NCBI RefSeq assembly: GCF_002787055.1
Contig: NZ_CP024808.1
Coordinates: forward strand, 1,452,328 to 1,516,327
From: Candidatus Nitrosotenuis aquarius
Lineage (GTDB): Archaea > Thermoproteota > Nitrososphaeria > Nitrososphaerales > Nitrosopumilaceae
DNA length: 64,000 nt
Direction: 5' to 3'
The notes under the pieces: model-generated
What the model was told of the DNA's origin: nothing
Databases searched by the model: none
The model's input: only the letters and a program-made list of their open reading frames with translations
Translations under genes and position numbers: made by a program
Shown: piece by piece, positions 1-64,000 of the stretch
How positions within the stretch are numbered: the first letter of the stretch is position 1
Layout of the letters: every line of letters starts with the position of its first letter

Positions 1-140
1 GGTTATGCTTGGGTTTTTCAGCTTCACAAATATTGGTTGTTTTGCAGTTTTTTAAATATAGATACAAGAATCTCACCGCTGAATATCAGAGATGAAAATT
101 GTATCATTTGTTTAATTTGTGACTTGTTGGGAATAGTTTC

Positions 141-1289
141 ATGAGCCTAGATGTAATCCATGATCACTTTTCGCAAATAATGCAAAAAAAGATCGACTCT
201 TTAATTGAAAAACCTGTAATAATACAGCCGGACTCGACTGTTTCTGAGGCAATCAGTTCTATAATACACAACAACTCCTTTGATGCATTTTGCAGGGAAA
301 AACACGTAACTCTAAACGTAAACACGCGAGACTTGCTCCTAGGAAAAGACATTGCACACATGAAGGTGAGGCCATTTTTGCACCCAATCTCGAGCCTGCA
401 AAGGGGCGATACCATAGAAAAGGCAGTAACTATTTTGACCCACAATAGAATTCGCTCAGCACCGGTAGTGGAAAACGATGAGATCGTAGGCGTCGTGCAC
501 GCAAGAGACATACTCAAGCTGGTGGCGGGCCTTGACAACAAATGGATAAAGGCAAACCAGATTTTCACGGCAAATCCTCTGGTAATAGAAAACAACACGC
601 TACTGAGCACGGCAAGAATGCTGATGAGCAGCAAAAGACTGGATCATCTCCCTGTGGTAAAAAAGGACAAGATCTCCCAGGTCCTCACATCGCATCACAT
701 GCTGTATACAATACTTCCATCAGAGCGGGTGGGAAAGGCAGACATTGGATCAAAGAAAATAAACAGGCTGGAATCGCCAGTTGGTAATCTTGGTACAAAT
801 AGAATGGCAAGCTGTGTGCCGATGGATGACCTAAACAAAATACTAGACGAGATGCTTCATGCAGACACGACATTCTGTCTTGTGTCGTTGTGGGACCAGC
901 TTCAGGGAATCATAACATATAGAGACATCTTGAACTTGCTTAGCACACGAGTCAAAAGCAAAGTTCCTCTCTTTATTGTAGGGATGCCAAAGGAAGACAA
1001 TTCTGGAATAATTGCGGAAAAATTCACAAAGATACTAGAGAAACTCCAGCGAGTCTATCCAGATGTGCAGGAGGCCAAGGTTTATGTCAAAAAGCACCAC
1101 GGAACTGGAAGCAGATACAACTATGACGTCTCTACAACAATCATAACTCCGCACCAGAGGTACATGTTTTCCAGAACTGGATACGATCTGAGCAAGGTCT
1201 TTGATGAAATCTCTGGCAGGCTGATGCGCCTGCTCTCAAAGAGGGCAAAAAAGCGCTACAAGCTTAGCGTCAGAAAAATAACACAATGA
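141..1289 (+). CDS. CBS-domain protein with HPF-like C-terminus
   Basis: 382 aa. Four CBS-like repeats fill roughly residues 15-270 (for example the stretch RSAPVVENDEIVGVVHARD). The last ~105 residues (from PLFIVGMP) have the pattern of a ribosome hibernation factor (S30AE/HPF) fold: a helix, basic strands around KVYVKKHHGTG, and a terminal helix rich in Lys/Arg. CBS pairs bind adenosyl ligands, so a nucleotide-gated ribosome-binding protein is the inferred role. The ATG start fits. The stop overlaps the next start by 4 nt, so it heads an operon with the PAC2 and Hsp20 genes. The CBS call is firm, the HPF-like call is by pattern only. Confidence 0.8.
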   Translation: MSLDVIHDHFSQIMQKKIDSLIEKPVIIQPDSTVSEAISSIIHNNSFDAFCREKHVTLNVNTRDLLLGKDIAHMKVRPFLHPISSLQRGDTIEKAVTILTHNRIRSAPVVENDEIVGVVHARDILKLVAGLDNKWIKANQIFTANPLVIENNTLLSTARMLMSSKRLDHLPVVKKDKISQVLTSHHMLYTILPSERVGKADIGSKKINRLESPVGNLGTNRMASCVPMDDLNKILDEMLHADTTFCLVSLWDQLQGIITYRDILNLLSTRVKSKVPLFIVGMPKEDNSGIIAEKFTKILEKLQRVYPDVQEAKVYVKKHHGTGSRYNYDVSTTIITPHQRYMFSRTGYDLSKVFDEISGRLMRLLSKRAKKRYKLSVRKITQ

Positions 1290-1996
1290 CGGCAAAAAGG
1301 CCTGCAAAAATACTTCTTCTTGGCTTTCCGGGAAACGGCCTAATAGGCACATTTACCATATCGTATCTGATATCGCACCTAAAAATGAGGCTAGTTGGAG
1401 ATATCGGCCATCCTGACTTGCCGCCAACACTATTTGTGGAAAACGGTGAGATTCTCAGCCCAATTCGAATCTACCGCAAGGACAACATTTACGCAATAAT
1501 ATCTGACATTCCAATTTTTCCCGAAGTCGCAGTCGAGTTTGTCTCGTCTGTTGCCCAGTTTTGTAAGAAAAACAAAATCGGCAAAGTAATTGTTCCAAGC
1601 GGAGTGGACACGCAAAGCACCGATTCCAAGGACGCAAAAACGTACGGCCTTGCAACTGATGTATCATTTGAGAAACTAATGTATGAAAATGATGTGCCCA
1701 AGTTTTTGGCAGGCTCTATTATTGGAACGGACGCAACCGTGATTTCGACTTTTAGCAACTATGGGATTCCCCTTTTGGTATTGTATACATCATGCCATCC
1801 TTTCTTTCCAGATCCGCAGGCAGCAATCTTTGCAATCACGTCTCTTGCCAAGGTGCTAAAAATCCAGGTCGATACAAAGGACATCCAAAAGCGAGTTGAC
1901 TATTTGCGAATCCAGCACAGAAACCTGATGCAGGAAACACTTGATGTGCTGCAGGAAAAGCAGGCACCACCAAAGGTTCCGCCAATTTACCGGTGA
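1286..1996 (+). CDS. PAC2 family protein (proteasome assembly chaperone-like)
   Basis: 236 aa. The N-terminus KILLLGFPGNGLIGTFT is the characteristic PAC2 glycine-rich start, followed by a Rossmann-like core (VIVPSGVDTQ, ADPQ-type segments) and a C-terminal helix. PAC2 proteins are ATP-grasp-neighbour/proteasome-assembly chaperone homologues widespread in archaea; the exact substrate is not known. It overlaps the upstream CBS gene and the downstream Hsp20 gene by 4 nt each (ATGA), which indicates translational coupling and a shared protein-quality-control theme. Confidence 0.85.
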   Translation: MTAKRPAKILLLGFPGNGLIGTFTISYLISHLKMRLVGDIGHPDLPPTLFVENGEILSPIRIYRKDNIYAIISDIPIFPEVAVEFVSSVAQFCKKNKIGKVIVPSGVDTQSTDSKDAKTYGLATDVSFEKLMYENDVPKFLAGSIIGTDATVISTFSNYGIPLLVLYTSCHPFFPDPQAAIFAITSLAKVLKIQVDTKDIQKRVDYLRIQHRNLMQETLDVLQEKQAPPKVPPIYR

Positions 1997-2361
1997 TGAA
2001 AATGGACTACGAGTTTTATCCTGTCTTTTGGTTTGGCGACGATCTGGAGCAAAAGGTACTGGCTCCGCTCAGCTGCATCAGGGAGCACGAATCAAAATGG
2101 GTGCTAGAGTTTGATCTGCCTCTGGTAGACAAAAAAGACATCAATGTTTTTGTCGACTCGGATTCCATAACGATAGAGGCAAAGCTAAAGGAGACATACT
2201 GCGATGAACACCAGAAAAGCTACCAGTATGAATATTTCAAAAAGAACACGTCTCTGCCAAAAAACGTGGATTCTGGCAAAATCACGGCTAAATTTTCCGA
2301 TGGCAGACTAGTCATTGTGTTGCCAAAGGCGTTTCAGGGAAAGAAAATCTCAATAGACTAG
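1993..2361 (+). CDS. Small heat shock protein, Hsp20/alpha-crystallin family
   Basis: 122 aa. An alpha-crystallin domain occupies residues ~25-120: the strand EFDLPLVDKKDINVFVD, the SLPKNVDSGKITAKFSDGRLVIVLPK signature (split here as SLPKNVDSGK then FSDGRLVIVLPK). Family members are ATP-independent holdases that form oligomers. It lacks the long N-terminal arm and the C-terminal I-x-I tail seen in many Hsp20s, so oligomerisation may differ. It is the last gene of the CBS-PAC2-Hsp20 operon and overlaps the convergent gene at 2358 by 4 nt. Confidence 0.85.
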   Translation: MMKMDYEFYPVFWFGDDLEQKVLAPLSCIREHESKWVLEFDLPLVDKKDINVFVDSDSITIEAKLKETYCDEHQKSYQYEYFKKNTSLPKNVDSGKITAKFSDGRLVIVLPKAFQGKKISID

Positions 2362-2621
2362 GAAAAAATCTCGTCAACTTTCTTTCTGTACCCGGACACA
2401 AGCTGCCCGAATTCCGCAAAGTCTTGTTCTGTTGGGGAGATCATCCTCATGGCAAACTGGCCCAAAAACACGGAAAATGCGTTGCCCACTATAACATTAA
2501 AGGATGCGTCTGCCAGATTCAGGCCAGGAAATGCCGTCTTGATAAACGGCTGATACGCCTTTGTCTGTCCTAGGAGCATCTCGATGTGGTTTTTCATATA
2601 ATCCGAGATTTCTTTTTGCAT
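2358..2621 (-). CDS. Small hypothetical protein
   Basis: 87 aa, no recognised family. It is predicted to be mainly helical (MQKEISDYMKNHIEMLL start; C-terminal basic helix GYRKKVDEIFS) with a hydrophobic centre around FNVIVGNAFSVFLG that is short for a membrane span. The ATG start is preceded by an AT-rich region shared with the divergent gene at 2762. It is probably a conserved thaumarchaeal cytosolic protein; no function is proposed. Confidence 0.65.
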   Translation of the reverse strand: MQKEISDYMKNHIEMLLGQTKAYQPFIKTAFPGLNLADASFNVIVGNAFSVFLGQFAMRMISPTEQDFAEFGQLVSGYRKKVDEIFS

Positions 2622-2761
2622 TGGTTTTTGAAAGAATGCGAATTATAAAATCATCAAGTAAATTATCAAACTTGAGATTTTTGCATGATTGTAATTTGGG
2701 ATTGCAAAATATGTGTGAGAATTGCTGCTCAAAGATTTTTATTTGATGGTGCAATAGCGGT

Positions 2762-3190
2762 GTGAGTTTGGTAGAATGGAATGAGCTCATAATAGAATCA
2801 GTAATTTTATCCGTGATAATTTTTGGCGCAGTCTTTGTCGAGCACTGGATTTATCGAAGGATGCAAAAAACTGAGGACAGTTCCGCAAGAAAAAAAATCC
2901 TACTGTTAATCAAAGAAGACCTCACAAGGAAAATCCGATTCATAAACGAGTCTACAAAATACAAGGACTACAAGCCGTTTTTTACAAGCGTCTGGGATTC
3001 TGTGATTATTTCTGGCAAGCAGACAATTTTGCCGTTTGATCTGATAAAAAATCTAGAGCACACATACTCATGGATGAAATACTATAACACCGAGCTAAAA
3101 CAGCAGGGGCCGCAAAACGAGCAAACACTAGTAGAGCTCCTAGGCGAGATAAGAAAAGCCACCGAATCCTCCCTTGAGAGTCTAAAATAA
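2762..3190 (+). CDS. Membrane-anchored hypothetical protein
   Basis: 142 aa from a GTG start. One N-terminal membrane segment (IIESVILSVIIFGAVFVEHW, residues ~9-28) is followed by a basic stretch and a helical cytosolic domain (residues ~40-142). No family is recognised. It is divergent from the gene ending at 2358 and stands alone ahead of the DUF151 gene. The topology resembles a single-pass anchor with a cytoplasmic helical domain. Confidence 0.6.
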   Translation: MSLVEWNELIIESVILSVIIFGAVFVEHWIYRRMQKTEDSSARKKILLLIKEDLTRKIRFINESTKYKDYKPFFTSVWDSVIISGKQTILPFDLIKNLEHTYSWMKYYNTELKQQGPQNEQTLVELLGEIRKATESSLESLK

Positions 3191-3256
3191 TCCCCTTATT
3201 TTCAGTGCTGAAAATCATATTCTTTGATTTTATCTTTCAACGACTAGGTAAACTCG

Positions 3257-3724
3257 ATGAAAATTGACGAACAGCAAGACGCAGACTATGAAACCGTCAC
3301 AATCTCAGGCCTAGGCCTAATTGATCATCTGGGCGTAATTGTCCTCAAATCAATTGACGGAAAGGAATTCCACATGACTGCGTTTTCTGCCGAAGTTGCA
3401 CAATACATAGCAAATTTCATGGACGGCAAGCGCGAGCAAGTACCTACCATTTACAACATGTTTGAGCAAATGTGCGAGGAAAACGAGCTGGTCCTAGTCA
3501 AGGTCAAAATTTACGAGACTGGCGGAATTTTCCGGGCAAACCTGTACTTTACTGGCAAAAAAGATGTCTTGCTCAAGTATTATCGCGCTTCTGACGCCGT
3601 AACGCTTGCAACATTTTACAATGTCCCAATATTGGTTCGAAAAGACCTACTAAAGGAACCAGAGCCGGAACCGCAAATCAAGTCTCCAAAAAATGGCGGT
3701 TCCATCGAATCCGAGAAAAAATGA
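3257..3724 (+). CDS. DUF151 / bifunctional nuclease-domain protein
   Basis: 155 aa. Residues ~15-130 match the BFN (DUF151) pattern: conserved IVLKSIDGKEFHMTAFSAEVAQYI, then the R-A-S-D-A-V-T-L-A segment near the domain end, in the usual position of the family's RPSDAIALA. Some family members are DNase/RNases, others bind partners only; activity here is inferred. A charged Pro/Glu-rich tail (residues ~136-155) is extra. Monocistronic, ATG start. Confidence 0.8.
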   Translation: MKIDEQQDADYETVTISGLGLIDHLGVIVLKSIDGKEFHMTAFSAEVAQYIANFMDGKREQVPTIYNMFEQMCEENELVLVKVKIYETGGIFRANLYFTGKKDVLLKYYRASDAVTLATFYNVPILVRKDLLKEPEPEPQIKSPKNGGSIESEKK

Positions 3725-3788
3725 CACGAAATTCAGATTTGAGAATTATGCTATTGTGTAATAAATAACAAAGCCAACCATACCGCCA

Positions 3789-4265
3789 ATGACCAAGGAC
3801 GATAAACAAAAAACCGAACTTGCACCGGCTTGGCCTCTAAACTGGCAAAGCCTAGATAAGGCATTTGAGAACTTTAGAAAAGAGTTTGAAAAATCGTTTG
3901 CGTCTTTTCCTTCCTTTCCGTCGATGCAAAAATTGTCTGCGCTGTCCTGCGACATAGTGGACGAAGGCGACAAATACGTAGTCAAAGCCGAGATGCCCGG
4001 AATAAAAAAGGACGAAGTAAAGCTGAATGTCTTTGATAATTCACTAGAAATATCTGCACAGCACAAAGAAGAGGAAGAAGAAAAGAAAAAGAACTATCTG
4101 CGAAAGGAGCGAAGCGAGGTCTCGTACTATAGGACGCTACCCCTGCCAGAAAAGGTAGTCTCAGACAAGACCTCTGCAAAGCTGAGCGACGGCGTGTTGA
4201 GTATTACCATACCAAAAGCAACACCTACCCCAAAGCCAAAGTCAAGCTCGATTCAAGTTCAATAA
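3789..4265 (+). CDS. Small heat shock protein, Hsp20 family
   Basis: 158 aa, the second Hsp20 in the window. Residues ~50-150 form the alpha-crystallin domain (KYVVKAEMPGIKKDEVKL; LPLPEKVVSDKTSAKLSDGV; LSITIPKA). The Lys/Glu-rich insert at ~95-110 and the Pro/Lys-rich tail are typical. The N-terminal arm is longer than in the copy at 1993, so this is the more canonical oligomer-forming holdase. A run of T residues follows the stop. Confidence 0.9.
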   Translation: MTKDDKQKTELAPAWPLNWQSLDKAFENFRKEFEKSFASFPSFPSMQKLSALSCDIVDEGDKYVVKAEMPGIKKDEVKLNVFDNSLEISAQHKEEEEEKKKNYLRKERSEVSYYRTLPLPEKVVSDKTSAKLSDGVLSITIPKATPTPKPKSSSIQVQ

Positions 4266-4282
4266 TTTTTTTATTTTTTTTA
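4264..4282 (+). terminator. T-rich terminator after Hsp20
   Basis: The 15-nt gap between the convergent stops at 4265 and 4280 is almost entirely T on the plus strand (runs of 7 and 8 T). Archaeal RNA polymerase terminates at such T tracts without a hairpin, so this fits the end of the plus-strand transcript. Confidence 0.5.
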
Positions 4283-4867
4283 ATAGTCGTGCTCTGAAAA
4301 GTCAGATCCCAGCGATATTGTAGCTATTACTGTGGATTCTGTTGTTTGGCACTTTAGCTTTTGGTTTGGCAAAAATTCCGCAAATATCTCCTTGAGAAGC
4401 TGTTCTGTAAATAGCGACCATTTTACACCCAAGTTGTGCTGTATGACAAAATGGTGTATGGCACCTTCCACTCTGTGATCTGAGAGCATTCCAGAGGCGC
4501 GCATATAGTCTTCTAGTGTTTCAATGCAGCGCTTTAGATCATAGTTGCCCTTCATGAATAGTACCGATTCCTTGATTACTGGCTTGATTGACTCTATTAC
4601 CTGGTTTATCTGGACCCAGTCAAAGTTTTGGCCCATCGTCTCTAGAATCTTTTTTGGTACGGGTATGATGCCTATTTTGTCTGCAAATCTGTCCCAGACT
4701 AGGTATTTTTCTAAAATCTGCTTTACTAGTACATTGTGCGAGATGTTTTTTTGCATTGCCTCTGTTTCCAGCTCTTCGACTACCTTGGCCGGCAATCTGT
4801 AGGTGATGCTACGGGTGGTTTCTTTTTTTGGCGGATGCTGCTTTCTTCTTGGTATGCTTGTTTCCAA
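4280..4867 (-). CDS. Hypothetical protein with ribbon-helix-helix-like N-terminus
   Basis: 195 aa from a TTG start. After a basic leader, the segment RSITYRLPAKVVEELETEA at ~19-37 followed by NVLVKQILEKY looks like a ribbon-helix-helix DNA-binding fold. The rest (~60-195) is an uncharacterised helical domain. It ends with an acidic, aromatic tail. A transcriptional regulator is plausible. It lies downstream of, and is transcribed in the same direction as, the CBS gene at 4906 (38-nt gap). Confidence 0.6.
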   Translation of the reverse strand: METSIPRRKQHPPKKETTRSITYRLPAKVVEELETEAMQKNISHNVLVKQILEKYLVWDRFADKIGIIPVPKKILETMGQNFDWVQINQVIESIKPVIKESVLFMKGNYDLKRCIETLEDYMRASGMLSDHRVEGAIHHFVIQHNLGVKWSLFTEQLLKEIFAEFLPNQKLKCQTTESTVIATISLGSDFSEHDY

Positions 4868-4905
4868 CTGGAGATCTTTACTTTACTATACTATACTACA
4901 TAATT

Positions 4906-5763
4906 CTAGCGGAATGTTTTGTATTTTTCCAAGAGTTTTGCGTGCGTTATTACTTGGCTAAACGCTCGTACCACGTCTGCTTTTGTGACAATTCCTGTAA
5001 GCTTGTTGTTTTTTAGCACAATTACTGGAACTCCGCTGATGTTGTTTTTTGCCATGAGGTCAGCCGCAGTTGCCAAGTCATCGTCTGACTCTACAATAAG
5101 AATCTCATACTTGATAAACTCGCCAACTTTTTTGTCTTCGGTTGTCCCCCCTGGCAACAAATAATCGCGAATTTTTGCAATTGATTTTTTGAAATACTCA
5201 CTGTGCTTTAGAAAATCATTTGTCGTGATTATTCCCTTTGCATTTCCCTTATGATCCGTTACCACAAGGCGCGAAGTCTTGTTGTTGTTTATGATGTCCA
5301 GCGCAAATCCTAGCGAGTCAGATTCTCTACATGTTATTACCTTGTCTGTCATATAGTCGCGTACCTTGTATTTTCCTGGATACATCTTGGCGTAATGCCT
5401 GTTGATGTCTGTCTGGGTGGTAATCCCCACTACGTCGCCCTGATCGTCTACTACTACTATGGAGCCGATCCTAAAAGTATCCATTCTTGTGGCGCATTGG
5501 GAGAGGTGGTCTGCCTGGCCGGCCGTTATAGTGATGACGTTTGTCTTCATTATTTCTTTTAGCCGTATTTCATCTAGCGCTCTTGCAGTAGTGTCGTTTT
5601 CTAAAAATGCGTTAATGTCGCGCTCTGTTATTATTCCGACTGGCTTTTTGTTTTTTACAATTACTATTCGCTTGACAAAGTTTGTCTTCATCATTCCTAG
5701 GGCGTCATGGATGGTGTCGTTTTCTGTTAGGGTAAACACTGGTGATGAATACAACTCGTCCAT
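4906..5763 (-). CDS. Four-CBS-domain protein
   Basis: 285 aa made of two CBS pairs: residues ~1-125 (VKRIVIVKNKKPVGIITERDINAFL split as KPVGIITERDI) and ~130-280 (NNISGVPVIVLKNNKLTGIV). ATG start. No effector domain, so it is probably a ligand-binding regulatory subunit sensing AMP/ATP/SAM-like ligands. It is a paralogue of the proteins at 8752 and 13957; such stand-alone CBS proteins are numerous in thaumarchaea. Partner unknown. Confidence 0.88.
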   Translation of the reverse strand: MDELYSSPVFTLTENDTIHDALGMMKTNFVKRIVIVKNKKPVGIITERDINAFLENDTTARALDEIRLKEIMKTNVITITAGQADHLSQCATRMDTFRIGSIVVVDDQGDVVGITTQTDINRHYAKMYPGKYKVRDYMTDKVITCRESDSLGFALDIINNNKTSRLVVTDHKGNAKGIITTNDFLKHSEYFKKSIAKIRDYLLPGGTTEDKKVGEFIKYEILIVESDDDLATAADLMAKNNISGVPVIVLKNNKLTGIVTKADVVRAFSQVITHAKLLEKYKTFR

Positions 5764-5840
5764 GGCTAGAAAGCCACGCCTAGTGATTTAAAACAAATTT
5801 CGATTATCAATGCTGGATTTCAAAAATTGGAAATTAGTCC

Positions 5841-6173
5841 CTAATTTGCCATATTAGGAACGATCTCGACTTCTAGGTTGCCTCCATTAAACGTCGAAGT
5901 CATCGCCTTTACCTTGCTTTTGTACAAAAAGTGCTTTTTGCCCTCCTGTGTTATCGAGCCGGAGATGGCAAGCAATTTGTTGTCGTGCAGGATCTGTAGC
6001 CTGCGGTAGACGGTGCTAATTGGGATCTTGCAGTCTGCAGAGATCTCTATTGCCGCCTTTGGCGTACTCATTGTGGCTTCAATTATTGCCCGGCAGTACT
6101 TGTCGGACATTATTCCCAGGATAACGCCTTTGCGGTCGTCATCGATTTTTCTTCCTTCAAGCTGAACTTGCAT
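5841..6173 (-). CDS. Winged-helix transcriptional regulator, paralogue of 8362
   Basis: 110 aa. The core (residues ~15-80) is an ArsR-like winged helix: KYCRAIIEATM, then AAIEISADCKIPISTVYRRL as the recognition helix, then a wing (HDNKLLAISGSI). The C-terminal ~30 residues form a strand-rich tail. The protein is ~60 percent identical by eye to the one at 8362 and both have a shared 25-bp promoter motif, suggesting autoregulation by twin regulators. ATG start. Confidence 0.82.
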   Translation of the reverse strand: MQVQLEGRKIDDDRKGVILGIMSDKYCRAIIEATMSTPKAAIEISADCKIPISTVYRRLQILHDNKLLAISGSITQEGKKHFLYKSKVKAMTSTFNGGNLEVEIVPNMAN

Positions 6174-6184
6174 GATACGGTATA

Positions 6185-6197
6185 ATCAAAATTTGAT
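6185..6197. promoter_or_regulatory. 13-bp palindrome upstream of winged-helix gene
   Basis: ATCAAAATTTGAT is a perfect palindrome around a central base, 12 nt upstream of the start of the minus-strand winged-helix gene. It resembles the ATCAAATTTGAT and ATCAGATCTGAT sites ahead of the UspA remnant and UspA gene at 37081 and 38924. A repressor site is inferred. Confidence 0.35.
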
Positions 6198-6206
6198 ATA
6201 TCGAGT

Positions 6207-6232
6207 AGGACTGCTTTGCCATGCAGTGCATT
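6207..6232. promoter_or_regulatory. Operator-like motif shared with 8362 gene
   Basis: TAGGACTGC followed by NNTNCC, R and TGCANTGCA occurs here and at 8709-8733, in both cases just upstream of one of the twin winged-helix genes. Conservation between two otherwise diverged promoters suggests a protein-binding site. Confidence 0.45.
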
Positions 6233-6244
6233 CAGACTGCCTAT

Positions 6245-6400
6245 ATGAGAAAATACACAAAATCAGGCATGATTGAGACACAATTTCCCAAATTCAAGTG
6301 GGGGACAATATCGGAAGGCAATGCGGGCCACACAAAATCCGAGTGGGGCAAGTCAGAGCCACGAATAATAATTGCGTACAGAATCAACTGGCAAGACTGA
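6245..6400 (+). CDS. Possible small protein (51 aa)
   Basis: An open frame of 51 codons from ATG to TGA, rich in Lys, Trp and Gly, with no recognised family. It is divergent from the winged-helix gene and converges with the Cys-rich gene at 6384-6506, overlapping it by 17 nt. No TATA box sits at the usual distance, so it could be untranslated leader or antisense sequence. Weakly supported. Confidence 0.3.
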   Translation: MRKYTKSGMIETQFPKFKWGTISEGNAGHTKSEWGKSEPRIIIAYRINWQD

Positions 6401-6506
6401 GCGTACACAGCTTTGATCTGCAGGCAAGACAGACATCGCTTCCATATTCTGCCTGGAAAAGGCAGGACTTGCAGATTTTGCATTTGCATTTTTCTAGCTT
6501 GGGCAT
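6384..6506 (-). CDS. Tiny Cys-rich zinc-binding protein (40 aa)
   Basis: 40 aa, ATG start, cysteines at 7, 9, 12, 15, 26, 29 and 34, basic otherwise. The pattern C-x-C-x2-C-x2-C then C-x2-C is a compact zinc-ribbon arrangement and parallels the 39-aa protein at 16479 (C-x-C-x2-C-x-C, C-x2-C). A TATA-like TTATTAG lies about 32 nt upstream of the ATG, fitting a leaderless transcript. Nucleic-acid or protein binding is possible; no function is claimed. Confidence 0.55.
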   Translation of the reverse strand: MPKLEKCKCKICKSCLFQAEYGSDVCLACRSKLCTLSLAS

Positions 6507-6577
6507 TTCGATGTAAGAATAGTAATTCGAACTAATAAGCACTCTGCACTAAAATCAAAACTGGAACAAACAATTCT

Positions 6578-6596
6578 AGTGCAATGCATTCGCACT
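6578..6596. promoter_or_regulatory. TGCA-rich inverted repeat upstream of secreted protein
   Basis: AGTGC and GCACT flank an AATGCATT core, a near-palindrome of 19 bp. The same TGCA-rich vocabulary is found upstream of both winged-helix genes (6207 and 8709), so the secreted protein that follows may be a target of those regulators. Confidence 0.35.
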
Positions 6597-6627
6597 GCTT
6601 ATCTTTTTGTTTGCAGACTTTTTCTTA

Positions 6628-7152
6628 ATGACTCCAACATATCTAGCACTAGCTGCAGCTCTCGTTGTTGTGTTTGCGACAACAAATGCATATGCAGAAA
6701 GCGACAGCGTAGGTGATCTGCACATCAAGACCGTCTTCAAATTTGCAAAAGGAATAGAAGAGGTAAACTCCTTCAAGGTCTTCACGCAAGACTTTGGCTA
6801 CAAGTGGTCCGAGACTCCATCATTTCAGTTGTGGGGTGCGGTAGGCGCTGACAAGGATCTCTTGTATGAAAACGCTGAGATCAGCTACGAGCGACGCGGA
6901 ATGGCGCACGACTCTGATAACGAGTTTGATGTGGATGTGTCTGTCACATACGGTATCAAAACACTAAGACAAATGGAATACACGGATTGTCGTGTGACAA
7001 ACTATTACGTCACCACGCTCCATGATGGTGATGAGACATTCTCTGGCAAGACCAAGTTTGTCTATGCAGATGTCTTTGCATTTGAGTGCGGCGGATACAA
7101 AATAATTCCGGCATCAAAGCTAAACAAAAATCTTGAAGCCCTAAAGGGCTAA
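6628..7152 (+). CDS. Secreted hypothetical protein
   Basis: 174 aa from the ATG at 6628 (a TTG at 6607 is possible but would put charged and aromatic residues before the signal). Signal peptide residues ~1-23 (LALAAALVVVFATTNAYA) with an A-Y-A cleavage site. The mature part is strand-rich with two cysteines (in YTDCRV and AFECGG) that could form a disulfide. No recognised family. The TGCA-rich inverted repeat lies ~32 nt upstream of the start. Confidence 0.7.
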   Translation: MTPTYLALAAALVVVFATTNAYAESDSVGDLHIKTVFKFAKGIEEVNSFKVFTQDFGYKWSETPSFQLWGAVGADKDLLYENAEISYERRGMAHDSDNEFDVDVSVTYGIKTLRQMEYTDCRVTNYYVTTLHDGDETFSGKTKFVYADVFAFECGGYKIIPASKLNKNLEALKG

Positions 7153-7163
7153 TACTCTTTTTC

Positions 7164-7592
7164 TTATTTTACCACAAGCACTGGCAATGAGCTCTTGTGC
7201 AAGACATAGTTTGATACGCTTCCAAAGAAGACTTCCTTTAGAGCACCAACTCCTCTTGCGCCAATCACTATGATGTCAAAATTCTTGTCCTTGGCAAACT
7301 TTACTATTGTGTGGCCTGCGTCGCCAAAGACTATCTTTTGCTCAAACATTACGCCATTTTGCGCGCAATATCTTTTTGCAAAGTCCATGATGTTTTGCGC
7401 TCCCCTGAGGCGCGGCTTTTCTGGATATCTGGGCGAGCGAAATGCAGGATGCGGCGCCCTTGGTATTACATAGATACCAGTGATGATTGCCTGGCATTGC
7501 CTAGCTAGGTATATTGCCTCGTTTAGGCCGCGAACCGAGTTCTTGGAGCCGTCCAGCGCAACAAGTATTCTTTGGTACTTGGTCTTTATCAT
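7164..7592 (-). CDS. Universal stress protein (UspA family)
   Basis: 142 aa from the ATG at 7592; an upstream in-frame extension is not UspA-like. Typical Rossmann-like fold: N-terminal ILVALDGSKNSVRGLNEAI, and the ATP-binding signature G-x2-G-x9-G-S: VIGARGVGALKEVFFGSVS (residues ~113-131), ending LPVLVVK. It therefore belongs to the ATP-binding class. One of five intact UspA genes in the window. Confidence 0.92.
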   Translation of the reverse strand: MIKTKYQRILVALDGSKNSVRGLNEAIYLARQCQAIITGIYVIPRAPHPAFRSPRYPEKPRLRGAQNIMDFAKRYCAQNGVMFEQKIVFGDAGHTIVKFAKDKNFDIIVIGARGVGALKEVFFGSVSNYVLHKSSLPVLVVK

Positions 7593-7710
7593 GTGGTGTA
7601 GTTTAGATGGAATATAATTAAAGCAATACAAAATTATCAAAAATGAAACTGAGTTTCTGATTTGATAATCAACTAGCCCTTTCAAATAACAAAATCACAA
7701 AACTATTCCC

Positions 7711-7836
7711 ATGGGAAAACAGTTCACATGTCCTTACTGCGAATCCAAATTTCCATCAAAAGAAGACCTCTCAAAACACATTGATAGAATCCATGATGGG
7801 TCTGGCCTGCTAGAAGGCGACACAAGACGATTCTGA
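7711..7836 (+). CDS. Tiny C2H2 zinc-finger protein (41 aa)
   Basis: 41 aa from ATG to TGA, one nucleotide ahead of the next ATG. A single classical finger C7-x2-C10-x12-H23-x4-H28 with the hydrophobic residues at the usual places (F14, L20). Short C2H2 proteins are common in thaumarchaea and crenarchaea and are presumed DNA-binding. It is very likely co-transcribed with the secreted protein at 7838. A TGATAATCAA element lies at 7663. Confidence 0.72.
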   Translation: MGKQFTCPYCESKFPSKEDLSKHIDRIHDGSGLLEGDTRRF

Positions 7837-7837
7837 T

Positions 7838-8365
7838 ATGAAATCTGTTTTGTTGTTTGCATTGGCTGTCATGCCAGGCATTGCGTTTGCCCAAATACAG
7901 GTCCAGCACACAGACATTGCGGAACTGATGATGAAAAAACACCAGATCACCGTGGAAGATACCGGCTTTACAATTTTCTATAGGTTTAGCACTGTAGGAG
8001 AAGGTGAAAGCTCCAATGAAGATACTATGGCACAAATAACATCGGTTGACATCAACAAGGAAAGAAAATCACTGGTAATATCCATAGATGACATAAACCA
8101 AGATGACCTCATGTCGGTGCGATTCTCAGAGGAATTGGTGTCTGCACAAGGAAAAAGGCTGGTCCTTTTAATTGACGGCGGGGAAAAAGGATACGAATCC
8201 AACACACAGGATGGCAAGCGTACAATGATCTTTGTCCTTCCCGAAGGCTCCAAACAAGTAGAGATAGTTGGAACAAGAGTGATTCCTGAGTTTCCATCTG
8301 CTGCCCTTGCCTTGGCAGCTATTGTGTCCAGCGTTGTCTTGGTACAAAAATTAAGAAAAAACTAG
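7838..8365 (+). CDS. Surface protein with PEF-CTERM-like sorting signal
   Basis: 175 aa. Signal peptide at residues 1-18 (MKSVLLFALAVMPGIAFA). The C-terminus has VIPEFPSAALALAAIVSS, a membrane segment and basic tail KLRKN: the PEF/PEFG-CTERM tripartite signal recognised by archaeosortases. The mature domain (~19-145) is strand-rich and unrecognised. It should be exported, processed and attached to the cell surface. It starts 1 nt after the C2H2 gene. Confidence 0.78.
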   Translation: MKSVLLFALAVMPGIAFAQIQVQHTDIAELMMKKHQITVEDTGFTIFYRFSTVGEGESSNEDTMAQITSVDINKERKSLVISIDDINQDDLMSVRFSEELVSAQGKRLVLLIDGGEKGYESNTQDGKRTMIFVLPEGSKQVEIVGTRVIPEFPSAALALAAIVSSVVLVQKLRKN

Positions 8366-8676
8366 TTTGGGATAATTGATACATCAATTATTCCATTTTG
8401 GAAGGACGTCGAGACTTGCTTTACCTTGCTTTTGTACATGAAGAACTTTTTCCCATCGTCGCTAATGGAGCCGGAAATGGCAAGCAACTTGGCGTCGTGC
8501 AGGACCTGAAGTCTTCTATATGTGGTCGAAATTGGAATGTTGTATTCGGTGCTTATCTCTAGCGCTGTCTTTGGAACATTCATTGTAGCTTCCAGTATTA
8601 TTCTGGAATACTTGTCCGAGATTGCCCCCAGTATCGTGTCCTTTTTTTCTACTTCCTGTATGCTTAATGTTTGCAT
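8362..8676 (-). CDS. Winged-helix transcriptional regulator, paralogue of 5841
   Basis: 104 aa. Winged-helix core: KYSRIILEATMNVPKTALEI, then NIPISTTYRRLQVLHDAKLL, then SGSISDDGKKFFMYKSK wing. The terminal four residues overlap the convergent surface-protein gene by 4 nt. It shares with the protein at 5841 the whole fold including the strand-rich tail ending in I-I/V-P-N. Likely DNA-binding and autoregulated through the motif at 8709. Confidence 0.82.
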   Translation of the reverse strand: MQTLSIQEVEKKDTILGAISDKYSRIILEATMNVPKTALEISTEYNIPISTTYRRLQVLHDAKLLAISGSISDDGKKFFMYKSKVKQVSTSFQNGIIDVSIIPN

Positions 8677-8708
8677 GATATGGCATGGTGTGAATTTGAT
8701 ATAACAAC

Positions 8709-8733
8709 TAGGACTGCGGTACCGTGCATTGCA
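8709..8733. promoter_or_regulatory. Operator-like motif shared with 5841 gene
   Basis: TAGGACTGC, then GGTACCG, then TGCATTGCA, matching the site at 6207 upstream of the paralogous regulator. It overlaps the left arm of a perfect 8-bp inverted repeat, TGCATTGC (8725-8732) and GCAATGCA (8741-8748) with 8 nt between. Confidence 0.45.
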
Positions 8734-8751
8734 CTACACCGCAATGCAAAT

Positions 8752-9561
8752 TTAGTCGTATTCCTGCATTCTCTCGGAAAGCAATGCGACACAAATGTCC
8801 CACGGGCTGATAACCTGGTCGCGAAAGACTGCATATGGGTGCTGCATTCCAAACATGATGCTTGCAAGCTCATTTACCATGATATCCTTGGTGATTACCT
8901 TGGCGTATTCCAGGCCGAACCCAGTCACTGGCAAATCCAAAAAGTTGCCGGTGTTTCTAAGATAATTCAGGTCAGATGCGATTTTTTCTATTATTATTCT
9001 GTCGCTGACAAACTGGTTTGTGTTTTCCAGGAGCAGCTTGCGGGTTTTGTTTTTGAGCATTGAATTGATTACCTCGTTTATTGTGGAGTTTGTGCTAAAG
9101 GTGTGGATTTTCTTTTTTGGCAGCTCCGATATTCTCATGTCTGTCATTGATATTTTGCCAACTTCGAGCATCTTTCTTGCAGAAATTACTGAGAATCCTC
9201 CCAGTGCGTTTGGAAGTATTGAAAATGCCCTGCCTGTTCTTTGCCAGTCCTCAATGATGCTTCGAATTGTGCTTGTGCCGGAGATGCGAGTTACAACGGG
9301 CGACATTATTTTTTCAATTTCTCCTTCAAAGACACTTCGGGATGGATTTGCCAGGATTTTTTCCACTATTTCCCGCCCTCCGACTACTCCGATTGGCTCG
9401 TTGTTGTCGCCCGTAACAATTAGCGAGTCTGCCATGGACTCTAGGTACGGAATCAAAAGTCCGATTGCCTCTTCTATCTTTGCCTGCCTCTGTATGCTAA
9501 CGCAGGGAACCGCGGTAAACGACATAGGCAGGAGGTCGCGTAGCATGCGATCTGCAATCAT
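8752..9561 (-). CDS. CBS-domain protein
   Basis: 269 aa. Two degenerate CBS pairs: residues ~10-130 (LIVTGDNNEPIGVVGGREIV) and ~135-265. The ATG start lies in a CATATGATATG context. The signal is weaker than for the copies at 4906 and 13957, and the second half is divergent. A cytosolic ligand-sensing role is inferred. It follows the operator region of the winged-helix gene, in the same orientation. Confidence 0.75.
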   Translation of the reverse strand: MIADRMLRDLLPMSFTAVPCVSIQRQAKIEEAIGLLIPYLESMADSLIVTGDNNEPIGVVGGREIVEKILANPSRSVFEGEIEKIMSPVVTRISGTSTIRSIIEDWQRTGRAFSILPNALGGFSVISARKMLEVGKISMTDMRISELPKKKIHTFSTNSTINEVINSMLKNKTRKLLLENTNQFVSDRIIIEKIASDLNYLRNTGNFLDLPVTGFGLEYAKVITKDIMVNELASIMFGMQHPYAVFRDQVISPWDICVALLSERMQEYD

Positions 9562-9676
9562 ATGATATGAATGGAAATTCCAGAGTTTTAAGCCTAGTCT
9601 GATTATCAGTCATGAAATTATGTAAAGACAAGTTATGAACTAGTTTTTAATATCGCCTCAAAGCTAAAATGACTAG

Positions 9677-11284
9677 TTGTACAAGTTTTTGATTTTAACG
9701 GCATTTTTGGCGGCAATTTTCACAGTTAATTTGGCATATGCCCAACACCATGGAGGCTCAGCTGCGCCGCCAGTAAGCTTTGGCGGAAAAGACGTAACAA
9801 TTTCTGCCGCCCTTGATCCAGTTGACTTTAATCCTGCAAAGGACTCCTCTGCCAAGCTAAACGTGAGATTTTTTGACTCAAAGACAAACATCAACATAGA
9901 GCGCGTAACGTATCGAGTCCAGATATTCTCAGGCGAAACATTACTTGCGGCCCAGATGTTCTATGATGCAGACGGCGAGCTGACAGTCAAGGTCCAGCCA
10001 AAGTCAGAGTGCACAGAAAAAGAAGTCTGGCGCTGCACAAAATACGAGGGAAACAAGGACCCAATAGTTCCTAGCGCACTGGAATCTACTGCAACCAGCA
10101 CCCCAATTATGCGCGGCCCTGTCTTTGACAAGCCGGGAGAATACACAGTCAAAGTTGCAATCATTGGCGCAACAAACCCAAAAACCCAGACAACAGAAGA
10201 CATTGAATTTGAGACAAAAATCAACATTGCGTCAGAGCAACAATTCTCACTTGCAACTGCGTCCGGCAAAACACCGGTTACAGTACGTGCATTTCAGGAC
10301 AAGATAACAAATTTCGAGTTTTCAGAATCCACTAAAACAATAACGTTTGAGATGCCTTTCCACTGGGAACATGCGCAACACACTGCACTGGTGAGAACCG
10401 ACATTGAGATCCCAAAATCGTTTGCACCATTTCAAAATGTGAACAGCTTCAAGGGCACAATAAACGGAGTTCCAATCTTTGCAAGCGGCCTAAGCCTTGA
10501 TGCTTATACCAACAAGGACACAAACGTTTTGCACTTTGCAGTATCTGGCGAGGAGCTCAAAATCATAGAAAAAAAAATAACAGACAAGCACACAATGATA
10601 GTGCAAATCTCGCCTGATACAAGTTCTGCGCTCAAAACAGCCGATATCAAGTTCTCAAACAACTACAAGGCAACAATATCCTATGATCCAAGATATGGCG
10701 CAAGCAAGGATGTGCCTTTTACAATCGCATTCTATGATCCGTCTGGCTTGCTGGCAAAGGATCTGCGATATGCCTACAGCGTCAAAAACTCCAAGGGCGA
10801 GGAATTTATCGTAAATACCGGAACCGGCTCCTCTCTTGGCATATCTGTGCCCAGCGGAGTCGACTCTAGAAAAATAACAATTCCCGCAGAGGGAAAATAC
10901 GCACTACAACTGGTGTTGACTGGAAGGGGCCTAGCTGACTTTAACCCATTTGTTCCGGCCACATTCTCATTTGATGTCAGCTCAAAAACGTCGCCTTCGC
11001 CAAGCCCTGCAGAGCAAGCGGCAATTCCCGCATGGATCAAAACCAACGCAAAATTCTGGTCAGATGGAAAAATCACCGACAAGGACTTTGTCTCTGGAAT
11101 CCAGTATCTCATAAAGCAGGGAATAGTGAAAATCCCAAAGACAGATGCCGCAAAAACAGCCTCCACTCAGATACCTGACTGGGTAAAGAACAACGCAAAA
11201 TTCTGGTCAGATGGAAAAATCACCGACAAGGACTTTGTCTCTGGAATCCAGTTCCTGGTAAGCCAGGGAATTATCAAGGTATAG
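9677..11284 (+). CDS. Large secreted protein with two C-terminal W/D-F-V modules
   Basis: 535 aa from TTG. Signal peptide residues ~1-22 ending A-Y-A. Residues 23-440 are a series of strand-rich, Ig-like segments without an identified enzyme signature. The C-terminus carries two copies of a ~38-residue module (IPAWIKTNAKFWSDGKITD then KDFVSGIQYLIKQGI) separated by a short linker. The module is common at C-termini of thaumarchaeal surface proteins, role unknown. The DNA encoding the copies is identical over 62 bp. Confidence 0.72.
   Translation: MYKFLILTAFLAAIFTVNLAYAQHHGGSAAPPVSFGGKDVTISAALDPVDFNPAKDSSAKLNVRFFDSKTNINIERVTYRVQIFSGETLLAAQMFYDADGELTVKVQPKSECTEKEVWRCTKYEGNKDPIVPSALESTATSTPIMRGPVFDKPGEYTVKVAIIGATNPKTQTTEDIEFETKINIASEQQFSLATASGKTPVTVRAFQDKITNFEFSESTKTITFEMPFHWEHAQHTALVRTDIEIPKSFAPFQNVNSFKGTINGVPIFASGLSLDAYTNKDTNVLHFAVSGEELKIIEKKITDKHTMIVQISPDTSSALKTADIKFSNNYKATISYDPRYGASKDVPFTIAFYDPSGLLAKDLRYAYSVKNSKGEEFIVNTGTGSSLGISVPSGVDSRKITIPAEGKYALQLVLTGRGLADFNPFVPATFSFDVSSKTSPSPSPAEQAAIPAWIKTNAKFWSDGKITDKDFVSGIQYLIKQGIVKIPKTDAAKTASTQIPDWVKNNAKFWSDGKITDKDFVSGIQFLVSQGIIKV
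11044..11105 (+). repeat. 62-bp direct repeat, copy 1
   Basis: Perfect match to 11191-11252, offset 147 bp (49 codons). It encodes the core of the C-terminal module of the secreted protein. Confidence 0.85.
11191..11252 (+). repeat. 62-bp direct repeat, copy 2
   Basis: Perfect match to 11044-11105 while the flanking linker differs, pointing to recent gene conversion or duplication of the module. Confidence 0.85.
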
Positions 11285-11347
11285 CAAAAACTGTTTTTTG
11301 TATAGCATAAACAGCTGATTTTAAGCCAAATCTCAAAAACTCATTTC

Positions 11348-11482
11348 ATGTCAACACAAAATCATACAGTTACATGCCAAAAATGCAAACAGCAGACGAC
11401 CCTCTCGGATCTGGAAGTGATACTACATAGACAGAACTGGTACCATCTTTCATGCTGGCGAGAGCTGGTAGGTAAATTCTAG
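11348..11482 (+). CDS. Tiny zinc-binding protein (44 aa)
   Basis: 44 aa from ATG to TAG. Candidate ligands C10-x2-C13 and H33-x2-C36, the last in W-Y-H-L-S-C. This C-x2-C ... H-x2-C arrangement is the half-LIM/treble-clef-like pattern also seen in the island proteins at 24863, 27258 and 30829. It converges on the P-II gene and overlaps its stop by 4 nt. Confidence 0.58.
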   Translation: MSTQNHTVTCQKCKQQTTLSDLEVILHRQNWYHLSCWRELVGKF

Positions 11483-11808
11483 ATTGCCTTTTCGCCTTCG
11501 GCGCCTGTCTTGATGTCGTAGGTGCGAAGGACTGGGTGCACGAAAATCTTGCCCAGCGTGGCATTTTGTTTTATTATTTGGATTGCCTTTTCCTCCATGT
11601 TTTCTGGAACGATGATTTCAAGTACATACTTGTCTGAGAACTGGGGAATGAATACCTCGGTTCCCTTTGCTGCGTGAATTTCAGGACCTGGGTTTTTTCC
11701 GCGGCCTCGCTTTTTTGACACTGTCAGGCCGCCAACATTGATTTGCTTGAGGCCCTCGCTTACTGACATTACCTCGTTTTTTGGCAAAATGACTTCGATT
11801 CGTATCAA
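11479..11808 (-). CDS. P-II family nitrogen regulator
   Basis: 109 aa. P-II pattern throughout: IRIEVILPKNEVMSVSEGL, GLTVSKKRGRGK (T-loop base), VLEIIVPENMEEKAIQII and GKIFVHPV. The T-loop lacks the usual uridylylation tyrosine in RGAEY (here KGTEV), so control is more likely by direct 2-oxoglutarate/nucleotide binding. Divergent from amt at 11941, the classical GlnK-Amt pairing, with two GATAATCAA elements between. Confidence 0.9.
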   Translation of the reverse strand: MIRIEVILPKNEVMSVSEGLKQINVGGLTVSKKRGRGKNPGPEIHAAKGTEVFIPQFSDKYVLEIIVPENMEEKAIQIIKQNATLGKIFVHPVLRTYDIKTGAEGEKAI

Positions 11809-11870
11809 GTGTTTTTCAAATTACTCACACAGTAAAATATCTTTTTTCTAATCTCAGAGTTGAGACATTC

Positions 11871-11890
11871 GATAATCAAATGATAATCAA
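11871..11890. promoter_or_regulatory. Tandem GATAATCAA elements between P-II and amt
   Basis: GATAATCAA at 11871-11879 and again at 11882-11890, an 11-bp step that places both on one face of the helix. Related TGATAATCG elements precede the P-II genes at 14944 (14896) and 16866 (16818). A shared nitrogen regulator is inferred. Confidence 0.5.
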
Positions 11891-11940
11891 TTATGAATTT
11901 TTGACGCAAGATTAAATAGTAAAAAACATGCGGTTCGACT

Positions 11941-13218
11941 GTGCCAATAGACTCTGGGGATACAGCATGGATTCTAATTGCTGGCAGCTTGGTTCTGTTG
12001 ATGATTCCGGCTCTGGGCCTCTTCGAAGCTGGCCTTTTGCGAAGAAAAAACACAGTTTCAATTTTCATGCAGATCTTCTTTGGTCTTGCATTACTTAGCG
12101 TGATGTGGTTTGTATTTGGATTTAGTCTTGTGTTTGGGCCAGACACTGGCGGCATTGTAGGCAACCTGGACTATGTGTTCTTGAAAGGTGTCCCATGGGA
12201 CGACTCGCTTCCATTTGCGCCTACAATTCCTGGAGTGTTGTTTGCTAAATTCCAGCTAATGTTTGCTGCAATCACGCCGTTGCTTTTGACTGGTGTTATA
12301 GCTGAGAGAATGAAGTTTTCTTCATTTATCATATTTATCGTGGCCTGGTCTGCTCTGATCTACTATCCGCTGACTCACTGGATTTGGGGAGGGGGATGGC
12401 TAGGTGATCTTGGAGTATTTGACTTTGCAGGAGGTATTGTAATTCACACTAGTGTCGGCATGGGGGCACTGGCAGCTGCAATTGTTCTAGGCAAGAGAAG
12501 GAACTATGGGCCGGCAATAATGGTCCCGCACAGCATTCCAATCGCTGTTTTGGGCTCGTCATTACTCTGGCTGGGATGGTTTGGATTCAACGCAGGAAGC
12601 GCACTGTCTTCTGGCGGAGTAGCTGGAAACACTGTGATTGTCACTCACATGGCATCGTCCATTTCTGCCCTGATCTGGGTTGGATTGTCATGGATGAGAA
12701 CAGGCAAGCCAAGCGTAATAGCTGCAATCAACGGCGCCATTGCAGGCCTTGCAGGAATCACGCCGGCGTCTGGCTATGTTAGCGTAGAGCACTCGTTTGT
12801 AATTGGTATTGCAATTGGCCTTGCGTCGTATTGCGGTGTATTGTTAATCAAAGACAGATTCAAAATTGATGATGCGCTGGATGTCAGCTCAGTCCACGGT
12901 ATAGCTGGAATCATTGGATCTCTGGCAATTGGAATCTTTGCGTCTGCTGCAATCAACCCGGGCGGACCAAACGGATTGCTCTTTGGCAACCCGATGCAAA
13001 TAGTCATTCAAGGAATAGGCGTAGCTGTTGCAGCTGCACTAGGGTTTGGAGGAACATTTGCCATACTCAAGGTAATCAAGTTCCTAATCGGAATTAGAGT
13101 ATCAAAGGAAGTAGAGGAAATTGGCCTAGACATTGGCGAGCATGCGGAGCAGGCATATGCCGATGAGGAAGAATTCAAGCTAGACGAAGAAGCTCAGCAC
13201 AAGCCAAAAGAAAGATGA
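11941..13218 (+). CDS. amt: Ammonium transporter
   Basis: 425 aa from GTG, with a TATA-like GATTAAAT ~27 nt upstream, so leaderless. About 11 membrane spans; Amt landmarks include DTAWILIAGSLVLLMIPALG at the start, FQLMFAAITPLL, the DFAGGIVIHTSVG segment with pore His, and DVSSVHGIAGIIG with the second pore His. The C-terminal tail is acidic and long (E-E-F-K-L-D-E-E). It imports ammonium, the energy substrate of this group. A GATAATCAA also overlaps the end of the gene (13217). Confidence 0.96.
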   Translation: MPIDSGDTAWILIAGSLVLLMIPALGLFEAGLLRRKNTVSIFMQIFFGLALLSVMWFVFGFSLVFGPDTGGIVGNLDYVFLKGVPWDDSLPFAPTIPGVLFAKFQLMFAAITPLLLTGVIAERMKFSSFIIFIVAWSALIYYPLTHWIWGGGWLGDLGVFDFAGGIVIHTSVGMGALAAAIVLGKRRNYGPAIMVPHSIPIAVLGSSLLWLGWFGFNAGSALSSGGVAGNTVIVTHMASSISALIWVGLSWMRTGKPSVIAAINGAIAGLAGITPASGYVSVEHSFVIGIAIGLASYCGVLLIKDRFKIDDALDVSSVHGIAGIIGSLAIGIFASAAINPGGPNGLLFGNPMQIVIQGIGVAVAAALGFGGTFAILKVIKFLIGIRVSKEVEEIGLDIGEHAEQAYADEEEFKLDEEAQHKPKER

Positions 13219-13265
13219 TAATCAAATAACGAGTTATATCGTTGATCTTCTAATTAGATCCAGAT

Positions 13266-13373
13266 TTGGTCAAAGTAAGCGACGAGATAGTCCAGCTCAT
13301 AATTCGGCAGGGAAACGTGGTCCTAGTCGATGCGTATTGCCGCCATGTAAAGGACTTGCTTTCAGCCGAGTAA
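13266..13373 (+). CDS. Possible small protein (35 aa)
   Basis: 35-codon frame from TTG to TAA with protein-like composition (VKVSDEIVQLIIRQG, then a Cys/His pair and an acidic end). No family recognised. It sits between amt and a small membrane protein. Weakly supported. Confidence 0.3.
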   Translation: MVKVSDEIVQLIIRQGNVVLVDAYCRHVKDLLSAE

Positions 13374-13428
13374 ATATCACGTCTGAAATTTACAATAATA
13401 ATTATACTGGCCAAAAACCAAACTTGGC

Positions 13429-13530
13429 ATGATGGACAGAAAGAAACTGACTTGGATTATTTCTGGAATAGGACTTGCAGCAATTTTTGTAGGTCCGGTT
13501 GTTTATTATCTAATTACCAACCCGAAATAA
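13429..13530 (+). CDS. Small single-span membrane protein (33 aa)
   Basis: 33 aa from ATG to TAA: basic start MMDRKKLTW, then one hydrophobic span (IISGIGLAAIFVGPVVYYLI) and a short polar tail. A TATA-like AATAATTATA lies ~30 nt upstream. It converges with the UspA gene. Function unknown. Confidence 0.5.
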   Translation: MMDRKKLTWIISGIGLAAIFVGPVVYYLITNPK

Positions 13531-13532
13531 TA

Positions 13533-13955
13533 TTATCTTATCAAATACACTGGGATCTCTGATTTGTGCACAACATAGTTTGAAACACTTCCTAACATGT
13601 CGTCTTGTGCAGAGCCTGTACCTGTAGTGCTCATTATGACGTGATCAAACTTGCCCTTTTTTGCCAGCCTGACAATTGCATGTCCAGGCGAGTCCTTGAG
13701 AAGACTGGTCTTGAACTTGACTTTTTGCTTTTTTGCAATGGATGCGGCGTCATCTAAGATATCCTGACCCTGCTTTTCCAATTGCTTTTCAAACGCAGTC
13801 ATTCTTGACTTGGGACTTTCTTCGACTGCCGGTATGACATGCAGTATTGTGATCTGTGCTCCAGACATTTGTGAAATTTCTATTGCGCTGTTTAGCGCCT
13901 TGAGCGATGCAATAGAGCCATCAACTGGAACTAGAAGATTTTCAAATAGCCCCAT
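13533..13955 (-). CDS. Universal stress protein (UspA family)
   Basis: 140 aa from the ATG at 13955; the open frame extends upstream through the CBS gene but has no UspA character there. N-terminal LLVPVDGSIASLKALNSAI; C-terminal MSTTGTGSAQDDMLGSVSN (nucleotide-loop G-x-G and G-S), ending EIPVYLIR. The glycine motif is partly altered relative to the 7164 copy. It starts 1 nt after the CBS gene stop, so the two are co-transcribed. Confidence 0.9.
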   Translation of the reverse strand: MGLFENLLVPVDGSIASLKALNSAIEISQMSGAQITILHVIPAVEESPKSRMTAFEKQLEKQGQDILDDAASIAKKQKVKFKTSLLKDSPGHAIVRLAKKGKFDHVIMSTTGTGSAQDDMLGSVSNYVVHKSEIPVYLIR

Positions 13956-13956
13956 A

Positions 13957-14820
13957 TTAGATCGTGTCCTTTTTCTTTTTGGAAATTGCGGCAATTGCCC
14001 GAACCACATCTGTTTTACTGAGAATTCCGGTAAGCTTGCCGTTGACCAAAACTGCAGCTGCATTAATGTCATTTTCAATCAAAGTGGTGCATGCCATGGT
14101 TAAGTCATCGTCATGCTCTACTGTTATCATGTTGAGAGTCATTGCCTCCTTTACTTGTGCTGTTGCGCCAAAGCCTGTCTTTGAGATCAGGCCTTTTCTT
14201 GAAAAGAGAACAGTAATTCCTGACGAATTATCCACAATTTCTTCTTCCTTTCCTAAAACCATTGATAGTCTGAATAAATCCCTAAATGACATGACGCCAA
14301 CTGGCTTTTCTGCCGCGTTTTTGACTATGATTCTAGATACCTTTTGGCTTACCATGCTGGAGAGTGCTTCGTATAATGGATCGTTCTCATAACATGACAC
14401 AAAAGAAATTGTCATGACATCGCCTACGCGTTTTTCTCCGACAAACTTTGTAATGTAATATCTGGTAAGATCCGTTCTTGTTATGATCCCCTGAGTTTTT
14501 CCATTGAAATTGACGCCAAGTGAGCCAATGTCTCGCTCTGCCATTATTTGGGCGCAGTCCTCTATGCTTGTAATGTGATTTACCGTTACCAGCTTACTCA
14601 TTAATTCTGTAATTGGAACTGCGTCAATCTTTCTCTCTGTCTGCTCTGTTAGCAAGAAAAGCCCAACATCGCGTTCAGTTGCTACTCCTATTGGCTCACC
14701 ATTGTCGCTAATTAGAACGCGGCTAATGTCGTCGTTTACCATTTTTCGTAGAGCGTCTGCAACGCTTGCTGCTCTATCAACAGTAATTGGTTGCTTCATT
14801 AGGTCTTTTGCGGTGGTCAA
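13957..14820 (-). CDS. Four-CBS-domain protein
   Basis: 287 aa, two CBS pairs (residues ~1-125 and ~130-280). Typical segments: VLISDNGEPIGVATERDVG and ADVLVNGKLTGILSKTDVV-like (AAVLVNGKLTGILSKTDVV). Co-transcribed with a UspA protein 1 nt downstream; both families bind adenine nucleotides, so a shared energy-sensing role is inferred. Confidence 0.9.
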   Translation of the reverse strand: MTTAKDLMKQPITVDRAASVADALRKMVNDDISRVLISDNGEPIGVATERDVGLFLLTEQTERKIDAVPITELMSKLVTVNHITSIEDCAQIMAERDIGSLGVNFNGKTQGIITRTDLTRYYITKFVGEKRVGDVMTISFVSCYENDPLYEALSSMVSQKVSRIIVKNAAEKPVGVMSFRDLFRLSMVLGKEEEIVDNSSGITVLFSRKGLISKTGFGATAQVKEAMTLNMITVEHDDDLTMACTTLIENDINAAAVLVNGKLTGILSKTDVVRAIAAISKKKKDTI

Positions 14821-14895
14821 TGAGACATTTCTTGCGTTTGTCTATAAAAAATCGAGACATAATTTTCTGTCTTGAAAATCAGAGATGCTCAAATC

Positions 14896-14917
14896 TGATA
14901 ATCGGCTATTTGTATTT
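14896..14917 (+). promoter_or_regulatory. TGATAATCG element and TATA box of P-II gene
   Basis: TGATAATCGG at 14896-14905 and a TTTTAAAT box at about 14913, ~25-30 nt before the ATG at 14944. The transcript is predicted to be leaderless. Confidence 0.5.
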
Positions 14918-14943
14918 TAAATTGCAATTTCGCTCTTTTACCT

Positions 14944-15288
14944 ATGAAGAGGATCGAGGCAATAATACAGGAAGACAAGCTTAGCAATGTCGTTAACGCA
15001 TTAAAGATAAGCGAAGTGGGAGGAGTAACAATCACCCAATCTCGCGGAATAGGCTCTGGAGAACGACCAATGTTGCAAGGATCCAGAGGAACTGCCAAAT
15101 TTGAGGCTGCCTACAATAGAATTGCCACAATAATGACCGTAGTCGATGATTCAAAGGTGGGCACAGTCGTGAACGCAATAATGAATGCCGTTAGCACAGG
15201 CACTGCAGGTGACGGCAAGATCTTTGTCACAAACGTAGAAGAGGCATTTGACATTGCCACAAAGCAAAGCGGCAAAAACATTCTCTAG
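14944..15288 (+). CDS. P-II family nitrogen regulator
   Basis: 114 aa. KRIEAIIQEDKLSNVVNAL start, VGGVTITQSRGIGSGERP T-loop base, IMTVVDDSKVGTVVNAIM and GKIFVTNVEEAFDI end are P-II hallmarks. The T-loop has RGTAKF in place of RGAEY, again without the modifiable tyrosine. A TGATAATCGG site precedes it. It is one of three divergent P-II copies, so they probably have different targets. Confidence 0.9.
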   Translation: MKRIEAIIQEDKLSNVVNALKISEVGGVTITQSRGIGSGERPMLQGSRGTAKFEAAYNRIATIMTVVDDSKVGTVVNAIMNAVSTGTAGDGKIFVTNVEEAFDIATKQSGKNIL

Positions 15289-15343
15289 ATTTGCAAACCT
15301 TGGGAGTCGACTTCCATGATGTTTGTATGAGTCTAAAGAATGC

Positions 15344-16240
15344 CTAGGCTAGGCCTATTGCACACCTAATTGACGCGGTTCTATTTCTGATTGCAACCTC
15401 GGTTACATTTGCCGCCTGCGCAATGTCTCTTTGGGTAAAGCCATCGTTGTTTTTCAGAGTGGCAATGTATACTGCAGTTGCCGCAACGACCATCGGGCTT
15501 TTGCCTGCAGTGGTTTCCTTTCTTTCATATTCTTTGAGAATGTTTGCAGCCTCGCGTTTTGTCTTTTCTGATACTCCTGCCTTGTTTGCTATTCTTGAAA
15601 CGCACACAATGGGGTCGACTAGCGGCATTCTCAGATCAAATCTCTCCACTAGTATCCTGTAGCACTTGTTGATCTGCTTTACTTTGACCATGCTTGATTT
15701 GCTTATTTCCTTTAGGGTTCTTGGAGTTTCCGTCTCTCTGCACGCTGCATATAGAGTGGCGCACAAAAATGCCGAAATTGGCCTGCCACGAGTTATCTTT
15801 TTTTCATGAGCTTTTCTGTAAATGTAGGCCGTCTTTTCTATTACTGCGTCGGATAGGCCGAGTTTTTCTTTTAGTGACAATAACTGGCTGAATGCCTGTC
15901 GGAGATTTCTATCACCTGCCGAATATGCCTGACTTCTATTATCCCACATCCGAAGTCGCTCAATTGTGTTTTTCATTCCAACAGATAGTGGTTTTCCTGT
16001 GACGTCCTTGTTTGAGCGGCTGATTATTGTTGCAAGGCCCATGTCGTGTTTGCTAAGACATGTACCATCGCCAGTCCTACCTCTGTCTGGCTGATTCTCA
16101 AATGATCTCCACTCTGCTCCGGCTTCTTCTGTTTTGTCTTGTATGACACGGCCGCATTTTGCGCAAAGAATCTCACCGTGCTCTTCATCATTTACCAGAA
16201 TGTGTTCCTGACATTCTGAAACCTTGTGCTTTATGACCAT
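15344..16240 (-). CDS. tfb: Transcription initiation factor TFB (TFIIB)
   Basis: 298 aa from the ATG at 16240 (a GTG 12 nt upstream is possible). N-terminal zinc ribbon: C-Q-E-H and C-A-K-C ligands; B-finger region with W-R-S-F; then two cyclin repeats (~100-190 and ~195-298). TFB recruits RNA polymerase to TBP-bound TATA. Thaumarchaea carry many TFBs. Its promoter region holds an unusual array of TATA-like boxes shared with the divergent AbrB-like gene. Confidence 0.95.
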   Translation of the reverse strand: MVIKHKVSECQEHILVNDEEHGEILCAKCGRVIQDKTEEAGAEWRSFENQPDRGRTGDGTCLSKHDMGLATIISRSNKDVTGKPLSVGMKNTIERLRMWDNRSQAYSAGDRNLRQAFSQLLSLKEKLGLSDAVIEKTAYIYRKAHEKKITRGRPISAFLCATLYAACRETETPRTLKEISKSSMVKVKQINKCYRILVERFDLRMPLVDPIVCVSRIANKAGVSEKTKREAANILKEYERKETTAGKSPMVVAATAVYIATLKNNDGFTQRDIAQAANVTEVAIRNRTASIRCAIGLA

Positions 16241-16242
16241 CA

Positions 16243-16308
16243 AATTATACACAATTATACATCATCTTGCATATTTATACATTGTGCACAATTATACATA
16301 ATTATATA
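16243..16308. promoter_or_regulatory. Array of five TATA-like boxes between tfb and AbrB-like gene
   Basis: AATTATACA-type sequences recur at 16243, 16253, 16273, 16290 and 16299. Two are spaced exactly 10 bp. The box at ~16300 fits the start at 16330 (27-30 nt). The others may serve tfb on the opposite strand or form decoy/autoregulatory sites. Confidence 0.45.
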
Positions 16309-16329
16309 CTGGCCCATGGCATGATATTC

Positions 16330-16482
16330 ATGGCAACGTCGTTTGTTACCAAACTTGCAAAGTCAGGCAGCGACACCAATGGAAATCAAAGGCGAATAAT
16401 CATAGTTCCAACCGACAAGGTAAAGGAAGTAATCAAAAATTATGAGGGAAAGCAAGTCAAAATCACAATAGATGACATCTAG
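16330..16482 (+). CDS. Small AbrB/SpoVT-like protein
   Basis: 50 aa from the ATG at 16330 (ATG 16321 is in frame but only ~20 nt from the TATA box). Sequence VTKLAKSGSDTNGNQRRIII then VPTDKVKEVIKNYEGKQVKI resembles a swapped-hairpin AbrB fold. Such proteins bind DNA or act as antitoxins; no toxin lies next to it. It converges with the Cys-rich gene at 16479. Confidence 0.6.
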   Translation: MATSFVTKLAKSGSDTNGNQRRIIIVPTDKVKEVIKNYEGKQVKITIDDI

Positions 16483-16598
16483 TCTTTGTGCCCATGCTTG
16501 CCAAGCCTACAGCTTGAGCAGATGTACTTGCCGTCCTTGTCTGGTACAATGACTTGTTCCCTGCATTTGCAAAAAGAGCACTGGCAGTGCGCTGTCAA
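16479..16598 (-). CDS. Tiny Cys-rich zinc protein (39 aa)
   Basis: 39 aa from TTG. Cysteines 5, 7, 10, 12, 27 and 30 with a C-terminal His-rich stretch (GKHGHKD). The arrangement C-x-C-x2-C-x-C ... C-x2-C matches the 40-aa protein at 6384. It overlaps the AbrB-like stop by 4 nt. No promoter at the usual distance is evident; the frame itself is the main evidence. Confidence 0.5.
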   Translation of the reverse strand: MTAHCQCSFCKCREQVIVPDKDGKYICSSCRLGKHGHKD

Positions 16599-16677
16599 CT
16601 ATTTAATGTCTGCACCCGATTCTCAAAACTGTTTCGCTGCATATCAAAATAAAAACAATGAACTGTTTTGTGGTGCA

Positions 16678-16800
16678 ATGGCAAACAACAAACCGTGCGA
16701 TTGTGGCTCATGCGGGCATGAAAAGCAATCCGAGTGTTATCTAAAGGAATGCAAGTGCTGCCTGCCTGATCATCAGGGGCCATTTGGGAAAAATCGTTAG
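16678..16800 (+). CDS. Tiny Cys-rich protein (40 aa)
   Basis: 40 aa from ATG 16678. Cysteines 7, 9, 12, 20, 25, 27 and 28: C-D-C-x2-C, then E-C-x4-C-x-C-C. An A/T-rich box (ATATCAAAATAAAA, ~16641) lies ~30 nt upstream. In-frame upstream starts exist but lie inside this promoter. The E-C-x4/7-C-x-C-C theme recurs in the 39-aa protein at 20289. Metal binding is inferred. Confidence 0.5.
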   Translation: MANNKPCDCGSCGHEKQSECYLKECKCCLPDHQGPFGKNR

Positions 16801-16817
16801 TGCGAAATTATCACCTT

Positions 16818-16841
16818 TGATAATCGATCTGACCTGTTAAA
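16818..16841 (+). promoter_or_regulatory. TGATAATCG element and TATA box of P-II gene
   Basis: TGATAATCGA at 16818-16827 followed by GTTAAATT at ~16837, 26-28 nt upstream of the ATG at 16866. Same layout as at 14896. Confidence 0.5.
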
Positions 16842-16865
16842 TTCAAGGTTGCACGCTTCATTTCA

Positions 16866-17174
16866 ATGAAGAGAGTCGAGGCGTTTTTCCAGTTTGGCAA
16901 GCTAGAGCGAGTAGTTGAGGCAGTAGAAAAGGCAGGAGTTGGTGGACTAACAGTATTTTATGCACGAGGACGAGGTACTGCAGAGCGCGCAAAAATTCAC
17001 ACATCCAGAGGTACAAGGCTAGAAGAACAATCCTACAATCTAATCGACTGCATTGTTACCGTGGTAGAAGACGATCGGGTGGATGAGGTAGTTGATGCGA
17101 TAAAAAAGAATGCAAATTCCACATCAAAGGGAATAATCACCATATCTGATGTCACTCATGTTGTAAAAATCTAG
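16866..17174 (+). CDS. P-II family nitrogen regulator
   Basis: 102 aa. KRVEAFFQFGKLERVVEAV, GVGGLTVFYARGRGTAER (T-loop base), CIVTVVEDDRVDEVVDAI and GIITISDVTHVVKI. The T-loop carries RGTRLEEQ without the modification tyrosine. The third P-II in 5.4 kb and not adjacent to amt, so it probably targets other proteins. Confidence 0.9.
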   Translation: MKRVEAFFQFGKLERVVEAVEKAGVGGLTVFYARGRGTAERAKIHTSRGTRLEEQSYNLIDCIVTVVEDDRVDEVVDAIKKNANSTSKGIITISDVTHVVKI

Positions 17175-17378
17175 TCAAGTACGATTTGATCGTATGAATC
17201 AGTAGTGTTCCTTTAATTGTACCATTACGTATGTTATACACGCTGGTACGCGGGAGGATCTCTTGTCGGGCTCAAGCTTGGCATCATGTGAACCTGCGCA
17301 CCACGAAATATTCTAGCCTATAACAAATCAAAACTGCAAAAAAGAAGAATAATGGTGAACGAGATAAAAGACTAGTGT

Positions 17379-18614
17379 ATGTTGTCGCTAGACTGGCTCT
17401 CCAAAGATGGGAAATTGATTCTATCTGCCAGAATAGCTAGGGCATTTGCTTATGGGTTTTTGAGCATCATAATTGGAATCTATCTGAAATTAGCTGGATT
17501 CAGTGAAATCCAAATTGGTATTGTTCTTAGCGCAACTCTTGTCAATAGTGTAATCTTTACCTTGCTGGCTAGTTTTTACGCTGACAGAATTGGGCGCAAA
17601 AAAATCCTGATTATTTATGGTATTTTGATGGGTGTGTCTGGTGCAATCTTTCTTGCTACGAATAACTTTGTGGCATTAATTGTAGCTGCATTAATTGGAA
17701 CAATAAACGTCACAGGCTCGGAAACAGGCGCGTTTCTCTCAATAGAGCAGTCAGTATTGCCGCAAACAGTCAATGACGCCAAAAAAAGAACAACAGCTTT
17801 TGCCATTTACAATACAGTTGGGACACTTGCAATGGCAGCAGGCGTCTTGTTGTCGGGATTGCCAGAATTCATAGGACAAGCATTTGGGTTTGGTCAGATT
17901 GATTCAATCAAGCCGCTTTTTCTTCTTTATAGTGTGATTGCTGTTGCGGTAACTGTGATCTATTTTCTGTTATCAAAGAATATTGAACTCAGGGCAGACC
18001 CTGCAGATAAAAAAGAGCATCCAAATACGCTGTCTGCAGAGTCGAAAAAACGTATTGGAAAACTGTCTGCTCTTTTTGCAGTTGACTCGTTTGCAGGTGG
18101 CTTTGTAATACAGAGCATTGTATCGTACTGGTTTTTTACAAGGTTTGGAGTAGATCTGCCCATTTTGGCAATGATATTCTCAATAGCTGGAGTTCTTACC
18201 GCTTTATCGTTTTTGGCTGCAACAAAGATTGCTGGAAAGATAGGCCTCATTAACACAATGGTGACCACACACATTGCATCAAATGTATTGCTCATCTTGG
18301 TTGCATTTGCTCCAATATTTCCAATCGCCCTTGGATTGTATCTGGCAAGAATGAGCATTTCACAAATGGATGTGCCTACACGACAATCATACATTGTTGC
18401 CATAGTAAATGACAAAGAAAGAACTGCAGCTGCAGGCATAACAAACACCTCACGAAACATTGCCCAAGCAGTCAGTCCGTCTATTACTGGAATGATTATC
18501 CAGTCACTGTGGCTGTCTGCACCATTTGTCATTGGCGGCGTTCTAAAAATTGCATATGACATTGGCCTGTATGTGAATTTTAGGAAAATAAAGCCAGCCG
18601 AGGAAACTCAGTAA
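17379..18614 (+). CDS. MFS transporter
   Basis: 411 aa, 12 predicted membrane spans. The cytoplasmic loop SFYADRIGRKKILIIYGIL is the MFS motif A (G-x-x-x-D-R-x-G-R-[RK]). Closest in character to drug/sugar efflux MFS members; substrate unknown. ATG start. The 204-nt gap before it holds no gene I can support. Confidence 0.88.
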   Translation: MLSLDWLSKDGKLILSARIARAFAYGFLSIIIGIYLKLAGFSEIQIGIVLSATLVNSVIFTLLASFYADRIGRKKILIIYGILMGVSGAIFLATNNFVALIVAALIGTINVTGSETGAFLSIEQSVLPQTVNDAKKRTTAFAIYNTVGTLAMAAGVLLSGLPEFIGQAFGFGQIDSIKPLFLLYSVIAVAVTVIYFLLSKNIELRADPADKKEHPNTLSAESKKRIGKLSALFAVDSFAGGFVIQSIVSYWFFTRFGVDLPILAMIFSIAGVLTALSFLAATKIAGKIGLINTMVTTHIASNVLLILVAFAPIFPIALGLYLARMSISQMDVPTRQSYIVAIVNDKERTAAAGITNTSRNIAQAVSPSITGMIIQSLWLSAPFVIGGVLKIAYDIGLYVNFRKIKPAEETQ

Positions 18615-18737
18615 ACCGCTCTTAGCTGATCTGCTCTGCAAAATGATCCCTGTAGATTGACACAGCGCGAACTCTGGAATGTTCCAATTCCGAATCTAAT
18701 AAAAAATGATTTAATTTGGTTGTTTCTTGTATGTTGT

Positions 18738-19166
18738 GTGTTTAAGAGAATTCTTGTTCCATATGACAGCTCAAATTTCTCCAAAAAAGCACTAGATGTG
18801 GCAATTGAAATATCAAAAAAATTCGACTCTGAGCTGTGGTTCCTAACTGTCTTGGACAAGGACTTGCCGCCAAGGCTTACCAGGACAGTAACTGATTCTA
18901 AAAAGCCCCACAAATCGTTGTCCTCAATAGAGCTAGAACTGCGTAACAAAGTAATGGACTGCAAAGAACAAGGAGCATCCGCTGATTATGATCTCATCAA
19001 GGGCTCACCAAAAGAGACAATTCTTAGATTCGCAAAAGGAAGAAGAATGGACCTGATAATAATGGGAAGCCAAGGCTTGCACGGCATCAAAAAAATCAAA
19101 ACGCTGGGAAGTGTCTCGCGAGCCGTCTCTGAGAATGCACAATGCCCGGTATTGCTAGTCCATTAA
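18738..19166 (+). CDS. Universal stress protein (UspA family)
   Basis: 142 aa from the GTG at 18738; a longer in-frame start overlaps the promoter region. FKRILVPYDSSNFSKKALDV at the N-terminus, IIMGSQGLHGIKKIKTLGSVS as the ATP-loop (G-x2-G-x9-G-S), CPVLLVH at the end. A TTTAATT box lies ~28 nt upstream, so leaderless. Confidence 0.92.
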   Translation: MFKRILVPYDSSNFSKKALDVAIEISKKFDSELWFLTVLDKDLPPRLTRTVTDSKKPHKSLSSIELELRNKVMDCKEQGASADYDLIKGSPKETILRFAKGRRMDLIIMGSQGLHGIKKIKTLGSVSRAVSENAQCPVLLVH

Positions 19167-19251
19167 AGCTACAACTGTTTAGCTCATCTGAAATGGCGAT
19201 TTCATAATTTTAGAACAAGATTACAAAATCTTCGGCCAATTTTAATAGATT

Positions 19252-19353
19252 TTACTTTAACCCAACTTGGTGTAAAACAGCCATGTTTTGCCCAAACCCG
19301 TAACCAAAGTCACTGGCACGCTGGAAGCTTGGTCTACTAATTGCTATTGGCAT
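19252..19353 (-). CDS. Possible small protein (33 aa)
   Basis: 33-codon frame from ATG to TAA with balanced, protein-like composition (starts MPIAISRPSFQRAS; glycine/aromatic centre). It lies downstream of the SEC-C gene and its hairpin terminator. A 10-bp inverted repeat (GTCACTGGCA 19309-19318, TGCCAGTGAC 19360-19369) overlaps its 5' half, so the region could alternatively be a structured RNA. Confidence 0.35.
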   Translation of the reverse strand: MPIAISRPSFQRASDFGYGFGQNMAVLHQVGLK

Positions 19354-19379
19354 ACAGTCTGCCAGTGACGGTCTTATTC

Positions 19380-19436
19380 ATAAAAAAAAAAGAAAATAAG
19401 AGATAGCAGGGGATTGGGGAATTTGCTATCTCTTAT
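19380..19436 (-). terminator. Hairpin plus T-tract terminator of SEC-C gene
   Basis: A perfect 13-bp inverted repeat (ATAAGAGATAGCA 19396-19408; TGCTATCTCTTAT 19424-19436) with a 15-nt loop, followed on the minus strand by ~10 T. It contains the stop codon of the SEC-C gene. Bacterial-looking structure, unusual for archaea. Confidence 0.6.
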
Positions 19437-19767
19437 TTGCTTCAGAGAATATTTTTTGCAGCTTTGATGCGACTTCTTTTTTTGCCTCGGACTGAGTGAG
19501 CATGGAGCTCCAAACCTTGCCAATTGCTTCAAAGACAGCGTCAGCTGCCTTGTCCATAACTGGGCCGTAGGATGTCTCTATCCTCTTTCTCATTCTCTCG
19601 GCCATTGCATCATTGTGCGCAGCAAAGAACGCCTTGTGCCAAGCCATCATTGCATGTTCTACCGGATCGACTGTGTCGCATCCGCAACATTGCTCATATG
19701 ACTTGCTAGAGCCACAAGCGCAAGATTCTATGCTTTCCATTTTGCATGTTCCGTCTGTACATTCCAT
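19426..19767 (-). CDS. SEC-C-motif-like zinc protein
   Basis: 113 aa. The N-terminus has SCACGSSKSYEQCCGC, a SEC-C-like C-x-C...C-C zinc site, after another Cys pair (CTDGTC). The rest is a helical domain. SEC-C motifs are found in SecA and many accessory proteins and mediate protein/nucleic-acid contacts. Divergent from the HxlR regulator, sharing its operator region, so it is a likely target. Confidence 0.65.
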   Translation of the reverse strand: MECTDGTCKMESIESCACGSSKSYEQCCGCDTVDPVEHAMMAWHKAFFAAHNDAMAERMRKRIETSYGPVMDKAADAVFEAIGKVWSSMLTQSEAKKEVASKLQKIFSEANKR

Positions 19768-19814
19768 AGTTAGTTACTTCCTTGTAGTTGCTATAGAAAG
19801 GTAAGTATTTAACA

Positions 19815-19827
19815 TAGAAAGTTTCTA
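19815..19827. promoter_or_regulatory. TAGAAAGTTTCTA palindrome between SEC-C and HxlR genes
   Basis: Perfect 13-bp palindrome 29 nt upstream of the HxlR start, with a further half site TAGAAAG at 19794. Typical position for an HxlR self-binding site; inferred. Confidence 0.5.
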
Positions 19828-19855
19828 AACAGAAAGTAAGTGAGGAAACGGTAAG

Positions 19856-20281
19856 TTGAAGCACGAATACGAAGAATTTCTAAACCCAAGCTGCTGTGCC
19901 ATCAAGGCATGTCCCGTGGACACCACAGTAAAGCTGATGGGCAAAAAATTCGCAATGCACATAATTCGAAACATGACTATGTTTAAGCAAACCAGGTTTA
20001 ACCAGTTTCTGGACTCTATTGAGGGGATAAACCCAAAAACACTTTCCGTACGACTGCGCGAAATGGAAAAAGACGGTCTAATTACTAGAAAGATCTATCC
20101 TGAAACCCCACCAAGAGTTGAATATGCCATGACCGAAAAAGGGCATGCCCTAACCCCGATTCTCATACAGATGGCGGAGTTTTCCATGAAGTATTGTTGC
20201 GGTGATGTATTTGCGGACGGCAAGTCAAGGACCATAAAGCAAGTTCTCCACCCCAAGGTTCTAAAGCAATTACAACAATAA
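19856..20281 (+). CDS. HxlR-family transcriptional regulator
   Basis: 141 aa from TTG. HxlR pattern: CCAIKACPVDTTVKLMGKKF at ~14-33, winged helix with TRFNQFLDSIEGINPKTLSV and RLREMEKDGLI, wing RVEYAMTEKG. An N-terminal C-C-x4-C and a C-terminal C-C could sense redox or metals. Divergent from the SEC-C gene and followed 7 nt later by a Cys-rich mini-protein. Confidence 0.88.
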   Translation: MKHEYEEFLNPSCCAIKACPVDTTVKLMGKKFAMHIIRNMTMFKQTRFNQFLDSIEGINPKTLSVRLREMEKDGLITRKIYPETPPRVEYAMTEKGHALTPILIQMAEFSMKYCCGDVFADGKSRTIKQVLHPKVLKQLQQ

Positions 20282-20288
20282 TGATATA

Positions 20289-20408
20289 ATGAAAATCAAG
20301 TGCGCTGACTGTAGCTGCTCTTGCTCTGAATGTAAAATAGCAAAATCGACAAAAGAATGCCCAAGATGTACCTGGTCTGAGTGTTGTTGCTGGCAGTCAG
20401 TTCATTAG
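20289..20408 (+). CDS. Tiny Cys-rich protein (39 aa, 10 Cys)
   Basis: 39 aa, ATG to TAG, with cysteines at 5, 8, 10, 12, 15, 24, 27, 32, 33 and 34, more than a quarter of all residues. This density suggests metal binding (metallothionein-like or zinc ribbon). It starts 7 nt after the HxlR stop, so both are probably in one transcript; together with the Cys-rich HxlR N-terminus and the SEC-C protein this hints at metal or thiol stress. Confidence 0.62.
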   Translation: MKIKCADCSCSCSECKIAKSTKECPRCTWSECCCWQSVH

Positions 20409-20465
20409 GCAATCTCAAAAAATAATCATCAACAACTATTTTTGTAACAATGTTTCTATCATTTC

Positions 20466-20849
20466 ATGGAAAAAGACCAAAAGCAAAACGATATGCTAGA
20501 TGCATATGCCAAGGCAACCGATCTGTGGGCAAAGTCATTTCAGGCAATGCAGGAGCAAGCAACAAGTGCGTTCAAGCTGTACATCCAGGGCTTTGAGCAG
20601 GCACTCAAGTCGTCCAACTTTGAGGAGATGAAAAAATACAACGAGATCTGGCAAAACATGGCAAAGCAGTTTGAGCAAAATCCATATCAGTGGTCGCAAA
20701 AAGCATGGGAGGACCTCTGGAAAGAGTCGGGATTCGTATCATTCAAGGCGTTTTTCGACAACTGGCAAAACGTCTGGAAGAACTTTGCAAAAGATGCAGA
20801 GGCAAAATCAAAGGAAGCGCTAGACAAGATCCAAAAGCAAGCCAAGTAG
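20466..20849 (+). CDS. Phasin/PhaE-like helical protein
   Basis: 127 aa, almost fully helical, rich in Trp, Gln and Lys (MLDAYAKATDLWAKSFQAMQ, WQNMAKQFEQNPYQWSQKAW). This resembles PhaE/phasin-type proteins that accompany thaumarchaeal polyhydroxyalkanoate synthases. No PHA synthase is in this window, so the role is inferred from composition and from the phasin-like neighbour at 21100. Confidence 0.6.
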   Translation: MEKDQKQNDMLDAYAKATDLWAKSFQAMQEQATSAFKLYIQGFEQALKSSNFEEMKKYNEIWQNMAKQFEQNPYQWSQKAWEDLWKESGFVSFKAFFDNWQNVWKNFAKDAEAKSKEALDKIQKQAK

Positions 20850-21063
20850 TGCAAAAAAATCCGGCACCCCTAGCTTAAGGCCAAAAACGGGATTGTACTT
20901 TGGCGACAGCTACCGATGCCGATTCTGTATTGTATAGTCGCAGTATTATCTGGTTTGGTCTTCATACGGCACATTTTGTGTAGAAAATGTTAAACCTTAT
21001 TTTGTGATTTCTGATCTTTTCTTGCAAAATTATTCTAATTCTTACAAAAATCATGCCGATATT

Positions 21064-21096
21064 CAGATCTAGAATAAAAAAAGAAAAAAGAGAGTA
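21064..21096 (-). terminator. T-rich terminator of phasin-like gene
   Basis: On the minus strand a long C/T tract (runs of 6 and 7 T) follows the stop at 21100. The preceding 20850-21063 gap holds no gene I can support. Confidence 0.45.
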
Positions 21097-21099
21097 AAT

Positions 21100-21585
21100 T
21101 TAGTTTCGTGGTTTCCAGGCACTAATCCAAGAGTTAACGATGTTTTGACCCATGTCTGCAAAGGCTGATGCGTTTTGGTTGATTGTCTTTACGTTTTGGA
21201 TTGTTGCATCAAATGCTGTCTGGACAACTTTGTTGTTTGTCTCGACTGCCTTTACAAATGCCTCTGTCGCATCAGATACTGCTGTGATTGTTTGTTCTGG
21301 CAAAGAATAGTTGATACCAACTTTGTTGGCTACGCTTTGCTGGATTGTTACTGCAGTGTGCACAAAGTTAGTCCAAGAAGTTACTAGCTCCTGGTTTAGG
21401 CTTGTGTACGACTGTAGTGATTGTGCAGCAGATTTGTCTAATGCGGTCTTTAGCTTGTCAAAGCTCTTGGTGTATACTGAAAACACGTCTTTTGTTGTTT
21501 CGTTTGTTGTCATTTTTTGCACCTTTTGTTGTGGAGGATAGTCTACCTGGTCCTTTCTCGGGGCTTGGTATTTTTTTCCATCCAT
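21100..21585 (-). CDS. Phasin-family protein
   Basis: 161 aa. Residues ~25-155 form a long amphipathic helical bundle of phasin type (SVYTKSFDKLKTALDKSAAQ, SWTNFVHTAVTIQQSVANKV, AFVKAVETNNKVVQTAFDAT). Phasins coat polyester granules. The ATG sits inside a perfect inverted repeat, so binding there would block initiation. Divergent from the aldehyde dehydrogenase. Confidence 0.75.
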   Translation of the reverse strand: MDGKKYQAPRKDQVDYPPQQKVQKMTTNETTKDVFSVYTKSFDKLKTALDKSAAQSLQSYTSLNQELVTSWTNFVHTAVTIQQSVANKVGINYSLPEQTITAVSDATEAFVKAVETNNKVVQTAFDATIQNVKTINQNASAFADMGQNIVNSWISAWKPRN

Positions 21586-21603
21586 TGGTTATTACAACCA
21601 ATG
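21583..21603. promoter_or_regulatory. Inverted repeat over phasin start codon
   Basis: CATTGGTT, 5-nt spacer, AACCAATG: a perfect 8-bp inverted repeat whose left arm includes the start codon of the minus-strand phasin gene. Operator inferred. Confidence 0.55.
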
Positions 21604-21620
21604 TGTGGTATTTAAACATT

Positions 21621-21650
21621 TGGTAGTAATTGGTAACTAATGGTAATTAG
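21621..21650. promoter_or_regulatory. Three 10-bp phased TGGTA repeats
   Basis: TGGTAGTAAT, TGGTAACTAA and TGGTAATTAG follow one another without gap, each starting with TGGTA, so the motif recurs every 10 bp on one helix face. A further TGGTA is at 21606. The array lies between divergent phasin and aldehyde dehydrogenase genes. Confidence 0.6.
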
Positions 21651-21687
21651 CACCATATTTAATTAGACCCATGCGTGATAATCGTGC

Positions 21688-23076
21688 GTGAAGCTGACCA
21701 CAATCAATCCCGCAACAGAAGAACCAATCCAGTCCTATGAGGCCATGTCAAAAGAGCAGGTCCAGCAAAAGGTCAAAGTTGCAAAATCAACATTTTCAGA
21801 ATGGAAAAAAGACTATGAAAAAAGAAAGGCACTCATCTATGATTTAGTATCGTTTCTTCGCAAAAACAAAACCCAGCTTGCAGAAGTTGCCACAAGGGAA
21901 ATGGGCAAGGTACTCAAAGAGGCAATCTCCGAGGTGGAAAAGTGCGCCTGGGCAATGGAGTATTATGCAGATCATGGCAGCACGTTCATCCACGAAGAAG
22001 TGCTCAATACGGATGCTCGCAAGAGCTTCATTCGATTTGAGCCATTAGGAATTGTAGCATCTATTATGCCATGGAATTTCCCGTACTGGCAGGCATTACG
22101 ATTTGCAGCCCCATGTCTTATGGCGGGAAACACCATAGTGATGAAGCCATCAAGTGTCACTTTACAGTGCGGCCTGGAATTAGAGCGAGCATTCTCAGAG
22201 ATCGGCTTTCCAGAGGGAGCATTTCAGACCATAGTTGGCAGCTCCGAGTCGGCAAACCACCTAATTGATTCCGATGTGAATGCAGTAACATTTACCGGTA
22301 GTACAAAAATTGGCGCAATGGTTGGCCAGCGTGCTGCATCGCAACTAAAAAAATGTGTACTGGAATTGGGCGGCTCTGATCCATTCATTGTTTTAGATGA
22401 TGCAAACGTGGAAAAGGCAGCAAACGGCGCAGTAAAGGGCAGGTTCATCAATTGTGGCCAGTCCTGTATTGCATCAAAGAGATTTTTTGTATCAAAAAAA
22501 GTGGCAAACGAATTCATTGAAAAATTCGTCTATAACACATCAAGATTGACTGTGGGCGATCCGATGCAGATTGAATCCGACATTGGGCCGCTGGTAAACC
22601 GGGACGCACTTGAGAACATCTCAGGCATGGTGGATGACGCCAGAGCCAAGGGCGCTACAATTCTTCTGGGTGGTGAGCGAGCCCACTCCAAGGGATACTA
22701 TTACAAACCAACCATTCTCTCTGGGATAAAGCCGGACATGCGAATAGCAAAGGAGGAAACCTTTGGACCAATTGCGCCAATTACCATAGTAGAGGACGAA
22801 AAAGAGGCAATCAAGCTGGCAAACAGCTCCGAGTTTGGCCTAGGCGCTTCCATCTGGACTGAGAACCTAAACAAGGCAGAGGCACTGTCTCGCCAAATAG
22901 AATCCGGAATCGTCACAGTCAATAATGTGGTGATATCTGATCCTCGAGTTCCCTTTGGCGGAATAAAGCAGAGCGGCTTTGGCAGGGAATTATCCAGATA
23001 TGGAATGCTAGAATTTGTCAACATCAAGTCAGTGCGGTTCTATGATAATCTGATACACCATCATTACGTGGAATAG
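21688..23076 (+). CDS. NAD(P)-dependent aldehyde dehydrogenase (succinate-semialdehyde type)
   Basis: 462 aa from GTG. ALDH landmarks: MPWNFPYWQALRFAAPCLMA, the NAD(P) GSTKIG loop, catalytic Glu in LELGGSDP (~237), catalytic Cys in NCGQSCIASKRF (~271), and EETFGPIAPI. Length and motifs fit succinate-semialdehyde dehydrogenases. Thaumarchaea fix carbon by the 3-hydroxypropionate/4-hydroxybutyrate cycle, which has semialdehyde intermediates; a direct role there is inference. A TGATAATCG lies 12-4 nt before the start. Confidence 0.9.
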   Translation: MKLTTINPATEEPIQSYEAMSKEQVQQKVKVAKSTFSEWKKDYEKRKALIYDLVSFLRKNKTQLAEVATREMGKVLKEAISEVEKCAWAMEYYADHGSTFIHEEVLNTDARKSFIRFEPLGIVASIMPWNFPYWQALRFAAPCLMAGNTIVMKPSSVTLQCGLELERAFSEIGFPEGAFQTIVGSSESANHLIDSDVNAVTFTGSTKIGAMVGQRAASQLKKCVLELGGSDPFIVLDDANVEKAANGAVKGRFINCGQSCIASKRFFVSKKVANEFIEKFVYNTSRLTVGDPMQIESDIGPLVNRDALENISGMVDDARAKGATILLGGERAHSKGYYYKPTILSGIKPDMRIAKEETFGPIAPITIVEDEKEAIKLANSSEFGLGASIWTENLNKAEALSRQIESGIVTVNNVVISDPRVPFGGIKQSGFGRELSRYGMLEFVNIKSVRFYDNLIHHHYVE

Positions 23077-23134
23077 TTCACTGCACAAAACATCCCAAGT
23101 CTTAAGTAGCAAATAACAAAAACAATTCCTAGAA

Positions 23135-24685
23135 TTGAACTTTGTAGGACTGGCAGTCACACTTGCAATTTTGTCTGCTATTCCTGCCGCCTTTGGCGCA
23201 TATGTTGAGCCCACCCCACAAGAACAGGCATTGTACAATACGCTAAAGTCAGAGTTTGAGCAAATCACAATTCCAAAAAAAGACGTCACTGATACGATAA
23301 ACTCGTTTTCCGCACCAATTACGTATTATTTTCCATGCGACCAGGGAGAAACCTACAGCTCTGTTAATGCAACAATCCAAACAAGGCTTGCAAAATTTGA
23401 TTCCTCAATTGCCCACCAGGGCGGTGCTATCACTGGGGGAATCTATGTCTGGAAGTGCTCTATTACAATATCAAATGGAAAGATGACCATAAACTGCAAC
23501 AACGAGCTGATGCTAAATTCCGTGGCACTTGCAGCAAGCACAGAAAAAGATCCAGAGATCAAAAAGATAGAAGACCTGGTGGTGTATTATCACGAGTTAC
23601 TGCACGGCCAGCTGATGATTGATGCAATAAAGTCGTCGTCAGCATGGCAAGACCACACCTGCAACACCCCAATTCAGCAAGACCTGGACTATTCCTATAC
23701 AGATGCAAACCACCAAGTCATCACACCACTGCAGACCGAATTCGCAAAAAGGCTAATTGAGGGAAAAGGAGGATTCTTCAAGGTAGAAGAGATAACGCCA
23801 GACCAGACAAGCTCAGGGACATTCTCAAAGCTGGTCGGCTCGCTATACGATTACCCGCAATATGTAAAGTCTGGAATCAACATCTCTGCAAGATCCTACA
23901 ATATAGCAGACATTCAGATAAATTCGCAAAAAAATGACATTTACATTTCCGGCTCACTCAACGACAAGACCAGAAACGGAATCGTCTGGCTCTATGTGTT
24001 TGGAAAGGAAGGCGCCACAACAAACCCTGCACCAAAACCCACACCAAAACATGTACCACAACAAATCTCCATTCCAGACTGGGTCAAGGACCTGGGGAAA
24101 TGGTGGGCAGAAGGTACAATTTCCGATTCAGAATTTGTGGGCGGAATAAAATACATGATAGAGCATGACCTAATCACAATACCGCAAACATCCCAAGGCC
24201 AAGCAAGCTCACAAACCATTCCATATTGGGTCAAAAGCAATGCAAGGTGGTGGTCCCAGGGAACGATCTCTGATGCAGAATTTGTCTCTGGCTTGCAGTA
24301 CCTAATCCAAAACGGAATAATGCAGGTGCAAATTAGCGCACCAGAAACACCTACAATTGTCTCTGCAGTGCCAGACCCAGAGCCCGAACCAATCCAAAAG
24401 GGTGGAACGATACAAATCAGCGCACCGACATTCTCAAAACAGTCCTACCAGACAACGCAAGCAAAAATCTCAGGCAAAATTGACGATTTTAAGACAGGCA
24501 CATATGTCATTCTTACCATAGTCAGACCGGACGGCACATCATATGATCTAAAAGGGATTCTCACAAACAAGGGCCAGTTCACTGTCCCAATGATGATTGA
24601 TTCGAGCTGGCAGGCAGGCAAATACATTGTCTCTGCGCGATACAACAATGTACTAATTGGCTCTGCCTCGTTTTCAGTTCAATAG
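23135..24685 (+). CDS. Secreted zincin-like (HExxH) protein with two W/E-F-V modules
   Basis: 516 aa from TTG. Signal peptide ~1-21 (ending A-F-G-A). Residues ~25-290 contain YYHELLHGQL, an HExxH zinc-protease signature, plus several cysteines. Two modules follow (IPDWVKDLGKWWAEGTISD and a second with WVKSNARWWSQGTISDAEFV), related to those of the 9677 protein, then an Ig-like C-terminal domain (QTTQAKISGKIDDFKTGTYV). A surface metalloprotease is plausible; the third zinc ligand is not assigned. Confidence 0.7.
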   Translation: MNFVGLAVTLAILSAIPAAFGAYVEPTPQEQALYNTLKSEFEQITIPKKDVTDTINSFSAPITYYFPCDQGETYSSVNATIQTRLAKFDSSIAHQGGAITGGIYVWKCSITISNGKMTINCNNELMLNSVALAASTEKDPEIKKIEDLVVYYHELLHGQLMIDAIKSSSAWQDHTCNTPIQQDLDYSYTDANHQVITPLQTEFAKRLIEGKGGFFKVEEITPDQTSSGTFSKLVGSLYDYPQYVKSGINISARSYNIADIQINSQKNDIYISGSLNDKTRNGIVWLYVFGKEGATTNPAPKPTPKHVPQQISIPDWVKDLGKWWAEGTISDSEFVGGIKYMIEHDLITIPQTSQGQASSQTIPYWVKSNARWWSQGTISDAEFVSGLQYLIQNGIMQVQISAPETPTIVSAVPDPEPEPIQKGGTIQISAPTFSKQSYQTTQAKISGKIDDFKTGTYVILTIVRPDGTSYDLKGILTNKGQFTVPMMIDSSWQAGKYIVSARYNNVLIGSASFSVQ

Positions 24686-24713
24686 ATAACAAGTTGGAGC
24701 ACAAACCATTGGG

Positions 24714-24806
24714 TCAGGCTTTGTCAAAACCAAATGAAAGTGAATTGAAGGCTTCATTTGGAATTGAGCACATACTAGGATCCCTAACATCTTGGTTTGT
24801 GTCCAT
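24714..24806 (-). CDS. Possible small protein (30 aa) behind motif promoter
   Basis: 30 aa from ATG to TGA. Its first residues MDTN and the DNA around them match the 34-aa Cys-rich protein at 32605, and the promoter has the AAGGC..CCGCA element 16 nt before CTAATAA, with the ATG 26 nt after the box start. Only one Cys (13). Possibly a degenerate member of the island's small-protein family. Confidence 0.45.
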   Translation of the reverse strand: MDTNQDVRDPSMCSIPNEAFNSLSFGFDKA

Positions 24807-24824
24807 GATTTCTGTTAAATCATA

Positions 24825-24860
24825 TTATTAGTGCATAATTGTGGATTTGCGGCGTGCCTT
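24825..24860 (-). promoter_or_regulatory. Island promoter, site 1
   Basis: AAGGCACGCCGCA (24860-24848), 16 nt, CTAATAA (24831-24825). Directs minus-strand transcription of 24714-24806. Variant base C at position 7 and C at position 6-8 region; the GCCGCA end is intact. Confidence 0.6.
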
Positions 24861-24862
24861 TT

Positions 24863-25057
24863 CTATAAGGCATATTCTATTTTACGAGGCATGATCACTT
24901 GAACACATTCTAGATCGTAAAAACAATCTACATGAAATTGTTCTAGTGTTCTATGTCCACACGCAATACAGATCCTTTGCGTTCCGCATCTGCATTTGGC
25001 ACACAAAGAGCAAGTCATTTGCACATTACCACATTTTCTGCAATGTTCGTCTGGCAT
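24863..25057 (-). CDS. Small zinc-ribbon protein (64 aa)
   Basis: 64 aa from ATG. Four ligand pairs: C-R-K-C, C-S-L-C (with an extra C-R-C), C-I-A-C and H-V-D-C. The order C-x2-C, C-x2-C, C-x2-C, H-x2-C is the same as in the island proteins at 27258 and 30829, so they form one family of probable double zinc ribbons. Driven by site 2 with a ~30-nt box-to-ATG distance. Cytosolic; binding partner unknown. Confidence 0.75.
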   Translation of the reverse strand: MPDEHCRKCGNVQMTCSLCAKCRCGTQRICIACGHRTLEQFHVDCFYDLECVQVIMPRKIEYAL

Positions 25058-25080
25058 TTCACAGACCGTGAGTTATTTTC

Positions 25081-25116
25081 GTATAAAGAAGTAGATGCAG
25101 AAATGCGGCATGCCTA
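25081..25116 (-). promoter_or_regulatory. Island promoter, site 2
   Basis: Minus strand: TAGGCATGCCGCA (25116-25104), 16 nt, TTTATAC (25087-25081). Serves the zinc-ribbon gene starting at 25057. Back-to-back with site 3, 21 bp apart. Confidence 0.65.
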
Positions 25117-25137
25117 GCTCTATATTTGTGTAAAAAT

Positions 25138-25173
25138 AAGGCATACCGCATACGGATGTATATTCACTAATAT
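25138..25173 (+). promoter_or_regulatory. Island promoter, site 3
   Basis: AAGGCATACCGCA (25138-25150), 16 nt, CTAATAT (25167-25173). An ATG 27 nt after the box start opens the 15-aa leader frame at 25194. The element continues as TACGG, giving partial dyad symmetry. Confidence 0.7.
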
Positions 25174-25193
25174 CAAATTAATACAATATTGTT

Positions 25194-25241
25194 ATGCAAG
25201 TAAATCACTCTCTCACATCTGAGAAGAATGAGAAGTCATAG
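25194..25241 (+). CDS. Leader peptide (15 aa) ahead of secreted protein
   Basis: ATG at the leaderless distance from the site 3 box, 15 codons (MQVNHSLTSEKNEKS), then TAG. The TAG overlaps the strong Shine-Dalgarno GGAGGTGAT of the next gene, so ribosomes finishing the leader would be positioned for re-initiation. Polar, no Cys. Possibly a regulatory upstream frame. Confidence 0.5.
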   Translation: MQVNHSLTSEKNEKS

Positions 25242-25250
25242 GAGGTGATT
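25241..25250 (+). promoter_or_regulatory. Perfect Shine-Dalgarno before 25253
   Basis: GGAGGTGATT pairs fully with the conserved 16S 3' end and lies 2-3 nt before the GTG (core GGAGG 7-8 nt away). Strong SDs are rare among the mostly leaderless genes here; it decides the GTG start. Confidence 0.7.
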
Positions 25251-25252
25251 CG

Positions 25253-25534
25253 GTGAAGTCATTAAAAATTTCTGCAATCGTAGCAATTCTCGCTGTCTCA
25301 TTAGTATCTTCATCAATATCTGTTGCTGAAGCAAAAAAGGCATCAACAGATGACAAACTATCACCAAAAAGCTATGGTCTAAAAACATCATCTAATCCAG
25401 TAATAAAGTCTGCAGACAAATCAGATACAACAACAAAGTTCAAGAATTTGAAGACAGAAGAAATCAGATCAATACAGAAAATCATGGAAGAACAAAAAGC
25501 ATCCATGTATATCAAAAAAACATACAGAATGTAA
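25253..25534 (+). CDS. Small secreted Lys-rich protein
   Basis: 93 aa from GTG. Signal peptide ~1-27 (LKISAIVAILAVSLVSSSIS then V-A-E-A). The mature part is Lys/Ser/Thr-rich and helical (LKTEEIRSIQKIMEEQKASM). No cysteines and no family recognised. It is the second cistron behind site 3, translated from a strong SD after the 15-aa leader. Similar in size and character to the 56-aa secreted protein at 31603. T-rich tracts follow the stop. Confidence 0.7.
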   Translation: MKSLKISAIVAILAVSLVSSSISVAEAKKASTDDKLSPKSYGLKTSSNPVIKSADKSDTTTKFKNLKTEEIRSIQKIMEEQKASMYIKKTYRM

Positions 25535-25562
25535 AACCTCTTTTTTATTTATTTTAGTTTTT
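25535..25562 (+). terminator. T-rich terminator
   Basis: Runs of 6, 3, 4 and 6 T directly after the stop of the secreted protein at 25253, fitting archaeal T-tract termination. Confidence 0.45.
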
Positions 25563-25640
25563 TAAGTTTATGCATATATTTTCAAATTAGCTAAACATGA
25601 CTGTGCTGAATTATGAATAAATTTTGTCAACTTACATGTT

Positions 25641-25676
25641 AAGGCATACCGCAATACGGTATACAGGCTCATATTA
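25641..25676 (+). promoter_or_regulatory. Island promoter, site 4
   Basis: AAGGCATACCGCA (25641-25653), 16 nt, CATATTA (25670-25676). The ATG at 25697 is 27 nt after the box start. The element extends into a perfect dyad ATACCG-CAATA-CGGTAT. Confidence 0.7.
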
Positions 25677-25696
25677 TTCGCTATTGTACTAACATC

Positions 25697-25915
25697 ATGT
25701 CAACAATTCAAGTCTACAAACAACAATCTGTACCAGAAAAAATTCTGATTGCAGGATTGCCGTCAAAAAAAGAAACAAATCTTGCAACAAATGGAATCAA
25801 ATGCATGATTTGTTCTGACTCTAAGGTACCGTGCATTTTTGACGAGAGCAGAAAACCACTTGTGCTAAAATGCAGAGTGTGGCCACAAGTCGTGGCCAAC
25901 ACGTCATCTTGTTGA
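25697..25915 (+). CDS. Hypothetical Cys-containing protein (72 aa)
   Basis: 72 aa, leaderless ATG behind site 4. Cysteines cluster as C-M-I-C ... C-I-F and K-C-R, then a terminal Cys, a loose C-x2-C zinc-like pattern. Not obviously of the C/C/C/H ribbon family but small, soluble and under the same promoter type. No partner gene follows on this strand. Function unknown. Confidence 0.6.
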   Translation: MSTIQVYKQQSVPEKILIAGLPSKKETNLATNGIKCMICSDSKVPCIFDESRKPLVLKCRVWPQVVANTSSC

Positions 25916-25971
25916 TGACATTTTATTTTTAAAACAGAATTTGGTTTGTTTAATTGAACTTGTTATGATTT

Positions 25972-27219
25972 TTAATTTTTATATGCATTGTAGATGTTTT
26001 GGTACAGGCTTGACTTTGCTCTGACTATATCTTCCCTTAATGAAATGACCTCGTTGGTTACTTTGTGGATCTTTTTGGGATCTGGATTGACAGTATTTGT
26101 CAAGTCAGCAAGCTCGCCTCTTTTTGTAGCCAGTTTTGCCTCCATGTCTTTTATCAATCCTTGAAGTCTGGCTATCTCAAATGTCACATCCGAAAACTTG
26201 AGAGATATACTAGAAGAGGAATTTGCTTCTACTTTTGTTCCTGTCTTGTAACAAGAATTTGATGCTATTTTTGTAAGCTTCAAAGTCGTATCGACCGTGT
26301 CTGTTGTGACCTTGATTATGGGATCAGAAATCGATTCCCTTCCTGCACATACTTCCAGTACTACATCCCAAACTCCCTTTGTCTTAGATGGTAGGGCAGA
26401 TATTATCTTGACATGATTTCCGGATATCTCCGAGCCGGTAAACGATGTCTTTGGTAGATCTGTTTTCGATTTTTGTCCATACAATACTAGGTTGTATCTG
26501 GCTATGTCGTCCCTAAGATCGTTAATTGCTTGTCGCAATGAGGTGATCTTGGTAGTGGATTCTCCTATCTTTGCCTTTTTCTCATCAGTGTTTTGTTCAA
26601 GCAGTATTGAGGCCAAGGTCTCTTTTTCTGCTTCAAGTTGCTGATTGAGACTGGTGATCTTGTCGTTTATTGATGCTATTTTTGACACAATATCGTCCTG
26701 GTTTGTTAGGCTTGCCGTTATTGAACTTGAATTAATCGCAGTTACTGTAGCAGACGACATTCTGCACGAGTTAGCCGGAATGTCTTGTGACAGCGTGATT
26801 GTCTTTGTATCGAGGTCGGTTTTGATTAGGATTTCTGGGGCAACAAGTGTTACTGATCCAGCACATACTTCAAAGATATAGTTGTATATGGATGTGGAAC
26901 TCTTCTTTACTCCAATAGACTCAGCCTTTGTAATTGAAATTGTCTTGATTATATCTTTAATTTCTGTCACACTTGGCTCAGAATCCGGTAGTCTTTCCCA
27001 TCCGCCTCTTGCAAATATATCCACTGATGATTCTTTGACACAAATGACTCTGGTCTTTTCAGAATCAACAAGCTTCACAAGATCTTCATTACATACTACT
27101 TCATTTGGCGGTATGCCCATGTGGACTTGTACTAGGGGGTGTATTGCGTCACCACGTGCTTCCTCTAGTAAAAGCGTACCAAAAGCCGCCGATAAAATAA
27201 CTACAAGCAAAAGTTTCAT
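25972..27219 (-). CDS. Secreted protein with two two-Cys domains and coiled coils
   Basis: 415 aa from the ATG at 27219 (longer start has no signal character). Signal peptide ~1-24 (MKLLLVVILSAAFGTLLLEE.. region). Two repeats of a ~85-residue strand-rich domain with paired cysteines (FEVCAGSVTLVAPEI to NSCRMSSATV, and LEVCAGRESISDPI to NSCYKTGTKV), each followed by a coiled coil (SLNQQLEAEKETLASI; LIKDMEAKLATKRGEL). The domain recurs once each in the proteins at 31101 and 32030. Second gene behind site 5, after the zinc-ribbon gene. Confidence 0.72.
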   Translation of the reverse strand: MKLLLVVILSAAFGTLLLEEARGDAIHPLVQVHMGIPPNEVVCNEDLVKLVDSEKTRVICVKESSVDIFARGGWERLPDSEPSVTEIKDIIKTISITKAESIGVKKSSTSIYNYIFEVCAGSVTLVAPEILIKTDLDTKTITLSQDIPANSCRMSSATVTAINSSSITASLTNQDDIVSKIASINDKITSLNQQLEAEKETLASILLEQNTDEKKAKIGESTTKITSLRQAINDLRDDIARYNLVLYGQKSKTDLPKTSFTGSEISGNHVKIISALPSKTKGVWDVVLEVCAGRESISDPIIKVTTDTVDTTLKLTKIASNSCYKTGTKVEANSSSSISLKFSDVTFEIARLQGLIKDMEAKLATKRGELADLTNTVNPDPKKIHKVTNEVISLREDIVRAKSSLYQNIYNAYKN

Positions 27220-27257
27220 GGGTAGAGTTACTCTTTCTTTGTATTTATTTTTGATCC

Positions 27258-27494
27258 TCAAATTGTGGTGAGTATATCTAGCTGACAATAACAAAACTCG
27301 TGCAAATCCGCGTATTCTTTTTTATCACAGGTGGTACATTTTAAGAAAATTGCTAATTTGCATTCTGTACAAAAATTGATCTCTTCTAGTATTCCACTGC
27401 ATGATTTGCATTTTTGTAATTTTGCTTTGCTTTCATTTAATGTATCTTGAGCAGATCTCTTGTTGACTGTTTGTAGTATGTAGTAACTTTTCAT
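27258..27494 (-). CDS. Small zinc-ribbon protein (78 aa)
   Basis: 78 aa from ATG 27494, which lies 27 nt after the start of the site 5 box (a TTG at 27509 is too close to it). Ligands: C-K-S-C, 9 residues, C-T-E-C, 7 residues, C-T-T-C, 8 residues, H-E-F-C. The protein at 30829 has the same spacing (9/7/7), so they are paralogues. First gene of a two-gene unit with the secreted protein at 25972 (39-nt gap). Confidence 0.75.
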   Translation of the reverse strand: MKSYYILQTVNKRSAQDTLNESKAKLQKCKSCSGILEEINFCTECKLAIFLKCTTCDKKEYADLHEFCYCQLDILTTI

Positions 27495-27514
27495 AGTGTT
27501 CGTACACAATGATA

Positions 27515-27550
27515 TTATTAGTCAATTAATGATGGTTTGCGGCATGCCTT
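27515..27550 (-). promoter_or_regulatory. Island promoter, site 5
   Basis: AAGGCATGCCGCA (27550-27538), 16 nt, CTAATAA (27521-27515). Identical to site 7 over 36 nt except one base, spacer included, so one was copied from the other. Confidence 0.7.
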
Positions 27551-27591
27551 TTTTGTAAAATATTGTACCTAAAGTAAATTCTTAGAAAGTA

Positions 27592-27625
27592 TTATTAGTA
27601 GAATCTGCCTTTTTGCGGTATGCTT
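27592..27625 (-). promoter_or_regulatory. Island element, site 6, over the start of 27620
   Basis: Minus strand AAGCATACCGCA (27625-27614, one G missing), 15 nt, CTAATAA (27598-27592). No leaderless gene follows on the minus strand. On the plus strand the ATG of the 27620 gene lies inside the element, with a TATTATTAG box ~30 nt before it. Looks like a repressor position. Confidence 0.55.
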
Positions 27626-28465
27626 GATGAGCCCATAGTTTATGGAAATTTGCAATCTTACAAGCTATATGTTCTGCCTATGGCAAAACGTCTTTTTGGA
27701 AATTATTCCTTTAGAAGAAAATCCGCAATAAAACATCATTCTAATGTTCAGAAAATGTTGGAAATTCTGGCTTTGCATGGATCCCTCACAACATGGGGCA
27801 TGGCAAAAATAGCATTAAACGATGATATCACAAATATTAGAACTAAAGAAAAAGAATATCGCCGCTTGTTAAAAGGGAGAAAAGATCGCGGAAAACATTC
27901 TCCAGGAGTTTTAGATGTTGGTCTTGTGGTGACCGATGGCAAGAACTATAACCGCGGCCCGGCCGATGTCTATAGGCTCTCCGTCCATGGTATTCTATAC
28001 TGCCTTGATGTTTTGGAGCTTACAAATAAGGAAATTGACAAAATGGCGCACCATTACTCTAATGTTCTACCAATGATGTTTGGAAAATGGGAGTATCTCA
28101 AATCAATTGTGTCAAATGATGTATACAGATTAAAAACCCTGGCAGGTGGCATGTTTTTAGATAATATTCAGGTAACAAAGCTCTCAAAATTCCCAGTTTT
28201 TGAGCTTTTAACGTATCTGTCAATAAAATACCAGGAATTCTTTGAGTCAATAGAAGAAAAAAAACTTGCAGACCAGCTTTCTTATTGGTTTTACACGCAT
28301 CTGTTTTTGCCCTCAGGATCAAAACAAGCGGGATTGGACAATACAAAACTCAAAAAAATCTTTGAAGACAAACAAATCAAAGACTGGTATTATGGATTTG
28401 TGGAAGAATCCATCCAGTTCTACCAAGACAGATTTACTGTAATGAAAAAGCTAGCAAAACATTAG
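27620..28465 (+). CDS. Winged-helix-like protein, candidate island regulator
   Basis: 281 aa. The ATG lies within the island element; ATG 27680 is an alternative. Residues ~45-130 read as a winged helix (VQKMLEILALHGSLTTWGMA as first helices, then NIRTKEKEYRRLLKGR as a basic recognition helix, wing VDVGLVVTDGKNYNRGP-like). Residues ~130-281 are helical and unrecognised. Converges with the receiver gene at 28462. The DNA-binding role is inferred from pattern and position. Confidence 0.6.
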   Translation: MLDEPIVYGNLQSYKLYVLPMAKRLFGNYSFRRKSAIKHHSNVQKMLEILALHGSLTTWGMAKIALNDDITNIRTKEKEYRRLLKGRKDRGKHSPGVLDVGLVVTDGKNYNRGPADVYRLSVHGILYCLDVLELTNKEIDKMAHHYSNVLPMMFGKWEYLKSIVSNDVYRLKTLAGGMFLDNIQVTKLSKFPVFELLTYLSIKYQEFFESIEEKKLADQLSYWFYTHLFLPSGSKQAGLDNTKLKKIFEDKQIKDWYYGFVEESIQFYQDRFTVMKKLAKH

Positions 28466-28827
28466 GCGTGCTTGTTGATTAGGCCTTCTAGTATCTCAAA
28501 TGAATATGGCTTTGATATTGCCTCAATTAGGCCTAGGCTCTTTGCCTTGAGGTATTTCTTTTCGTCCTGATTGTATGCCGTAATTAGAATCACTTTGGCA
28601 CTCGAGTCGTGTTGCCTTATCTTAAGAAATGCATCATAGCCATCCATTTTTGGCATTCTTATGTCCATAAATGTCAAGTCTGGCCTTATGTCCTTGTATT
28701 TAGTCACTCCATCATCTCCGTCCTTTGCAGTAAATACATTGTGACCCATGCCCTTGATCATAAAGGCGGTGTTTTCTAGCAGATCTACATCATCGTCTAC
28801 AATTAGAATTGTCTTTTGGCCGGACAC
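28462..28827 (-). CDS. Stand-alone response regulator receiver (CheY-like)
   Basis: 121 aa, a single receiver domain: acidic pocket D-D-D near residue 11-13, phosphoacceptor D55 in FMDIRMPKMDGYD, T in LITAYN, and K in ISKPYS. There is no output domain, so it must act through a partner. It starts 36 nt after the stop of the histidine kinase at 28864 and is its likely cognate. Overlaps the convergent gene at 27620 by 4 nt. Confidence 0.92.
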   Translation of the reverse strand: MSGQKTILIVDDDVDLLENTAFMIKGMGHNVFTAKDGDDGVTKYKDIRPDLTFMDIRMPKMDGYDAFLKIRQHDSSAKVILITAYNQDEKKYLKAKSLGLIEAISKPYSFEILEGLINKHA

Positions 28828-28863
28828 TACATTACTTGGTTTTTCTTCTCATAAAAAACTTGC

Positions 28864-30720
28864 TTACGAGTTTTTCATTTCTTGTGTAATTGGTATAGTT
28901 ATGGTAAAGATAGTTGGGTCATTCTGAAATGAAATGGAGCCATTGTGTTGCTCTACGATATTTTTGCAGCTGGCAAGGCCAAGACCAGTTCCTTTTTGTT
29001 TTGTCGTAACTAGTGGTTTGAAAACATCTGGAATTATTTTTTCCTCAATTCCAGGGCCATTATCCTCAATCTCAATTATGGCATTGTTGTTGTTTTGTTT
29101 GATTTTAATTGTAATTTTGCCCTTGTCTTGATCTGTTGCCTGAATAGAATTTAAAATCAAGTTGATAAATAATATTTCCATTTTTTTCTCATCGCAGTCT
29201 ATTGTGATGTCTTGTCCCTCTATGGAAATCTGCACTTCTTTTGGAACCTCTAGCGATTGTATTGCTGATTTAATAATTGATCTTATGGACGCAGGCTTGA
29301 TCAAAAGTGGTGTTTTTCTCAAGTAATTTAGAACGTCTTCCACCTGATGCGACATGCGAGAAACTGCCCTATCCATTCTTTGTATGACTGTGTCTATTTC
29401 TGGATTGGATCCGACGTTTCTCTTTATGATGTCCATTCCAGTGCGGATTGTGCCAAGAGGGTTTTTCATGTCGTGAGCCATGCTTGCAGAAAGCTCTCCT
29501 ATTGCAGTCAGTCTTTCGTTTTTTATGCGTGCATTTGCTTCGGACAGCTTTTTCTCTGTTTCAAATAATTTCTTTAAGGAAACTTCCATTTCTCTAAAAG
29601 AATTCATTATGGTGTTTATCTCTGTAATTTTGCTTTTCTGTATCTTTGCATCAAAATCTCCCCTTCCAAGAAGCACTGTGATCTTTGAAAGCCTAGCAAG
29701 AGGATTTGTAACAAAACGGGACAGAACTATTCCAAGAGCCGTGGCAGATATTATTCCGAGTAACGTTGAGATCAAAAAGTTCCTCTCAAGCGTCTCAAAT
29801 CCTTCTACTACTGAGGAGTCTTGCTCTATTACAACAACCCAGTCAAATCCTCTAAAGTCTCTATATCCTATTGATGTTGCATAAGACACAAAGATGATAT
29901 CTGGATAACCGATCTCAAAACTATCATTATCTGTTGTGAATCTGGAAAAATATTCTATTTTTGAATTAGACGGGAATATTTGCCCGTTTTTGTATATGGC
30001 CTGACCATCATTGTCGACAAGTATGACGTTTTTTCTTGCTTCGTTTAGCACATCAGCATCATTTAGGAAGTCTTCCAATAAGACATGATAACTAACTGTA
30101 ATTCTCAGCGTTCCGATATAGTTTGAAGATTCATCCAGAATGGGAAATGCAAATGGGACTACATAATCATCATAATTCTTGTCGTATTCCATCTTGCCCA
30201 CAAAACTCTGTTTGTTTTTTGTAATTTGCCACCATTCCTCATCTGCTTGTATGTAATCTGTCGTGCCTGTCGTAAGGGCAATAACTGCCCCATATTGGTT
30301 TGTCACAAACAGTTCTTTTACAACATTTAGGTTGTATTCGTTCGTGTCTGATAAGACAAACTCATTGAGTCTAGCAGAAATTTTGTTCTCAAATATGCTC
30401 TTCATTAATTTGGTTCTATCATGTTGTGTAATATCTAGAGGAGATTCTAACTCTACAAGATCTGATTCATCAAATTTCTGGTTAGATTCTATAACTGATG
30501 ACTGAATTTGTTTTATTTCTGTTAGACTTTGCAGCTCTAGTATTTTTGAATAAATGTGCCCATCGAGGTCTTGCATGATGTTGTTTGCCTGTGCCTGGCT
30601 CCTCAACAATGTTGTCTTTTTTGCTTCATCAATTGCAAATTCATAAGTAAAATAACTATGTCCTGCATATACCGAAAACAAAACTGTGATTGCCAGTATC
30701 AGCAAGTATGTGATTTTCAC
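28864..30720 (-). CDS. Membrane sensor histidine kinase
   Basis: 618 aa. Membrane span ~4-22; extracytoplasmic Cache-like sensor ~23-310 (DEEWWQITKNKQSFVGKMEY); second span ~315-335; HAMP ~336-390; HisKA with phosphoacceptor His in SASMAHDMKNPLGTIRTGMD (~417); HATPase with N box NLILNSIQATD, G1 IEDNGPGIEE, G2 GTGLGLASC. ATG start. Followed by the receiver gene. It lies in the centre of the motif island but its own promoter has no element in the correct orientation. Confidence 0.94.
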   Translation of the reverse strand: MKITYLLILAITVLFSVYAGHSYFTYEFAIDEAKKTTLLRSQAQANNIMQDLDGHIYSKILELQSLTEIKQIQSSVIESNQKFDESDLVELESPLDITQHDRTKLMKSIFENKISARLNEFVLSDTNEYNLNVVKELFVTNQYGAVIALTTGTTDYIQADEEWWQITKNKQSFVGKMEYDKNYDDYVVPFAFPILDESSNYIGTLRITVSYHVLLEDFLNDADVLNEARKNVILVDNDGQAIYKNGQIFPSNSKIEYFSRFTTDNDSFEIGYPDIIFVSYATSIGYRDFRGFDWVVVIEQDSSVVEGFETLERNFLISTLLGIISATALGIVLSRFVTNPLARLSKITVLLGRGDFDAKIQKSKITEINTIMNSFREMEVSLKKLFETEKKLSEANARIKNERLTAIGELSASMAHDMKNPLGTIRTGMDIIKRNVGSNPEIDTVIQRMDRAVSRMSHQVEDVLNYLRKTPLLIKPASIRSIIKSAIQSLEVPKEVQISIEGQDITIDCDEKKMEILFINLILNSIQATDQDKGKITIKIKQNNNNAIIEIEDNGPGIEEKIIPDVFKPLVTTKQKGTGLGLASCKNIVEQHNGSISFQNDPTIFTITIPITQEMKNS

Positions 30721-30772
30721 TAGTAAGTGGATGCTCTTTTTGCATTTAAACTCTGGTTTTCATACAAACAAA

Positions 30773-30808
30773 AAGGCATACCGCAAACCATCATTAATTG
30801 ACTAATAA
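30773..30808 (+). promoter_or_regulatory. Island promoter, site 7
   Basis: AAGGCATACCGCA (30773-30785), 16 nt, CTAATAA (30802-30808); ATG at 30829, 27 nt after the box start. Almost identical to site 5 including the spacer. Confidence 0.72.
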
Positions 30809-30828
30809 CAAAACCACTAAACAAATCC

Positions 30829-31101
30829 ATGAAAACAAACATTCAGATTAACAGTGATCCATCAATTCCTGATCATGTAAGAGAAAAACTGTTCAGCTAT
30901 GAGAGCCTCATGAAAAAATTGTTTTATGCGTGCGAAAAGTGCGATGGCGCCCTGATACAGCTGGCCACATGTGTTGTTTGCAAGAGAACATCGATGAGAA
31001 TATGCGTCAATTGTGCAACTGTTTCAAAAACCCCCCACGAATCCTGCAATATTGTAAGAATTGCTAACCATTCCTCGACAATCCTGGAGGCAGGTCGCTA
31101 G
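30829..31101 (+). CDS. Small zinc-ribbon protein (90 aa)
   Basis: 90 aa, leaderless ATG. Ligands C-E-K-C, 9 residues, C-V-V-C, 7 residues, C-V-N-C, 7 residues, H-E-S-C, in the order seen at 27258. N-terminal ~30 residues are polar. The stop TAG overlaps the next start (GTG), with GGAGG 12 nt before it, so translation of the secreted partner is coupled. Confidence 0.75.
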   Translation: MKTNIQINSDPSIPDHVREKLFSYESLMKKLFYACEKCDGALIQLATCVVCKRTSMRICVNCATVSKTPHESCNIVRIANHSSTILEAGR

Positions 31102-31547
31102 TGCTGAAAATACTCGGAATTGCTCTATTGGCAATGTCTGTGATGATCGCAGGTACTGTAGTCCCTTCTGGCGCGGCAATTAACTATGACAAACAGGAGA
31201 ATTTCAAGTATGTCAAAGAAAAAATCGTAAAACCATACCCAGGTAAAAGCGGCTGGTGGATTTATCATGTGTGGGTCTGCGCCGATGATTATAGTCTGGG
31301 AATTGCCGAAGTTGTTCTAAGCTCGGATACTGAGAAAATTTACCAAGGCGTAAACAAGGCCATTCCAAAAGGAGAATGCAGTACATATGGCGCAGTCATG
31401 AAGGCAAAGAATGGCAATACTTTGGGATACAAAATAACAACAATCGCAGACGCAGCAGAAAAAATAGCCAAGTCAAAGCAGGGAAAACTTGACAATACCA
31501 ACTGGAATGAGATTGGCAGATACAAGTTTGTTCTTGGCTTCTACTAA
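31101..31547 (+). CDS. Secreted two-Cys-domain protein
   Basis: 148 aa from GTG. Signal peptide ~1-26 (LGIALLAMSVMIAGTVVPSG). The mature domain WIYHVWVCADDYSLGIAEVV to GECSTYGAVMKAKNGNTLGY matches the repeated domain of the 25972 protein and the one at 32030: V-x-x-C-A start, a basic/acidic strand, G-x-C-x-x-Y, then an I-x-I strand. Pairs with the zinc-ribbon gene upstream. Its stop lies inside site 8. Confidence 0.7.
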   Translation: MLKILGIALLAMSVMIAGTVVPSGAAINYDKQENFKYVKEKIVKPYPGKSGWWIYHVWVCADDYSLGIAEVVLSSDTEKIYQGVNKAIPKGECSTYGAVMKAKNGNTLGYKITTIADAAEKIAKSKQGKLDNTNWNEIGRYKFVLGFY

Positions 31548-31581
31548 GGCATACCGCAAATCTACAATTATGATCATATAA
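31546..31581 (+). promoter_or_regulatory. Island promoter, site 8
   Basis: AAGGCATACCGCA (31546-31558), 16 nt, CATATAA (31575-31581); ATG at 31603, 28 nt later. Differs from site 10 at only two positions over 39 nt. Confidence 0.7.
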
Positions 31582-31602
31582 CATCTGAACAAAAGATACT
31601 CA

Positions 31603-31773
31603 ATGAAAACATTCTCCAAGACTTTACTTCTTGCCACAATAGCGGTAATGTTGTTTGCATCAGTATATGCAAGTGTTGCGTTAGAGGAGGCAGATGCGGC
31701 AAAGTCCAAAAAAGACAAGCTCAAGTCCGTCAAAGCCAAGAAAGGTTGGCTAGCTCATTCAAAATATCGGTAG
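31603..31773 (+). CDS. Small secreted Lys-rich protein (56 aa)
   Basis: 56 aa, ATG to TAG. Signal peptide ~1-23 (KTLLLATIAVMLFASVYASV) and a very basic mature part (KSKKDKLKSVKAKKGW). Resembles the 93-aa secreted protein at 25253 in its A-E/D-A-K-K junction. Sole gene behind site 8. A mature peptide of ~30 residues could act outside the cell; function unknown. Confidence 0.62.
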   Translation: MKTFSKTLLLATIAVMLFASVYASVALEEADAAKSKKDKLKSVKAKKGWLAHSKYR

Positions 31774-31796
31774 AACAATCCAAAACCAATTATTTT

Positions 31797-31883
31797 TTAT
31801 TCAGAATAATTCATGGCACATTCAAGTGAGCAAAATTCTGATCTCCTATTTTCGAATTCTTTGCTACATTTTTTGCACTTCAA
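31797..31883 (-). CDS. Tiny zinc-finger protein (28 aa, possibly 41 aa)
   Basis: 28 aa from the TTG at 31883, which has GAGGG 7 nt upstream; an in-frame TTG at 31922 would give 41 aa. Ligands C3-x2-C6 and C18-x3-C22 with F10 and L20 as hydrophobic core: a minimal zinc finger of MYM/FCS type (E-F-C-S-L-E-C). It is in the transcript that would start from site 9. Confidence 0.5.
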   Translation of the reverse strand: MKCKKCSKEFENRRSEFCSLECAMNYSE

Positions 31884-31902
31884 ATTTTTTCCCTCATTGC
31901 GT

Positions 31903-31940
31903 GCAGAGGCAGCTAGGCACAACGCCTAGCCACCATCTGA
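31903..31940. repeat. Inverted repeat in leader of site 9 transcript
   Basis: CTAGGC and GCCTAG flank ACAAC (about 31913-31929), a perfect 6-bp hairpin between the predicted transcript start and the tiny zinc-finger gene. It may control access to the downstream start. Confidence 0.35.
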
Positions 31941-31995
31941 AATGACCTGTCTTACACGAGATTGGTACTGGCACGACTCATCTCTGAGAAATTAA

Positions 31996-32030
31996 TTATT
32001 AGATATTGTTTTGCAAGTGCGGTATGCCTT
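31996..32030 (-). promoter_or_regulatory. Island promoter, site 9
   Basis: AAGGCATACCGCA (32030-32018), 15 nt, CTAATAA (32002-31996). The first ATG gives only a 9-codon frame; the tiny zinc-finger gene is further down. Confidence 0.55.
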
Positions 32031-32599
32031 TAGATTTTTCTGTATTTGATATTTGTAAATTCGGTCAAGTCAGAAACATACTGGATCTTGATCTGAGCTG
32101 TGTCTTTGGAGTTGATCTGTGTGTGGTAACTTTGGCATTTTCCTGCCTGCATCGACTTGCCTGACTCGGCTATGAACCATTCAAGCTTGGATTCTATGAG
32201 AAAAGATGGCCTTTGGATTGATTTTTCTGAGCACGCCTGGAACTTGACTAGGTATTTTTCCTTGCCTAGTAGCGTGGTGGAGGTTACCTTGATGTCAATT
32301 TTGGCATTGTTGTTCTTAAAGCCAGACTGTATCTTTTCAAAGTTCTTGTCAATTTTGCTTTTGCCCACAAAATACCAATCTGGATTTTTGTACAGCTTTA
32401 TGCAGTCATGAAGATCCGATTTGTATTTGTATTTCTCGCGAAACTTTTGCTCGCCAAGCTCCTTGTATTTTTCATACATTGAAATGCACTTGTTCTGATT
32501 CACTCTTCCCTCTACAGTGCTTACTGGCAAAACAAGCACTGATGAGAGAATGCCTATTGCAAAGAGAAGACCGATATTTGTTATGTATTGGCGTCGCAT
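32030..32599 (-). CDS. Secreted two-Cys-domain protein
   Basis: 189 aa from the ATG at 32599. Signal anchor/peptide ~5-27 (NIGLLFAIGILSSVLVLPVS). After a helical Lys/Tyr-rich part, the domain LVKFQACSEKSIQRPSFLIE to GKCQSYHTQINSKDTAQIKI matches those in 25972 and 31101 proteins. Starts 5 nt after the Cys-rich gene at 32605, so the small-protein/secreted-protein pair occurs a third time. Confidence 0.7.
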   Translation of the reverse strand: MRRQYITNIGLLFAIGILSSVLVLPVSTVEGRVNQNKCISMYEKYKELGEQKFREKYKYKSDLHDCIKLYKNPDWYFVGKSKIDKNFEKIQSGFKNNNAKIDIKVTSTTLLGKEKYLVKFQACSEKSIQRPSFLIESKLEWFIAESGKSMQAGKCQSYHTQINSKDTAQIKIQYVSDLTEFTNIKYRKI

Positions 32600-32604
32600 T
32601 GTGG

Positions 32605-32709
32605 TTACCCTTTGATATATGGACACAAATCTACGGCCTGCAAGGGAGAATTGTCGCAGATAAGATTCGGACACGCTCTTTTACAACAATCATCGTAGTT
32701 TGTGTCCAT
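32605..32709 (-). CDS. Tiny Cys-rich protein (34 aa)
   Basis: 34 aa, ATG to TAA, cysteines 8, 9, 13, 18 and 29. Leaderless: ATG 29 nt after the site 10 box start. Begins MDTN like the 30-aa product at 24714. It occupies the position held by zinc-ribbon genes in the other two-gene units. Confidence 0.58.
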   Translation of the reverse strand: MDTNYDDCCKRACPNLICDNSPLQAVDLCPYIKG

Positions 32710-32731
32710 ATTGCGATTCTACCTAAACATG

Positions 32732-32767
32732 TTATATGATCATGATTATAGATTTGCGGTATGCCTT
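32732..32767 (-). promoter_or_regulatory. Island promoter, site 10
   Basis: AAGGCATACCGCA (32767-32755), 16 nt, CATATAA (32738-32732). Right-most copy of the element; none was seen outside 24.8-32.8 kb. Confidence 0.7.
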
Positions 32768-32858
32768 CGATCAATATTCTACATATGCGAGTAATTTGGC
32801 AAACGACCTGTCAAATAAATAACATATACATGTAGAATCGATTCAACAAGCAAGAAAA

Positions 32859-33773
32859 ATGAAAATCAGTTTCACATTTGTAATAGCTGCATTGTCCTTA
32901 CTCTCAATCCCAGCTCTGGCTGCAGACGCACAAACTGTGGATGAACAAAAATCATACCGAGTCGGAATCTACCTCCTAAATGTCGGAAAAATCGATCTGC
33001 ATACAAGCTCCTACGACCTTGATTTTTACATGTGGGTGTATTCCGAAGAGGATGACTTTACAAAGTCAAAACCCAAGATAGAATTCATGAATGGCAAAGC
33101 AACCATAGAGCCTATTACGGTAGAGCCGCATTATTATGAAGCAAGGGTCAAAGGCACGTTTCTAAACAACTTGGATTTTCACCAATATCCATTTGAGCAA
33201 ATTCATCTAACTGTGGAAATAGAAGGGCTAGATGAGCATCAAAGTCTTGTCTTGATGGCAGATCCTGACGAGAGTGGCATTGATAAGCTGATCAGCATTC
33301 CGGGTTGGAATCTAGTTGAGATGACCCAAGACATCCTAATTCATGATTATCCTGATGGCAAGGAATATTCTAGATATGTATTTACGATGACAATTGAGAG
33401 ATTTTTCCTCTCGTCTTTTCTTAAAACACTCCTTCCAATTATCATAATCACAACAATTGCAATGCTTGCTTTCTGGATGAGCCCAGCTAATTTTGCTCCA
33501 AGAATAGGCCTTGGCGCATCAACCCTTTTGGCTGCAGTAGCGGCACATCTTAATGCCGCAAACCAGCTTCCTCCAGTAGGCTATCTCACACTGCTTGACA
33601 AAATCATGATAATTGCATATGCATTGTTTTTGAACAACTTGCTTTCCATGGTTATACAAATGAGGTATGTAGATCATGACATGAAGGACAAGGCAGTACA
33701 AATCAATGCAAGGATGCGCAAGTTCATGCCAATAATTGTAATTGTGATTTTCTTCTCATTGTTGATAATCTAG
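32859..33773 (+). CDS. Pentameric ligand-gated ion channel (Cys-loop receptor superfamily) homologue
   Basis: 304 aa. Signal peptide ~1-21; strand-rich extracellular domain ~22-190 (VGIYLLNVGKIDLHTSSYDL; Cys-less loop LDFHQYPFEQIHLTVEIE with the conserved Y-P-F); M1 ~190-212 with the conserved Pro (LLPIIIITTIAMLAFWM); M2 ~218-240 (GLGASTLLAAVAAHLN); M3 ~250-272; M4 at the C-terminus. Length and order match prokaryotic channels of GLIC/ELIC type. Ligand and ion unknown. Heads an apparent operon with the transporters at 33813 and 35226. Confidence 0.85.
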   Translation: MKISFTFVIAALSLLSIPALAADAQTVDEQKSYRVGIYLLNVGKIDLHTSSYDLDFYMWVYSEEDDFTKSKPKIEFMNGKATIEPITVEPHYYEARVKGTFLNNLDFHQYPFEQIHLTVEIEGLDEHQSLVLMADPDESGIDKLISIPGWNLVEMTQDILIHDYPDGKEYSRYVFTMTIERFFLSSFLKTLLPIIIITTIAMLAFWMSPANFAPRIGLGASTLLAAVAAHLNAANQLPPVGYLTLLDKIMIIAYALFLNNLLSMVIQMRYVDHDMKDKAVQINARMRKFMPIIVIVIFFSLLII

Positions 33774-33812
33774 AATGGAGTACATATCTGAATTTGAGAG
33801 GACTAGTATGGA

Positions 33813-35222
33813 TTGAAAAAGCCAGAAATTAGCAGAATCGGCCTGGCCTTGGGTCCAGTTCTTTTTACAATCATAGTTCTAGCGCCAATTGACGGGCTGT
33901 CACTTGAGGCAAAAATAGTCCTTGGAACGGCGTTTCTGATGGGTGCTTGGTGGGTCACAGAGGCAATCCCTATCTATGTTACTGCCCTTTTGCCGCTGGT
34001 CGTCTTTCCGATTCTGCACGTGACTGAGCTTGCACAGGTGTCGACATTTTATGCAGACAGGATAGTTTTTCTTATGTTGGGCGGGTTCTTTCTTGCAGCC
34101 GCAATAGAGAGAACCGGCCTGCACCAAAGATTTGCATTTACAATATTGAAATTATTTGGGACAAATCCGAAAAGCATCATTGGCGCATTTGTCCTAGTGA
34201 CCGGAGTTCTTAGCGCATGGATGAGCAACACCGCTACCACATTACTGATGCTGCCTATTGCAATTGCAATCATAACTAGTCTTGACATACAAAACAAGGA
34301 AAAATTCAGCATCTGTCTTTTGCTTAGCATAGCGTATGCGGCAAGCATAGGGGGCATTGCAACTTTGATCGGCACTTCACCCAATGCAATATTTGCATCG
34401 CTTTCCAAGTCGCTAGTTGGAATCGATGTGAGTTTTGCCCAGTGGCTTCTTGTGGGGCTACCGGTAAGTGCAATCTCTCTTTTTGTAATGTGGCTCTACA
34501 TGGTAAATGTGGGTGTAAGGATTGGCAAAACCCCGATAATTGGCGAAAAAACACTCATCGCAAAAAAACTCGAAGACCTCGGCAAAATTAGCAGGGATGA
34601 AAAACTAGTCATTGTAGTCTTTGCTGGTGCTGTAACTGCATGGATAACTAGGGGATTGGTCTGGGCAGATCTATTCCCGTTGGTGGATGATTCAACAATT
34701 GCTCTTTTTGCGGCAATGTCTTTGTTTTTCATTCCTTCAAAAAACAAGAGACTGCTGGACTGGAGTTCCGCAGTAAAAATTCCATGGGGCATACTGGTGC
34801 TAATTGGCGGGGGGCTGGCACTTGCAGGAAGCTTTACAGTTACAGGAGTGGATGTCTGGATGGCAGACCATCTGTCCTTTCTGCATGGTGCCAATTATTT
34901 TATCATAATTTTGGTCCTAGCCTCTGTTGTGATATTTAGCGAATATCTCTCCAATACCGCAACTGCGGCATTGATGATTCCAGTTGCTGCAGCTCTTGCT
35001 CCCACCCTTGGCGTAAATCCAATTTTGCTCATGATGCCTGTGGCAATTGCGGCAAGCTATGGATTCATCCTGCCTTCGAGCACCCCCTCAAACGCAATAG
35101 TGCTCTCTAGTGGACATGTAAACCCAAAGAAAATGGCAAGAATTGGTCTGCCGCTAAACATCATAGGAGTGTTGCTTGTGTCTGTTCTGACCACGTTGTT
35201 GGTCCCACTGGTCTGGGGATGA
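33813..35222 (+). CDS. DASS/SLC13-type anion:sodium symporter
   Basis: 469 aa from TTG, ~12 spans. DASS signatures: two helical-hairpin motifs with S-N-T (AWMSNTATTLLMLPIAIAII and SEYLSNTATAALMIPVAAAL) and the terminal LPSSTPSNAIVLSSG. Family members move dicarboxylates, sulfate or phosphate with Na+. The gene starts 39 nt after the ion-channel gene and ends 3 nt before the CaCA gene, so the three are probably one transcript. Confidence 0.9.
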   Translation: MKKPEISRIGLALGPVLFTIIVLAPIDGLSLEAKIVLGTAFLMGAWWVTEAIPIYVTALLPLVVFPILHVTELAQVSTFYADRIVFLMLGGFFLAAAIERTGLHQRFAFTILKLFGTNPKSIIGAFVLVTGVLSAWMSNTATTLLMLPIAIAIITSLDIQNKEKFSICLLLSIAYAASIGGIATLIGTSPNAIFASLSKSLVGIDVSFAQWLLVGLPVSAISLFVMWLYMVNVGVRIGKTPIIGEKTLIAKKLEDLGKISRDEKLVIVVFAGAVTAWITRGLVWADLFPLVDDSTIALFAAMSLFFIPSKNKRLLDWSSAVKIPWGILVLIGGGLALAGSFTVTGVDVWMADHLSFLHGANYFIIILVLASVVIFSEYLSNTATAALMIPVAAALAPTLGVNPILLMMPVAIAASYGFILPSSTPSNAIVLSSGHVNPKKMARIGLPLNIIGVLLVSVLTTLLVPLVWG

Positions 35223-35225
35223 GTC

Positions 35226-36179
35226 ATGTCTGAGATGATTCTTGACATAATAATTCTGGCAGCATCGATTGCAGTACTGGTCAAAAGCGCAACCTTTGCA
35301 ATTGAGAAAATTGTAAGGTTTTCCAAAATAACTGGAATTGGGGAGCTTGCAGCAGGGTTTGTCATAGTTGCAGTGGCAACATCGACTCCAGAAATCAGCG
35401 TGGCCGTATTCTCAACACATTCTGATAATGTGGGAATAACACTTGGCGATATTTTCGGCTCAAACGTTACCAATATTGGCCTCGTTACGGGATTGTTTTT
35501 GCTGATATCGCCGATACGGCACATAGAGCAAAAAACACTGCGTACTCTCTTGCCGCTTCTTTTGGCGTCATCTGCGATACCTCTGGCCTTGTTGGTCTCT
35601 CAGCAAGGTAGCAGGTTTATTGGAATTGTGCTCTTGGGAGCTTTTGGCTTTTTCCTGTATTATACCATAAAGTCTCACAAAATAGAAAAAGAGGATGCCG
35701 AACAAGAAAAAAACTCCGCACTAAAGCAATTGATCTATTTTTTTGTCGGAATTGCCCTTGTGATTGTCAGCGCCAAGTTCGTAGTGGACAGTGCATCATC
35801 GATTGCCGAGGTGACAGGAATAAGGCAATCCGTTATTGGAGCAACAGTCATTGCCTTTGGCACCTCCTTACCAGAACTAACTGTTGACATAATAGCGGTA
35901 AGAAAAAGACACCTACAGCTTGCCCTGGGAGATATTATTGGGTCGTGCATAACAAACATCACGCTGGTTCTAGGATTGGTCTTGGTGCTCTCTAGCGTGG
36001 ACATTAACTTTGGAATTCTCTCATCGCTAATTGGATTTGCAATAGTTGCGCCATTTGCAATGTTTCTATTTCTTAGGACGGCAAAAATCAAGAAATGGCA
36101 CGCCATGGCCCTACTTGCAATTTATGCTGCATTCATAATTACGATATTTGAGATCCAAATTCTGTTCATCGGAATTTAG
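35226..36179 (+). CDS. Sodium/calcium exchanger family protein (CaCA)
   Basis: 317 aa, ten predicted spans in two inverted halves. Alpha repeats: AAGFVIVAVATSTPEISVAV with GDIFGSNVTNIGL, and VIGATVIAFGTSLPELTVDI with GDIIGSCITNITL, the Glu residues being the cation ligands. It exports Ca2+ (or exchanges K+/Na+). Start 3 nt after the DASS stop. Linking a channel and a Ca2+ exchanger suggests ion signalling or homeostasis (inference). Confidence 0.93.
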   Translation: MSEMILDIIILAASIAVLVKSATFAIEKIVRFSKITGIGELAAGFVIVAVATSTPEISVAVFSTHSDNVGITLGDIFGSNVTNIGLVTGLFLLISPIRHIEQKTLRTLLPLLLASSAIPLALLVSQQGSRFIGIVLLGAFGFFLYYTIKSHKIEKEDAEQEKNSALKQLIYFFVGIALVIVSAKFVVDSASSIAEVTGIRQSVIGATVIAFGTSLPELTVDIIAVRKRHLQLALGDIIGSCITNITLVLGLVLVLSSVDINFGILSSLIGFAIVAPFAMFLFLRTAKIKKWHAMALLAIYAAFIITIFEIQILFIGI

Positions 36180-36215
36180 AGTCATTTCCTGATTGCAAGA
36201 AAACAACCGTTTCAA

Positions 36216-36974
36216 TCAGATTGGTTGCTCGGAATTGGAAGACTTGCTGCTTTTTTCCTTTTTTCCAAAAAACTTGAGTTTGATCAGATACAAAACGCTA
36301 AGGATAACCTCAATTGTAATTGCGACCACAATAAATGCTGCTATCTGAATTATGAAATTGGGCATTTCTGCTAGGCGCGGCATTATCTCATCAAGTGAGA
36401 AAAATTTGGGACTCAGTATGAATATGCCTAGCAGTACCAGTGGAAGCAACTTTGCCAAATCCCTGGCCAGATCCTCATTGTAATATGCAGCGATTCTGAC
36501 AGATATGACAATTGAGCTTGAAACAAGAAAGACCGTTTTTACCGACATGTCTTGTGCAAGAAAGAACATGAATATGGAATAAACCAAAAACCACACAAAC
36601 ACTACGATCGGAAAAATGAACACGTTGGTTGCAATGTGTGCAGCTATTCTTGGGGCTGCGGAAATCTTCTGCCCACTAGGCTTGAATTTGCCGCCCCTGA
36701 GGCGTTGTTCTATGTTCAGTGAGAACATGTCTTTTTTTGCGAGGAATCTGTAGAAATGAAAAATGAAGATTCCGTAGACGACCATCCCTACAGAAAATCC
36801 AACTATGTCATAAATTGATGATTCAACAGTTATGTTTTCTACAATTTTATTCATATAGTCAACGACAGACTCTTGCGACAAATTTACAAAGTCAAACGAT
36901 GTCTGGGCGTAAACTGGGACCGCGAGTAATGGCAAAACCAAAATCAAAAACATGAATTGATTCAACGCGGACAA
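36216..36974 (-). CDS. Integral membrane hypothetical protein
   Basis: 252 aa. N-terminal signal-like span ~5-23 (FMFLILVLPLLAVPVYA), then about five more spans (~58-78, ~112-135, ~140-160, ~172-192, ~205-230) and a Lys/Ser-rich cytoplasmic tail. No family is recognised. Convergent with the CaCA gene. Confidence 0.65.
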   Translation of the reverse strand: MSALNQFMFLILVLPLLAVPVYAQTSFDFVNLSQESVVDYMNKIVENITVESSIYDIVGFSVGMVVYGIFIFHFYRFLAKKDMFSLNIEQRLRGGKFKPSGQKISAAPRIAAHIATNVFIFPIVVFVWFLVYSIFMFFLAQDMSVKTVFLVSSSIVISVRIAAYYNEDLARDLAKLLPLVLLGIFILSPKFFSLDEIMPRLAEMPNFIIQIAAFIVVAITIEVILSVLYLIKLKFFGKKEKSSKSSNSEQPI

Positions 36975-37025
36975 TCTATTTATGGCAAGATTTCGGACTT
37001 AAATCTATATCTCATATCTGTTAAA

Positions 37026-37057
37026 ATCAAATTTGATAAACAGATATTTCTTTAATT
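37026..37057 (+). promoter_or_regulatory. Palindrome and TATA box of UspA remnant
   Basis: ATCAAATTTGAT (37026-37037), 13 nt, TTTAATT (37051-37057). The functional UspA gene at 38924 has ATCAGATCTGAT, also 13 nt, then TTTAATT. Confidence 0.5.
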
Positions 37058-37080
37058 GCAACGAGTCTTGTAAAATCGCA

Positions 37081-37128
37081 TTGCCATACAGAACAATCCT
37101 AGTTCCATTTGACGGAATCAAAACATGA
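37081..37128 (+). pseudogene. 5' remnant of a UspA gene
   Basis: 15 codons from TTG (MPYRTILVPFDGIKT) then TGA; the first 12 residues match the start of UspA (VYKTILVPFDGS at 38924). Nothing UspA-like continues afterwards in any frame. The promoter is preserved. A truncated duplicate. Confidence 0.65.
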
Positions 37129-37234
37129 TGCGATATTGCTCAAGATCATGAAATCGAACACCCAAAAGTAATTACGTGAATTAGGGCAACTTGAATGAAC
37201 AAGTAGTTGAGATCTTAAGACAGCACACAGAAAA

Positions 37235-38225
37235 CTAAATCGAACTAAGCACTCCAAGCAGTGCCCCGAGGAATGAAAACACAATAATGCTTACAAGCAG
37301 GTATTTTTTTGCCGTAGTGCGCTCATAGTATTTCCTCGGAGTTATTCCCTTGAGGAAGAATATGATCATGCATCCGAGTATTAGGCCTATTATGTTTGAT
37401 GAGGTAAGTAGAAAACCCCCAGCAAATATCCGATAGTCCAAAAACGCAATACCAATACAGGTGACCGTGGTTGGTGGGACAAGGGCCGCCGCAATTGCGA
37501 CTCCAACTAGAATTCCAGGTATTGTTGAGACCATGGCAATCCCGCCTGCAATCCCAAGCAATACTCCAATTATGATGTCTACTGGCGAGTTCTTTGTCCT
37601 AATTTCAATTTCATTTGTTATTGGAAGATCCACAATCAAAGACGTAAGAAACGTCAGAGCTGCACTTGCCATCACAACAGTTGCAATAAGAATAAAGCCT
37701 GACCATCCGGAATGTGCCATCTTTACAGGCCTGCCAATTGCCGCATTAAACGCAAAAGCTGTTATCGGCCCAAGAAGTGGCGAAATCAACATGGCGCCAA
37801 TTACGACTGCCGGGCTGTGAGAACAAACCCACCAGTGCCACAGCACAAGAAATGATGATCATTATTGTCATGTCCTTTCTGAAACGCACAAACGGCTCAG
37901 TCAGCGGAACAATCTCTTCAATTACTTGAGGTCTCTTTTCTTCCTCAGTTGCACTCTCTTCCAGTTTTTGCAGGTATTCAGATACGGTAGCTTCGATTTT
38001 TTCGTTGATGATGTACAACTGTGGTTCCCTTGTATCCAAAAGTTTTGAGAATGTCTGTATGATGGAAGGCGCCAGCTTGTCCGGAGAAACTATGATGTAT
38101 CGGTAGATCTGTTTGTCTTCAACCGTGACTCCGTCGATTCTTTGGTAGGGCACCTATTGCTTGTTGAGAAAGTTTTCTGCGTATTCCTTTTTATCTGGAA
38201 ACACCGTGACTTCGATTCGCTCCAA
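37235..38225 (-). pseudogene. DUF389 family membrane protein, disrupted
   Basis: Reading from TTG 38225: residues 1-23 (ERIEVTVFPDKKEYAENFLN), then an in-frame TAG at 38156-38154, then 38153-~37820 continuing the cytosolic half and first span (MIIISCAVALVGLF), then a frameshift at ~37815-37825, after which the other frame carries SPAVVIGAMLISPLLGPITA and six spans to the end. Two independent lesions, so a pseudogene rather than one sequencing error. Family function unknown. Confidence 0.85.
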
Positions 38226-38284
38226 ATATTATCCATTTTTGAAACCATCATATTATTTAAAACCATTATCATATTATTCTAACA

Positions 38285-38719
38285 ATGTTCAAAAACATCG
38301 TAGTCGCGTTTATCACAAAAAAGGTAAAAGAAAAGCCGTTCTTTGTGGGGCTTGGTCTGGCAAAGGCATTTGATGGCAATGTCACGATAATTGAGTGTGT
38401 ATACAAAAAACCGCCCAAGTTAATCTTCTTTGAGACAAAAGAAGATCTCCGATCAATCGAACAGCAAAAAAAGATGGCAAAAAAATCGCTTTACAGATTC
38501 GAAGAACTTGCAAAGCGTAGCGGCATGAAGATAAAGACAAAGATCGCACTGACTGAGTCCATCGCAGAGTGGATAGTGGACTATGTCAAAGAGCACAGAA
38601 CAGATCTCTTGATACTTGACCACCCACATCTCTCAGAATTAGAAGAAAATCACTATGACTATATCATACAGACAATAAACCATAAAGTCAAAGTCCCAGT
38701 ACTACTTCTTAGATCATAG
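38285..38719 (+). CDS. UspA-like protein
   Basis: 144 aa. FKNIVVAFITKKVKEKPFFV start, Rossmann-like alternation, ends VKVPVLLLRS. The glycine-rich ATP loop of UspA is not seen (LILDHPHLSELEENHYDYII instead), so this copy probably belongs to the non-ATP-binding class. ATG start, TATA-like TATTATT just upstream. Confidence 0.82.
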   Translation: MFKNIVVAFITKKVKEKPFFVGLGLAKAFDGNVTIIECVYKKPPKLIFFETKEDLRSIEQQKKMAKKSLYRFEELAKRSGMKIKTKIALTESIAEWIVDYVKEHRTDLLILDHPHLSELEENHYDYIIQTINHKVKVPVLLLRS

Positions 38720-38865
38720 GAAGCAAAATTTTCAGCTACAGGCAATTGTTATAACTGGTAATGCAATGGTTGACTGAAATCTTTGATCATAACCGAAACC
38801 TAATCCAAAAAGCACCATCTAACACAAACATACACTATTCATACATTTTTGTTATAGTTTTTAAA

Positions 38866-38897
38866 ATCAGATCTGATATTTACAAAATTCTTTAATT
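38866..38897 (+). promoter_or_regulatory. Palindrome and TATA box of UspA gene
   Basis: ATCAGATCTGAT (38866-38877), 13 nt, TTTAATT (38891-38897), start at 38924. Same geometry as at 37026. Confidence 0.5.
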
Positions 38898-38923
38898 AGT
38901 GTAATTAGTAGTTAAATCGTAGT

Positions 38924-39373
38924 TTGGTATACAAAACAATCCTTGTGCCATTTGACGGCTCTATTCCTTCCAAGAATGCGCTAAAAGAGGCAGTCGAGCT
39001 CGCCAAGCAAAGCAAGGGAACAATTTTTCTGCTATATGTAGTACAGGAAATAGTTCTGCCACCTTGGTCAGGAAGAGCCACCACCCATAAAACAATGAGA
39101 GAATACGAAAAAGAGATGTATTATGCGGCAAAAGAAAGGGCAAGCAAGCTACTTGAGGAAAACGCCAAAAAATACGACTCGGTAAGCATCGAAACACAAA
39201 CGCTGTATGGAAACACGGCGGAAAAAATACTGGCCTCCATTAAAAACAACAAAGCCAATCTGGTAGTGATCGGAACTACGAGCAGAACCGGCATATCAAA
39301 GATAATCACCCTTGGAAGTGTTGCAAGAAAAGTAGCAGAAAAGTCAACATGTCCCGTGTTGTTGGTGCATTAG
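38924..39373 (+). CDS. Universal stress protein (UspA family)
   Basis: 149 aa from TTG. VYKTILVPFDGSIPSKNALK start; ATP loop VIGTTSRTGISKIITLGSVA; CPVLLVH end. Intact ATP-binding type. The remnant at 37081 is a copy of its 5' end. Confidence 0.92.
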   Translation: MVYKTILVPFDGSIPSKNALKEAVELAKQSKGTIFLLYVVQEIVLPPWSGRATTHKTMREYEKEMYYAAKERASKLLEENAKKYDSVSIETQTLYGNTAEKILASIKNNKANLVVIGTTSRTGISKIITLGSVARKVAEKSTCPVLLVH

Positions 39374-39473
39374 ATTCTCCAAAACACATCAGAGCTAAAT
39401 TGAGTGCAACCAAAATACCAGTTTTGGTATTTGATGCCAACGTAGAAAAGTAATACCACATGGATGTTAGTCA

Positions 39474-39617
39474 TTGATTAGAAGACACACCATAGTACTA
39501 GATGAAGAAGTGGAAAAAAAGCTCAGGCACATGCAGGCAGACCAGATAAAAAAGACAGGAAAATCCGTGAGCTTTTCCGCAATAATAAACGATACTCTCA
39601 GAAAGGCAATAAAATAG
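39474..39617 (+). CDS. Small ribbon-helix-helix protein (47 aa)
   Basis: 47 aa from TTG to TAG: strand RRHTIVLDEEVEKKLRHMQA, then helix with G-K-S-V-S-F-S-A-I-I-N-D-T-L-R-K, the classical RHH (MetJ/Arc, antitoxin) pattern. Alone, with no toxin partner nearby, so probably a DNA-binding regulator. Confidence 0.7.
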   Translation: MIRRHTIVLDEEVEKKLRHMQADQIKKTGKSVSFSAIINDTLRKAIK

Positions 39618-39723
39618 CGGAGATAGGACGTGTGGTCGTTGGGGCTCCGGTCGGGACTCCCAGTCCACAGTCTGATTTTAATTCAAAATTTTTTGATATT
39701 AAAGACGAGCGTAGAAATTATCA

Positions 39724-39804
39724 GTGCCTAGTTTAACACCTACGGCATTGGGATTAAATTCTGAAGTGACACATTTATGCACAAAACTGCCTAGTTCTGC
39801 ATAG
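39724..39804 (+). CDS. Possible small protein (26 aa)
   Basis: 26 codons from GTG to TAG behind a TATA-like GATATTAAAG box (~25 nt). No family. The gap 39618-39848 otherwise holds a G/C-rich stretch (39630-39670) with limited self-complementarity that I cannot assign. Confidence 0.25.
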   Translation: MPSLTPTALGLNSEVTHLCTKLPSSA

Positions 39805-39848
39805 TTGTGGTACAATTGTACAATCAAAAATTGTTTAGTTCTGTCTAG

Positions 39849-40778
39849 TTATCGAAGACCCGAGTCTACCATCAATGCAATAAACAACACCGCAAGGTAC
39901 GGACTGGAAAACTTGAACAAAACCCACGATGATTTCTCTGATGGTTTTGCGATTACCCAAAATGACAACACCAACATCAAAGCACCAGATGCAATTGCAG
40001 TGTACAGGTATACCTCAGTCATTACTGGTTTTCCATCATGAGTCAAAAAGAACGGAACAACGCTAAACAACACCATGACAAGTGTGGAAATGGCAATTAC
40101 CCTAGCTGATGTCTTTTCTGATTGTACTGCTGTGAGCATTGGGACGTTTACCTTATTGTAGTCATCTTTAAAGTGCAACGTGAGTGCCCAGATGTGCATT
40201 GGAATCCAGATGAAGACTAGGCCAGCCATCACCATTCCAAGATCCCACAATCCTTGTAGAGTGACTGCGGCATGACCGATCAAAGGAGGTGCTCCTCCGC
40301 AAAGGCCACCAAGAATAATGTTGGTCCTGCTTCTTCTCTTTAGCGCATGAGAGTACACTGCCACATTGTTTACTAGGCCAAACGCCATGAAAATTCCAGC
40401 CCAGATTCCATTCCAGAATCCTGCCGTATATGATATTGCAAATGCACATGCCAGTGATATGCCTGCCAACGCCAACCCAAAGTCGCGCGCCTTTTCCGGC
40501 GGGGAAATCCTGCCGGAAGGAATTGGTCGACCCTTGGTTCTTTCCATTATTGCGTCAATATCCCTGTCGTGATAGTTAGTCAAAGTATTGGCAGCTGCCG
40601 ATCCTGCGGCGACTCCAAAAATCATCAAAGCCCATGTGGCAGGCGACACTTCCACATCATACACATTTGATGCTGTTATTGTAGCGCCAAATGCAGTAAA
40701 TACCAAAAGGTACCAGATTTTCGGCTTGGTCAGCTCGTAATATGTCGCAATTTTGCCTTTAGCCAGAGTCCTTTGCAT
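39849..40778 (-). CDS. ctaB: Protoheme IX farnesyltransferase (heme O synthase)
   Basis: 309 aa, UbiA-type prenyltransferase with ~9 spans. Signatures: NTLTNYHDRDIDAIMERTKG (first Asp-rich site) and GRPIPSGRISP; second site around LHFKDDYNKVNVPML. It farnesylates heme B to heme O for a terminal haem-copper oxidase. ATG start. Upstream lies the Lrp/AsnC gene in the same direction. Confidence 0.93.
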   Translation of the reverse strand: MQRTLAKGKIATYYELTKPKIWYLLVFTAFGATITASNVYDVEVSPATWALMIFGVAAGSAAANTLTNYHDRDIDAIMERTKGRPIPSGRISPPEKARDFGLALAGISLACAFAISYTAGFWNGIWAGIFMAFGLVNNVAVYSHALKRRSRTNIILGGLCGGAPPLIGHAAVTLQGLWDLGMVMAGLVFIWIPMHIWALTLHFKDDYNKVNVPMLTAVQSEKTSARVIAISTLVMVLFSVVPFFLTHDGKPVMTEVYLYTAIASGALMLVLSFWVIAKPSEKSSWVLFKFSSPYLAVLFIALMVDSGLR

Positions 40779-40830
40779 CTATTTCCCTATTCCGTATGTA
40801 ATATTATTCAAAATTAAATGTAACATGCCC

Positions 40831-41298
40831 CTAGGCCGAATGGTTATACGGCATAGTCTTGGTCCTGCGCTTCATTTCAATAAAAGACTCTGATGCCAAG
40901 ACGCCCTCTATTCTTCCCACCCCTTCTGATATCAGCTTGTGCATTTCTGCCAAGTTTTGCGCATACATTGTCACTATGATGTCGAATCTGCCGGTTACCT
41001 CGGATATTTCTCGAACTCCCTTTACCTTGAATAACTCATCAATGATACTGTCCCGGAACTTGGAATCCATGTTAATTCCGGTCAAGGCCTTTACCCCATA
41101 TCCAAGCTCCTTGTCGTTTACTATGATAGTGAATCGCTCAATTAGCTTTTTCTTGGTTAGTCGCTTGATTCTAGAATATACTACGGACGGGTTTACCTTG
41201 ATTTTCTCCGATAGTCTTGGAATGGAAATTGACGCATCCTCTGATAGCTCAGACAGTATTGTCAGGTCTAGATCATCAATTTTTGCCGTCTAAAACAC
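40831..41298 (-). CDS. Lrp/AsnC-family regulator with UAG at codon 3
   Basis: The full Lrp fold is open from 41289 to 40831 (152 codons): winged helix LTILSELSEDASISIPRLSE and VVYSRIKRLTKKKLIERFTI, then the RAM ligand domain (EISEVTGRFDIIVTMYAQNL). There is no ATG/GTG/TTG before residue ~68. A GTG at 41298, 27 nt from a CTTATAAAA box, is in frame but followed by TTT TAG. Either a nonsense mutation, a non-canonical start (ACG 41289), or a sequence error. Confidence 0.7.
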
Positions 41299-41357
41299 CT
41301 GCTCGACAAATTCCTTTACTGTTTTATAAGTCAATGAGAAAAAATTGCAAAAATTTT

Positions 41358-42437
41358 CTAGATTTTTCCTTTTTTGTACAGCATTTCTGCCAACAAGACT
41401 GCGCCTTTTGCAGAGCCCATTTTCTTGTTGTGCGAAAATAGCACATACTTCAAACCGTTGTCAAAGATTTGGTCTTCTTCCAGTCTTCCCATCGATGTGG
41501 TCATGCCGTCGTTGATCTGTCTGTCGATTCTTGGCTGTGGACGAGTTGGGTCCTGATGCACTACTAGGTAATCCTTTGGTGCAGACGGCAATCCAGTTAC
41601 ACTGATATGGTTCGAAAATTCCTCAATGGAATGTTTTACATCTTCTGCCTTTGCAGGTTTTGACGTCTCCACAAAGACGGATTCCGTGTGGCCGTCAATT
41701 ACTGGAACTCGCGTGCATGTGCAGCTTACCTTGATGTTTGCTGGCTCTATCTTGCCATCCTTTAGCTTGCCAAGGATTTTTGCAGTCTCTACTCTTACCT
41801 TGTTTTCCTCTTTTGGAATGTATGGGATGAGATTGTCAGTAACGTCCAGTGCGGATACTCCTGGCGAGCGTCCCGCTCCAGAGATTGCCTGCATTGATGT
41901 CATGATTACTCGCTTGGCGCCATAGTTTTCGTATAGTGGCTTCATGGTAATGGCTAGGCCTGTCGTGGTGCAGTTTGGCAGTGGCAAGACATAGCCCTTC
42001 CAGTTTCTGTTCTTTTTTTGCTGCTCGATTAGCTCAACATGGTCATCGTTAATTCCTGGAATCAAAATTGGTACGTCCTCTTCGTATCTGTATGCGGATG
42101 ATGTGGATACCACTGGAACGTCTTTGGCAAATTTGGTCTCTATGTCTCGAGCTGCCTCGTCTTCGATTGCTGAGAAGACCAGGTCTAATTCTGATACTTT
42201 GACATCGTTAATTGCTACTACTGGCATATCGCGTGCATATTTTGGAACATCCCCCCCTACTTGCCACTTTATAATGCCCGAGTTGGGGTCGCGGATTGCC
42301 TCGATGTACTTTTTGCCTGCAGATCTCTCAGATGCCGCAAGCTGGGTTACCTCAAACCATGGGTGGTTCTCTAGGGATAACAGGAATTCCTGTCCTACGG
42401 CGCCTGTTGCGCCCAAGATTGCTACGCGCTTCTTCAT
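41358..42437 (-). CDS. asd: Aspartate-semialdehyde dehydrogenase
   Basis: 359 aa from ATG 42437 (in-frame TTG 24 nt upstream less likely). NADP-binding GATGAVGQEFL at the start; catalytic Cys in LPNCTTTGLAI (~residue 155); substrate-binding SGAGRSPG; CTCTRVPVIDGHTESVFVE. It reduces aspartyl phosphate to the semialdehyde for Lys/Thr/Met synthesis. Archaeal malonyl-CoA/succinyl-CoA reductases of carbon fixation are paralogues, so that role cannot be excluded from sequence alone. Confidence 0.88.
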   Translation of the reverse strand: MKKRVAILGATGAVGQEFLLSLENHPWFEVTQLAASERSAGKKYIEAIRDPNSGIIKWQVGGDVPKYARDMPVVAINDVKVSELDLVFSAIEDEAARDIETKFAKDVPVVSTSSAYRYEEDVPILIPGINDDHVELIEQQKKNRNWKGYVLPLPNCTTTGLAITMKPLYENYGAKRVIMTSMQAISGAGRSPGVSALDVTDNLIPYIPKEENKVRVETAKILGKLKDGKIEPANIKVSCTCTRVPVIDGHTESVFVETSKPAKAEDVKHSIEEFSNHISVTGLPSAPKDYLVVHQDPTRPQPRIDRQINDGMTTSMGRLEEDQIFDNGLKYVLFSHNKKMGSAKGAVLLAEMLYKKGKI

Positions 42438-42520
42438 CAAGGAAAATTTTTGTGCGATCAATTAATAATTCTTAGCCCCAAAACCGCAACAACTAAACCC
42501 GTCACAGCCGGCCTTGATTC

Positions 42521-43585
42521 ATGAAGTTTGCCAAAAACATCCAGTTTCATAGCCCAATCCACCATGGCGGACCATATTCAGTTTCTGGGTATGATTCTAA
42601 GATCGTAGATTTTAGCTCAAACGTAAACCCCCTGGGCTTTCCCGGTATAGTCAAAAAGGCAATGGATCATACAAAAATCCCGACTTATCCGGATCACAAT
42701 TCTACAAAGCTAAAGCAAGCCCTCTCAAAATATCTAGGAATACCAATTACAAACATCACAATAGGAAATGGGGCAACCGAAATAATCTATGATTTTTGCA
42801 GGGCTGCATCAAAATCCAAGGTCCTGATAATTTCCCCAACATTTGGAGAATACGAAGCGGCAGCTCGACTCTATGGTGCAAAACCGGAATTCTTTGCAAC
42901 ACTGAATCTGCAATTTGATCTTGACAAATTCATACAAAAAATACCAAAAAACGGACTGGTCTTTGTCTGCAACCCAAACAATCCTACAGGCGAGCTTGTA
43001 CCAAAGCAATCCATAATACAAATAATCAGGGCGGCAAAAGCAAAATCCTCTCTAGTATTCATAGACGAATGTTTTATCGAGCTAACACAATCTCCAAACC
43101 AGTCCGTCATTGGTTTGGTCAAAAAATATCCAAACCTCTTTGTTTTGCGCTCTATGACAAAATCATTCGGCCTTGCAGGACTTCGCCTGGGATACGCAAT
43201 AGGAAACAAAGACCTCATCTCCGTCCTAAACAAGATCAAGGTCCCATGGAGCGTAAATGAGCTTGCGCACCAGGCAGGCATTGCAGCACTCTCTGATAAG
43301 ACATTTCTTGAAAAAACACGAAAACTAGTCAAATCAGAATCCAAGTTCCTCATCGATTCAATATCAAAAATTCCCGGCTTTTCCTGTTTTAGTTCTGCAA
43401 CAAACTTTCTTTTGATCAAAACAAAACAACCGGCAAAACTAGTGCAAAAAAAGCTATTACGAAAAAATATTTTGGTGCGAGACTGTGGCAATTTCCGCGG
43501 ACTCGACTCGCACTATATCCGAATAGCAATCAGAACTAGAAAAGAAAACCAAAAGCTGGTGTCTGCGCTGGAGACAATATCATGA
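42521..43585 (+). CDS. cobD: PLP aminotransferase, threonine-phosphate decarboxylase type (cobalamin)
   Basis: 354 aa, class I/II aminotransferase fold. HHGGPYSVSGYDSKIVDFSS is typical of CobD-type (PduX/CobD) enzymes; VFVCNPNNPTGEL; PLP lysine in SMTKSFGLAGLRLGY. CobD makes aminopropanol phosphate for the nucleotide loop of cobalamin. Histidinol-phosphate aminotransferase is the close relative, but the location as first gene of the cob operon (4-nt overlap with cobQ) decides the call. Confidence 0.85.
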   Translation: MKFAKNIQFHSPIHHGGPYSVSGYDSKIVDFSSNVNPLGFPGIVKKAMDHTKIPTYPDHNSTKLKQALSKYLGIPITNITIGNGATEIIYDFCRAASKSKVLIISPTFGEYEAAARLYGAKPEFFATLNLQFDLDKFIQKIPKNGLVFVCNPNNPTGELVPKQSIIQIIRAAKAKSSLVFIDECFIELTQSPNQSVIGLVKKYPNLFVLRSMTKSFGLAGLRLGYAIGNKDLISVLNKIKVPWSVNELAHQAGIAALSDKTFLEKTRKLVKSESKFLIDSISKIPGFSCFSSATNFLLIKTKQPAKLVQKKLLRKNILVRDCGNFRGLDSHYIRIAIRTRKENQKLVSALETIS

Positions 43586-44415
43586 CTAGGACATTAATGA
43601 TCCAGGGAACGTCGTCCGGAGCTGGAAAAACCACCTTGGTAACGGCATTGTGCAGGATTTTCTCAAACCTGGGATATTGCGTTGCCCCCTTCAAGTCGCA
43701 AAACATGTCAAATTATTCCTACAAGGACGGCTTTGAGATATCCCAGGCGCAGGCAATCCAGGCAATTGCAGCCCGAGCCGAGATCTCCCCACACATGAAC
43801 CCAATTTTGCTAAAGCCACTTGGCAACTATGTCAGCAATGTCGTAATCCAAGGAAAGCCGTTTAAGAAAATGTCAGCCAAAACCTACTATGAGAAATTTG
43901 CTCTGGGCCGCGGCCTCAAAACAGCAATGGACTCGTTTTCGCACCTAAAATCAAAGTACGACCTGATAATTCTAGAAGGTGCCGGCTCGCCTGCCGAGAT
44001 AAACCTACAAAAATATGACATTGCAAACATGAAGATGGCACAAAAGACCCACTCACCAGTAATTCTAGTCTCTGACATTGAAAAGGGTGGAACCTTTGCA
44101 AGCATTGCAGGCACAATGATGTTGTTATCCAAGCAGGACCAAAGTCTGGTCCGGGGATTCATCATAAACAAGTTCCGTGGAAACAAAAAGCTGCTAGAGC
44201 CCGGATTTAGGCGCCTAAAGCAAATAACATCTAAATCCGTTCTAGGCGCAATGCCTCTAGTTGACCTAGAGTTGCCAAACGAAGACTCACTTGATAACAA
44301 AATTCACCTGTTCAGAAAGCAAAACAAGAAAAAACTAGACACCCAAATTGACAAGCTGGCAAAAATAACACAGCAAAACATTGACGTCAAATCAATAGAG
44401 AGGCTGATATCATGA
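43582..44415 (+). CDS. cobQ: Cobyric acid synthase, short form lacking glutaminase domain
   Basis: 277 aa. N-terminal synthetase domain complete: P-loop IQGTSSGAGKTTLVTALCRI, PFKSQNMSNYS, QAQAIQA, NPILLKPLG, LEGAGSPAEINL, VSDIEKGGTFASIAGT, LGAMPLVDLELPNEDSL. Normal CobQ is ~480 aa; the class I glutamine amidotransferase half is absent and the gene ends cleanly, overlapping cbiB by 4 nt. It adenylates/amidates cobyrinate side chains; here the nitrogen may come from free ammonia or a separate subunit. Confidence 0.85.
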   Translation: MTRTLMIQGTSSGAGKTTLVTALCRIFSNLGYCVAPFKSQNMSNYSYKDGFEISQAQAIQAIAARAEISPHMNPILLKPLGNYVSNVVIQGKPFKKMSAKTYYEKFALGRGLKTAMDSFSHLKSKYDLIILEGAGSPAEINLQKYDIANMKMAQKTHSPVILVSDIEKGGTFASIAGTMMLLSKQDQSLVRGFIINKFRGNKKLLEPGFRRLKQITSKSVLGAMPLVDLELPNEDSLDNKIHLFRKQNKKKLDTQIDKLAKITQQNIDVKSIERLIS

Positions 44416-45371
44416 TCCCAATTTTAATCGCAATCGGAGCCATACTGCTTGATCTTGCGTTTGGCGACCCAAGATCAAAGTATCACCCGACTGCATGGGT
44501 TGGAACTATGATTGCCAAGATAATCCCATTTGCAAAATCACAAAACCCTACCACAGAAAAGTTCGGCGGAATAATTGTGACTACATCAATTACGGGACTT
44601 GTTGCTGCCTTGTTGGTATCCTTTGAGATATTTGCCAGTACTACTGATGTAATATCCACAATTCTGACTGTTCTGGTTGGCTCTGTTCTACTCAAGACAA
44701 CAATTGCAATACGCGGCCTAGAGCAGCACGGAAAACAAGTTATGAAATCCCTACACCAAAACAACCTAGGCGAAGCCCAAGACAGACTGGCAATGCTGGT
44801 AAAGCGAAGCACCAAGCAGCTTGACAAAAACCATGTAGTATCAGGGGTCCTAGAAACCACAAGCGAAAACATCGTAGATGGCGTCACAGGCCCGCTTTTC
44901 TATTTTGGATTGTTTGGCCTACCTGGCGCGTTTGTGTATCGCACAATCAACACGTTTGACTCTATGATTGGATATAGAAATTCCATGTTTTCCAATGTCG
45001 GCTGGTTTGCGGCAAACTGCGACAAGGCTCTTAACTATATTCCTGCAAGAATCACAGGCTATGTGATGGTGCTAGCCGCACTAGTCATAGGAGCAGACTG
45101 GAGGGGCGCATTGCACACAATGAGGGCAGACGGTAAAAAAACCTCAAGCCCAAACGCAGGAATCCCAATGGCTGCGATGGCAGGGGCATTGCACACAAGG
45201 TTTGAGAAAATCGATCATTATTCTCTGGGTAATGGCACAACAGAGCTAGACTATTCCCATTTCAAGTCAGCAGTCATACTGATGAAGACTACATGTGTTT
45301 TGTTTTGCGGAATTGTGACAATCCCATCAATCATTGTATTGAGTTATCTTGGATGGTGGATTCATGTTTAG
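44412..45371 (+). CDS. cbiB: Adenosylcobinamide-phosphate synthase
   Basis: 319 aa integral membrane enzyme. LDLAFGDPRSKYHPTAWVGT is the family start signature; NIVDGVTGPLFYFGLFGLPG and RTINTFDSMIGYRN follow. It joins aminopropanol(-phosphate) to cobyric acid, using the CobD product. Overlaps both neighbours. Confidence 0.94.
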   Translation: MIPILIAIGAILLDLAFGDPRSKYHPTAWVGTMIAKIIPFAKSQNPTTEKFGGIIVTTSITGLVAALLVSFEIFASTTDVISTILTVLVGSVLLKTTIAIRGLEQHGKQVMKSLHQNNLGEAQDRLAMLVKRSTKQLDKNHVVSGVLETTSENIVDGVTGPLFYFGLFGLPGAFVYRTINTFDSMIGYRNSMFSNVGWFAANCDKALNYIPARITGYVMVLAALVIGADWRGALHTMRADGKKTSSPNAGIPMAAMAGALHTRFEKIDHYSLGNGTTELDYSHFKSAVILMKTTCVLFCGIVTIPSIIVLSYLGWWIHV

Positions 45372-46089
45372 GCAAGCAGGTTCCGTGTTTTCGTTTCTTA
45401 CAATAATTCCTGCAGGAAGCTCAGATCTGCAAACTGTTGCAAGACACATGTATCTATTTCCAGTAATTGGTATCGCGATTGGCCTGTTGCTTGGCGCAGC
45501 GGGCTGGGGCATGTCTTTCTTTTTGGAGCCGCTGGTGGTCGGCTTGCTGGTGACTGCAGGACTAGTACTAGTCACTGGCATACACCACACCGATGGATTA
45601 TCGGATTTTGCAGACGGCCTCATGGTCAAGGGAACAAAAGAAAAAAAGCTGGAAGTGATGCGGGACCCAAAGGTCGGCTCTGCTGGAATAATTGCTATTG
45701 TATTTTATGTAGCGGCTGCCGTAATTGCGCTTTCTTTTATGAAGGGCTTTGAGCTGTTTTACGCAATCTTGATTGGCGAAATCATTGCAAAGTTTTGTAT
45801 GGTATTGTCTGCAAGCATTGGTCCGTCTGCTTGGCAGGGCTCTAACTCGACATTTATCGAATCAATGAAGGATAGAAAGAAACTAGTCATTGCAGGAATA
45901 ATTACCATATCAATAATTGCGGCATTTCAAAACAATGCCGGCTTTGTGGCACTGGGTGCCGCCATAGCAGTAACCTTGGTTATTGCAGGCGTCTCTAGGC
46001 GTAGTTTTGGCGGAATTTCAGGCGATATTATGGGTGCTACAAACGAACTGGCACGAGTTTCGGCATTTCTAGTGTTTGCATCGCTATGA
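45364..46089 (+). CDS. cobS: Adenosylcobinamide-GDP ribazoletransferase (cobalamin synthase)
   Basis: 241 aa from ATG 45364 (an in-frame TTG 15 nt upstream is the alternative). FLTIIPAG start, HHTDGLSDFADGLMVKGTKE with Asp-rich catalytic site, several spans. Joins alpha-ribazole and GDP-cobinamide at the membrane. Overlaps cbiB (8 nt) and cobY (4 nt). Confidence 0.93.
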   Translation: MFRQAGSVFSFLTIIPAGSSDLQTVARHMYLFPVIGIAIGLLLGAAGWGMSFFLEPLVVGLLVTAGLVLVTGIHHTDGLSDFADGLMVKGTKEKKLEVMRDPKVGSAGIIAIVFYVAAAVIALSFMKGFELFYAILIGEIIAKFCMVLSASIGPSAWQGSNSTFIESMKDRKKLVIAGIITISIIAAFQNNAGFVALGAAIAVTLVIAGVSRRSFGGISGDIMGATNELARVSAFLVFASL

Positions 46090-46649
46090 TTGGACTGGTC
46101 ATGGCAGGAGGCAAGGGAACAAGGATGGCAATCCCGGGCGAAAAACTTCTGCTGGAATACAAAAAACCAGTCATATTACATGTAATTGATGCACTAAAAG
46201 ACTCCAAGTGTTTTACAAAAATAGTTGCGGCAACCAGCCCAAATTCGCCAAACACGGAGAGGCTAGTCTCAGAGCATGCAGATATTGTATCAACAAAAGG
46301 GCAAGACTATGTCGCTGATCTGAATTTTGCATTGTCGCAATTTGATGAACCCGTCTTTGTGACCTCCGGTGATCTGCCGTTATTAGATCATAGTATAGTG
46401 CAAGATCTGGTATCAAAATACCAAAATAAAGACTGGCAGAGTTTTGTTGTGACAAAAAAATTCCTAGACCAAAACAATCTGTCTCTGGAATATTCAACAG
46501 ACATTGATGGTATCCAGTGTTACTATACCGGAATCTCTATAGTAAACCCGAGGGGGACAAAGAGGGAGACCTGTACCATATTTGACGATAAAAGAATTGC
46601 AGTTAATCTAAACACAAAGTCAGATTATGACTTATTCCAAAATTCCTAA
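46086..46649 (+). CDS. cobY: Adenosylcobinamide-phosphate guanylyltransferase
   Basis: 187 aa. GLVMAGGKGTRM nucleotidyltransferase P-loop and VTSGDLPLL metal site identify the archaeal CobY, which activates cobinamide phosphate with GTP and replaces bacterial CobU. Last gene of the cob operon. Its 3' end overlaps the convergent S27e gene by 18 nt. Confidence 0.92.
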   Translation: MIGLVMAGGKGTRMAIPGEKLLLEYKKPVILHVIDALKDSKCFTKIVAATSPNSPNTERLVSEHADIVSTKGQDYVADLNFALSQFDEPVFVTSGDLPLLDHSIVQDLVSKYQNKDWQSFVVTKKFLDQNNLSLEYSTDIDGIQCYYTGISIVNPRGTKRETCTIFDDKRIAVNLNTKSDYDLFQNS

Positions 46650-46832
46650 CACTGTTCCGTGAATCTTTGCAACAGAGCCGGTTGGTTCTGCGATTACGTT
46701 GCCGCAAGACTTGCATGTAACTGTAGTGGTGACATGTGAGTACAAAACGTTCTCTGCACTGCATTCCTTGCACTGGACCTTTTGGAATTTGCTCTTTGGC
46801 TTTGGAACCAAGATGTGTGCTCGCTTTGTCAT
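46632..46832 (-). CDS. rps27e: 30S ribosomal protein S27e
   Basis: 66 aa, C4 zinc ribbon: C-K-E-C and C-K-S-C around VQCKECSAENVLYSHVTTTV. Length and motif fit S27e exactly. Overlaps the L44e stop by 4 nt, forming the usual archaeal L44e-S27e pair. Confidence 0.96.
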   Translation of the reverse strand: MTKRAHILVPKPKSKFQKVQCKECSAENVLYSHVTTTVTCKSCGNVIAEPTGSVAKIHGTVLGILE

Positions 46833-47107
46833 GCCGTCAACTCCAATTTGCGTAGTCTGATGCCATGTTTCATTGTTTTCTTTTTACACGTAGGGCATGT
46901 AAAAATCAATGTCTGCTTTTTTGTAGTCTTTGCTGGTTTTGCAAGTTTTGGGAATTTCTGTCCCCCGTACCCCTTTTTGTCCTCTTCGTGTCGTCGCTCA
47001 CCAATAGCAGAACCTCTTCTCTTGCCTGCTTTGTACAAGGCGACCTTTTGAGCAGTATGTGTCTTGCATTTAGGACAATATCTGTTCATTTCCTTGGGTA
47101 CGTTCAT
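46829..47107 (-). CDS. rpl44e: 50S ribosomal protein L44e
   Basis: 92 aa from ATG 47107 (longer in-frame starts run into the divergent promoter). C-P-K-C and C-P-T-C zinc ligands, GSAIGERRHEEDKKGYGGQK basic centre. Co-transcribed with S27e. Divergent from the adenine deaminase gene. Confidence 0.95.
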   Translation of the reverse strand: MNVPKEMNRYCPKCKTHTAQKVALYKAGKRRGSAIGERRHEEDKKGYGGQKFPKLAKPAKTTKKQTLIFTCPTCKKKTMKHGIRLRKLELTA

Positions 47108-47187
47108 AGAGAAAGCCCGCCGACTTGGTAATTTAAACAATAGCTCCCCATTGAACCTATAATAGAGCGTACTGCAAACTGATTGGC

Positions 47188-48942
47188 GTGTCACGTCTTG
47201 ATACAATCAACTCGCTTAACGCAGTTGCCATGGGTGACAAAAAGGCAGACATTATTCTAAAAAACTGCTCACTGGTCAACGTCTATACCAAAGAGATCAA
47301 CGCACAGACCCAAGTTGCTATTGCAGGTGATAGAATCGCATATGTCGGCCCAGACGCGACACATGCCGCAGGACCAAACACCACAATAATAGATCTGGAA
47401 GGAAAATACCTCACGCCAGGATTTGCAGACCCACATGTCCACATTGACCAGTTTGTAATGCCGTCCGAGCTTGCCAAGCAGTCACTTCTTTGCGGAACGA
47501 CGAGCCTTTTTTCCGATCCAATTGATATTGTGAGTGTTTGCGGATTTGCGGGCCTAAAACAATTTGTAAAGTCATGCTCTGGCCTGCCAATCAGGATTTT
47601 CTCTGTAACGCCTGGCGGCATACCTGTAGATCCAAAATTCAGCCACGGAAAGGTACTATCACTATCGGAGGAAAAGTCAGCACTAAATCTGGATGGAATT
47701 GTGGGGTTGGGAGAAGTGTTCTCATGGACCAAGGTCACAAGCAGGGACCCAAAAACAATGAAAAAGCTTGCGCAAATGCTGGACCACAACTGTCTGATAA
47801 ACGGCCACACTGCAGGCGCATCAGACAAAAAGCTAAACGCGTACATTTCATCTGGAATCTTTTCCTGTCATGAGCCAATTGACTATTCCCAAGTAATGGA
47901 GAGACTCCGATTAGGAATGTGGGTGATGATGCGAGAGGGCTCTATTCGACGTGATCTAAAAAACATCATACCACAAATTCTGCAAACCCAGCCGTATCTA
48001 TCAAGGCTGATGTTTTGCTCAGACGGCCTAGATCCGCTTGACATCTCACAGTACGGCCACATTGACCATTGCGTCAGAGAGGCAATTGCATTAGGAATGG
48101 ACAAAATCGACGCAATAGCATGCGCATCCAAAACAACATTTGATTATTACAACATGAGCAAAGACATTGGCGGAATTGCGCCAGGCAAGCTGGCAGACAT
48201 GCTTGTCTTTGATGACTTGGCCAAAAAACCAAGACGCGTATTTGTTGGCGGCAAGCTGGTCGCATCAAATGGAAGCATTGTGGCCAAGATAAGAAAAGAT
48301 GCACTGCCCGCCTGGATTACAAAGACAGTCAAGCTAAAGAAATTCTCTGAATCTGATTTTATAATTCCAAGCAAAAGCAAGACAGTCACCGCAAACCTAA
48401 TCGAAATGGACACCGAAATCATCACAAAATTATCTACTGCAGAACTTGATGTGCGACAAGGAAATGTTGTACCATCCAAAGAAAAAGACATCTGGATGGT
48501 AGCTGCATTTGATAGGACATATGGCTCAGGCAAGCATGCAATAGGATTTTTGAAGAACTTTGGGGCAGATGTAGGAGCATTTGCATCTACGTGGAGCTTT
48601 CATGAAAATGACCTAATTGTTATCGGTTCTACAGAAAAAGACATGACAATAGCAGCAAACCATCTGGTAAAATATCAGGGCGGAATGGTGATAGTAAAGG
48701 ACTGCAAAATCGTATCGTTTTTGCCTCTCCAAGTGGCTGGAATAATATCGAAAAATTCCTTTGATGATGTTTTGGTCAAATTCACTAGCCTAAACCAGAC
48801 ATTGCGAGATGCCGGCTGCAAATTCCCAAGACCGCACCTAATGCCACTGTTTTTGCCGTTTCTCGCCCTGCCGTCAGTTAGGATCCTACATTCTGGAATT
48901 ATTGACGTAAAAAAGAGATCTATCATCCCAGCACTAGCCTAG
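47188..48942 (+). CDS. ade: Adenine deaminase
   Basis: 584 aa from GTG. Amidohydrolase metal site PHVHIDQFVMP, then INGHTAGASDKKLNAYISSG (family HAPGL-like), CSDGLDPLDI with metal Asp, and C-terminal SWSFHENDL-type core. Converts adenine to hypoxanthine and ammonia, linking purine salvage with GuaB/GuaA downstream. Confidence 0.9.
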   Translation: MSRLDTINSLNAVAMGDKKADIILKNCSLVNVYTKEINAQTQVAIAGDRIAYVGPDATHAAGPNTTIIDLEGKYLTPGFADPHVHIDQFVMPSELAKQSLLCGTTSLFSDPIDIVSVCGFAGLKQFVKSCSGLPIRIFSVTPGGIPVDPKFSHGKVLSLSEEKSALNLDGIVGLGEVFSWTKVTSRDPKTMKKLAQMLDHNCLINGHTAGASDKKLNAYISSGIFSCHEPIDYSQVMERLRLGMWVMMREGSIRRDLKNIIPQILQTQPYLSRLMFCSDGLDPLDISQYGHIDHCVREAIALGMDKIDAIACASKTTFDYYNMSKDIGGIAPGKLADMLVFDDLAKKPRRVFVGGKLVASNGSIVAKIRKDALPAWITKTVKLKKFSESDFIIPSKSKTVTANLIEMDTEIITKLSTAELDVRQGNVVPSKEKDIWMVAAFDRTYGSGKHAIGFLKNFGADVGAFASTWSFHENDLIVIGSTEKDMTIAANHLVKYQGGMVIVKDCKIVSFLPLQVAGIISKNSFDDVLVKFTSLNQTLRDAGCKFPRPHLMPLFLPFLALPSVRILHSGIIDVKKRSIIPALA

Positions 48943-48984
48943 CAAACTTTTAAAAAAGGGTTTCAAAGATTTTTTTCATCTAGC

Positions 48985-50580
48985 ATGGCTTCAATTCAGC
49001 AAACACCACAAGGACCTGTTCTGGTTCTAAAGGAAAGTGCCCTCCAGCAAAAAGGCAGGGACGCACAGAAAAACAACATCATGGCGGCCAAACTAGTAGC
49101 CGATCTGGTCCGAACAAGCCTTGGTCCAAGGGGCCTAGACAAAATGCTTGTTGACTCTATTGGAGATGTCACTATAACAAACGACGGTGCAACTATTCTC
49201 AAGGAAATCGACGTCCAGCACCCCGCAGCAAAAATGATGGTAGAAATCTCAAAAACCATAGACAATGAGGTAGGAGACGGCACAACATCATCAGTCGTAT
49301 TTGCAGGCGCATTACTTGAAAAAGCAGAAGAGCTGCTTGCAAAAGATGTCCACTCTTCAGTTATAATAGAAGGATATCAAGCGGCACAAGAAAAAGTCAT
49401 GGAATTGTTGTCGCAAATTGCAAAGAAAATCGAGCCAACAGACGAGGAATCATTATTCAAAATAGCAACAACTAGCATGCAATCAAAATTAATCTCTGAA
49501 GATTCAGGTGTTTTAGCAAAACTAGTAGTCGACGCAGTGTTACGTGTAGCCGAAAAGAAAGGCGACACATACGTAGTCGACCTTGACAACATCAAAGTAG
49601 AGAAAAAGGCAGGCAGCTCCATCCAAGCAACAGAGCTAGTCAAGGGCATAGTACTGGACAAAGAAGTAGTCCACAGCGGAATGCCGACCAAAATAGAAAA
49701 GGCAAAAATCGCCCTACTGAACGCGGCACTCGAAGTAGAAAAAACAGAGATGAGCGCAGAAATTAGAATCACCGACCCAACTCAGATGCAAATGTTCCTA
49801 GAAGAAGAAAACAGGATGCTCAAGTCAATGGTCGACAAGCTGCAAAGAATTGGGGCAAATGTTTTGATCTGCCAAAAAGGAATTGACGATATCGCACAGC
49901 ATTATTTGGCAAAATACGGAATCTTATCCGTAAGACGCGTCAAAGAATCTGACATGACAAAATTAGCAAAGGCTTCTGGCGGCAGAATCACCACAAATCT
50001 GGATGACATGACAGACAAGGACCTAGGACATGCAGACCTAGTGCACCAAAAAAAGGTGGAATCCGACAAGTGGGTATTCATCGAAGGATGCAAGAATCCA
50101 AAATCCGTAACCCTTCTAGTCAGAGGAGGCTCACAGCGAGTAGTAGACGAGGTTGACCGCTCTTTACATGATGCCCTGATGGTAGTAAAGGACGTAATCG
50201 AAAAGCCAGCAATTGTTGCAGGCGGAGGAGCCCCGGAAGCATACTTGGCATCCCAGCTAAAGGAGTGGTCTGATAACTTTGAAGGCAGGGAGCAACTAGC
50301 AATTAGAAAATATGCCGAGGCACTAGAAGTAATTCCATTAACAATAGCGGAAAACGCAGGAATGGACCCAATTGACACCATGGCAAACCTGCGAGCAAGG
50401 CAAAGCAACGGCAGAAAGTGGGCTGGAATCAACGCCAAAGAAGGAAAAATCGACGACATGCTGTCACTCAATATCGTCGAACCAGTAGCGGTAAAAGAGC
50501 AGATCTCAAAATCCGCAACAGAGGCCGCCTGCATGATTTTGCGAATCGACGACGTAATCGCAGTATCTGGCAAAAAATAA
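48985..50580 (+). CDS. thsA: Thermosome subunit (group II chaperonin)
   Basis: 531 aa. ATPase motifs: SLGPRGLDKMLVDSIGDVTI, TNDGATILKE, VGDGTTSSVVFAGALL, VVDEVDRSLHDALMVV, GGGAPEAYLA. Cytosolic double-ring folding chaperone. The C-terminus (AVSGKK) lacks a GGM tail. TATA-like TTTTAAAAA ~35 nt upstream. Subunit type (alpha/beta) not determined. Confidence 0.97.
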   Translation: MASIQQTPQGPVLVLKESALQQKGRDAQKNNIMAAKLVADLVRTSLGPRGLDKMLVDSIGDVTITNDGATILKEIDVQHPAAKMMVEISKTIDNEVGDGTTSSVVFAGALLEKAEELLAKDVHSSVIIEGYQAAQEKVMELLSQIAKKIEPTDEESLFKIATTSMQSKLISEDSGVLAKLVVDAVLRVAEKKGDTYVVDLDNIKVEKKAGSSIQATELVKGIVLDKEVVHSGMPTKIEKAKIALLNAALEVEKTEMSAEIRITDPTQMQMFLEEENRMLKSMVDKLQRIGANVLICQKGIDDIAQHYLAKYGILSVRRVKESDMTKLAKASGGRITTNLDDMTDKDLGHADLVHQKKVESDKWVFIEGCKNPKSVTLLVRGGSQRVVDEVDRSLHDALMVVKDVIEKPAIVAGGGAPEAYLASQLKEWSDNFEGREQLAIRKYAEALEVIPLTIAENAGMDPIDTMANLRARQSNGRKWAGINAKEGKIDDMLSLNIVEPVAVKEQISKSATEAACMILRIDDVIAVSGKK

Positions 50581-50612
50581 ACCCTAAAACATTATTCATA
50601 TCATAGATTTTT

Positions 50613-51470
50613 GTGCACAAAATAGGCATTGATCTGGGCGGAACAAAAATCGAAGCAGTCTGCCTTGACGAATCCCTAAATGTAATACAGAAAAAGCGAA
50701 TCCCCACAAACCAGCAAAATGGCTATTCCAGTATTGTAAATTCGATTGTTTCTCTGGTATGTGATATTACAAAAAACATTGATGATTATTCTATAGGAAT
50801 TTGTACTCCCGGAACAATCTCAAAAAAGACAGGCCTCATCAAAAATAGCAACACACAATGCCTGATTGGAATGCCACTAAAAGAAGATCTGGAAAAATCA
50901 CTGCACCAAAAAATAACAATGGAAAACGATGCAAACTGTTTTGCCATGGCGGAAGCGAAAATGGGCGCAGCTGTAGGATATGGTCTAGTATTTGGCGTAA
51001 TAATGGGCACTGGAGTAGGGGGAGGAATAGTAATTGACGGCAAAATCCACCGCGGCAGAACAAACATTGCAGGCGAATGGGGCCATCACACGTTACACCA
51101 AAACGGAAATCTGTGCTATTGCGGCAGGCACGGATGCGTGGAGACATACATCAGCGGACCGGCACTGGAAAAGAGATGGACAGAGCTTACCGGCAAAACA
51201 GAATCTCTGCCTGCAATAATTAAGAATTCAGAATCTACACAATGGAAGCAGGAATTTTTGGATAATTTTGGTACTAGCCTAGCAAATGTGATTGACATTT
51301 TGGATCCTGATGTTATAGTATTGGGTGGAGGATTATCCAATATTGATTTTCTATACACACAAGGAAAGCAAGCAGTATACAATAATGTGTTCAGTGACTT
51401 AATCGACACACCAATTATACCAAACAAGCTAGGCGATTCTGCTGGCGTGTTTGGTGCGGCGCTTCTTTAG
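50613..51470 (+). CDS. ROK-family sugar kinase
   Basis: 285 aa from GTG. ATP-binding GIDLGGTKIEAV, catalytic Asp in MENDANCFAMAE, MGTGVGGGIVIDG, zinc site GEWGHHTLHQNGNLCYCGRH with C-x-C-x4-C, adenosine motif VIVLGGGLSN. Phosphorylates glucose, fructose or an N-acetyl-hexosamine; substrate not decided. Confidence 0.9.
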   Translation: MHKIGIDLGGTKIEAVCLDESLNVIQKKRIPTNQQNGYSSIVNSIVSLVCDITKNIDDYSIGICTPGTISKKTGLIKNSNTQCLIGMPLKEDLEKSLHQKITMENDANCFAMAEAKMGAAVGYGLVFGVIMGTGVGGGIVIDGKIHRGRTNIAGEWGHHTLHQNGNLCYCGRHGCVETYISGPALEKRWTELTGKTESLPAIIKNSESTQWKQEFLDNFGTSLANVIDILDPDVIVLGGGLSNIDFLYTQGKQAVYNNVFSDLIDTPIIPNKLGDSAGVFGAALL

Positions 51471-51844
51471 AAATTCTCGTACGCATAATATGCTATCTTT
51501 TTTGCCTCATCCAGCAGTCTTGCGCCAATCTGTGCCATGTCGTTTGGCGCAGAGTATTCTCTTTCTAGGAATTGGCCAAGTTCGGGATCGTTTCTGAGTT
51601 TTTTGTATTCTTTTTCATACCAGATAAGAAAGTTGATTGCATCAATATTGCCTGATTTTTTTGCCACCGTTTTGAATTTTTCAAGGCCAATTCTGTCTAT
51701 TTTGAGGCCGAACTTGACATTGTATTCGTCTAGCAAATGCAAGAAGATATCATGAATTATCCCTACAAAACTGTCAAATTTTTCAGTCGATTCTAGATTT
51801 GCAAGAATTTTTTTTGCTTCGGATATTTTTTGCGCCGTACTCAT
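51467..51844 (-). CDS. Hypothetical helical protein
   Basis: 125 aa, all-helical composition (AQKISEAKKILANLESTEKF; LIWYEKEYKKLRNDPELGQF). No family recognised. Convergent with the ROK gene (4-nt overlap). The stretch could be a HEPN-like or four-helix protein, but I see no R-x4-6-H motif. Confidence 0.6.
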   Translation of the reverse strand: MSTAQKISEAKKILANLESTEKFDSFVGIIHDIFLHLLDEYNVKFGLKIDRIGLEKFKTVAKKSGNIDAINFLIWYEKEYKKLRNDPELGQFLEREYSAPNDMAQIGARLLDEAKKIAYYAYENF

Positions 51845-51879
51845 CGATATGGATCTTTTTTTGATTCTTGAATATCTAT

Positions 51880-52308
51880 TTATTTTAATTTCAGTAATTC
51901 TCTGTCTATTTTGGCCTTTTCTAGTGCTTTTTGTGCATCCTCAAAGCTTTGTTTTTTTGTCGCATTCTTGGAATCCAGCTTGTATGCTCGCTTCGCATCA
52001 TCAAATTTTGTCTTTGCAGTTTCTATTGCTGCCTTTGCATCATCTAGTGCTTTTTTCTTAGCTGCATTGGAAGAATCGACAGCAGCTTTACCTTTTGGTA
52101 CGACAGTTTTAGCAGCAACTGCCTTTGCATCAAGTGCTTTTTTCTGATCTTCTAGCTTTTTCTGTTTTTTCTCTTTGGCTTCTTTTGCAAGTTGCTCCTC
52201 TCGTTCTTTGGCCTTTTTTCTTGCCTCACTATCGCCTGCATAAACAGGAATGATCTGGGTAAATAGCATCACACCTGCAAGTACTGCAAATATCATCAAT
52301 TTATTCAT
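51880..52308 (-). CDS. Secreted Ala/Lys-rich coiled-coil protein
   Basis: 142 aa. Signal peptide ~1-24 (MIFAVLAGVMLFTQIIPVYA). The rest is a continuous charged coiled coil rich in A, K, D, E (KEREEQLAKEAKEKKQKKLE and later KAAIETAKTKFDDAKRAYKL). Structural or spacer role on the cell surface is likely. Low complexity makes homology calls unsafe. Confidence 0.65.
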   Translation of the reverse strand: MNKLMIFAVLAGVMLFTQIIPVYAGDSEARKKAKEREEQLAKEAKEKKQKKLEDQKKALDAKAVAAKTVVPKGKAAVDSSNAAKKKALDDAKAAIETAKTKFDDAKRAYKLDSKNATKKQSFEDAQKALEKAKIDRELLKLK

Positions 52309-52419
52309 CTAATACCTTCTCCATGTCGAAGCAATTTCTACTCGATAATATTTTACAAAATATTTTCTATATGCATCTGTTTTTTCGTTTTAAACAGTCT
52401 AATCGTGGTATGTGGCATT

Positions 52420-53313
52420 CTAAAGTTTCTTTATTATTTCAAGAAATTTCATGCTTTTGTGGATGATGTTTTCCGGATAACAGTTGAGCATCCAACCGTT
52501 ATTGATTTTATAAAATTGCATGTTTTTACAGTCTGTGTCGTATTCCAGATTGCTATTGTCAAATTTCCAATCAAAACCATTGCTGATTCTTTTTTCTGGA
52601 TAACTGTGCCCGCGTACTAATGTAATTGTGTTTTTTGCATAATCTGGTTTTACTTCTGCATACAGGGCGTTTGGATAAAGATAGATCACATTAGGATGCG
52701 ATGTGATTGCGTCAAATTCTTTCTTTGTAACATATTCGTTGTGCAATATTATGACTTTGTTGTATTTGCTAAGAATTGAAGGATTTTTGTCCACATCAAT
52801 GTCTGTTACAAATGAATAGCCAAGCAATTTCAGAACTTGGACCGCGTTTGGATTTGCCTGTGGCAAGAAATTATTTTGTATTTTTATGGTCAAGCATTTT
52901 TCATTACATTCTCCTCTATAGTACGTGTAAAATCCAGGCTCACTGTATGCAGAATCTGTAAACGTAGGATATATCACGACTGTTTTTTTGTCAGATTTTA
53001 TCTTGTCATAGTTTTTTGCCGAGTCGATCTTAAAAATTGCCTTGTTCCAAATTTTTTTGCCGTTTACAACCTGATAGTCGTTTACTTTGATCCATGTTTC
53101 AAAGGCTGATGTGGAGTTAATTTTTTTCCATTCTTTTTCTACCTTGAAATGTTTTGAGATTTTTGCCTCAAACTCTTTGTTGGATGTTTTAAATGTGTCC
53201 TTTGTCTCTAATTTTGGCTTTTTACTGAGATTTTCTTTTGATGTTTCTGAATGTGCCTGCTGAACTAGTATGATAGATACTAAAATAAACAAAATTATGA
53301 AAAATGATTTCAC
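52420..53313 (-). CDS. Secreted hypothetical protein
   Basis: 297 aa. Signal peptide ~1-22 (FFIILFILVSIILVQQAHS). Lys-rich, with cysteines in GECNEKCLTI and DTDCKNMQF / LNCYPENI. Mixed alpha/beta, with a stretch resembling a CheY/periplasmic-binding alternation (VKVLKLLGYSFVTDIDVDKN). No family recognised. Monocistronic. Confidence 0.62.
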   Translation of the reverse strand: MKSFFIILFILVSIILVQQAHSETSKENLSKKPKLETKDTFKTSNKEFEAKISKHFKVEKEWKKINSTSAFETWIKVNDYQVVNGKKIWNKAIFKIDSAKNYDKIKSDKKTVVIYPTFTDSAYSEPGFYTYYRGECNEKCLTIKIQNNFLPQANPNAVQVLKLLGYSFVTDIDVDKNPSILSKYNKVIILHNEYVTKKEFDAITSHPNVIYLYPNALYAEVKPDYAKNTITLVRGHSYPEKRISNGFDWKFDNSNLEYDTDCKNMQFYKINNGWMLNCYPENIIHKSMKFLEIIKKL

Positions 53314-53356
53314 ATGGTATCCAATTTTTCTTGTTTTAAAAAAATTACTACAAATT

Positions 53357-54880
53357 TTACTGCGGCTCTATTGTTGCAGGCGGCTTGCTTGATATCACAT
53401 ATGAGACCCAGGTTACTTCGTCGATCTCATTTGTTATGCGATTGCTGATCTTTGCCAATATTTCATGCGGCAGTCTGGTCCAGTCCGCAGTCATTGCGTC
53501 AATTGACTCTACCACCCGGATCATCACAATGTTTCCATACTTTCGCTCATCTCCTACCACACCTACTGCCTTGTCGTCTCCTACTGCTGCATATGCCTGC
53601 CAAACCTTGTCGTACCATCCAGATATCTCCAATTCCTCTTCCACAATTTTGCTTGCAAGCTTGCAAATGTGTAGTTTCTTTTCCGTTATCTCTCCGATTA
53701 TTCGAACTGCAAGGCCTGGTCCTGGGAATGGATGTCGCATAAGTAGTTTTTTCGGTACGCCCAAAATTGCGGCAACCTTTCTGACCTCATCCTTGTATAG
53801 TTCTCGTAGTGGCTCTAGAACCTCAAGCTTGAGCCAGTCTGGCAAACCACCAACATTGTGATGGGTCTTGATCACAGCTGCAGGGCCCTTTGAGACTCCA
53901 CTTTCTATTACATCAGGGTATAAAGTTCCCTGCGCAAGCCATCTGAATGGGCCGTTTTTTTCTGCAAATTCGGTAAAAATTCTAACAAATTCTTCACCTA
54001 CTATCTTTCTTTTTTTCTCTGGATCGGTTACTCCTTGTAGCCCATCAACAAATCTCTTTTTTGCATTAATTGGGGTAAAATTGACTGCAAAGTTGTCCTT
54101 GAACATTTTTTCTATTTCATGTTCTTCGTCTAGTCGCAACAATCCATTGTCGACAAATACGCACTTGAGTCTGTTTCCAATTGCTTTATGAATTAGTAGT
54201 GCAGCAACCGTAGAGTCGATTCCACCGCTTACTCCACACAAGACATTTCCGTCTATTTTTGAGATCTCACTTACAGTTTTTTCTATGAATCCTTCCATGG
54301 TCCATTCCTGCTTTGCCTTGCAGATGTTTAGAACAAAATTCTTGAGAATCTTGACACCGTTCTCAGTGTGCACTACTTCAGGATGGAACTGTATTCCATA
54401 GATTGACTGGCTTTCGTTTGCAATCGCGGCTGCATGCGATCGTTCCGTGTGGCCGATTATCTTGAAATTGTCTGGTATTTTTTCTGCCTCATCACCATGG
54501 CTCATCCATGCCCGAAGCGAGTCTCCAACCCCTCCTAAAAGGCTGGCGTTGTTGTCTATTGTTAGGGTGGAATGTCCGTATTCTTTATTGGAACGCTTTA
54601 CTTTGCCGCCAAAATTATCTACTATTAGCTGGTGACCATAGCAAATCCCAAGCAAAGGCAGACTCATATCAAAAATTTTGGAATCAGGGCGAGGCGAGTC
54701 CTTGTTGTAAACGCTTGATGGTCCGCCAGAGAAGATTACTCCCTTTGGATTCATTGCCTTTAGTTTTTCAATTGGAATGTCAAATGGAACAAGTTCAGCA
54801 TAAACTGAAAATTCTCGTATTCTTCGGCAAATTAGGTGGCTGTACTGAGAACCAAAGTCCAGAACTACTATTTTGTCCAT
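53357..54880 (-). CDS. guaA: GMP synthase (glutamine-hydrolysing)
   Basis: 507 aa, fused form. Class I GATase ~1-190: nucleophile Cys in LLGICYGHQLI, H-P-E in GIQFHPEVVH. ATP-pyrophosphatase ~195-390 with CGVSGGIDSTVAALL. C-terminal dimerisation domain to ~507. Converts XMP to GMP. Many archaea encode two separate subunits; here one polypeptide. Confidence 0.97.
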   Translation of the reverse strand: MDKIVVLDFGSQYSHLICRRIREFSVYAELVPFDIPIEKLKAMNPKGVIFSGGPSSVYNKDSPRPDSKIFDMSLPLLGICYGHQLIVDNFGGKVKRSNKEYGHSTLTIDNNASLLGGVGDSLRAWMSHGDEAEKIPDNFKIIGHTERSHAAAIANESQSIYGIQFHPEVVHTENGVKILKNFVLNICKAKQEWTMEGFIEKTVSEISKIDGNVLCGVSGGIDSTVAALLIHKAIGNRLKCVFVDNGLLRLDEEHEIEKMFKDNFAVNFTPINAKKRFVDGLQGVTDPEKKRKIVGEEFVRIFTEFAEKNGPFRWLAQGTLYPDVIESGVSKGPAAVIKTHHNVGGLPDWLKLEVLEPLRELYKDEVRKVAAILGVPKKLLMRHPFPGPGLAVRIIGEITEKKLHICKLASKIVEEELEISGWYDKVWQAYAAVGDDKAVGVVGDERKYGNIVMIRVVESIDAMTADWTRLPHEILAKISNRITNEIDEVTWVSYVISSKPPATIEPQ

Positions 54881-54884
54881 TTTA

Positions 54885-55427
54885 TCACTTGGAGTTTTCT
54901 ATCATCTTTGAGAGCGACCACGCAGCCGTGTTTAGGATTTCATTTATGCGCTCTTTTTGACGATAGTTCTTGATTATTATTTCTCGCAGTGATGTTCCGT
55001 CCTTGTTTACAAGGCAGTCTATCATGGAATCCTGCGTTATGATTCCTTTTTCCATGTCGGCAATGTCTTTTTTCTTCATCTCGCCTATGATTCTCTCAAG
55101 GAAAAACGATTTGAATGGATGCATGTCTTCTTTGAGATTTAGCGTATTGTCTAAAACAATTAGAACTTGATCAGGGCTGATGTGCGCATTTCCAATCAGG
55201 GAGCCGTCGGTGTTTTTCTTTAGAGGCACAGAATAGTCTTCTTTTTGGACTTGACTTGTTTCTTTTAGTGATGATGCCTTGGTAAAGCTTTGTTGTTTTA
55301 GTAAGGAATTGACTAATGCGAGATTCTTCTCAAGCATTTCGATTTCTTCTTTGTGTTTTTGTATTTCAGATGTCAGCTTTTCCTTGACTTCTAGTACGTC
55401 TTTGATCTGATCCTCTGAAAACTGCAT
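54885..55427 (-). CDS. Hypothetical protein with N-terminal coiled coil
   Basis: 180 aa. Coiled coil ~1-50 (VLEVKEKLTSEIQKHKEEIE), then a linker and a globular domain ~70-180 (DQVLIVLDNTLNLKEDMHPF; DGTSLREIIIKNYRQKERIN). No family recognised, probably conserved in thaumarchaea. It starts upstream of guaA with only 4 nt between, so co-transcribed. Confidence 0.6.
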   Translation of the reverse strand: MQFSEDQIKDVLEVKEKLTSEIQKHKEEIEMLEKNLALVNSLLKQQSFTKASSLKETSQVQKEDYSVPLKKNTDGSLIGNAHISPDQVLIVLDNTLNLKEDMHPFKSFFLERIIGEMKKKDIADMEKGIITQDSMIDCLVNKDGTSLREIIIKNYRQKERINEILNTAAWSLSKMIENSK

Positions 55428-55463
55428 ATTTGCTCTGTGGTAATCTCGGTATTAAAACGCATT

Positions 55464-56216
55464 CTAGCTAGAAACGTTATGTTCTAGCTGTTGGTATGTT
55501 AATTTCTCAAAACCACGGATTGGCTTTGAGAGGGTAAAAAGATCGGATTTTGTTTTTGGCGCAAGCCATTCAAGCAGCATTTTTCCATGGTATAGTTTTT
55601 TCTGCTTGATTTTCCTTTCTGATTTTTTTGTGCGAGAATACGTGCCTATTTTTGGCCCAAAATCCATGCCAAATAGAAATATTTTTGATGCGTCAAACTT
55701 GCTTGCCAAAAACACGGCTCTGTCTCCATCGGTAAAGCCACCAAAATTTTCAATCTTGCCTACTTTTTTTGTCTGTGTTGTCCCAATGCAGTTTTTGAAA
55801 TTTCTTGCAAATTCCAATTTTGAAATGTTGCCTCCATGTGCATGAACAACTATGATGCTAGTCTTGCTGAGTTTTCTTATCAAGTCCAAGTCTCCGTCCA
55901 GATCAGTTGCTATGATTTGGGGCCTGATTCCGTTTCTGACTAGGGCATCCAGCGCAGTGTCTGCACAAATCTTGACTGTATTTTTGTATTTTTTCAAAAT
56001 TGGCAGTGCCGAGCCGAGCGAGGGGCCAGAGCCAATGACAAAGACTGTCTTGCCCGATATTGTTTTTTTTAGCTTTTGAAAAGAATATTGTCTTGATATG
56101 ATTGAATTTAACATGGATGCGGCCTTTAGATCATTTTGTTTCTGATAGCCAAATTCTCGCGCTATTTGGTTGTATTTTGTGCCCCATCCGCGGATCATCA
56201 ACTCTAAAATGAGCAT
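55464..56216 (-). CDS. mptE: 6-hydroxymethyl-7,8-dihydropterin pyrophosphokinase, archaeal type
   Basis: 250 aa, DUF115/MptE pattern: VFVIGSGPSLGSALPILKKY, CADTALDALVRNGIRPQIIA, TDLDGDL, VHAHGGNI, GFTDGDRAVFLASKF, LFGMDFGPKIG. Activates hydroxymethyl-dihydropterin for condensation with pABA. Divergent from dihydropteroate synthase with a 17-nt gap, a direct pathway link. Confidence 0.9.
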   Translation of the reverse strand: MLILELMIRGWGTKYNQIAREFGYQKQNDLKAASMLNSIISRQYSFQKLKKTISGKTVFVIGSGPSLGSALPILKKYKNTVKICADTALDALVRNGIRPQIIATDLDGDLDLIRKLSKTSIIVVHAHGGNISKLEFARNFKNCIGTTQTKKVGKIENFGGFTDGDRAVFLASKFDASKIFLFGMDFGPKIGTYSRTKKSERKIKQKKLYHGKMLLEWLAPKTKSDLFTLSKPIRGFEKLTYQQLEHNVSS

Positions 56217-56233
56217 ACTTTATCATAAATGAT

Positions 56234-57088
56234 GTGAACAAGCTAGGTCCAATACCAGTTGGCGGGCAAAACCCCGTTCGAATAATGGGAATACTAAACA
56301 CCAGTCCTGAATCATTTTACAGAAAATCAATCAAGCATGGGAGAGCGATTCGGGAAACCGTCAAGCAAATGGAAAATGATGGCGCTGATTTTGTCGATGT
56401 TGGAGGAATGTCTACTGCGCCATATCTCTCAACACTGGTATCAGAAAAAGAGGAAACAAAACGAATACTGGATGCGATAAAACACATCCAAAATGCATCA
56501 AATCTCCCAATCTCAATTGATACGTGCAGATCTTCTGTGGCAAATATTGCACTGGAGCATGGTGCAGACATCATAAACGACATTTCCGGCCTAAAATACG
56601 ACAAAAACATGATATCTGTAATAGAGAAACACCGCCCATCACTTGTCTTGTGTGCATATGGACAGTCTTCAATTAAAGACCCAATAGCACAAGTCAGGCA
56701 TTTGCTAAAGCAGAGCATTACCATTGCAAACAACATCTCCAAAAACAATATTGTAATAGATCCCGCAATCGGTTTTTTCAGAAAGACGGGCAAAAACCCA
56801 TTTTTTTCAAAAATAAAAACAGACTGGGCAACCAGAGATCTGAATGTTTTGCAGAATCTGTCTTCTCTTAATCTGGGCTTGCCTGTTTTGGTCTCTGTTT
56901 CAAACAAGTCATTTATTGGCAAAATTCTCAACAAAGATCCGCAAGACCGATTACACGGATCTGTTGCTGCAGAGGCAATCTCAGTTCTCAATGGATCTGA
57001 CATAATACGTACCCACAATGTATCGCAAACAAAGGACGCAATTTTGGTGGCGCAAAAATTATCAAAACAAATCAGGAAAGGCTTATAA
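56234..57088 (+). CDS. folP: Dihydropteroate synthase
   Basis: 284 aa from GTG. RIMGILNTSPESFYRKS start, DFVDVGGMSTAPY (usual GGESTRP site altered), SIDTCRSSVANIALEHGADI with INDISGL, and late SVSNKSFIG. Condenses pterin pyrophosphate with pABA or an analogue. The change of GGESTRP to GGMSTAP is common in archaeal members, whose p-aminobenzoate substrate may differ. Confidence 0.9.
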   Translation: MNKLGPIPVGGQNPVRIMGILNTSPESFYRKSIKHGRAIRETVKQMENDGADFVDVGGMSTAPYLSTLVSEKEETKRILDAIKHIQNASNLPISIDTCRSSVANIALEHGADIINDISGLKYDKNMISVIEKHRPSLVLCAYGQSSIKDPIAQVRHLLKQSITIANNISKNNIVIDPAIGFFRKTGKNPFFSKIKTDWATRDLNVLQNLSSLNLGLPVLVSVSNKSFIGKILNKDPQDRLHGSVAAEAISVLNGSDIIRTHNVSQTKDAILVAQKLSKQIRKGL

Positions 57089-57114
57089 CATAATCAAAAT
57101 CTTCTGTAGAAGGT

Positions 57115-58545
57115 TTGGAAATTAAAGAAGGATTAACTTTTGATGATGTTCTTCTTGTGCCAAAATATTCAAACATCACGACCAGATCGCAAACAGATCT
57201 GAGAACAAAGTTATCCAAGAACATCTCACTTAACATTCCTCTAATTAGCGCAAACATGGATACCGTAACAGAGTCTGCCATGGCAATTGCTATGGCAAGA
57301 GAGGGAGGAATTGGAATAATCCACCGATTCCTAACCGTTGAAGAAGAAGTAGAAGAAGTGCTCAAGGTAAAGCGATCTGCAAGCGTAATGATAGAAAACC
57401 CATACACAATATCTCCTGATCAATCGACCAGAGATGCTATCTCTTACATGCAGGAAAAAGGAGTTTCTGGATTACTGGTGGTAAAAGACTCTAAACTGGC
57501 AGGGATTTTGACGCACAGGGATGTAATGTTCGAGTCGGAATCAAACAAGCTAGTCCGAGATATCATGACAAAGGATGTCATTACAGCAAAACCCGGAATT
57601 AATCTAGTTGAGGCAAAGGAAATCCTGCGTCAGCACAGAATAGAAAAACTTCCTCTAGTCGATGATTCAGGCCAAGTCAGAGGTCTGGTCACAAGCAAGG
57701 ACATAACTCACAATGAAAACTATCCAAATGCGTCCAAGGACAAAAAGGGCAGGCCGCTTGTCGGCGCAGCAGTAGGCGTCAAAGGCGACTTTATGGAGCG
57801 AACCGAGGCATTACTGGAAGCAGATGCCGATGTTATTGTAGTAGATATTGCACACGGCCACAGCGAAAACGCAATTACCACGATCAAAAATATCAAAAAG
57901 GCATTTCCAAACTGCGAGCTAATCGCAGGAAATGTAGCTACTGCACATGGCGCAGAAGATTTGATAAAGGCAGGAGTCGATGCAGTAAAGGTTGGCGTCG
58001 GCTCTGGCTCTATTTGCATTACTCGTGTGATTACCGGTTCTGGCGTTCCGCAGCTAACTGCAGTGTATGACTGCGCTCAGGTCGGCAAAAAATATGACAT
58101 TCCAATAATTTCCGACGGTGGCACTAGGACCTCAGGCGATCTCACAAAAGCACTTGCAGCCGGCGCATCAACTGTGATGGTTGGAAGCCTCTTTGGCGGA
58201 ACCGACGAAAGTCCTGGTTCTTTTGTAATGAAAAATGGCAAGCGCTACAAGATCTATAGGGGCATGGCATCATTTTATGCAGCACTTGGAAGAAAATCAA
58301 AGGAAACAGGAAATGTAGCAATCAATGATGACCTCAATGATTATGTGGCAGAGGGAGTAGAGGCAATGGTTCCATACAAGGGCACAGTGACTGACATCAT
58401 AAAGCAGCTAAGTGGTGGCGTGCGTTCTGGCCTGAGTTATTGCGGAGCACACACCATACCGCAAATGCAGCAAAATGCAGAATTTATCAAAATGTCGCGA
58501 GCAGGATTTGCCGAAAGCCAACCACATGACGTGGATTTGATGTAA
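57115..58545 (+). CDS. guaB: Inosine-5'-monophosphate dehydrogenase
   Basis: 476 aa from TTG. TIM barrel interrupted by a CBS pair (~90-205). Catalytic loop [20 protein letters not shown] with Cys ~302; phosphate site [20 protein letters not shown]; flap [14 protein letters not shown]. Makes XMP for GuaA. Confidence 0.97.
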
Positions 58546-58577
58546 GTTTTTTATTGTGTAGTATTGGATAACAGTTC

Positions 58578-59042
58578 GTGCTCAATAAATTCACAATAGC
58601 AGGAATTGGAATTGGCGCTGTAATCATTGCAATTGGTGCCTATGCACTAGTTACCTCACTAGGGCTCCAAACCGTCACACTAGATGACAAGGTAGATGTG
58701 ACTAAATCAGTGTCGTACCAATTTCTAGCACCAAAGAGCTCACACCAGAATTTCAAGGTAATTGGTGAAAAATTTCATGTGAAATTAGAGACACCGGGTA
58801 GTGGAATCCAAAAGGATGAGGATTTCAAAAATGAAATCACGTTTGATTGGTATGTCCTACAGGAAGGCACAAACACAATCAAAATAACAAATGTCGGCCA
58901 AACCGAGCTTCAAGTCACTGGAACATTCCAAAAGAACACTGATCCGCTGTTATTCACATATCACTTTATGGTGATTACTGCAGGAATTGTGATAATCGGC
59001 TTTAGTGCTGCATTTAGCGTCAGAAAACCAAAAGGATTCTAG
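58578..59042 (+). CDS. Membrane hypothetical protein with extracytoplasmic domain
   Basis: 154 aa from GTG. Spans at ~5-28 and ~128-148 enclose a strand-rich domain of ~95 residues. The C-terminus is short and basic. Pattern like other small two-span thaumarchaeal surface proteins. Overlaps the convergent pheA by 4 nt. Confidence 0.6.
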   Translation: MLNKFTIAGIGIGAVIIAIGAYALVTSLGLQTVTLDDKVDVTKSVSYQFLAPKSSHQNFKVIGEKFHVKLETPGSGIQKDEDFKNEITFDWYVLQEGTNTIKITNVGQTELQVTGTFQKNTDPLLFTYHFMVITAGIVIIGFSAAFSVRKPKGF

Positions 59043-59845
59043 GGCAGTTTTGCCTTTTTGTAAGAGCCTAATATTTTGAGGAATATGCACTGTTTGTTTA
59101 TTTTCTGTAGCAGCTCTGTTATTTTCTGGTCATTTTGGTTTCCATCGAAATCCACGTAAAAGTTGTATTCCCAAGGGGTGCTCTTGTTGGGCCTTGACTC
59201 TATCTTTGTTAGGTTGATCTTGTAGTCATTGAATTCCTTTAGTATGTTAAAGAGTGCCCCAGCTTCGTGCTTTACTGAAAATATTATTGATGTCTTGTCG
59301 CCGTCTTGGACTTTGGTTTTGGATAATACCAAGAATCTAGTATAGTTGTTTGTATTGTCTTCGATTCCTTCTAGTATTGTGGGCACGCCGTGTATGTCGG
59401 ATGCACGCTTACTTGCAATGCACGCGATATTTTTTTTGTCTAGTTCTTTTATTATCTTGACACTTCCCGCAGTGTCATATGCTGGAATTGGAGTAAGCCT
59501 GTATTTTTGAATGAATTTTCTGCACTGTCCCAATGCCTGAGGATGCGAATAAACCGTGTCGATGTTTTCCAGCCTGTCAAATCCTATTAGACAGTGCCTT
59601 ACCCTGTAGTAAATCTCTCCCACCACTGACAAATTGGTTGACAGCAGCAAGTCATAGCTCTCACCTACGCTTCCTTCAAGTGAATTTTCTACCGGCAGAA
59701 CGGAATATTGGGTCTTTTCGTTTTCAGTTGATTCTATTGTTTCTGCAAATGTGTGACATGGAATGGTTTCAGAGTCTGCAAAAAACGTCACGGCCGCATC
59801 CTCGCTATAAGCACCTCGTTCTCCCTGGAACGATATCTTTGGCAT
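59039..59845 (-). CDS. pheA: Prephenate dehydratase
   Basis: 268 aa. Catalytic domain ~1-180: ISFQGERGAYSEDAAVTFF, PVENSLEGSVGESYDLLL, the T-R-F motif in YTRFLVL. ACT domain ~190-268 (IIFSVKHEAGALFNILKEFN; KIESRPNKSTPWEYNFYVDF) for phenylalanine feedback. ATG start. Co-directional with csl4, 1-nt gap. Confidence 0.95.
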   Translation of the reverse strand: MPKISFQGERGAYSEDAAVTFFADSETIPCHTFAETIESTENEKTQYSVLPVENSLEGSVGESYDLLLSTNLSVVGEIYYRVRHCLIGFDRLENIDTVYSHPQALGQCRKFIQKYRLTPIPAYDTAGSVKIIKELDKKNIACIASKRASDIHGVPTILEGIEDNTNNYTRFLVLSKTKVQDGDKTSIIFSVKHEAGALFNILKEFNDYKINLTKIESRPNKSTPWEYNFYVDFDGNQNDQKITELLQKINKQCIFLKILGSYKKAKLP

Positions 59846-59846
59846 T

Positions 59847-60392
59847 TTATTCTCGTAACTTTACAAAGTCTGCCTTTTCATAGTTGGTAGATATCTTTCG
59901 ATCTTCCATGTATCCACAATTGGGGCACTTTACTCTGTCTCGAAGCGGCACAACATTGCCTGCACAAACATTACATTTTGTAAACAATACTCCTAGTTCT
60001 GGCTCGTCAATTGTGGCATGAATTGCGCCGTTGAGATGTGTCTCTACCTTTAGTGCTACCACATCGTTCATTCTTGCAATGATTCTTTTTCTGTCCGGGT
60101 TTTGGCAAATGCATTCAACGCCAGACGAGTTTGGTTTACCATTAAGATAACGAATCGCAACTGCAATCATTGATGGAAGCATCATGGCTACTGTACCAAT
60201 GACAATGTCGCCTTTTTTTGGAATGGATAGCTGCTTGCCGTTTCTTACCTGGACTAGTCTTGCCTTTTTGTCCAAATCAACCATTCCTGCAGATGAAGCT
60301 CGTATTGTCTCCCCATCATCAAATGTGTTGGGTCCACCTTCTATTTCCTCAATTAATCCCAGCTTGTCGCCAGGCATAACAAAATCCGTCAT
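59847..60392 (-). CDS. csl4: Exosome subunit Csl4
   Basis: 181 aa. N-terminal domain with PGDKLGLIEEIEGGPNTFDD, central S1 domain (KGDIVIGTVAMMLPSMIAVA), C-terminal zinc ribbon C-N-V-C and C-P-N-C. Forms the RNA-binding cap of the archaeal exosome. Confidence 0.93.
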   Translation of the reverse strand: MTDFVMPGDKLGLIEEIEGGPNTFDDGETIRASSAGMVDLDKKARLVQVRNGKQLSIPKKGDIVIGTVAMMLPSMIAVAIRYLNGKPNSSGVECICQNPDRKRIIARMNDVVALKVETHLNGAIHATIDEPELGVLFTKCNVCAGNVVPLRDRVKCPNCGYMEDRKISTNYEKADFVKLRE

Positions 60393-60430
60393 GACTATCT
60401 TCTTTATAGTTGGCTAATAATTCTTTATGG

Positions 60431-60799
60431 CTAGATTTCAGACTCGCAGACTTGGATGTCTTTTAGGATGTCTCTGCCGTCATCGTCTACTATGGATGGT
60501 GCGACAAGGCAGATCTTGCCGTTCTTTCTTTTGCAGTACAATTCTGATTCGTTGTTGTCCTTGTCGCGTGCCCAAAAGGAATGTGTTTGTGAGAAATTGG
60601 GGCTCTGGCCGCTTTTTTCGTAGATCTCCTCGGCCGTCCAGACTTGGTCCCGCACAACAGAACTTGTTCCAAGCTTCATTCCCTTTATTGCAACGATGTC
60701 GCCTTCCTCATCCTTTATGATGCAGCTTACGTGAATCCTAGCCTTTGGATATCGAATAAAGTTCTTTTTTGCATGTGAGAAGTTGTTTTTTCGTGCCAT
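60431..60799 (-). CDS. Hypothetical protein
   Basis: 122 aa, basic N-terminus (ARKNNFSHAKKNFIRYPKAR), then strands (IHVSCIIKDEEGDIVAIKGM) and a mixed C-terminus with C-V. It looks like a small beta-barrel-type nucleic-acid-binding protein, but no family is recognised. It ends 38 nt before csl4 and may share its transcript. 60800-60901 holds nothing I can support. Confidence 0.58.
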   Translation of the reverse strand: MARKNNFSHAKKNFIRYPKARIHVSCIIKDEEGDIVAIKGMKLGTSSVVRDQVWTAEEIYEKSGQSPNFSQTHSFWARDKDNNESELYCKRKNGKICLVAPSIVDDDGRDILKDIQVCESEI

Positions 60800-60901
60800 T
60801 TACATCAATTATAGAAAACGAAAATGTTTGCTCTCAAGTTACTTCCTTGTCGAAAAAAACTTTCGAGTTCTTCAATATTAACATTATTGTTGGTATAATG
60901 A

Positions 60902-61897
60902 TCAAAGCCAGTGCGGAATCTGCAAATAATCATCAATGTTTTCATGTCGCAGTATTTTGAGCAACGCGTTTGCTTGGGGAGTTGACAAAACAGGCTTGTC
61001 AAACTGATTGTCAGTTGAAATTCTGGGGCATGCAACTTGGATGAAAGCATCTATTCCCTTTAGGTTGCGCAGTCTTTCGTTTGTAATGTCAGTTAGGGCA
61101 AAGAGCTGCACAACCTTTCCTTCTTTTTCTAGCTCGCGCTTGAATTTTAGTGCAAAGGTTTTGGAAATCTGGCCTTCCTTTAGCCCTACAATGATTCCAA
61201 ATGTTGTGGCTTCAGCTGCCTTGTATATTGAAAGAGTTGCTTTTCTCTGCAACATTTGAGCAAATTCCGTAACATCTCTCACCTCATTGAAATATGGGTC
61301 CAAGACATATGTGGGCTTGTTTGTGGACAGCGCAAGACCCGATGCATGAAAATTGCTTTGACCCATGAACACGTTTGCATCTACTTGATCTCTTACTTCC
61401 ATTGCCGGATAAAACTCGCAACCAAAGACCTGGCCATCGTTTAACTGGCCTTTCCCTTTTCCTATTCTGACTGTGACTCCATTGTTTTCAAGAATCGTCC
61501 TGACTGAATCTACCTGATTTAGGTGCTGACTGTCGGTTACCAGTGATATTGTTTTTCCTCTTAGCATTTCTGCACATTTTGCAGCCACGCCATCAAAAGA
61601 AACATCGTCAAAGGCGTCAATCATAAAGACATTTTTTTCAAGACTTGGCATGTTTATTGTGTGACCAATATTGAAAAGAATTTCTGCACCTAGGACCTTG
61701 GCGCCATTTGAATTCAGATCACATGTTCCCCATGTGGTGTCTGCCAATACATATGCAGGAATTCCAAATCGATTCATGATGTTTGTTGCAGTTTCCTGAA
61801 CTCTTGGCAACATTCCGTCTGGACCGTTTAGCGCAACAGAAACCGGCTTGCGCTCTTCTATTATTTGAAAAATTGTCTTTTCGTCTATTACTATCAT
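60902..61897 (-). CDS. dph2: Diphthamide synthesis protein Dph2
   Basis: 331 aa. Three conserved cysteines for the 4Fe-4S cluster are visible: TWGTCDLN (C59), FGCEFYPAM (~163) and VACPRIS (~285). It is the radical-type enzyme that transfers the 3-amino-3-carboxypropyl group of SAM to a His of EF2. ATG start. Confidence 0.92.
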   Translation of the reverse strand: MIVIDEKTIFQIIEERKPVSVALNGPDGMLPRVQETATNIMNRFGIPAYVLADTTWGTCDLNSNGAKVLGAEILFNIGHTINMPSLEKNVFMIDAFDDVSFDGVAAKCAEMLRGKTISLVTDSQHLNQVDSVRTILENNGVTVRIGKGKGQLNDGQVFGCEFYPAMEVRDQVDANVFMGQSNFHASGLALSTNKPTYVLDPYFNEVRDVTEFAQMLQRKATLSIYKAAEATTFGIIVGLKEGQISKTFALKFKRELEKEGKVVQLFALTDITNERLRNLKGIDAFIQVACPRISTDNQFDKPVLSTPQANALLKILRHENIDDYLQIPHWL

Positions 61898-61977
61898 GGA
61901 ATGGATAACAAACCTTTGATTTTAATTTAAACCAAACTATGGCAAATCACAAATGTTGGTTGTGATTCTGATTATCA

Positions 61978-63300
61978 GTGAAAAACACAACACTCAACAT
62001 TGGATTTGATGACACAGACTCACCAAAAGGAATGTGCACAACTTATCTTGCATACAAGCTAGTCAATTCACTAAAGCAAGACAATGTAAAATTTCTGGAC
62101 TATCCAAGACTAATCAGGTTCAATCCCAACATTCCGTGGAAAACCCGTGGCAACGGAGCAGTCTCACTCAAAGTAGAAACTAAAAACCCTGAAAAAGTAA
62201 AAAGCAAGGTAATCAAATTTGTAACAAAATTCTCTGATCTAAAAAATGGCGCAAACCCAGGAGTTGTATTTTATGAGAACAATTCCATTCCGCAAGAATT
62301 CACAGAACTGAGCAAAAAGGCACTATGGAGTCTAATTAGCAGAAGTCAGATAAAAAAATTCATCTCAAAGCATAATTTAGAATCATTTCACATTGGTAAC
62401 GGCCAAGGACTGGTTGGTGCACTGGGTGCAATCGGTTACCAGTTTGACGACCATACATTTGAGCTTCTCAGCTATAGGAAAAAATCTCAATTTGGAAAAA
62501 AACGCAACATTGTACCATCAAGCGTCAAACAAATGCAGGAAAAAACATACCCCAAAACATTCAACAGCTTTGATACAAAAAAGGAGAAAATTATCTTTGC
62601 ACCACATGGCCCGGATCCAGTTTTCTTTGGGATACGGGGAGAAGATGTTGATTCACTGTTTGATGCATCAAAGATGATTCAAACAAAAGAAAAGCCAGTA
62701 GGTCATCTCATTTTCAAATCAAATCAGGGGACAGGTGATCACCTCCAAAACGAGCTAGAAATTGATTCAATCAAACCCTATTCTTCCGGGGTTATAGTGG
62801 GAGTAGTCTGTGGCGAGCCGACAATTGAGCAGGGCGGACACATCAAGTTTGTCATATCAAAAAACGGTTCCGAGCTGACCTGTTTTGTGTACAAGCCAAC
62901 CGGCATAACCAATGATGCGGCCCAATTAATCAAAGGTGATCAGATCCGAGTAGGGGGTGGAATACGAAGGTCGTCTGCAAAACATGGAAGAGTGCTCAAC
63001 GTAGAGTTCTTTGAAGTATTAAAACTGCAAAAAAAGACAATACTGACAAATCCAACATGTTTCAAATGCAACAAAAAGATGAAGTCAAAGGGCCGCAATC
63101 AGGGATTTGAATGCAAAAGATGTGGCAAAAATGCAACAAAAAAAATAACTCTAGTGTTGCCAAGAAAGATCAAAAATCAACTATACATTCCACAATCCTC
63201 AGCACACAGACACCTGACCAGACCACGGCAACGAATCCATGTCACAAACAAGAATACGAAATTTGTAAATTCCTCAAAATGGATTTCAAATTATAATTAA
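61978..63300 (+). CDS. tiaS: tRNA(Ile2) 2-agmatinylcytidine synthetase
   Basis: 440 aa from GTG. IGFDDTDSPKGMCTTYLAYK at the start, FHIGNGQGLVGALGAIGY, an OB-fold segment (~290-350) and C-terminal zinc ribbon (C-F-K-C, C-K-R-C). Modifies C34 of tRNA-Ile(CAU) with agmatine so it reads AUA. It sits next to an initiator tRNA-Met gene, the other CAU-type tRNA. Confidence 0.95.
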   Translation: MKNTTLNIGFDDTDSPKGMCTTYLAYKLVNSLKQDNVKFLDYPRLIRFNPNIPWKTRGNGAVSLKVETKNPEKVKSKVIKFVTKFSDLKNGANPGVVFYENNSIPQEFTELSKKALWSLISRSQIKKFISKHNLESFHIGNGQGLVGALGAIGYQFDDHTFELLSYRKKSQFGKKRNIVPSSVKQMQEKTYPKTFNSFDTKKEKIIFAPHGPDPVFFGIRGEDVDSLFDASKMIQTKEKPVGHLIFKSNQGTGDHLQNELEIDSIKPYSSGVIVGVVCGEPTIEQGGHIKFVISKNGSELTCFVYKPTGITNDAAQLIKGDQIRVGGGIRRSSAKHGRVLNVEFFEVLKLQKKTILTNPTCFKCNKKMKSKGRNQGFECKRCGKNATKKITLVLPRKIKNQLYIPQSSAHRHLTRPRQRIHVTNKNTKFVNSSKWISNYN

Positions 63301-63340
63301 GTACTAGCGGGGAGTAGATTTGAACTACTGATCTGCGGGT

Positions 63341-63357
63341 TTCACATCATGGATGAT
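63341..63357 (-). other. tRNA intron at position 37/38 (17 nt)
   Basis: Canonical archaeal position. The intron holds the self-complementary ATCAT-CC-ATGAT and would be cut from a bulge-helix-bulge. Confidence 0.75.
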
Positions 63358-63377
63358 TATGAGCCCGCCGGGATGAC

Positions 63378-63395
63378 TTTGTCCTGAAAGACAGT
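63378..63395 (-). other. tRNA intron in D-loop (18 nt)
   Basis: Non-canonical, around positions 18/19. GAC-T-GTC ... GAC-AAA-GTC pairing gives a bulge-helix-bulge-like fold. Its removal restores A13:U22 and the G18-G19 of the D-loop. Confidence 0.7.
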
Positions 63396-63494
63396 CTGAC
63401 TTCCCCACCCCGCTGACTAAAATTGGGTCTAGCAGTGATATATACACTCTCATTTTTGCAAATAATTAATAGGATTTTCAAAACCTCATTTTCT

Positions 63495-64000
63495 GTGAAC
63501 AAAAAACTGCGAATCGCAGGGATTCTGGCGGCACTTGCGGCATCTGCAATAATTCTGACATCCCCATCACAATCTCCACCGTTGCCTCCACCAACACCGT
63601 CTCAAGACCAGTCAATCAAGACGCTTGCAACAGACCTCAAAAAGCCATGGGCAATGGCATTTTCTGGTGATCGGATTTTTCTTACAGAAAAAGAAGGCGA
63701 TATCAGAGTAATTCAGTCTGATGCGTTATTATCAGAACCGTTGGCCTCTATTCGAGCAGCCAAGATACATGGAGGAGGACTGCTTGGCATAACAACACAT
63801 CCAGATTTTGAGAACAATCACTTTTTGTACATTTACTATACTTATTTGGAAAATGAACAGCTCTGGAACAAGGTTTTACGAATCACAGAATCTGACAACA
63901 AGATCAAAGATGTAACAACTATAATAGACAAAATTCCCGGCTCGCAATTTTACAATGGTGGAGTAATAAAGTTCGGCCCTGATGGAAAATTATATGTCGC
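63495..64000 (+). CDS. PQQ-dependent sugar dehydrogenase-like protein (partial)
   Basis: 168 complete codons from GTG, running off the window. Signal peptide ~1-20, Pro-rich linker, then LATDLKKPWAMAFSGDRIFL, TEKEGDI, and HGGGLLGITTHPDFENNHFL typical of the glucose/sorbosone dehydrogenase beta-propeller. Extracellular oxidoreductase of sugars or other alcohols; cofactor not verifiable here. Confidence 0.85.
   Translation, partial: MNKKLRIAGILAALAASAIILTSPSQSPPLPPPTPSQDQSIKTLATDLKKPWAMAFSGDRIFLTEKEGDIRVIQSDALLSEPLASIRAAKIHGGGLLGITTHPDFENNHFLYIYYTYLENEQLWNKVLRITESDNKIKDVTTIIDKIPGSQFYNGGVIKFGPDGKLYV

Follow-up and report, generated by a model that had tools for sequence, protein, structure and literature searches.

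The window analysed here, a 64,000-nucleotide stretch of the genome of Candidatus Nitrosotenuis aquarius, holds a cluster of very small genes and secreted-protein genes around a histidine kinase, a receiver protein and a candidate DNA-binding protein, G_281 (Table 1; genes are referred to by their first coordinate). An earlier note on this DNA had proposed three pairs of a tiny Cys-rich protein and a secreted protein, and all three are present: 27258 and 25972 are separated by 38 nt, 30829 and 31101 share a 1-nt stop/start overlap, and 32605 lies 5 nt from 32030. What the note overlooked is the strongest signal of the region, a DNA box, AAGGCATRCCGCA, which stands upstream of each unit and is the common element uniting the cluster.

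Table 1. Features of the cluster, with positions in the window.
Feature	Position	Strand	Remark
Micro-ORF MDTNQDVRDPSMCSIPNEAFNSLSFGFDKA	24714..24806	-	30-aa MDTN type
Promoter box AAGGCACGCCGCA	24848..24860	-	41 nt before ATG of 30-aa MDTN micro-ORF
Fourth zinc ribbon A_zr64, 64 aa	24863..25057	-	Orthologues in L182-L185
Promoter box TAGGCATGCCGCA	25104..25116	-	46 nt before ATG of ribbon 24863-25057
Promoter box	25138..25150	+	43 nt before 15-aa leader micro-ORF
Leader micro-ORF MQVNHSLTSEKNEKS, 15 aa	25194..25241	+	
Secreted protein, 93 aa	25253..25534	+	Behind GGAGGTGA ribosome site; paralogue in L119
Promoter box	25641..25653	+	43 nt before MSTIQ gene
MSTIQ micro-protein	25697..25915	+	Reading frame at C-terminal end differs from L119 paralogue
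Secreted protein: WING-49 domain (residues 28-75), two Cys-Cys domains, coiled coils	25972..27219	-	
Zinc ribbon E_zr1, 78 aa	27258..27494	-	
Promoter box of E_zr1	27538..27550	-	
Degenerate box, 2 mismatches	27614..27626	-	Overlaps G_281 start codon
G_281, candidate DNA-binding regulator	27620..28465	+	No Pfam/NCBIfam/PDB relative found
Response regulator, receiver domain only, 121 aa	28462..28827	-	PF00072, E 3e-24
Histidine kinase: dCache sensor, HAMP (both below cut-off), HisKA, HATPase_c	28864..30720	-	
Promoter box of J_zr2	30773..30785	+	43 nt before J_zr2 ATG
Zinc ribbon J_zr2, 90 aa	30829..31101	+	
Secreted Cys-Cys domain protein K, 148 aa	31101..31547	+	Overlaps J_zr2
Promoter box	31546..31558	+	44 nt upstream of the ATG of 31603
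Small protein with signal peptide, 56 aa	31603..31773	+	
28-aa Cys-rich micro-protein, CX2C...CX3C	31797..31883	-	Putative TTG start codon
Promoter box, exact match, with TATA-like element	32018..32030	-	
Secreted protein N, 189 aa, C-terminal Cys-Cys domain	32030..32599	-	
34-aa MDTN micro-ORF, 5 Cys, no zinc ribbon	32605..32709	-	
Promoter box	32755..32767	-	45 nt before ATG of 32605-32709

At these promoters a TATA-like element lies about 17 nt downstream of the end of the box. Next comes the ATG of a micro-gene, at 43-46 nt from the box, and a secreted-protein gene often follows. Box-driven micro-genes are probably leaderless. The 13-mer box has 12 matches with at most 2 mismatches versus 2.6 expected, a number that 0 of 100 shuffles reached. 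Promoters of the form box-N42-47-ATG number 11 in the host genome (reversed control, 0), confined to this cluster and one second locus. Across 55 loci we found 92 boxes versus 1 in the reversed control; the box-to-ATG distance is 43 nt in 40, 44 nt in 14 and 45-46 nt in 6, and any one other distance accounts for at most 4 boxes. The arrangement downstream is less uniform: 24 of 61 box promoters fall outside both the micro-gene-then-secreted and the secreted-first scheme.

The promoters of E_zr1 (27515-27553) and J_zr2 (30770-30808) share 39 nt at 97% identity in inverted orientation, 3216 nt apart. Such complementary sequences could be the arms of an invertible or mobile element that flips the kinase cassette, and an exact inverted promoter pair also occurs at another locus (L191). 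There is hardly any chance of this, however, as the similarity does not extend beyond the promoter, the corresponding promoters in L182 and L183 show a similarity of only 60%, and function accounts for both the box and its spacing; the invertible cassette was set aside.

The secreted proteins were suggested in the earlier note to share a domain, present twice in the 25972 protein, and profile-profile comparison upholds this against unrelated folds. A Cys-Cys domain is common to the 31101 protein, the C-terminal part of the 32030 protein and both 25972 domains, with a probability of 99.7 between the latter two and 83-98 for the remaining pairs (unrelated profiles, <0.3). Its two invariant cysteines are C60 and C93 in the numbering of the 31101 protein. 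A model of fair quality built from the four window copies (pLDDT 68, core 76-86) has six strands and found no match in the PDB at E 0.001; an immunoglobulin-like sandwich is plausible, and the model gives no function. Residues 28-75 of the 25972 protein, alone among these proteins, match WING-49 (NCBIfam NF058652) above its cut-off (49.9 bits versus 22), whereas the two Cys-Cys domains and the coiled coils of this protein fall outside that model.

Zinc ribbons 27258, 30829 and 24863-25057 are mutually homologous (probability 94-97 by profile-profile comparison), and most members have the Cys spacing CX2C-X9-CX2C-X7-CX2C-X10-12-C. The ribbon at 24863-25057 is absent from the earlier three-pair list. 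Like Pfam DZR (PF12773), the ribbons carry CXXC pairs within a 50-residue stretch plus a further Cys/His pair, and the second-locus ribbon matches DZR weakly (E 0.006). They miss the curated DZR cut-off (best 17.1 bits versus 27.3) and differ from that family in their fixed seven-Cys spacing and their link to secreted proteins and box promoters. For MSTIQ proteins, a relationship to the other ribbons finds no support in profile comparison, and the link by BLAST is weak. The 28-aa Cys-rich micro-protein is kept in L182, L183, L185 and L188.

These comparisons bear on the proposal that the pairs arose by duplication as three copies of one two-gene module for sensing or display. The tiny partners 27258 and 30829 are indeed homologous ribbons, the secreted domain is common, and the overlapping pair 30829/31101, alone of the three, is kept together, in 11 loci (11 of 19 homologues of ribbon 30829). 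The 32605 protein is no ribbon, however, and in relatives its slot is filled by other short peptides beginning MDTN or MNTN; ribbon 27258 has different secreted partners in L119, L182 and L183, and the same box promoters precede several further micro-genes besides ribbons. With one tiny partner unrelated, partners exchanged and the real unit larger, the strict three-copy module is refuted and, even loosely taken, has little to recommend it; the duplicated domain survives. The suggestion of sensing or surface display diversified by duplication fits the paralogous domains and ribbons and the central sensor kinase, but a module of two genes is too narrow a frame for it. The real unit is a putative promoter-box regulon around the kinase, the receiver and the candidate DNA-binding protein.

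Inside the cluster, G_281, the receiver and the kinase form a conserved cassette. The kinase has HisKA (41.1 bits, cut-off 26.9) and HATPase_c (83.5 bits, cut-off 26.4) domains, and its dCache_1 match (E 5e-7, 30.0 bits) lies below the curated cut-off of 45. The receiver scores 85.6 bits against Response_reg (cut-off 30.2), and the DDD, MDIRMP and SKP motifs can be read in its sequence; the 121-aa protein contains no fused DNA-binding domain. Kinase domains, a receiver with the phospho-acceptor Asp and linkage across species are those of a two-component system, within which phosphotransfer is predicted. In 47 of 54 loci the receiver gene is convergent with and directly behind G_281, and the kinase gene comes next in 45 of 54.

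Searches with G_281 of Pfam, NCBIfam, PHROGs and PDB sequences gave chance-level matches only, and neither the protein nor 40 homologues matched a known HTH family. Its single-sequence model is unusable (pLDDT 34), with a helix-helix-helix-strand-strand-helix order that is at most suggestive of a winged helix. In most homologues the box overlaps the G_281 ATG, and a TATA-like run precedes it by about 25 nt. An aldehyde dehydrogenase gene neighbours the cluster; a scan of genome contigs with it gave none of the G_281 homologues.

Box promoters co-occur with G_281 among 250 Nitrosopumilaceae genomes (Fisher p=2e-20): 149 matches lie in 44 of the 65 genomes with G_281, and 16 in 15 of the 185 without it; the reversed control gave 9. 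The exact pattern is missing in 21 of the 65 G_281 genomes, partly because distant clades use other boxes. In 58 of 70 cases the box subtype at G_281 is also that of the boxes lying no more than 10 kb away, a level that 0 of 10000 permutations reached with relatedness ignored, and paralogues within single genomes (G022, G025, G092) retain different subtypes. Residue 89 of G_281 is Asp in 30 of 30 proteins with CCG boxes and Ala or Ser in the 16 of the CCA-box clade. Since the CCA subtype is confined to one clade, the change at residue 89 counts as one event, and covariation cannot single out this position; other G_281 residues track the same clade.

Our best reading is that G_281 would be a sequence-specific regulator of surface-protein genes. 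Thaumarchaea have several versions of transcription factor B (TFB), and the box could instead be a promoter element for a special TFB or another general factor, with G_281 merely placed under it. That would agree with the multiple TFBs, the fixed spacing between box and TATA and the lack of a detectable DNA-binding family in G_281. We regard it as decidedly unlikely: the box does not adjoin the TATA-like element as a BRE would, its subtype tracks the G_281 paralogue within one genome, and box promoters track the presence of G_281.

The box, its spacing, the conserved cassette, the co-occurrence, the subtype match and the common domains are the observed parts of a regulon that would have its own regulator, with signals passing from kinase to receiver to G_281 to box genes and a cell-surface output; we give this model a probability of roughly two in three. 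In it, the membrane histidine kinase, with its dCache sensor outside, would phosphorylate the receiver, which would control G_281; both phosphotransfer and receiver action are predictions. G_281, as the candidate DNA-binding protein, would recognise the box. The box of a target promoter, upstream of TATA and some 44-56 nt from the ATG, would occupy the place where archaeal activators bind, and transcription would start at or near the ATG of the micro-gene (zinc ribbon or short peptide), with a secreted Cys-Cys domain protein gene often next. Because the box covers the G_281 start codon, binding should switch off G_281 and switch on the divergent unit. The predicted output, like the leaderless starts, the direction of regulation and the function of the products, is conditional: secreted or surface proteins would be altered upon an outside signal, and the micro-proteins may act in the cytosol as partners in feedback or assembly. 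Sensor, partners and common control element suggest that the cell surface is rebuilt through a signalling circuit.

A box covering the G_281 start is also what a repressor site would look like, and the receiver gene is missing behind some distant homologues (7 of 54). G_281 might thus be a repressor, or act independently of a kinase and receiver that are mere neighbours. We place this on the unlikely side, as both two-component genes accompany G_281 in 45 of 54 loci and a protein bound at the target box, upstream of TATA, leaves the TATA free. Returning to the regulon, a more specific version is offered tentatively, at less than even odds, as a new kind of signal output in archaea: a receiver-only regulator would work through a separate, unclassified DNA-binding family whose own start site is the box, giving a switch from regulator to divergent surface unit; residue 89 would help set the box read, paralogues would operate side by side within a cell, and leaderless micro-proteins would be feedback partners.

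In ammonia-oxidising archaea, response regulators are mostly bare receivers without known output. The cluster offers a complete candidate path, comprising sensor, receiver, DNA-binding candidate, DNA site, promoter geometry and target genes, in which natural G_281 paralogues would read different sites. Short DNA and small purified proteins would suffice to test each step, and these hard-to-grow organisms need not be manipulated genetically. A literature search of openly accessible papers found the box and G_281 described nowhere.

Receiver-only proteins make up about 75% of thaumarchaeal response regulators, and most have no conserved neighbourhood and no assignable function (survey PMC5847659). 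The same census sees archaeal signalling as mainly protein contacts and not direct transcription control. The FilI/FilR1/FilR2 system of Methanosaeta harundinacea likewise combines a sensor kinase with a receiver-only regulator, with gene expression as the likely output; unlike it, the cassette described here adds an unclassified third protein, a defined DNA box and a mapped gene set. Thaumarchaeal receiver/ArsR-family pairs (arCOG03067, e.g., Nmar_0452-Nmar_0453; PMC5847659) also place a receiver-only gene beside that of a predicted DNA-binding protein. By their description, those pairs are divergent and ArsR-like, whereas here the genes are convergent and G_281 matches no Pfam or NCBIfam model.

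The 8-kb gene cluster is almost certainly (probability about 0.95) a regulon, that is, a conserved promoter set linked to a regulator. Comparison of the segment with its own genome revealed near-identical short stretches preceding several cluster genes. These stretches contain the promoter element, a 13-mer box (AAGGCATRCCGCA), which has 12 matches with up to 2 mismatches versus 2.6 expected window-wide, and 10 of these are inside the cluster. Genome-wide, 11 promoters combine the box with the spacing to ATG: seven are in the cluster and four in a second locus, L119 (960.8-962.8 kb), with none elsewhere in the genome and none in the reversed control. L119 contains paralogues of the ribbon, the MSTIQ micro-protein and the 93-aa secreted protein. 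We found no description of the box in openly accessible papers. The end of the MSTIQ protein seems frame-shifted relative to its L119 paralogue (CRVWPQ... versus CIKCGHKSW). Next to the second locus (L119:8340-11015) lie a gene for a secreted protein similar to dienelactone hydrolase and others that, by eye, resemble those for urease accessory proteins UreD/UreG.

Features of the cluster and its borders (positions within the window)
Position	Strand	Feature	Grouping
24863		Ribbon	
25697-25915	+	MSTIQ micro-protein	
25972		Secreted protein, two domain copies	Gene pair 1
27258		Ribbon	Gene pair 1
27515-27553		Promoter	Inverted pair A
27620-28465	+	G_281, candidate DNA-binding regulator	Cassette
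28462-28827	-	Receiver-only response regulator	Cassette
28864-30720	-	Histidine kinase, putative dCache sensor	Cassette
30770-30808		Promoter	Inverted pair A
30829		Ribbon	Gene pair 2
31101		Secreted protein	Gene pair 2
31546-31584		Promoter	Inverted pair B
31797-31883		Cys-rich micro-protein, 28 aa	
32030		Secreted protein	Gene pair 3
32605		Cys-rich protein, 34 aa	Gene pair 3
32729-32767		Promoter	Inverted pair B
32859-33773		Channel protein adjoining the cluster	

Across 55 loci from this genome and its relatives, we counted 92 copies of the core box, compared with one in the reversed control. A reading frame begins with an ATG 43 nt (n=40), 44 nt (n=14) or 45-46 nt (n=6) downstream of the box, and any other distance in these loci has n of at most 4. 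In at least 90% of the sites with box, spacing and ATG, a TATA-like A-T-A lies 20-22 nt after the box. The TATA element is thus ~22-24 nt ahead of the ATG, which implies that the predicted transcripts would be leaderless. Archaeal activators bind upstream of TATA, the side on which the box sits. Among 61 promoters from 18 loci, 30 are followed by a short non-secreted frame and immediately by a secreted frame, seven have the secreted protein first, and 24 match neither order. The junctions between short and secreted frames often combine a 1-4 nt overlap with a GGAGGTGA ribosome site.

Promoter matches occur in 44 of the 65 genomes with G_281 versus 15 of the 185 without it (p=2e-20), totaling 149 and 16 matches, respectively. 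The box overlaps the G_281 start codon in most homologues; conserved residues directly after this ATG support it as the true start. In 58 of 70 cases the box subtype at the G_281 start equals that of boxes up to 10 kb away, an agreement partly due to shared descent, since the CCA subtype corresponds to one G_281 clade (support 100/98). Genomes with two G_281 versions hold two subtypes, each close to its own version (G022, CCA at L199 and CCG at L251; G025, L244 and L253; G092, L235 and L189). One compared case, L269 in G182, departs from this pattern. Residue 89 follows the conserved RRLLxGR stretch; every one of the 30 homologues with CCG boxes has Asp there, and the CCA clade (n=16) has Ala or Ser. 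Asp-cytosine and Ala-thymine-methyl contacts would be chemically sensible, but residues other than 89 track the clade equally well. Binding of the box by G_281 is predicted and likely. Several promoters at L265 (Cenarchaeum) and L266, nearly identical to one another and adjacent to divergent G_281 homologues, carry a further subtype, AGGCA..CCATA, with a long common stretch behind it.

The G_281, receiver and kinase cassette sits between promoters at 27538 and 30773. The receiver gene is convergent behind G_281 in 47 of 54 G_281 loci, followed by the kinase in 45. G_281 was found in 65 of 250 genomes of the family, taken to be Nitrosopumilaceae, covering 12 of the 22 genera and with as many as four copies in one genome; beyond the family, the wider order gave a single partial and weak match, and Pfam, NCBIfam and PDB gave none. 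According to a census of archaeal two-component systems (PMC5847659), bare receivers make up most thaumarchaeal response regulators, the majority of them without a conserved neighbourhood. dCache kinases of marine ammonia oxidisers have been proposed, from sequence alone, to be AI-2 receptors (PMC11442133). Control by the kinase and receiver is, on balance, a likely prediction. In the simplest reading, the kinase would act on the receiver, the receiver on G_281, and G_281, through the box, on the micro-gene and secreted protein. The TATA-like run at the G_281 gene could serve either direction and, as the box covers the presumed G_281 start, the geometry suggests that binding would halt G_281 and favour the divergent unit. 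Ribbons are frequent in this divergent position, as are peptides of 50-56 aa with a (D/E)DLMGLSWxLFEE end. These peptides and some ribbons have in common the N-terminal pattern QPEPxKxLVxxxPVKxGxK, perhaps a docking stretch. The genes divergent from distant G_281 homologues at L260, L261 and L263 encode proteins of 49-50 aa that resemble ribbon-helix-helix regulators (MSSRITIMLDKDLEKKLRIKQSK...).

An earlier note had described three pairs of a tiny Cys-rich protein and a secreted protein with a two-Cys domain, and had inferred them to be paralogous. The pairs lie where it placed them, and comparison of profiles built from relatives bears out the common domain, linking protein 31101, 32030 in its C-terminal half and 25972 in both halves (probabilities 83-99.7; control profiles, <0.3). 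Two cysteines of the domain are invariant. Structure prediction using the four copies in the window yields, at moderate confidence, a beta fold of six strands. The secreted proteins carry signal peptides as well as this Cys-Cys domain, which points to a surface location. Among the tiny partners, paralogy holds for ribbons 27258 and 30829, which are homologous, with a single common cysteine spacing, to ribbon 24863 and one ribbon of the second locus; the 32605 protein falls outside this group. The finding was real but its framing too small: what had been seen were products of the regulator-linked promoter set.

In four relatives the 28-aa Cys-rich protein, which most gene finders would miss, has been conserved next to the cluster. 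With a score of 28.5 bits against a cut-off of 28.1, the adjoining channel protein matches the membrane domain of neurotransmitter-gated ion channels; it is a prokaryotic-type ligand-gated channel, and L185 has an orthologue next to the cluster. Two promoter pairs in the window are inverted, with different genes behind them, and are 97% (A) and 95% (B) identical over 39 nt; L191 has an exactly matching inverted pair. Promoters seem to have been copied or homogenised within genomes. In the relative G204, seven almost identical 59-nt box promoters are spread over contigs C9, C24, C29 and C86, as if the promoter itself had been multiplied.
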